Source of the DNA: a virus
Reading direction: 5' to 3' (one strand)
IMG/VR virus record: IMGVR_UViG_3300006793_000296
Span: 1 to 23,124 of that record
Length of the DNA stretch: 23,124 nt
Positions 1 to 23,124 of this stretch are shown here, in pieces. The notes under the pieces are model-generated. The model was not told the origin of the DNA. It saw nothing but the letters and a program-made list of their open reading frames with translations, and ran no database searches. The stretch's first letter is position 1, and each line of letters begins with the position of its first letter. Made by a program: the position numbers and the translations under genes.

Positions 1-792
1 ACTGCATTTAAAAATTTTATTGATAACATTGAAAACAATATAGAAAACGGATTTGGGACTAATGATTTAGATTTTATTGATGATGTACCAGAAACTCGTA
101 ATGAAGTAAAATTATATATGCCTCCTGCGTTTTCTTATAATGACGGAGTTACTTATAACAACTTTGAGTTAGGAGTAGGAGGAGCTAAATTTGAAGCTGC
201 TTCAAAGTCAGGTCTTAATGTAGCAGAAAGAGCAAGACAAGGGTTTCAAAATACTTTTGCGGATTTAGGTGGATTATTAGGTGCCGGAAATAACTCAAGA
301 GGAGCGGATGCTGCTGCAGCATTAATGTTTCAAGGTCTTGCTGATAAAGTTGGTCAGGGAGGATTAGCTAAAAGTATGTCTAGGGTTGTTTCTAATCCTA
401 ATGTACGTGTAATTTTTTCGGGAGTTAATTTAAGAACTTTCTCTTTCACGTTTAACTTAATTTCTGCATCAGCTAAAGAATCAGTAGAAATAGAAAAAAT
501 AGTTAAGTTTTTTAGAACAGAATTGTATCCAATATCAATAGGTCAAAAGTTAGGAGACACTCAAATTGAAACAGGATTAAGATTTCCAAATAGATTTATA
601 ATAGAAATTATGTATGGCGGTGTGCCTGTGTTCACTAAACTGAAACCATTATATTTAACAAACGTTAGTACAGTTTATAATAAATCACAAGCAGGTATGC
701 ATCATGACGGTAAACCTTTTGAGGTTGATGTTACACTTACTTTCCAAGAAAGTGTTGCCCTGAAAAGACAAGATATAGAGAACGGATACTAG
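1..792 (+). CDS. gp48: Tail-tube cap/initiator baseplate protein (gp48/gp54-type), 5' partial
   Basis: The reading frame is open from base 1, so the gene begins outside the window; the first internal ATG at 118 is not the start, because the residues before it (ending EVKLY, then MPPAFSYNDG) read as continuous protein. The visible part is 263 residues; T4 gp48 and gp54 are 364 and 320. The C-terminal half contains a segment (VRVIFSGVNLRTFSFTFNLI, then a helix ending in KIVKFFRTELYP) typical of T4-like proteins that sit on the baseplate hub and start or cap the tail tube. The Ala/Gly-rich middle is less informative. The gene ends one base before gp53, fitting a baseplate operon. I infer gp48 rather than gp54 from its position before gp53 and from weak resemblance; the two families are related and I cannot separate them with certainty. 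Confidence 0.72.
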   Translation, partial: TAFKNFIDNIENNIENGFGTNDLDFIDDVPETRNEVKLYMPPAFSYNDGVTYNNFELGVGGAKFEAASKSGLNVAERARQGFQNTFADLGGLLGAGNNSRGADAAAALMFQGLADKVGQGGLAKSMSRVVSNPNVRVIFSGVNLRTFSFTFNLISASAKESVEIEKIVKFFRTELYPISIGQKLGDTQIETGLRFPNRFIIEIMYGGVPVFTKLKPLYLTNVSTVYNKSQAGMHHDGKPFEVDVTLTFQESVALKRQDIENGY

Positions 793-793
793 T

Positions 794-1528
794 ATGTTAG
801 GTTTATTAGATAACTTTAAAACGATATTTTATAGGTTTGGCGACAACGAAGATATCGTATTATTTCAAAGACTCACTCAATATATTTCTGCGGTAGATGT
901 AGACGATATATTGCTTTCTGAAAAATATACAATAAAATCAGGAGAAAGACCAGACACCTTGTCATATAAAACATATGGTAAGACAGATTACTATTGGACA
1001 TTTTATCTTGTTAACGAACACCTTCGTGAATCTGGATGGCCTTTACCAAGTTATGATTTACTTGACGAAGCAAAGAAAAAATATCCTCATAGAACTGTGA
1101 CAACAAATACTAACATATCAAAATCTTTTCCTGTTGGTCAAAAAGTATTAGGTTTGTTTAGCGGAACTGAAGGAACTATTATTCGAAGAATACCAGACAT
1201 GGGTCAACTCATAATAGATACAGGAACAGAAAAGTTTACACAAAACGAAACTATAAAATATAACGATGGTGATGGTAATTTATTTCAAGCAACAGTTCTA
1301 TCAGACGTAGAACAGTATAACTCTGTTCATCATTATGAAGACGCTGATGGAGTTCATCAAGATTTAACATTATTTGATTTTGGTAATCCCTCTTCTTTTT
1401 GGACTAAAGTATCATATTTCGATAGACTCAATCAAAAGAATGATGAGTTAAAAGAAATTGATATTGTATCTCCAAGAGCTATAGAAGGTTTAGTAACACA
1501 ATTTCAAAGACTAATGAAGACACAATAA
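794..1528 (+). CDS. gp53: Baseplate wedge subunit gp53
   Basis: This is the T4 gp53-type wedge protein, which joins neighbouring wedges around the hub during baseplate assembly. Residues about 40-85 form the diagnostic LysM-like region: a KSGERPDTLSYKTYG segment, then DYYWTFYLVNEHLRESGWPL. Residues about 112-155 look like a small beta domain (FPVGQKVLGLFSGTEGTIIRR), an addition I associate with marine relatives. The protein is 244 residues, somewhat longer than T4 gp53 (about 196). It begins one base after the preceding stop, and the next gene starts directly after its TAA, so translation is probably coupled. Recognition of the family is strong. Confidence 0.92.
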   Translation: MLGLLDNFKTIFYRFGDNEDIVLFQRLTQYISAVDVDDILLSEKYTIKSGERPDTLSYKTYGKTDYYWTFYLVNEHLRESGWPLPSYDLLDEAKKKYPHRTVTTNTNISKSFPVGQKVLGLFSGTEGTIIRRIPDMGQLIIDTGTEKFTQNETIKYNDGDGNLFQATVLSDVEQYNSVHHYEDADGVHQDLTLFDFGNPSSFWTKVSYFDRLNQKNDELKEIDIVSPRAIEGLVTQFQRLMKTQ

Positions 1529-2905
1529 ATGTCTAACAATAACATATTACCACAATTTAGAGTAGTTGAAGCTATTATTACATCTGATATTTCTGATGTA
1601 TCTATTGTTGTTACTAATGACCTACTTGAATTAAACCTTTATGAGTCCTTAGACCAACTATACCTTACAGGCGATGCTACCTTTTTAGATAAACATGGAT
1701 TTTATTCTACTATACAATTTCAAGGAACTGAGAGAATAAATTTAACTATTCAATCAGGCGACTCTGAACATACAACAAGAGTTTTAAAGAAAACTTTTAT
1801 AATAGACTCTGTAATAAATAGAATCAAAACAACTAATGGCATGTCAAGTACTTATGTTTTTCATCTTATTGATGAGATAGGTTTTCTTTCTCGAATAAAA
1901 AAAATAAGTAAGTCTTTTTCAGGAAGTCTTGAAACTATAACCAAAAAAATAGTACAAGGGGAACTGAAAAGAAAGGTTGATATTTCTTACTCCGGAGCAA
2001 CATCAGGTAATCAAGAACTAAGTGTTCAGGGAAACAGAACTTGTATTATTCCTAACATGACTATACTAGAGGCCATACAGTGGTTGTCTCAGAGAATTAC
2101 TACTAAAAACGGTTCTCCTTATTTTGTTTACTCTACTTTAAAACTTGATGATGAAGTGACGATTGAAAATGATGTAGAGGTAGATTCATCTCTTATAAGG
2201 ATTGGTAACTTGGATACAATGTTATCAAGAAAAGCTTTTAATAAAACACCATTTATCTATAACCCAAACGCTAAATCTCAAAACGATGAGTTAGCATTTG
2301 ATAAAATGTTTGTGATAAAGTCTTTAAAATTTGGTAGTTCATCTAATACTTTGAGGCTGTTAGAAATTGGTTCTCACTCAAGTGATTATTCAAATACAGA
2401 CTTAAATACTGGAGAAATACAAAAAACCAAATATAGTTTAAAGCAGCAACTTAAAAAACTTTCAGATGAGTCTATAATAAACTCTAATCAAAACGTTCAC
2501 AATTCAAAGTTTATGCTTAAAGACGAGTTCATTGATACTTACTCATCTAAAAAATATCATACCATAACTTCTTCAGGAACACAAGGAAATATAAAGGGTT
2601 ATAACGAGTCTGGAGAAGGGGATGGTTTGAAAAATAGAATTTCTACCTTCGCTATAAAAAATGCTTTATATAAAAATAGTATAGAGATTGTTGTTGAAGG
2701 TATTGGCGTTTTTATATCAGGAACACAGGTTGGCGATATTATAAACGTACTTATAATAGGCGATACAGATGAAGATTTTAGTCCAGATAATTTTAAAGAC
2801 TCTAAGTATACAGGAGATTATTTAATATGGGAATTAAAACACAAATTTAGAAATAACGAACATAGTGTCTTTATGACCTTGTGTAAATTAGAGGCAGAAG
2901 AATAA
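1529..2905 (+). CDS. Baseplate hub protein, gp27-like
   Basis: A 458-residue protein that looks like the central baseplate hub subunit (T4 gp27, 391 residues; related to Mu gp44 and VgrG hub domains). Residues about 32-76 have the pattern of the first tube-like hub domain: LELNLYESLDQLYLTGDATF, then an FQGTERINLTI strand. Residues about 169-201 contain NRTCIIPNMTILEAIQWLSQ followed by GSPYFVY, a pattern typical of hub proteins. The C-terminus (VEGIGVFISGTQVGDIINVL, then GDYLIWELKHKF) resembles the last hub beta domain. It starts immediately after gp53 and its TAA overlaps the ATG of the OB-fold gene, its expected physical partner. The family call comes from sequence pattern and context, so the gp27 name is an inference. 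Confidence 0.7.
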   Translation: MSNNNILPQFRVVEAIITSDISDVSIVVTNDLLELNLYESLDQLYLTGDATFLDKHGFYSTIQFQGTERINLTIQSGDSEHTTRVLKKTFIIDSVINRIKTTNGMSSTYVFHLIDEIGFLSRIKKISKSFSGSLETITKKIVQGELKRKVDISYSGATSGNQELSVQGNRTCIIPNMTILEAIQWLSQRITTKNGSPYFVYSTLKLDDEVTIENDVEVDSSLIRIGNLDTMLSRKAFNKTPFIYNPNAKSQNDELAFDKMFVIKSLKFGSSSNTLRLLEIGSHSSDYSNTDLNTGEIQKTKYSLKQQLKKLSDESIINSNQNVHNSKFMLKDEFIDTYSSKKYHTITSSGTQGNIKGYNESGEGDGLKNRISTFAIKNALYKNSIEIVVEGIGVFISGTQVGDIINVLIIGDTDEDFSPDNFKDSKYTGDYLIWELKHKFRNNEHSVFMTLCKLEAEE

Positions 2906-3753
2906 TGGACGTTATTAAATCTATTCCTTCAGAATACTATGGTGATAGCACTCGTTGGTTTATTGCTACTGTTGTAAACTCAACTCCTCCAGCAGGATAT
3001 GAGGGGCGAGTAAAGATACGTATACACGGATTACATAGTGAATCTACTATTGATATTCCGGAAGAACATTTACCTTGGGCGCAATGCCTCCTTCCTACAA
3101 CAGAGGGTGGGGTTTCGGGCATAGGAAAAATACCGCGCGTGCTACCAAGCGCATTAGTATTCGGAATGTTTATGGACGGAAATCACTCACAGACACCTAT
3201 AGTACTGGGTTCACTTCCTAAGATAGAAAGACCTTCACAGATACAAATACAAAATAGACAGCGTTATACAACAGCAAAAGATAGTATTATTGCGAGCGCT
3301 ATTAATATTGCGGATACATTTACTGAAACTCCTGACGAAGCACTTTTAAAAAATAGAGCAGAATATTCTTTACAATTTTTTCTAAACATAGGATATAGCT
3401 ATTCTCAATCTATAGGAATAACAGATAATCTTTTTCAAAATGGTATGTATTCAGGTTTTGAAGGAAGTGAAGAACAAGGTACAGTTAATTTTGGTGTTGG
3501 AAAGTGGTCAGGAGAAAGGTTTAAAGATATAAAAAGTTTTTCACCAGCAGGTTATACAACCTTTTCAACTCAACTTGAGTTCATAGCATTTGAATTAAAT
3601 GGAAAACAAAGGTCTGCTAATATTCGTTTATTACAAAGTGAAAAGGTTAAAGGAGAAAAAGGTTCTCTTTATATATTCTCTAAATACTATTTGAAAAGAA
3701 CAGAAGAAGAACTTAAAAATTTAGATTTAGTTGGGAGATATCAAAATGGATAA
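2905..3753 (+). CDS. gp5: gp5-type OB-fold hub protein with degenerate tail-lysozyme-like domain
   Basis: Residues about 15-105 match the N-terminal OB-fold of T4 gp5, which binds the gp27 hub: RWFIATVVNSTPPAGYEGRV, then HLPWAQCLLPTTEGGVSGIG and LVFGMFMDGNHSQTPIVLGS. Residues about 150-245 resemble the phage tail lysozyme family (PF18013 type): a helix YSLQFFLNIGYSYSQSIGI, a DNLFQNG motif, then FGVGKWSGERFKDI and QLEFIAFELNG. In active members the motif usually reads GNLQAESG with a catalytic Glu; here the aligned residue is Asn179, so lysozyme activity is probably lost. There is no beta-helix at the C-terminus, unlike T4 gp5 (575 residues); that domain is in the gene at 6425. The start overlaps the upstream TAA (TAATG). 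The OB call is strong and the lysozyme-like call moderate. Confidence 0.8.
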   Translation: MDVIKSIPSEYYGDSTRWFIATVVNSTPPAGYEGRVKIRIHGLHSESTIDIPEEHLPWAQCLLPTTEGGVSGIGKIPRVLPSALVFGMFMDGNHSQTPIVLGSLPKIERPSQIQIQNRQRYTTAKDSIIASAINIADTFTETPDEALLKNRAEYSLQFFLNIGYSYSQSIGITDNLFQNGMYSGFEGSEEQGTVNFGVGKWSGERFKDIKSFSPAGYTTFSTQLEFIAFELNGKQRSANIRLLQSEKVKGEKGSLYIFSKYYLKRTEEELKNLDLVGRYQNG

Positions 3754-3757
3754 ATCT

Positions 3758-3766
3758 AGAGGTAGG
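3758..3766 (+). promoter_or_regulatory. Strong ribosome binding site for the amidase/peptidase gene
   Basis: The run AGAGGTAGG ends five bases before the ATG at 3772 and sits in one of the few true gaps (18 bases) of the cluster. It fixes the start of the large hydrolase gene and suggests independent, efficient initiation rather than coupling. Confidence 0.6.
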
Positions 3767-3771
3767 TCATA

Positions 3772-6396
3772 ATGGCTTTGGGAAGTTTCTTCAATAAAAA
3801 ATTATTTGACAAGTTAAATGCTGCAACAGAAGAGCAAAGAAGATTAAATAATCTAAAGGCTCCTATTATAAAAACTTCAAGAGAAGTGACAGGTGACGAG
3901 GTCACAAATTTAATTGTTGGTAATGAAGACATAAATGTTGTAACAGAAGAATATAATGAATCTCCAGAAAATGCTACTCCGTTACAAACATCATTTGAAC
4001 AATTACGAGACCAATACATGGCACAAAACGTTAGTAGTATGGGTAAGAAAGTTGGGAATGGTTTAAAGGGCGTTGCATTATCTATAAATGAAGACCCAAC
4101 AGGAAACGGGATATGTGAACTAGTCGCTCTTGGCGGAACTACTGGAACAGGAAAACAACCAAAAAGTTTAGTCGTTTGTGGCGGTAGTGTTTTAGCAATA
4201 GAAACTTCTAGGAAAGCATATATAGAAAAATGTAATGCTCGTATAGGAGAAATAGCTACAATCGCTGATTCTATTCCAGCAGTATTAGGTACACCTTCCG
4301 GAGGGTTTCTAGGACTTGTGTTAAAGGTTGTTAGCGTACTTGGCGTTGCTGGTAGACTTGGAGCAGAGACTGGGCCACTAGCAAAATTTACAAAAGCTAT
4401 TAATGAATTTGTAGATGATATCGGTGATGCTACAGGTATTGATAAATTTTCTGAATGGATTAAAAAAGGCCCAATCGGAAAAACTCTAAAGTTTTTTGAA
4501 GACCTTCCTGGAAGAGCAGCTGGTGTTGTAGGAGACATTTTTGACGACGTTTTTGATTTTATAAAGTTTGATGAGATTTTTCCAGAGTTTAAAACTGTTA
4601 TCCTCCCTAACATAAACGCTCCAGAAGGTGTAGTAGGTTCAACTATTGAGCAAGTAACAAAAAACAAAACATTAGCTGGTGAGTTTAAGGCGTCTTTAAA
4701 AGGTTACATACAAGATGTAGCTAGTGGTATGGCTTCTGATATTAACCACACTTTCAGAGGTCTTATCTCTCAGGAAAATATAGGTGCTTATACCGTTCAA
4801 ATGATAAATGGTGATGTTGAGGGTGCTGCGAAAAACCTTCTTCAAGATAATGTTCCTGTTGCTATTACTGCTTATGCTGTCTTAGGAGATAAGTTAAAAG
4901 AAGCAGAAACTATAGAGGATATGATCAAAGGCATAGCAGAATCAGAAGCTTCTGCTGCGGATAAAGAAAAGGCGCAAAACGAAATTGATAATGTTATAAA
5001 AGAAATGACATTGATATCTGATTTCCATAATAACTTAGAAAGTGTTATTGCGTCAAACGTATTAGGTGATACTGAAGCGACATACATACAAGACTTATCA
5101 GTTCCCTTTACTTTTGTTTCATCGGTAGAAGAACTTGAACTTGAAATGTCAGGTAGACTTGCTCCAAAAGGTTCACGACCTGTCAGTAAAATCGTTATTC
5201 ATGCTACAGAAAGTTTTACTAATTCAAACTTTGGAGCAGAAGAAATAAATGATATACACAATAAGTTAGGTGATGAAGGAATACAATATCATTATGTTAT
5301 AAGACGTGATGGTAGACTACAAAGGGGTCTTAGTATAGAAGAGTCTGGTAAACATACAGGAGATGAAGGTATTGATAAAAATTCTATTGGTATTGTTATG
5401 GTTGGTGGTATAGATTCCCCGACAACAGAACAGCCATTTCAAACATCAAGTAGTTCATTTACTCGCGTTCAATACAATACATTAGAACAATTCCTTACAG
5501 TATATTATCATAATTTTCCAGGAGGAAGTGTTTATGGGCATAATGATTTAGATAATTCAGAACTTGACCCATACTTTGATGTTCAAGACTATATATTATC
5601 CTTATTTGGAAAAGTAAATACAGATATTCTTGTTGATATTGATGACACTGAATCCGAAGATTTCGAAGATTTAAACCCACCAGCAGAAAATGGAGAAGTT
5701 GTTGAAGAAGATGTAGATGCTGAAATAGCAGAAGATGATACCGAAGCGGTAGAAAAAGAAGAGGGTAAGGTTAATGATAGTATTAAAGTCACGAGTAAAA
5801 AAGTTCTTGACGATATTAAGAAAAAATCAGTAATATATAAGGAAAGTGAAAAATACAAAGTTTATTATAGACCTCAACAAAGTAAAGATAATAAACCCGT
5901 CGACTGGAACGAATTTAAAGCAGGTTCTAATATCGCTGAAGATATACAGTATTTTGCGAATACAATCTCAGAAAACTTGTTTGTTAATTCTGGATATCGT
6001 GACCCACATCAAAATGTTAGAGCTAAAGGTGCGCCAAGAAGATTATTGTCAGAAAATGAATCGGTTACAGTAGCGCGTGAAAAAAGTTTAACAGAAGATA
6101 GAGGGCCAGAATCAAATACTCCAGGATTAAGTAATGGTAGTCCGCACATGTATGGCCTTGCTGTTGATGTTGGAATAAGAGGTTTTGAAAACAATAGAGA
6201 CAAGGTTGCTCAATTAGTAAAACTCGCCAAGCAAAGGGGGTTCACGCAAATTGGTATTAGTTCTACATTTATTCATATGGATAAGAAAGACCCTGACAGA
6301 GGATTTTTCTATAAAGACTACCCAAGTAAAAATAAATCTACGCCAGAGCATAAAATGATGGTGAAATTAAACATGAATATATCTACTAAATATTAA
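3772..6396 (+). CDS. Virion-associated peptidoglycan hydrolase: N-acetylmuramoyl-L-alanine amidase plus M15-type peptidase
   Basis: An 874-residue multidomain protein. Residues about 468-612 are an Amidase_2/T7-lysozyme-like domain: KIVIHATES, QYHYVIRRDGRL, NSIGIVMVGGID, VYGHNDLD and ELDPYFD. The predicted zinc ligands are His477, His590 and Asp599, with Tyr506 at the position of the T7 lysozyme Tyr46. An acidic Asp/Glu-rich linker (about 615-667) follows. Residues about 718-850 form a peptidase M15_3-type domain: VNSGYRDPHQN, the exact HxxGxAxD motif (His792, Asp799), and FIHMD with His835. Such domains cut the stem peptide or cross-bridge. Residues 1-450 are unrecognised and Ala/Gly-rich, with a hydrophobic stretch at about 168-195. 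Its place between the gp5 OB and gp5 beta-helix genes suggests that it rides on the tail spike and opens the wall during DNA entry, rather than acting as a lysis endolysin. Domains are clear; the location is inferred. Confidence 0.85.
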   Translation: MALGSFFNKKLFDKLNAATEEQRRLNNLKAPIIKTSREVTGDEVTNLIVGNEDINVVTEEYNESPENATPLQTSFEQLRDQYMAQNVSSMGKKVGNGLKGVALSINEDPTGNGICELVALGGTTGTGKQPKSLVVCGGSVLAIETSRKAYIEKCNARIGEIATIADSIPAVLGTPSGGFLGLVLKVVSVLGVAGRLGAETGPLAKFTKAINEFVDDIGDATGIDKFSEWIKKGPIGKTLKFFEDLPGRAAGVVGDIFDDVFDFIKFDEIFPEFKTVILPNINAPEGVVGSTIEQVTKNKTLAGEFKASLKGYIQDVASGMASDINHTFRGLISQENIGAYTVQMINGDVEGAAKNLLQDNVPVAITAYAVLGDKLKEAETIEDMIKGIAESEASAADKEKAQNEIDNVIKEMTLISDFHNNLESVIASNVLGDTEATYIQDLSVPFTFVSSVEELELEMSGRLAPKGSRPVSKIVIHATESFTNSNFGAEEINDIHNKLGDEGIQYHYVIRRDGRLQRGLSIEESGKHTGDEGIDKNSIGIVMVGGIDSPTTEQPFQTSSSSFTRVQYNTLEQFLTVYYHNFPGGSVYGHNDLDNSELDPYFDVQDYILSLFGKVNTDILVDIDDTESEDFEDLNPPAENGEVVEEDVDAEIAEDDTEAVEKEEGKVNDSIKVTSKKVLDDIKKKSVIYKESEKYKVYYRPQQSKDNKPVDWNEFKAGSNIAEDIQYFANTISENLFVNSGYRDPHQNVRAKGAPRRLLSENESVTVAREKSLTEDRGPESNTPGLSNGSPHMYGLAVDVGIRGFENNRDKVAQLVKLAKQRGFTQIGISSTFIHMDKKDPDRGFFYKDYPSKNKSTPEHKMMVKLNMNISTKY

Positions 6397-6424
6397 AATA
6401 AGAGCATACAATCTAGAGAAATAT

Positions 6425-8098
6425 ATGACTACAAAAAAAGATAACCATAAGGCAAGAGTTGATAAACTGGGTTTAGGTATAGAGCTTACTGTTGGTGTTC
6501 CTACAGACGGAATGCAATCTCCTACAGGAGAATACCCTAAAAGAGAATATAACTTTGGTTCTTCAGTTAACAAAGCAGCGCTTGGTACTAAAGTAAACAA
6601 ACTTTATACAGGTGGTGGTGAAATTGGTGTACCATTAGGTATACCAGAACAAATGCCTTCTCAGTATCCGTTCAATCAAGTAGACGAAACACCTAGTGGG
6701 CATGTTATTGAGATGGACGACACTCCGGGTGGCGAAAGAGTCCTTATTAAACATCGTAAAGGGTCGGGTGTAGAATTACGTGCTGATGGTACGGTTGTAA
6801 TATCCGCGTTAAATAATAAGGTTGAAGTAACAGGAGGAGACCAAACCGTGATCATTGAAGGTCATGGTAATCTTGTATACAACGGAAATCTTAATCTTAA
6901 AGTAAGTGGTGACTATAACGTAGAAGTTGGAGGTAACTATAATGTTAAAACAGGAGGTAACGCAACTAAAAATATAAAAGGTAACTCTGTTGATACTGTT
7001 GTGGGAACTAAAAAAGAAAGTGTACACGGGACGAATACAATCATAACAAGAGGAAATAAAGTTGATGTTAACTTATCAAACCTAAGAGTTTCTACTAAAC
7101 AATCAACTAGAATTGCTTCTCAGGGTAGTTTACAAGTAGGTTCTGGAAGCAATATGTTTCTACACTCAGATAATAAGTTTGATATTTCTTCTAAAAATAT
7201 AATCGCTAATGCGCCAGAAGCTTTGGTATTAAAAGGTACACGCGGAGTGATTGGGGGGCAAGAAATGAGATTTACGGGACGAACATATTCTGGCGCTCGT
7301 AAATCAAAAAGTAAACCAGAACTTAAATATTCTGCAGGTCAAAGTCAATTCTATACGTTTGATAGTGACGGTGTAATCAATAACGTTACTGTAGGTGATA
7401 GTGATAACTATTTAAATATTCAAGGGTCAACCAGCGATGATTTTGAGACCGCAATATTTCATGGAGACCTTTACGGTATTGCGCAGAAAGCTCAAATGGC
7501 AGATAACGCAAATAAATCTATTACGGCATTTCATTCAAGTTTTGTAGCTTCACCAATTCCTATTGGCAAACCAGGAAATATGAGTGTTTTAAAAATAAAA
7601 GATTTAGTTTCAAATTTCAATATGGAAGCAGAAGCAGGTCATGATCCAGTAGAGACTAGTGAGATATTTAATGTAGCATTAGGTCTCCTTAGTGATTCAG
7701 ATATGAACACTTATGTTAAATTAGGTAAACCTATAGTAGAAGTTCTTATGGACGAAGGAGATTTTATAAGAGATGATATGAAAGGTAAAGAATTTTATGA
7801 AGGTGTTTTTGAAAGAGAACCAACTCCTGCTGAAGTTAGGTCGGCATTTAGAAATCCGAGTACAAGATTTGAGAGCAGAGGTTTAGGTGATGGAACAGTA
7901 GGCATTAAACCTTCTAAACTCGCAAAACTTCTTGCTGTTCAGAAAAGGAATCCTTTAATAAACCCTAACGCATTAATACATCCTCCTATCCCACCAAAAC
8001 TTACAGGAAGAGTTGTTAATAAAGAAACTTCTTCAAAATATGGTTTTACTCCTATAGGAAATTCAATAGATAATAGAGGAAAAAGATTTAGAAAATGA
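6425..8098 (+). CDS. Tail spike/needle protein with gp5C-type beta-helix
   Basis: A 557-residue protein whose central part (about 86-275) matches the C-terminal triple-stranded beta-helix of T4 gp5 and VgrG. It has a GHVIEMDDTPGGERVLIKHR entry strand, then GSGVELRADGTVVIS, then many short repeats (GNLVYNGNLNLKVSGDYNVE, VGGNYNVKTGGNATKNIKGN). This forms the membrane-piercing needle below the hub. The N-terminal 85 residues are Gly/Pro-rich and may dock to the OB protein. After the helix, a region with FHGDLYGIAQKAQMADNANK (about 345-365) and a C-terminal part of about 170 residues are not in T4 gp5 and I do not recognise them. A short AGAGAA (6415-6420) precedes the start. The stop overlaps the next ATG (ATGA). 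The beta-helix call is strong. Confidence 0.85.
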   Translation: MTTKKDNHKARVDKLGLGIELTVGVPTDGMQSPTGEYPKREYNFGSSVNKAALGTKVNKLYTGGGEIGVPLGIPEQMPSQYPFNQVDETPSGHVIEMDDTPGGERVLIKHRKGSGVELRADGTVVISALNNKVEVTGGDQTVIIEGHGNLVYNGNLNLKVSGDYNVEVGGNYNVKTGGNATKNIKGNSVDTVVGTKKESVHGTNTIITRGNKVDVNLSNLRVSTKQSTRIASQGSLQVGSGSNMFLHSDNKFDISSKNIIANAPEALVLKGTRGVIGGQEMRFTGRTYSGARKSKSKPELKYSAGQSQFYTFDSDGVINNVTVGDSDNYLNIQGSTSDDFETAIFHGDLYGIAQKAQMADNANKSITAFHSSFVASPIPIGKPGNMSVLKIKDLVSNFNMEAEAGHDPVETSEIFNVALGLLSDSDMNTYVKLGKPIVEVLMDEGDFIRDDMKGKEFYEGVFEREPTPAEVRSAFRNPSTRFESRGLGDGTVGIKPSKLAKLLAVQKRNPLINPNALIHPPIPPKLTGRVVNKETSSKYGFTPIGNSIDNRGKRFRK

Positions 8099-8682
8099 TA
8101 GTACAACCCGAATTACAATATAACCCAGACTTACAGTCTTACATTTCTTCGAGAACTAAACTTGGTCGTGGAATAACTATGGCAAAGTTTTTGGGTTCAT
8201 ATTCTGATAAAACTGACCTTAGTCATATGCCAACACAAGACTTAAGAAGAAAGCTCGCAAGAAACCTTACACTACACGCTAATGCCTTATCCGTAATAAA
8301 CAATAACACTCAAAGATTTAATGACGTTCGCGTTATTGTAAGCGAAGGTGTCTATAAGAAACAAGCGGTAGATGCAGAAAGCGAAATTATGACTCAAAAG
8401 GCAATCGGTAGACTTGTGTATTATCAAGTCATAGGAACAAACGGAGAAATTGATTTTGAAAAAACGTTTGATGTTGCTGTGTTTTGGAAAGACCATATAG
8501 AATACGATGAAATAAAATTAGATTATGATAACTATAATCCAGATGGAAGTTTTAGCGCGCAGATTGGATTATTGATGCCTTTTTTGACTGAGGAATATGA
8601 AGCAAATTTCAGAAAAGAGGTAAACACTTATTTTAATAATGACTTAATGGCAGATAATGCATTTACAGAATTTACAGGATAA
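8095..8682 (+). CDS. Unrecognised baseplate-cluster protein
   Basis: A 195-residue protein I do not recognise. Its start overlaps the stop of the spike gene (ATGA), so it is probably translated by coupling and made with the spike. It has no evident signal peptide or membrane segment. It has a basic, helical N-terminal half (DLRRKLARNLTLHANALSVI at about 49-68) and a charged, Asp/Tyr-rich segment (FWKDHIEYDEIKLDYDNYNP at about 130-149). By position between the gp5-type genes and gp25 it may be a hub, wedge or assembly factor. It is the last gene before a late promoter, so it probably ends one transcriptional block. The gene is well supported; its function is unknown. Confidence 0.75.
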   Translation: MIVQPELQYNPDLQSYISSRTKLGRGITMAKFLGSYSDKTDLSHMPTQDLRRKLARNLTLHANALSVINNNTQRFNDVRVIVSEGVYKKQAVDAESEIMTQKAIGRLVYYQVIGTNGEIDFEKTFDVAVFWKDHIEYDEIKLDYDNYNPDGSFSAQIGLLMPFLTEEYEANFRKEVNTYFNNDLMADNAFTEFTG

Positions 8683-8715
8683 AATAAATAAAATTAAATA
8701 ACACTATCAAAAACG

Positions 8716-8723
8716 TATAAATA
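8716..8723 (+). promoter_or_regulatory. T4-type late promoter (TATAAATA) directly before gp25
   Basis: The octamer is identical to the T4 late promoter element read by RNA polymerase with the gp55 sigma factor. It lies in a 46-base AT-rich gap, one of only two places where I found the exact octamer. In T4 the element occupies about -13 to -6, which would place the transcript start at about 8729, on the gp25 ATG itself. There is no AGGA-like ribosome site between it and the ATG. Confidence 0.75.
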
Positions 8724-8728
8724 GAACT

Positions 8729-9178
8729 ATGACAAGAAGAGCATTCGCACAAGAAGACGCAGATTTAGGAACCAACTCAGTTCCTATATCAAGAAAGCGT
8801 GATTATAAAGATATAGATTTGACGCTTGCGGTTAAACCCACGAGCGGAGACTTCTATTCTAAAACGAATGCTGCAGCAGTAAAACAATCGATTAAAAATT
8901 TACTTATGACTAACAGACTTGAAAAACCTTTTCGTCCAGAATTTGGAGCTGATATAAGAAGGTTCTTATTTGAGTTAATGAGTGATACGTCAGATTTTTA
9001 TATAAAAAGGCATCTCGCATCAGCAATTCGTAGGAGTGAACCGAGAGCTAGAATAATGAATATAGAAGTTTATAATTTAGAAAATTATAAAAATACTGTA
9101 GACGTTACTGTTACTTTCAAAATTATAAACTCTCCTCAAGTATTTCAAGTTACTACAAATCTAGCAAGGTTAAGATAA
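8729..9178 (+). CDS. gp25: Baseplate wedge subunit gp25 (gp25/TssE-like)
   Basis: A 149-residue gp25-like wedge protein (T4 gp25 is 132), related to the type VI secretion TssE sheath-nucleating subunit. It initiates sheath assembly and contacts gp6. Diagnostic segments are DYKDIDLTLAVKP, SIKNLLMTNRLEKPFRPEFG (about 54-73), the LFELMSD helix and SEPRARI with the conserved Glu-Pro-Arg (104-106). The start is fixed because no other ATG, GTG or TTG lies upstream in frame before the TAA at 8699; the next Met is residue 60, too late for the fold. No ribosome binding site precedes the ATG. The TAA is followed at once by the gp6 ATG. Confidence 0.95.
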   Translation: MTRRAFAQEDADLGTNSVPISRKRDYKDIDLTLAVKPTSGDFYSKTNAAAVKQSIKNLLMTNRLEKPFRPEFGADIRRFLFELMSDTSDFYIKRHLASAIRRSEPRARIMNIEVYNLENYKNTVDVTVTFKIINSPQVFQVTTNLARLR

Positions 9179-11005
9179 ATGACGACAGCAATAACATCAA
9201 CCGCATTAGATTTTAATTCTATAAAGAATAATCTAAAAACCTCCTTAGAAAACTCTGGGAAGTTTACGGACTTTAATTTTGAAGCATCTGGTATATCAAG
9301 TATATTAGATGTTCTGGCTTATAATACACACTTTAATGCTCTTACCGCAAACTTTGCGTTAAATGAATCATTCCTTAGCACTGCTCAACTTAGAAGTTCA
9401 ATCGTATCTCTCGCGGAAGGTATTGGTTATATTCCTAATTCAAGAACTGCGTCACAAGCTATTGTAAACCTTTCTATAAATTTAAGTGGTGTTTCAGGAA
9501 GACCTTCAACTATTAGAATAAACGAAAACTTTAAATTTAATACGTCAATTGATGAAACAGACTATGTATTTCAAACGAGGGAAACTTTAGTAGCAACAGA
9601 TACAGAAAATAGCGGAATTTATATTTTTAAAGATTTATCTGGAAGTAAAGATATAAAAATATCAGAAGGAACACTTAGAAGTAAGCGGTTCATAACACTA
9701 GAATCAAAAGATAATCCTGTATATGTTATACCAGATAAAACATTAGACCTTTCAACAGTAGTTGTAAAAGTTTTTGAAAATACTTCTACTTCAACTTTTA
9801 CTACATATTCAAACATTATTAACGCAACAGTTATTAATGAAAACTCCACGCTTTATATACTGAAAGAAGCTCCGAACGGTTTATTCGAATTATCTTTCGG
9901 TAATGGTGTTACTCTAGGAAAAGCTCCTATTTTAGGTGGAAGGATTGAAGTTGAGTATCTTAGTGTTGCTGGTGTACTAGCAAATAATGCCAAGACCTTT
10001 TCCTCACAAAATTCTGTTACAGTTAATGGCGTAAATTATCCTGTAACTGTTTCTACTGAAATAGTATCTGTTGGAGGAGACACGAGAGAGACTATAGAAA
10101 GTATTCGTAAGAATGCACCTTTCCAATATGCTTCACAGAACAGAATGGTTACTGCATCAGATTACTCTGCATTGATACTCAAGAACTATTCATCGTTCAT
10201 ATCAGACATACAATCCTTTGGGGGAGAAGATGCGCTTGAACCAGAATATGGTGTGGTCTTTGTATCAATATTATTTGATACAGACGATATACCTACTCAA
10301 ACAAGAATAAAAAATGAGATACTACAACTATCTGAACAATTATCTGTAGCGTCGTTTGATGTTAAGTTTCAAGACCCTATAAAAACATTTATAGAAACAA
10401 CAACGTTTTTTCAGTTTAGTGAAAACCTAACAACACTATCAAGAAATACAATTCAAAGTAACGTCAATCAAGTCATAGATGATTACTTTGCAGGAATAAC
10501 AGGTAAGTTTGGTCAATCGTTCAGAAAATCAAACCTACTTACATTAATTGATAATTCAAGTTCAGCTGTCCTTTCTTCACGTCAAGAAATAAAAATGCAA
10601 AGAAGGTTCACACCTACTCTTACAGCTATACAAAATCATAAGATAAGGTATGCAGCTCCTATTGCTGATAATGATGACTTGATTTATACAATTACGTCTA
10701 GTCCATTTAGCTTCAGAGGTAATCCTTGTATAATAAGGAATAGACTGAATACAAACAAATTAGAAATATTTGATACGGTTCAAAAGATTGTAATTGTTGA
10801 TAACTCCGGAGATTATTCTAATGATGTAGTAAATATTGTTGGACTTCAAGTTGATGCGTTTATAGGTTCAGATAACTTTATTAAGTTAAGTGTAACTCCC
10901 GCTAATCAAAGCGCTATATCTCCCCTCAGACAAGATATTATTGAGTATGATAGCTCTAAATCATTTACTTCAATAGTTGATGTTGCTTCTGGGGTTACTA
11001 ACTAA
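9179..11005 (+). CDS. gp6: Baseplate wedge subunit gp6 (baseplate J-like)
   Basis: A 608-residue gp6/baseplate_J family protein (T4 gp6 is 660), which makes the inner ring linking the wedges. The N-terminus has the family signature LDFNSIKNNLKTSLENSGKF, then ILDVLAYNTHFNALTANFAL and LAEGIGYIPNS. The central part (LFELSFGNGVTLGKAPILGG, IRKNAPFQYASQNRMVTASD at about 310-330) is the most conserved J-type segment. It follows gp25 without a gap, the same pairing as in most contractile systems (gp25-gp6), and its TAA overlaps the next ATG. Confidence 0.95.
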   Translation: MTTAITSTALDFNSIKNNLKTSLENSGKFTDFNFEASGISSILDVLAYNTHFNALTANFALNESFLSTAQLRSSIVSLAEGIGYIPNSRTASQAIVNLSINLSGVSGRPSTIRINENFKFNTSIDETDYVFQTRETLVATDTENSGIYIFKDLSGSKDIKISEGTLRSKRFITLESKDNPVYVIPDKTLDLSTVVVKVFENTSTSTFTTYSNIINATVINENSTLYILKEAPNGLFELSFGNGVTLGKAPILGGRIEVEYLSVAGVLANNAKTFSSQNSVTVNGVNYPVTVSTEIVSVGGDTRETIESIRKNAPFQYASQNRMVTASDYSALILKNYSSFISDIQSFGGEDALEPEYGVVFVSILFDTDDIPTQTRIKNEILQLSEQLSVASFDVKFQDPIKTFIETTTFFQFSENLTTLSRNTIQSNVNQVIDDYFAGITGKFGQSFRKSNLLTLIDNSSSAVLSSRQEIKMQRRFTPTLTAIQNHKIRYAAPIADNDDLIYTITSSPFSFRGNPCIIRNRLNTNKLEIFDTVQKIVIVDNSGDYSNDVVNIVGLQVDAFIGSDNFIKLSVTPANQSAISPLRQDIIEYDSSKSFTSIVDVASGVTN

Positions 11006-12009
11006 TGTCTTCTGTTGGTGATATAACACTAAACGATTTAGACAGAAGAGAACTTTCTGTAAGGAAGTATCACGTTAAAGAAATATTACCAGAGTTTTTT
11101 CGTGAAGAATATCCAAAGTTAATTACACTTCTTGATCAATACTATGAATTTGAAGAATCTTCAGAATCACCCTCCAGACTTATTGATGAGTTATATAAAA
11201 GTAGAGATATAACACAGACCGACTTATCCTTACTCGCATTTATTGAAGACGAGTTGTTATTAGGTCAGTCTTTTTTTGAAGGGTTTCAAGATAAACGTGC
11301 GTCATCAAAATACTCTAATGTATTGTTTAGGTCAAAGGGTACTAAGTATTCTATACAACAGTTCTTTAGAACATTTTTTGGAGTAGACCCTGAAGTTATA
11401 TACACCAAAAATAATGTTTTTAATGTGGGTGATAATATAGGAGCAGAAAGTCAAAAGTTTATAACTAACAATAAGTTATATCAGAAACATGCTATACTTA
11501 TTAAGACAGACCTAGCACAAAGTAAATGGAAAGATGTATACAAACTTTTTGTTCATCCTGCTGGAACATTTTTAGGTTCGCAAGTACAGATAATAAGTTC
11601 CGCAACAGAAATTATTTCTGCACCAATTGTAACAATTGAACCACCTCCACCATTGGCGGTACACAGTCAGGCATCATTTGCTACATTCGCTACGATTGAT
11701 AATACATCACTTGTAGATGATGTTAATTTTGACTCAGACGGAATACTAAGTAGAATACGACCAGAGATGGTTAATTTACGTTTGGATAATAATAGTACAA
11801 TATCATTACAAGATATGAATAATCAATATAATAGTTTACGAGAAGCACAACTTGCAACCTCACCAACCTTTGATGATTCAGACCAAGTTGGAACAAATGG
11901 TATGGACTTATCTAACGACTTCTCATTCGAGACGTTAGACCAAGATAGACACGTATTTTATAGTTCAGATTCAGACCAATATTTATTAAATCTCGGTCAT
12001 TTGAGTTAA
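11005..12009 (+). CDS. Baseplate structural protein in the gp7 position
   Basis: A 334-residue protein that starts inside the gp6 stop (TAATG). The N-terminal part has a pattern shared by baseplate proteins of marine T4-like phages: VRKYHVKEILPEFFREEYPK, then LITLLDQYYEFEE (about 19-50), and a second conserved part YSIQQFFRTFFGVDPEVIYT (about 115-134). In T4 the order is gp6, gp7, gp8, and this gene comes straight after gp6, so it may supply part of the gp7 job, but it is only a third of the length of T4 gp7 (1032 residues) and I see no direct match. The C-terminal 120 residues are Asp/Ser-rich and look flexible. It is the last gene before the second late promoter. Confidence 0.75.
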   Translation: MSSVGDITLNDLDRRELSVRKYHVKEILPEFFREEYPKLITLLDQYYEFEESSESPSRLIDELYKSRDITQTDLSLLAFIEDELLLGQSFFEGFQDKRASSKYSNVLFRSKGTKYSIQQFFRTFFGVDPEVIYTKNNVFNVGDNIGAESQKFITNNKLYQKHAILIKTDLAQSKWKDVYKLFVHPAGTFLGSQVQIISSATEIISAPIVTIEPPPPLAVHSQASFATFATIDNTSLVDDVNFDSDGILSRIRPEMVNLRLDNNSTISLQDMNNQYNSLREAQLATSPTFDDSDQVGTNGMDLSNDFSFETLDQDRHVFYSSDSDQYLLNLGHLS

Positions 12010-12016
12010 AAAAGTA

Positions 12017-12024
12017 TATAAATA
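12017..12024 (+). promoter_or_regulatory. T4-type late promoter (TATAAATA) for the gp8/fibre block
   Basis: This is a perfect late-promoter octamer in the 38-base gap before the gene at 12048. The expected transcript start is about 12030, giving a short leader that contains AGGA (12037-12040), seven bases before the ATG. Spacing is what a normal T4 late gene shows, in contrast to the promoter at 8716. Confidence 0.8.
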
Positions 12025-12036
12025 GAATAAAGAATT

Positions 12037-12040
12037 AGGA
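12037..12040 (+). promoter_or_regulatory. Ribosome binding site for the gp9/gp10-like gene
   Basis: AGGA with a 7-base spacer to the ATG at 12048, within the leader predicted from the late promoter. It supports that start codon. Confidence 0.55.
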
Positions 12041-12047
12041 TATATTA

Positions 12048-13070
12048 ATGACTAAACAAACATTAAATAAAGGGAGTGCCGCAAACGACGGTACAGGTGA
12101 TACTCTTCGTCAGGGTGCAGCAAAGATTCAAGCAAATTTTGATGAACTCTATGCTATATTAGGGGGAGATACTCTTTCATCAAATGTTTCATTCGACGCA
12201 ACTAATAAAGGTATTATCTTTGACGGTACTTCTGTTAATAATCACCAGACATTTCTTGTTCCTACAGACCCAACCGCAGATAGAACACTTACTCTTCCAG
12301 ATGCATCAGGTAATGTGGTTTTAGATACTTCGACAAACACTCTTACTAATAAGACTTTAACAAATCCTATATTAAGTCCTACTGCAACTACTGCGGGTAA
12401 GATAGAATTTTTAGAAGGCACAAATAATGGCACGAATAAAGCAACACTAATTGGCCCTGCTTCAACCGCAGACGTAACCATAACATTACCTGCAACAACA
12501 GATACATTAGTTGCTAGAACAACAACAGATACACTCACTAATAAAACACTTACAACTCCTGTTATAAGTTCTCCTAATATTTCAACAAGTATAAACGACG
12601 GAAACGGTAATACAATATTGACTATTCCTGTTCTGTCAGGAAACAATCCCATAGTAAATAATTTAAAAATAACAAGTACAGAAGCGTCGGATAATCCTAT
12701 ATTAGAATCAACAGGTTCAACTAATGTTGGACTTAATATTGCAGGTAAAGGTACAGGACTTGTTACAATAGCATCGGGTTTCGCATTTGAATCCGTAACA
12801 CAGGGGGCAGATGGTGAGGTATCTCTTGTTAAGACATTAACGGTATTCGATTTAGGTTCCCCTCTTGCCGCAACACTTGCGAACGGAACAGTTAGAGGAC
12901 AAATAAAAATACTTACAAACAAAGGTTCAGGAGTAGCGACAACAACTCAGGTTAATTCTAATTTTGGGTTTGGAGCATCAATCGCATTAGCACAACACAA
13001 GACCGCAACATTATTGTGGGACGGAAATCACTGGCAAATACAATCAACTTATGGTGGAACGGTAGCATAA
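12048..13070 (+). CDS. Fibre-like virion protein with gp9/gp10-type N-terminal attachment motif
   Basis: A 340-residue protein. Residues 6-39 (LNKGSAANDGTGDTLRQGAA, then KIQANFDELYAILG) match the N-terminal motif shared by T4 gp9, gp10 and many marine phage fibre proteins, which attaches them to the baseplate. The middle has two copies of a module: a TLTLPDASGNVV/TITLPATTDTLV strand followed by TLTNKTLTNP/TLTNKTLTTP (about 78-107 and 143-171), typical of trimeric fibre shafts. The C-terminus (GQIKILTNKGSG, then HKTATLLWDGNHWQI) resembles a small beta domain that ends many such proteins. It lies behind its own late promoter and is followed one base later by gp8. Probable role: outer baseplate protein or short fibre connector; I cannot say whether it is orthologous to gp9 or gp10. 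Confidence 0.75.
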   Translation: MTKQTLNKGSAANDGTGDTLRQGAAKIQANFDELYAILGGDTLSSNVSFDATNKGIIFDGTSVNNHQTFLVPTDPTADRTLTLPDASGNVVLDTSTNTLTNKTLTNPILSPTATTAGKIEFLEGTNNGTNKATLIGPASTADVTITLPATTDTLVARTTTDTLTNKTLTTPVISSPNISTSINDGNGNTILTIPVLSGNNPIVNNLKITSTEASDNPILESTGSTNVGLNIAGKGTGLVTIASGFAFESVTQGADGEVSLVKTLTVFDLGSPLAATLANGTVRGQIKILTNKGSGVATTTQVNSNFGFGASIALAQHKTATLLWDGNHWQIQSTYGGTVA

Positions 13071-13071
13071 A

Positions 13072-14430
13072 ATGGCAATAGTAACAAGTAAATTTAAAAG
13101 AGAAATGATTCAATTATTATTGAATGACTTTAATGATTCAGCATCTAATAAATACTATATTGGTATTGGTAGGTCAGATGATTGGAACGCAACAGACACT
13201 GCTCCGGCTGTAGAAAATCATGATGTTGAAGCAAGATTATTTAGAAATTCACTTCAGTCAGTTAAGAAAGTTTCAGATATATCGTTCGTTGTTCCAAGAC
13301 ACAATTGGAGTTCAGGTACAATATATTCCGCGTATAGTGATAAAACATCAGGATATCCAACACAACCTTATTATGTAATGAATGATAATAATCAAGTTTA
13401 TATATGCGTTCAACAAGCAAAAAATGCTCAGGGAGAAGCTCTAAATTCTACAGTACAACCTTCTGGTAATACAAGCGGTACAACGTTTATTACTTCAGAC
13501 GATTATGGATGGAAGTTTTTATATTCTATCTCTGCATTAGACGCTAGTAAATTTATGGCAGCTAACTTCATACCTGTTAAGAAACAAATTGGTTCAGGAA
13601 CTCAGGCATCAGATACGGAACAACTCGCAGTACAAACCGCAGCAGTTGACGGAGAGATAATAGGTTATGCTCTTGACTCTGGAGGAGAAGGATATACCTC
13701 TGCTCCAACATTAACGATTGTTGGTGATGGTACAAAAGCAAAAGCAGTTGCTGCACTATCTGGAACTTCTGTTTCTAAAGTTGATGCTCAGGATAGCGCA
13801 TCAACACTATGTTTAGGTTCAGGATATACGAACGCAATTGTAACGCAGTCAGGCGGTTCGCCAACAAAACCTGCTAAGATAAGACCTATATTTGCTCCTA
13901 AAAATGGTGCTGGTTCAGACCCAAGACAAGACCTACTTTCATCTAATATTATGTTAGGAGTTAAACCTGCAGGAACAGAAAGTAATGATTTTGTAGTAGG
14001 AAACGATTTCCGTCAGGTAGGGTTGTTTAGAAATATTTTAGATAGTTCGGAAGGAACATTATTTACATCAGCAACAGGTATTGCTTTGAAACAATTAGTT
14101 TTTTCTTCCGGAGCAAGTGGAGATGATGCATTTACTCCAGATAAAAATATAATAGGTCTTAGTTCTGGTATAAAAGGTATTATTGATAAGGTTGATGGTA
14201 CAAACGTTTGGTATCATCAAAATGATGAAACAGGATACGGAAACTTTACGAATGGAGAAACCGTTGAAGAAACAGACGGTAATGGTGAAGGGATTCTTCA
14301 TGGTTCTTCATCGCTAGTGTTACCAGAGGTAGAAAGTCTTACTGGAGATTTGCTATATATAGATAATAGGGCAGCAGTAACACGTGCCTCAGACCAAACA
14401 GAAGATATTAAAATAGTCATACAACTTTAG
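13072..14430 (+). CDS. gp8: Baseplate wedge subunit gp8
   Basis: A 452-residue gp8-type wedge protein (T4 gp8 is 334). It shares the landmarks of T4 gp8 in order: an IVTSKFKREM start, YYIGIGRSDDW (about 28-38), VPRHNW (74-79; T4 IPRRDW), DYGWKFLYSI (144-153), FRQVGLFRNI (313-322; T4 FRQISIITNP) and the C-terminal GDLLYIDNRAAVTRASDQTE then DIKIVIQL (T4 GEMIYMENRPPIIMAMDQTE). Two segments have no T4 counterpart: a Gly-rich part near 186-290 with SGGEGYTSAPTLTI, and a second at about 327-415. gp8 dimers link gp7, gp6 and gp10 in the wedge. It starts one base after the preceding stop. Confidence 0.9.
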   Translation: MAIVTSKFKREMIQLLLNDFNDSASNKYYIGIGRSDDWNATDTAPAVENHDVEARLFRNSLQSVKKVSDISFVVPRHNWSSGTIYSAYSDKTSGYPTQPYYVMNDNNQVYICVQQAKNAQGEALNSTVQPSGNTSGTTFITSDDYGWKFLYSISALDASKFMAANFIPVKKQIGSGTQASDTEQLAVQTAAVDGEIIGYALDSGGEGYTSAPTLTIVGDGTKAKAVAALSGTSVSKVDAQDSASTLCLGSGYTNAIVTQSGGSPTKPAKIRPIFAPKNGAGSDPRQDLLSSNIMLGVKPAGTESNDFVVGNDFRQVGLFRNILDSSEGTLFTSATGIALKQLVFSSGASGDDAFTPDKNIIGLSSGIKGIIDKVDGTNVWYHQNDETGYGNFTNGETVEETDGNGEGILHGSSSLVLPEVESLTGDLLYIDNRAAVTRASDQTEDIKIVIQL

Positions 14431-14432
14431 GA
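14429..14432 (+). promoter_or_regulatory. Ribosome binding site overlapping the gp8 stop
   Basis: AGGA shares bases with the gp8 TAG stop and stands 10 bases before the ATG at 14443, which supports that start for the largest gene. Confidence 0.5.
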
Positions 14433-14442
14433 TAATAGAATA

Positions 14443-17400
14443 ATGCCAACCACGTTTACTTCAAATGTCTTTTCGTCAACATACAAAGACGATTTTAAAG
14501 ATAGTGATAACTATCATCGCATTCTTTTCAATAGTGGTCGCGCGTTACAAGCACGCGAACTTACTCAGATGCAAACAATTATCCAAGAGGAGATTGCAAG
14601 GTTTGGTCGTAATATATTTAAAGATGGTGCTGCCGTAAATCCTGGTGGACCAAGTATTAATAACGATTATAGATTTGTTAAACTTTCAGATGAAAGCGTA
14701 TTACCTACAGACCCTACAACTCTGGTTGGTACAGAATTTACAGGTGCTGCTTCAACAGTTAAGGCAAGAGTATTAGAAGTTGTTGCTGCTACCGATACAG
14801 ACCCAGCAACACTTTATGTTCAGTATACAAATACTTCAGGTGGTTCGGTAGGAACAACAGCTGTAAGATTTAATACAGGCGAAAGTATAAGTAATGGTAG
14901 TACAACCCTTCAAGTACAAACAATTAATAACGCAACAAACCCTTCTACAGGAGTAGGTTCTAAAATACATAATGATGGAGGAGATTTCTTTGTAAGAGGT
15001 CACTTCGTTTTCGTTAATCCTCAAGGTTTAATACTTTCTAAGTATACAAATAATGCTACTAAAATTGTTGGTTTTAAAATAACAGAAGATATTGTTACTA
15101 CTGCTGACGATACTGCGTTATTTGATAATCAGGGAGTTACTCCGAATGTAACTTCTCCAGGAGCAGATAGATATCGCATCAAACTAACTCTTACAACACA
15201 AGACCAAATAGCTGCAGACGAAAATTTCGTTTTCTATTGTCACGTCGTAAATGGAGAAATAGTTGATCAAGCATCAGGTACAGATGATTACAATAAAATA
15301 ACCGACCTTCTTGCCGAAAGAACTAAAGAAGAGTCAGGTAATTATATCGCAAAGAAATTTAATGCTTCATTATCAGATAGTGGGGAAAATATATTAGTTA
15401 ATATTTCAAGCGGCATAGCATATGTAAACGGATATCGTGCGACTAATGATAGACCAATTTCATTAGTAGTCCCGAAACCACAAACAACTCTTACTCTTCA
15501 AAATAATACAGTTGGTTTAACTTATGGTTCATATTTTATATGCTCTTCGTTAAAAGGTAAATTAAATATAGCAACCTTTGAAACAGTTAACTTATCTACA
15601 TCTACATCTGACCCAAGTGGTAATTCTATAGGTACTGCTAAAGTAAGATATGTAGAAAAAGATGGAAGCAATTTCAAAGTATATCTATTTGATATCAAAA
15701 TGAGCAGTGGACAATCATTAAGGAATGTTAAAACAATCGGATTAAATACTAGCAATTTCGCTGTTATTTTACAAGAAGGCAGTCCAGCAAAATCAATACT
15801 AAAAGAAACTAATAAAGTAAATCTTGTATATCCGACAAACAATCCTCGTCCAAGAATATTAACAGACGCGAGTTTTGAAGTTCAAAGGATTATTACAGGT
15901 ACTCCATCTGGAGGAGCGCTTACTATTGGTTTAACTACTAGCGGCGAGACTTTTGTTAATACAGGTCAGATTTTAATAACACGCGTTGATACTGGAGTTG
16001 TGGTAACTCCGACAAGTATTACAGGAACAGGAACTGCTAACTTAACCTTTGCGGGATTACCGAATACAGCTCTAACACTATATGTAAAGGTAAACAAAGG
16101 AACACCTCAACCTAGACAAAAGTCTCTTAGTTCAGTAATAACTAAAACAGCTTCAATTACAACAGATGGTGACGCTTCTTTCATAGATTTACATGCGACA
16201 GACTTACATGATGTAATTGCAATAAAACAAACAGATTCAGATGGTATAGATTTAAGTTCTAGGTTCACTATTGATAATGGGCAAAGAGCAAGTCATTACG
16301 CAAACGCAAGACTTATTGTTAATGATGGAACTACTGCTCCTTCCGGAGATGTTTTCGTTAAGTTTAGACACTTTACACATGGTACTGGAGATTTCTTCTC
16401 AGTTAATTCATACGGAACAGCGTCTACGGTTGCTTATGAAAATATACCAGACTTTAAACCAAATAATAGAACTTCTATTAATCTACGTGATGTTATAGAC
16501 TTCCGTTCTTCGGTTGACTCAGATGGTTTATTCGTAGGTTCAGGAGTAGCAATAAATGAACTACCAACGAATGGTGACGCTTTCCAAGCTGATATAGAAT
16601 ACTATCTACCAAGAGCAGATAAAGTGTTTATAACAACACAAGGTGAAGTTAAATTGGTTCAGGGCGAGCCAGGATTTAATACTCAAATTCCTTCTGCTCC
16701 AGAAAATTCTTTAGAGTTATTTAATTTAAATCATAATGGATATGGATTAAATTCTAAAGATACTTCTGTAACTCCAATAGAATCAAAACGATTTACTATG
16801 AGAGATATATCTAATTTAGAAAAGAGAATAGATAAACTTGAAGAAGTTACGTCATTATCTTTATTAGAAGTTGATACCTCATCTATACTTGTATTAGATT
16901 CTGCGGGTAATCCACGTAGTAAGTCAGGTTTCTTTGTAGATAACTTTAAAAACAGAGCATTTATTGATGGACAAAATCCAAATAATCGTTCTGCGATTGA
17001 CCCGTCACTAGGAGTATTATTACCTCAACAATATGATAATAATATTTCTTTGGTGTATGATTCAGATAAATCTACAAACACTATATTAAAAGGCGATACT
17101 GTTTATATAAAATATAGTGAAGACTCAGCTATATCTCAGAAAAGAGTTTCGGGTTCAGAAAACGTAAATCCATTCGCAGTACTTACAGGAATAGGTAATA
17201 TTACAATGTCTCCTGCCTCTGATGAGTGGCAAGACACAGTATTCCTTCCAGAAAATGTTATTGAAGAAACAGCGATAGATGATTTAGGCGACCTTAACGA
17301 TGGTGGCAGAGTTTATCCAATGAGAAGTTCTACTCAAAACTTTCTCCCAATAGTAGGGTATGGCCCATATGTACAAAATCTATTTAATGGATTTAACGGA

Positions 17401-19731
17401 ACAAGAACTTGGAACTGGAACGGAAGTCCTATAACACCTCCACCAACTATTAGAAATGGTGGCGGTTTCCTTGGTAGTATTGGTAATGTTGCTATGCAAA
17501 CATCCAGAAGAGCGCAAGACTTTTCTTTACCTTTCTCTCCTCGTATTGTTATAAGCACTCAAACAATCCGTGAAGTTACAGGGGATAGACAAGTATCCTT
17601 GACATTCTTACCCTTTATTCGTTCAAGAAAAGTATTCTTCAAGGCAGAAGGTTTAAGACCGAATACAAGATACTTCCCATTCTTTGATAATACACAAGTA
17701 AATGCTTTTGTAAGACAACATGAGACTGAGCCGTTCATAAGAATGTCTGCTCTTACTGCTGAAGCAAGAAAGTTAATTGATGGAGTTGATCATAAATTAA
17801 ATAGAGACAAAACATCACACCCGAATGGGTCAACAAATTTAGTTTCAGATGTTGACGGTAAAATAGAAGGTTCATTCTTTATTCCTTGTAACCCTGTTCC
17901 AAGAGATGAAAATGGAGACCCACTTCCTGTTGATACAAACAAGGATGTTGGTGTTAGATTCCGTGCTGGTACTCGTGAGTTTAAACTTCTTGATATTAGT
18001 CAAAACGATGATTCCCTTGCTACAAGTTCAGCAAGATTTAATTATATCGCGCAAGGAACTCTAGAAACTCGTCAACAGACTGTGACATCAACTCGTACAA
18101 CTATAATTAGACCAATGATAAGGACTAGGACACAACCAGCCACGCATAGAGACCCTCTTGCTCAGTCTTTCCGTGTCCCAACAGGTTCAGGTATGTACGT
18201 TACTAAGATAGATTGTTTCTTTAAAACTAAAGATGATTCAATTGCTGTTGCCTTAGAAATTAGACCTATGATAAATGGACATCCTTCTTCAACAGATATT
18301 ATTTCTAATGCTGTTAAGTTTGTTTCAGCTTCTGCGGTAGCATTACCAGCAGGACAGACTTCAGCTGAAGTACTTGCTGCGCCAACAACCTTTGAGTTTG
18401 ATGAACCTATCTTCTTGAATCCAGATACAGAATATGCTATGGTTCTTCTTGCTGAGTCAACTAACTACGAAGCATATGTTGCAGAAACATATGAGTTTGA
18501 GTTGGGTTCAACAGAAAAACGTATTAATAGACAACCTGCTATGGGGTCATTATTTAAGTCTCAGAATGGTTCTACATGGGAACCAGACCAAACGAAAGAC
18601 TTAATGTTTGTGATTCATCAAGCAATATTTGATACTGCTGGCGGTAATGCTGTATTCGAAAACGGTGATGCGCCAAAAGAATTATTAATACCTAATGCTT
18701 TATATTCCGATTCAGGAAGCAATACAATAACTATGTATAATCCAAACCACGGATATATTAAAGGTGATGCTCCAGCTAATATATCTGAATCAATAAATAT
18801 ATCAGGTCTTGATTCTGATACAGTATATAACGGAATATTAGGGTCATCTATAATGGGCAGTAGAGTTATTACTGTATCAGATGGATTTGGACTTAAATTT
18901 AATGCTGATAGTGCCGCGACATCTTCGGGTAGATTTGGTGGTTCCACTATGGTTACTAATAGACAAATACCGTTTGATGGTTGCGTTCCAAATTTCACAA
19001 CAATAATACCAGATGACACTAATATAGTTTGTAGTGTTAAATTTATGTCAGGCGTGTCTTTCGCAGGTTCTGAAGCTCCATATACAAAATCTAGTTCTTT
19101 TAGTTCTGATATTGTAATAGGAGAAGAAAACTATTTTGATTCTCCAAAATTAATTGCTAATGAAGCCAAAGAAACCTCAGAACTTGGGGCTGGAGAGCGT
19201 TCGACAACGTTTAATATTAAATTGTCGACAACTAACTCAAACGTATCGCCAATCATAGATGGCCAAAGGTCTTCATTGACCACTATAAGTAATCTTATCG
19301 ATAGACAAATATCAGGTTCAACAGCAGCATCAGGATTTAATATTCCGTTGAATTATGTTCCAGAAACTAAGTCCTCCGGAGGTTCTTCTCTTGCGAAACA
19401 TATATCTTCAGTTCAAGTACTTGAAGATACTTCTGTTGGTTTAAAAGTTATTTTATCGGCATTAAGACCGAAGGGTGCTGACTTTGAATTATATTGGAGA
19501 ACTGCACAGGATGGTGAAAATATTCTTGATATAGATTGGACATTAGAGCCAAGAGAACAGGTTATTCCTACAGATGATAAAAACTTCCGTGAGTATAGAT
19601 ATCTGATAGGTGGTCAAGGTGGAGACATTGAAGAGTTTACTCAATATCAATATAAAATTGTTATGACAAGTACTAACTCATGTGCTCCTCCTGTATTTAA
19701 AGACTTTAGGTCAATAGCAATGGCAGTATAA
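14443..19731 (+). CDS. Giant virion structural protein, DUF4815 type
   Basis: At 1762 residues this is the largest protein here. Residues about 24-65 (NYHRILFNSGRALQARELTQ, then MQTIIQEEIARFGRNIFKDG) are the start of a DUF4815 domain, known from large baseplate or appendage proteins of marine T4-like phages. A short coiled coil follows at about 786-809 (ISNLEKRIDKLEE). A region from about 1236 (RDPLAQSFRVPTGSGMYVTK) to about 1390 looks like a beta-sandwich carbohydrate-binding-like or jelly-roll domain. The C-terminus (GADFELYWRT, FREYRYLIGGQGG, then YKIVMTSTNS) is also typical of this family. It sits between gp8 and the fibre gene, so an outer-baseplate role or fibre support, taking over from T4 gp7/gp10-12 parts, is my inference. 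Its TAA overlaps the next ATG. Confidence 0.82.
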   Translation: MPTTFTSNVFSSTYKDDFKDSDNYHRILFNSGRALQARELTQMQTIIQEEIARFGRNIFKDGAAVNPGGPSINNDYRFVKLSDESVLPTDPTTLVGTEFTGAASTVKARVLEVVAATDTDPATLYVQYTNTSGGSVGTTAVRFNTGESISNGSTTLQVQTINNATNPSTGVGSKIHNDGGDFFVRGHFVFVNPQGLILSKYTNNATKIVGFKITEDIVTTADDTALFDNQGVTPNVTSPGADRYRIKLTLTTQDQIAADENFVFYCHVVNGEIVDQASGTDDYNKITDLLAERTKEESGNYIAKKFNASLSDSGENILVNISSGIAYVNGYRATNDRPISLVVPKPQTTLTLQNNTVGLTYGSYFICSSLKGKLNIATFETVNLSTSTSDPSGNSIGTAKVRYVEKDGSNFKVYLFDIKMSSGQSLRNVKTIGLNTSNFAVILQEGSPAKSILKETNKVNLVYPTNNPRPRILTDASFEVQRIITGTPSGGALTIGLTTSGETFVNTGQILITRVDTGVVVTPTSITGTGTANLTFAGLPNTALTLYVKVNKGTPQPRQKSLSSVITKTASITTDGDASFIDLHATDLHDVIAIKQTDSDGIDLSSRFTIDNGQRASHYANARLIVNDGTTAPSGDVFVKFRHFTHGTGDFFSVNSYGTASTVAYENIPDFKPNNRTSINLRDVIDFRSSVDSDGLFVGSGVAINELPTNGDAFQADIEYYLPRADKVFITTQGEVKLVQGEPGFNTQIPSAPENSLELFNLNHNGYGLNSKDTSVTPIESKRFTMRDISNLEKRIDKLEEVTSLSLLEVDTSSILVLDSAGNPRSKSGFFVDNFKNRAFIDGQNPNNRSAIDPSLGVLLPQQYDNNISLVYDSDKSTNTILKGDTVYIKYSEDSAISQKRVSGSENVNPFAVLTGIGNITMSPASDEWQDTVFLPENVIEETAIDDLGDLNDGGRVYPMRSSTQNFLPIVGYGPYVQNLFNGFNGTRTWNWNGSPITPPPTIRNGGGFLGSIGNVAMQTSRRAQDFSLPFSPRIVISTQTIREVTGDRQVSLTFLPFIRSRKVFFKAEGLRPNTRYFPFFDNTQVNAFVRQHETEPFIRMSALTAEARKLIDGVDHKLNRDKTSHPNGSTNLVSDVDGKIEGSFFIPCNPVPRDENGDPLPVDTNKDVGVRFRAGTREFKLLDISQNDDSLATSSARFNYIAQGTLETRQQTVTSTRTTIIRPMIRTRTQPATHRDPLAQSFRVPTGSGMYVTKIDCFFKTKDDSIAVALEIRPMINGHPSSTDIISNAVKFVSASAVALPAGQTSAEVLAAPTTFEFDEPIFLNPDTEYAMVLLAESTNYEAYVAETYEFELGSTEKRINRQPAMGSLFKSQNGSTWEPDQTKDLMFVIHQAIFDTAGGNAVFENGDAPKELLIPNALYSDSGSNTITMYNPNHGYIKGDAPANISESINISGLDSDTVYNGILGSSIMGSRVITVSDGFGLKFNADSAATSSGRFGGSTMVTNRQIPFDGCVPNFTTIIPDDTNIVCSVKFMSGVSFAGSEAPYTKSSSFSSDIVIGEENYFDSPKLIANEAKETSELGAGERSTTFNIKLSTTNSNVSPIIDGQRSSLTTISNLIDRQISGSTAASGFNIPLNYVPETKSSGGSSLAKHISSVQVLEDTSVGLKVILSALRPKGADFELYWRTAQDGENILDIDWTLEPREQVIPTDDKNFREYRYLIGGQGGDIEEFTQYQYKIVMTSTNSCAPPVFKDFRSIAMAV

Positions 19732-19940
19732 TGAATTCAAACTTAATACGTGTTGAAAATGGAGTAGGTCTTGCTCGTAATAGAAGAACAGGTGGGATTG
19801 TTAATATAAATAAAGAAGAAATACAAACCGCACGAGAAAGAAAACTAAAAAGAAAACAAAAGGAAATGGAGTTCGAACAGCTTAAGACAGATGTCTCTGA
19901 GATGAAACAACTCTTAAACACAATAATAGAGAAACTATAA
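19731..19940 (+). CDS. Small coiled-coil protein linked to the fibre gene
   Basis: A 69-residue protein overlapped at both ends (TAATG at 19729-19733 and 19938-19942), strong evidence of a real, coupled gene despite its size. The N-terminal third (LIRVENGVGLARNRRTGGIV) may be a short beta hairpin. The rest is a very basic, then heptad-like helix (ERKLKRKQKEMEFEQL, then VSEMKQLLNTII) with Leu/Met spacing of a coiled coil. Small proteins of this layout occur at the same place in cyanophage-like T4 relatives, from my recollection of the family. Possible roles are a fibre chaperone or trimerisation helper, or a small virion part; neither is shown by the sequence. Confidence 0.8.
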   Translation: MNSNLIRVENGVGLARNRRTGGIVNINKEEIQTARERKLKRKQKEMEFEQLKTDVSEMKQLLNTIIEKL

Positions 19941-22282
19941 TGGCAGAGTATACACCAGAACCACAACTTATCATTACAAATACCTTCTCGGATTTAGTTA
20001 CTAAATTCAATACAGTTTCTTCTGGCATAGGAGCAACTGGGGATTTAAATACCGCTGTTAAAACCAGTATTGTTGGAGCAATTAATTCAATAGAAGACGT
20101 CTTTGATGCATCTGAATTTGAAATATCTGCGGGTTCAAACGCATTTGATGTTACCTCCGGAGCATTTACAATCGATGCAAGCGGTACTATATCACTTGAT
20201 GCCGCAACTACTGCGTTAACAGGAGACCTAACTCTAGTAGATAATAAAGAAATACAAGTTGGTACAGGTGCAGATTTAATACTTTTACACGACGCTACTA
20301 ACTCAATAATCAAAAGCGACTCGATATATATAAAAGCGAAATCTGAAGACGAGAATATGGCGTCTTTCACTTATAGTGGTGGAGGCGAAGGTTCAGTAAA
20401 TTTATATCATAATGGTACTAGTAAATTTGCTACGACTGCTGGCGGTGTTTCAATTCCAAATAACGTAGAACTTGGTGCTGCTTCAGTAATCAAAAGCGGA
20501 GGTAATGCCGCAATAACTTTTGCTAATGCGAATGTCACTATGGGTGGAAACATAAGTATAGCAGGTACTGTGGATGGAAGAGATGTTTCTGTAGATGGTA
20601 CTAAGTTGGATACTGTAGAAACAAACGCTGATGTAACCGATACTGATAATGTAACTGCTGCTGGTGCGCTTATGGATTCAGAGTTAGCAGACAGTGCTTC
20701 TGTAAAGGCATTAAATCAATCCGTAGTATCTGGAGCAACTCCTACTTTTGGAACTGCAAACTTTACAGATGCAACCAATAAAAGGTTGATGACTGATGCG
20801 CAGGAAACCAAGTTAAACAGTGTTGAGACAAATGCTGACGTAACCGACACTGATAATGTAACTTCAGCAGGTGCTCTAATGGATTCAGAGTTAGCATCTA
20901 TAGCAGATGTAAAAGCATTAGACCAATCTGTTATCTCTGGCGCGTCACCTATATTTGGTACTGCTAACATGACAGATGCAACTAATAAAAGGTTCATGAC
21001 AGATGCGCAAGAGACTAAGTTAGATGGTGTTGAGTCAAATGCTACTGCAGACCAAACTGCTTCACAAATACTTACTAAAATAAAAACTGTTGATGGTACA
21101 ACTTCAGGATTAGATGCTGACTTGTTAGATGGACAACATGGTTCATATTATGGTACAGCAGCTGCTGTATCCGCAAACTCTACCGCTATAGGTACAATTG
21201 GTAGTTTAAGTTCTGATATTGATGGAACTAATTTAGTTGCCGCAATTAATGAACTACAAGGCGACATAAATCAAATCAACAGCAATGGTGCATCAGCAAA
21301 CAACACCATAATAGGTACACTTACTCAACTACTAACAAGTGAAGATTCAGATGTTGTAGGCGCAATAAATGAACTTCATGGAGAGATTGGAACTAACACT
21401 ACTAAGTTAAGTGGTATCGCGAATGGTGCAGATGTAACTCTGAGCGAAATATCAGAAGGAACCAATATAAGTATTTCAGGAAGTGGAGTAATTAGTTCTA
21501 CAGATACTAATACTACTTATACAACTGCAACAAACAATACACTAGGTCTTGTTAAAATTGGATATTCTGAAAATGGTAAAAATTATCCTGTTGAATTAGA
21601 TAATAACGATAAAATGTATGTTAACGTGCCTTGGGATTTAGATACAGATACTAATACGCAAAATACATACGATGTTTCAGCGCAAACAACATCTGGTGGT
21701 GCTAATCTTAGATTAGGTGGTTCTGGTCCAACAGCAACAGCAGCAGATAATGTAAAATTTGCGAGTGGTGGTGCAACAACTGTTTCACAAACAAATGCAA
21801 ATACAATCACAATCACATCAACAGATACTAATACGCAATTATCTAATGAACAAGTACAAGACATAGTTGGTGGAATGTTAGGTGGTACTGAAACTGGAAT
21901 TACAGTAACTTATCAAGATACTACTGGTGATATTAATTTCGTACTTGATACCCCAACCGATAATAATTTTACGAACGCCTTAAAAAATAAATTAGATGCT
22001 ATTTCGGCAGGTGCTGAAGTAAACGTTTATGAAAGTCCTGCTCAGTTACTGACCGCAATTAAAACTGTTGATGGTGCAGGTTCTGGGTTAGATGCTGACT
22101 TACTCGATGGTCAAAGTAGTGCACACTATGCTACCGCAGCGTCTGTTTCAACAAATAGTAGTGCCATAGGTACACTTAGTAGTTTAACTACATCTGAACA
22201 AGGTAATCTTGTTGCTGCGATAAATCAATTAAAGTTAAGTGTTCCATTAGTATTTAACGCTTCAGGGACACAGTTGAACTAG
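19940..22282 (+). CDS. Tail-fibre protein with tandem repeats
   Basis: A 780-residue, Thr/Ser/Asn/Ala-rich protein with low-complexity beta repeats and few aromatics, typical of trimeric tail fibres. The N-terminal part (ASGTISLDAATTALTGDLTL at about 70-90, LILLHDATNSIIKSDSIYIK at about 113-132) is shared with many phage fibre proteins. At about 222-359 it has two 69-residue tandem repeats (starting KLDTVETNAD and KLNSVETNAD). Two modules with TVDG...GLDADLLDGQ follow (about 365-440 and about 697-775), and three NLVAAINEL-like helices. There is no recognised enzymatic tip, chaperone domain or host-range hypervariable cassette. It may be a shaft-forming fibre, with receptor binding by this or the next gene. 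Its TAG overlaps an AGGA for the following gene. Confidence 0.85.
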   Translation: MAEYTPEPQLIITNTFSDLVTKFNTVSSGIGATGDLNTAVKTSIVGAINSIEDVFDASEFEISAGSNAFDVTSGAFTIDASGTISLDAATTALTGDLTLVDNKEIQVGTGADLILLHDATNSIIKSDSIYIKAKSEDENMASFTYSGGGEGSVNLYHNGTSKFATTAGGVSIPNNVELGAASVIKSGGNAAITFANANVTMGGNISIAGTVDGRDVSVDGTKLDTVETNADVTDTDNVTAAGALMDSELADSASVKALNQSVVSGATPTFGTANFTDATNKRLMTDAQETKLNSVETNADVTDTDNVTSAGALMDSELASIADVKALDQSVISGASPIFGTANMTDATNKRFMTDAQETKLDGVESNATADQTASQILTKIKTVDGTTSGLDADLLDGQHGSYYGTAAAVSANSTAIGTIGSLSSDIDGTNLVAAINELQGDINQINSNGASANNTIIGTLTQLLTSEDSDVVGAINELHGEIGTNTTKLSGIANGADVTLSEISEGTNISISGSGVISSTDTNTTYTTATNNTLGLVKIGYSENGKNYPVELDNNDKMYVNVPWDLDTDTNTQNTYDVSAQTTSGGANLRLGGSGPTATAADNVKFASGGATTVSQTNANTITITSTDTNTQLSNEQVQDIVGGMLGGTETGITVTYQDTTGDINFVLDTPTDNNFTNALKNKLDAISAGAEVNVYESPAQLLTAIKTVDGAGSGLDADLLDGQSSAHYATAASVSTNSSAIGTLSSLTTSEQGNLVAAINQLKLSVPLVFNASGTQLN
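20603..21016 (+). repeat. Two 207-bp in-frame tandem repeats in the fibre gene
   Basis: Unit 1 is 20603-20809 and unit 2 is 20810-21016, each exactly 69 codons, followed by the first codons of a third, truncated copy from 21017 (KLDGVESNA). By my count about 57 of 69 residues are identical, but many synonymous sites differ, so the duplication is not recent. The unit probably corresponds to one structural segment of the fibre shaft. Confidence 0.85.
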
Positions 22283-22284
22283 GA
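22281..22284 (+). promoter_or_regulatory. Ribosome binding site overlapping the fibre gene stop
   Basis: AGGA directly overlaps the fibre gene TAG (22280-22282), with a 7-base spacer to the ATG at 22292. It supports the start of the last, truncated gene. Confidence 0.55.
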
Positions 22285-22291
22285 TTAGTTT

Positions 22292-23124
22292 ATGCCTAAG
22301 GTACCATTAAAACAAAAAACTGTAGGTGAACCTGAAGTTCAGGAGATAATAACTACTGGCGTAAATAATGAATACAAATACCTCGCATATCTTGCGGGGT
22401 TAGAGTTAGAGACTGCTTCAGGAACTTATAGTGAATCAGTACTTGGTTCTCTTGGTAAAACAAACCAGACAAACGATTTGAGTATAGGGACGTTCACTAA
22501 CACGGGTCGTGAATCAGGGGACGTAGGTGATCAAGGAACTGATGGTTCAGGCGACCTTGCTATTACAACAACAAATACAACTATATATCAACAAGATGCT
22601 ACATATAGTGAACCTTCTAATTTCCGTCATCCTTTATATCAACACGAAGTAAGTAATCGAATAAGAATACAAGAGTTTAATGATGCTGACCAATTAGAAC
22701 TCGGCGAAGAACTTGCTAAAATTATATATGCAGGAAACTATCCTGGAACATTTCACTTAGGTTCATCAGCACCAAGTAGTGATTATGCTATTGCGGTTGC
22801 AAATGTTATGACCGATACTAGGGCAGACGATACTTCAACAGTTTATAATATATATCAAAGAAAAATTATGACTACAAATACCCCTACTACAATGGATAGA
22901 GGTTTGATGGCAGTCGCAAGAGGAAGTTCCTCACCCTTTAACGCAAAGACAGGTACTTATAAAGGTCTTATAGTAATGTCAGATGCTCATAGAAAAGAGA
23001 CTGTAAAGGCATGCCTTGATAGATATCTTTCTACAATAACAGGTAGTGTTAAACCTATAGGTTCATACCTAATCAGAACTTCTGCTCCATCAGAGACAGG
23101 CACTTGGGTAGCAAAAGGAACCGC
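22292..23124 (+). CDS. Unrecognised virion-region protein, 3' partial
   Basis: The frame is open from the ATG at 22292 to the window end (277 codons visible), starting MPKVPLKQKTVGEPEVQEII. It is supported by the AGGA just upstream and by the stop-start spacing of the cluster. The first 100 residues are Gly/Thr-rich (TASGTYSESVLGSLG, GDQGTDGSGDLAITTTNTTI). The later part is more globular (LYQHEVSNRIRIQEF at about 114-128, YKGLIVMSDAHRKETVKACL at about 223-242). I recognise no family. By position after the fibre gene it may be another fibre or receptor-binding component. The end of the gene lies outside the window. Confidence 0.75.
   Translation, partial: MPKVPLKQKTVGEPEVQEIITTGVNNEYKYLAYLAGLELETASGTYSESVLGSLGKTNQTNDLSIGTFTNTGRESGDVGDQGTDGSGDLAITTTNTTIYQQDATYSEPSNFRHPLYQHEVSNRIRIQEFNDADQLELGEELAKIIYAGNYPGTFHLGSSAPSSDYAIAVANVMTDTRADDTSTVYNIYQRKIMTTNTPTTMDRGLMAVARGSSSPFNAKTGTYKGLIVMSDAHRKETVKACLDRYLSTITGSVKPIGSYLIRTSAPSETGTWVAKGT

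Follow-up and report, generated by a model that had tools for sequence, protein, structure and literature searches.

An 874-residue open reading frame (ORF; 3772..6396, + strand, ATG start) of a T4-like marine phage probably encodes a spike-associated peptidoglycan hydrolase that is carried in the virion and acts in trans, beside what is best read as a dead spike lysozyme. The ORF lies in the window, by which we mean the whole stretch of DNA analysed, the 23,124-base IMG/VR virus record IMGVR_UViG_3300006793_000296, which holds an uninterrupted T4-like baseplate operon; the source phage is known from metagenomes only, and the record is a fragment. Megablast returned no named close relatives of the window, and the nearest relatives of its gp6 are those of the phages C48C1, Methylophilales Melnitz and Pelagibacter Mosig and of cyanophages. 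From the evidence laid out below we infer virion incorporation, N-terminal docking, catalysis and the exact bond specificity of the 874-residue protein.

Gene order around the hydrolase ORF

The operon opens with a gp48-type cap (1-792), gp53 (794-1528) and a gp27-like hub protein of 458 residues (1529..2905, +; phrog_350 tail protein, E=7e-32), followed by a gp5-OB protein of 282 residues (2905..3753, +; PF06714, E=6e-7; phrog_430 at residues 15-110). On the other side of the 874-residue ORF lies the gp5 C-terminal beta-helix (needle) protein of 557 residues (6425..8098, +; phrog_430 at residues 332-505, E=7e-31; Gp5_trimer_C, E=3e-4), and then come an ORF of 195 residues to which no function is assigned (8095..8682, +), adjoining the needle gene on its 3' side, gp25 (8729-9178) and gp6 (9179-11005), with wedge and fibre genes after them. 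The original prediction had placed the ORF between gp5-OB and beta-helix genes, and the profile matches confirm both flanks.

Scanning IMG/VR with the 874-residue ORF, the OB protein and alignments of each as queries gave >200 relatives of the amidase and 166 of the OB protein, from which the best 80 of each were kept. Among the matches kept, the order gp27-like, OB, amidase ORF and helix has no exception in 71 distinct contigs, as far as their genes are visible, so the co-occurrence with gp5-OB and beta-helix genes that the original prediction proposed as a check extends to the relatives. The gp27-like gene precedes the OB gene on its 5' side in all 68 contigs with a visible upstream gene, and the needle gene follows the amidase ORF either directly or, in 12 contigs, with one PP-loop-like gene inserted. 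The window and all relatives seen encode OB, hydrolase and beta-helix on three ORFs of their own, in contrast to the single-chain gp5 of T4. Moreover, the amidase ORF sits among tail and baseplate structural genes and outside a lysis cassette throughout the 71 contigs, as a virion-associated hydrolase would.

An amidase domain with an altered active site

The T7 lysozyme-like Amidase_2 domain (5107..5619, +) is matched by PF01510 at residues 468-600 (E=7.5e-14, 52.6 bits against a cut-off of 26), and its fold resembles T7 lysozyme (TM by target 0.78 for 1aro_L and 0.71 for 1lba). The zinc ligands H477, H590 and D599, which had been predicted at exactly these positions, are invariant in 49/49 non-redundant relatives, the third ligand being Asp, not Cys. 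Y506 occupies the position of T7 Y46 and is kept as Y or F across the family, and H507 is kept too. When the window is compared with its 92%-identical relative L002, the amidase domain has the lowest dN/dS of all regions, 0.046. A chance or artefactual ORF is ruled out by the profile E value, the invariant ligands, the fixed synteny and purifying selection.

At the position of the catalytic Lys128 of T7 lysozyme, the window has E597 (5560-5562), and 45 of the 49 relatives have Glu there, which is neither the Lys of phage enzymes nor the Thr found in PGRPs (PMC4573324). Together with the Asp-for-Cys third ligand, E597 forms a conserved altered amidase site; the free-standing phage amidase relatives that were aligned are mostly Lys-x-Cys. 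Because a K128T change in T7 lysozyme is reported to cut activity considerably (PMC4573324) and the equivalent position here is a conserved Glu, the activity of the amidase, judged by its sequence, is likely but not assured. The same substitution could suggest that the spike protein carries an amidase domain that binds the wall but no longer cuts it, a PGRP-like anchor, with cutting left to the M15 domain, in those proteins that have one, or to mechanical puncture. Such an anchor would suit the relatives with an amidase only, which are the majority, and a neighbouring lysozyme domain that is itself already dead. However, the family keeps all three zinc ligands, Y506 (as Y or F) and H507, and the amidase is under strong purifying selection, whereas non-catalytic PGRPs have typically lost one zinc ligand, and we therefore regard an anchor as unlikely and a cutting amidase as the better reading.

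A predicted lysozyme fold without the catalytic Glu in the OB protein

The OB protein has, at about residues 146-270 (+ strand), a degenerate phi29-gp13-type lysozyme domain (PF18013, Phage_lysozyme2, E=9e-5), a match that is below the curated cut-off in the window and above it in some relatives; 21 of 42 OB relatives match Phage_lysozyme2 at E<=0.001 (best 3.5e-7). Its AlphaFold model reaches pLDDT 90+ and has a fold resembling phi29 gp13 (3csr, TM by target 0.62). Profile and fold thus both point to a phi29-gp13-type lysozyme, but the catalytic Glu is missing. Its approximate site is 3439..3447 (+), about Q178-N179-G180 of the OB protein, with a gap or N in the alignment. None of 45 relatives has Glu in the column of phi29 gp13 E45, which instead holds S (12), a gap (11), A (9), V (7), T (3) or others (3); gp5 of Ochrobactrum phage vB_OspM_OC (phage OC) has Glu there. 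A Ser just after this column is kept in 33/45 relatives. One relative has an interrupted OB-lysozyme gene (L081:4474-5449), which reads as an OB ORF (170 residues) and a lysozyme-domain ORF (118 residues).

The OB protein is best read as having a lysozyme fold devoid of its catalytic residue, in other words a dead spike lysozyme. It was originally proposed that the 874-residue protein replaces a lost lysozyme. The loss stands for the catalytic Glu but not for the fold, which the OB protein retains, and the proposal therefore becomes a hydrolase beside a lysozyme fold without a catalytic residue. Could this domain still be active through another catalytic residue, making the amidase/M15 protein an addition and not a replacement? 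Its fold is well predicted and it is under selection (dN/dS 0.12), but not one of the 45 relatives has an acidic residue at the catalytic column, nearly all having S, A, V, T or a gap, and we consider an active OB lysozyme very improbable.

A peptidase domain confined to one clade

Downstream of the amidase, the Peptidase_M15_3 domain (5842..6393, +) is matched by PF08291 at residues 785-837 with E=7.6e-5 and 23.2 bits, which is exactly the cut-off. Despite this score the domain is real, since the M15 domains of relatives reach E values as low as 2.7e-12 (47.2 bits in L016). Its ligands H792, D799 and H835 form an HxxxxxxD...HxD motif at the positions first proposed, and they are kept in the M15-bearing relatives with a complete C terminus. 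The dN/dS of the domain is 0.10 between the window and L002.

M15 is present in 13 of the 56 tree rows, all on one side of a branch with support 100/100. Being confined to one clade, it was gained or lost once, either acquired by that clade or dropped by the remainder of the family; the constant element is the amidase. Thus, of the bifunctional protein put forward in the original prediction, the two metallo-hydrolase domains are recognised by Pfam, but the pair is not family-wide, and a two-bond mechanism cannot be general since most relatives do not have M15.

The M15 domain of the window might have arisen by fusion of a copy of the endolysin of its phage. This origin is not favoured because a profile of the window M15 scores the M15 of phage OC gp5, the closest among those tested, at 60.7 bits and free endolysins at 34-39 bits.

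Is the hydrolase an endolysin?

The principal alternative to a virion protein is that the 874-residue ORF encodes an endolysin, or a dual-use enzyme, that lies within a late structural operon by chance. The PHROG families matched by both domains carry the label 'lysis', T7 lysozyme-type amidases are usually endolysins, and no other amidase is found in related records: among ten of them (up to 149 kb), the spike-operon amidase is the sole Amidase_2 found, except in one that ends just after the OB gene and shows none. These ten records are fragments or unclosed, and the comparison covered relatives, the window itself being a fragment.

Against an endolysin, five of the ten related records encode a free M15_3 protein of 154 residues that matches phrog_894 over nearly its whole length (E 6e-46). 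Its gene is tens of kb from the tail operon, and one of the five records also has an M15-bearing spike ORF. The amidase ORF is therefore not the sole wall hydrolase of these phages, nor is it part of a lysis cassette, and the separate endolysin-type protein indicates that the 874-residue ORF is probably not the endolysin. In addition, the amidase ORFs are 580-1089 residues long with a long N-terminal region, compared with 150-200 residues for Gram-negative endolysins, and they always lie within the hub/spike gene run. The ten related records yielded neither a GH24 lysozyme nor an M23 peptidase, although the absence of other hydrolases counts for little because of their fragmentary or unclosed state. 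Taken with the lack of a second Amidase_2, these results side with the tail-carried enzyme of the original prediction, and an endolysin or dual-use role seems rather unlikely.

Proposed mechanism

We propose that the spike device built in T4 from one gp5 chain (OB, lysozyme and needle) is here split over three genes. The product of the first, the OB protein, would plug onto the gp27-like hub and carry the Glu-less lysozyme-fold domain. The second would supply a separate enzyme made of an N-terminal docking region, the amidase and, in the clade of the window, the M15 peptidase, and the third the beta-helix needle that forms the tip. The amidase/M15 protein would ride in the spike through its 445-residue N terminus, docked on the OB-lysozyme or the needle protein. 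Upon sheath contraction, the spike would be driven into the periplasm and the wall hydrolysed locally; the amidase would sever MurNAc from L-Ala, M15 would break a peptide bond of the stem or cross-link, and these cuts would open a hole for the tail tube.

The N-terminal region proposed as the docking or structural part (3772..5106, +; 445 residues) is mostly helical and fast-evolving, with dN/dS of 0.27 between the window and L002; the linker has 0.29. It has no phage homologue at E<=1, no fold was recognised for it, and its model has low pLDDT. Weak matches to the tape-measure family phrog_1272 are seen in 2 of 38 relatives.

Comparison with known spike and secretion systems

T4 gp5 consists of OB, lysozyme and beta-helix, with a maturation cleavage between lysozyme and needle, and its lysozymes act in the periplasm once the needle has come off (PMC3004832). 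Because gp5 is cut after the lysozyme domain (PMC3004832), T4 too ends up with a needle on a chain of its own. The window resembles T4 (gp27-gp5*-gp5C)3 in the order OB, hydrolase and needle beside a gp27-like hub and in a spike-carried hydrolase, the latter predicted here. It differs from T4 gp5 in using three genes, in having an amidase with or without M15 rather than GH24, and in an OB chain whose phi29-type lysozyme domain is non-catalytic.

Split gp5 has been reported in Agrobacterium phage Atu_ph04, Sinorhizobium phage phiM9 and Rhizobium phage P10VF (PMC6630229) and is also visible in Methylophilales phage Melnitz and phage C48C1. These phages, like the window, have OB and needle on separate genes, but the window differs from them by the amidase gene between the halves; in C48C1, for example, the gp5 halves are separated merely by a 77-residue ORF and no amidase gene. 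Wall hydrolase domains also occur within spike proteins. Melnitz has a VanY/M15-like domain within its OB protein, and OLIVR5 has a CHAP domain in a gp5-type protein. Phage OC gp5 (808 residues) runs through OB, M15_3, Phage_lysozyme2 and needle, but it is a single chain that keeps the lysozyme Glu and has no amidase. Two genes after this M15-bearing gp5 lies another ORF of phage OC with weak similarity to M15 (L045:9022-9606). Similarly, gp5 of Vibrio phage VP-1 (1016 residues, AWY10192) has a T7-like Amidase_2 in a gp5/baseplate hub protein, but in this ackermannvirus the amidase is fused to OB and helix, its active site is Lys-x-Cys, and there is no M15. The phi29 gp13 protein (PDB 3csq/3csr), a tail-carried two-domain wall hydrolase, shares the lysozyme fold of the OB C-terminal domain and differs in having Glu45 and belonging to a podovirus tail knob. 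Its lysozyme is paired with an M23-type domain.

In the type VI secretion system (T6SS), VgrG17 carries Tae17, a bifunctional hydrolase loaded by way of its N terminus (PMC11796386). The 874-residue protein would be similar in being a bifunctional wall hydrolase with an amidase, non-covalently loaded by its N terminus on a gp27-gp5-like spike, a mode of loading suggested here by analogy. Tae17, in contrast, is an antibacterial secretion effector that combines an amidase with a transglycosylase, and the likeness drawn here is one of arrangement. By the same logic, we tentatively raise a two-part delivery in which the dead OB lysozyme would serve as a docking adaptor for an exchangeable hydrolase cargo, loaded N-terminally as on a T6SS VgrG, and the Glu would mark an altered amidase chemistry; we hold this to be possible, though doubtful.

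In the literature (open-licence PMC full text), no phage was found in which the gp5 halves flank a free gene for an amidase or amidase-M15 protein next to a dead lysozyme. Thus, split gp5 and an M15 or amidase fused inside gp5 are already known, and what appears new against this literature is a free amidase gene between the halves, beside a lysozyme that we read as dead. If our reading holds, the spike of a large uncultured marine T4-like lineage has lost its built-in lysozyme activity yet keeps the dead fold, with the cutting performed in trans by a metallo-amidase able to gain or lose a peptidase. Phage spikes would then share a cargo principle with the VgrG effectors of the T6SS, and the lineage would offer a testable example of an enzyme turned into a scaffold, as well as a candidate enzyme for cutting two bonds in Gram-negative walls. 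It may also help account for the wide divergence of gp5 reported among pelagic myophages (PMC7029224).

Other features of the operon

The 195-residue ORF (8095-8682) directly follows the needle gene, on its 3' side, in almost every relative and is possibly a spike-tip or chaperone protein. In one subclade, the amidase ORF and needle gene are separated by an ORF of 233-235 residues resembling PP-loop ATPases/QueC (L021:7589-8290, L028:9824-10528 and L078:4804-5512), with an SGGADTALLL motif and a Cys-rich C terminus, a metabolic-type gene that is odd among spike genes; L079 belongs to this subclade but does not have it. The possibility that the 233-residue ORF is a split-off M15 gene was ruled out by its resemblance to PP-loop ATPases and its Cys-rich tail, and it matches no Pfam or PHROG family. 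The gp27-like gene of L006 appears as two ORFs of 236 and 220 residues (L006:5578-7013), compared with one of 477 residues in its close relative L007, probably through a frameshift or sequencing error. Finally, the wedge/fibre region of the window encodes a 1762-residue protein (14443-19731) with matches to DUF4815 and phrog_358, possibly a VrlC-like double-layer baseplate protein of the kind described for marine myophages.
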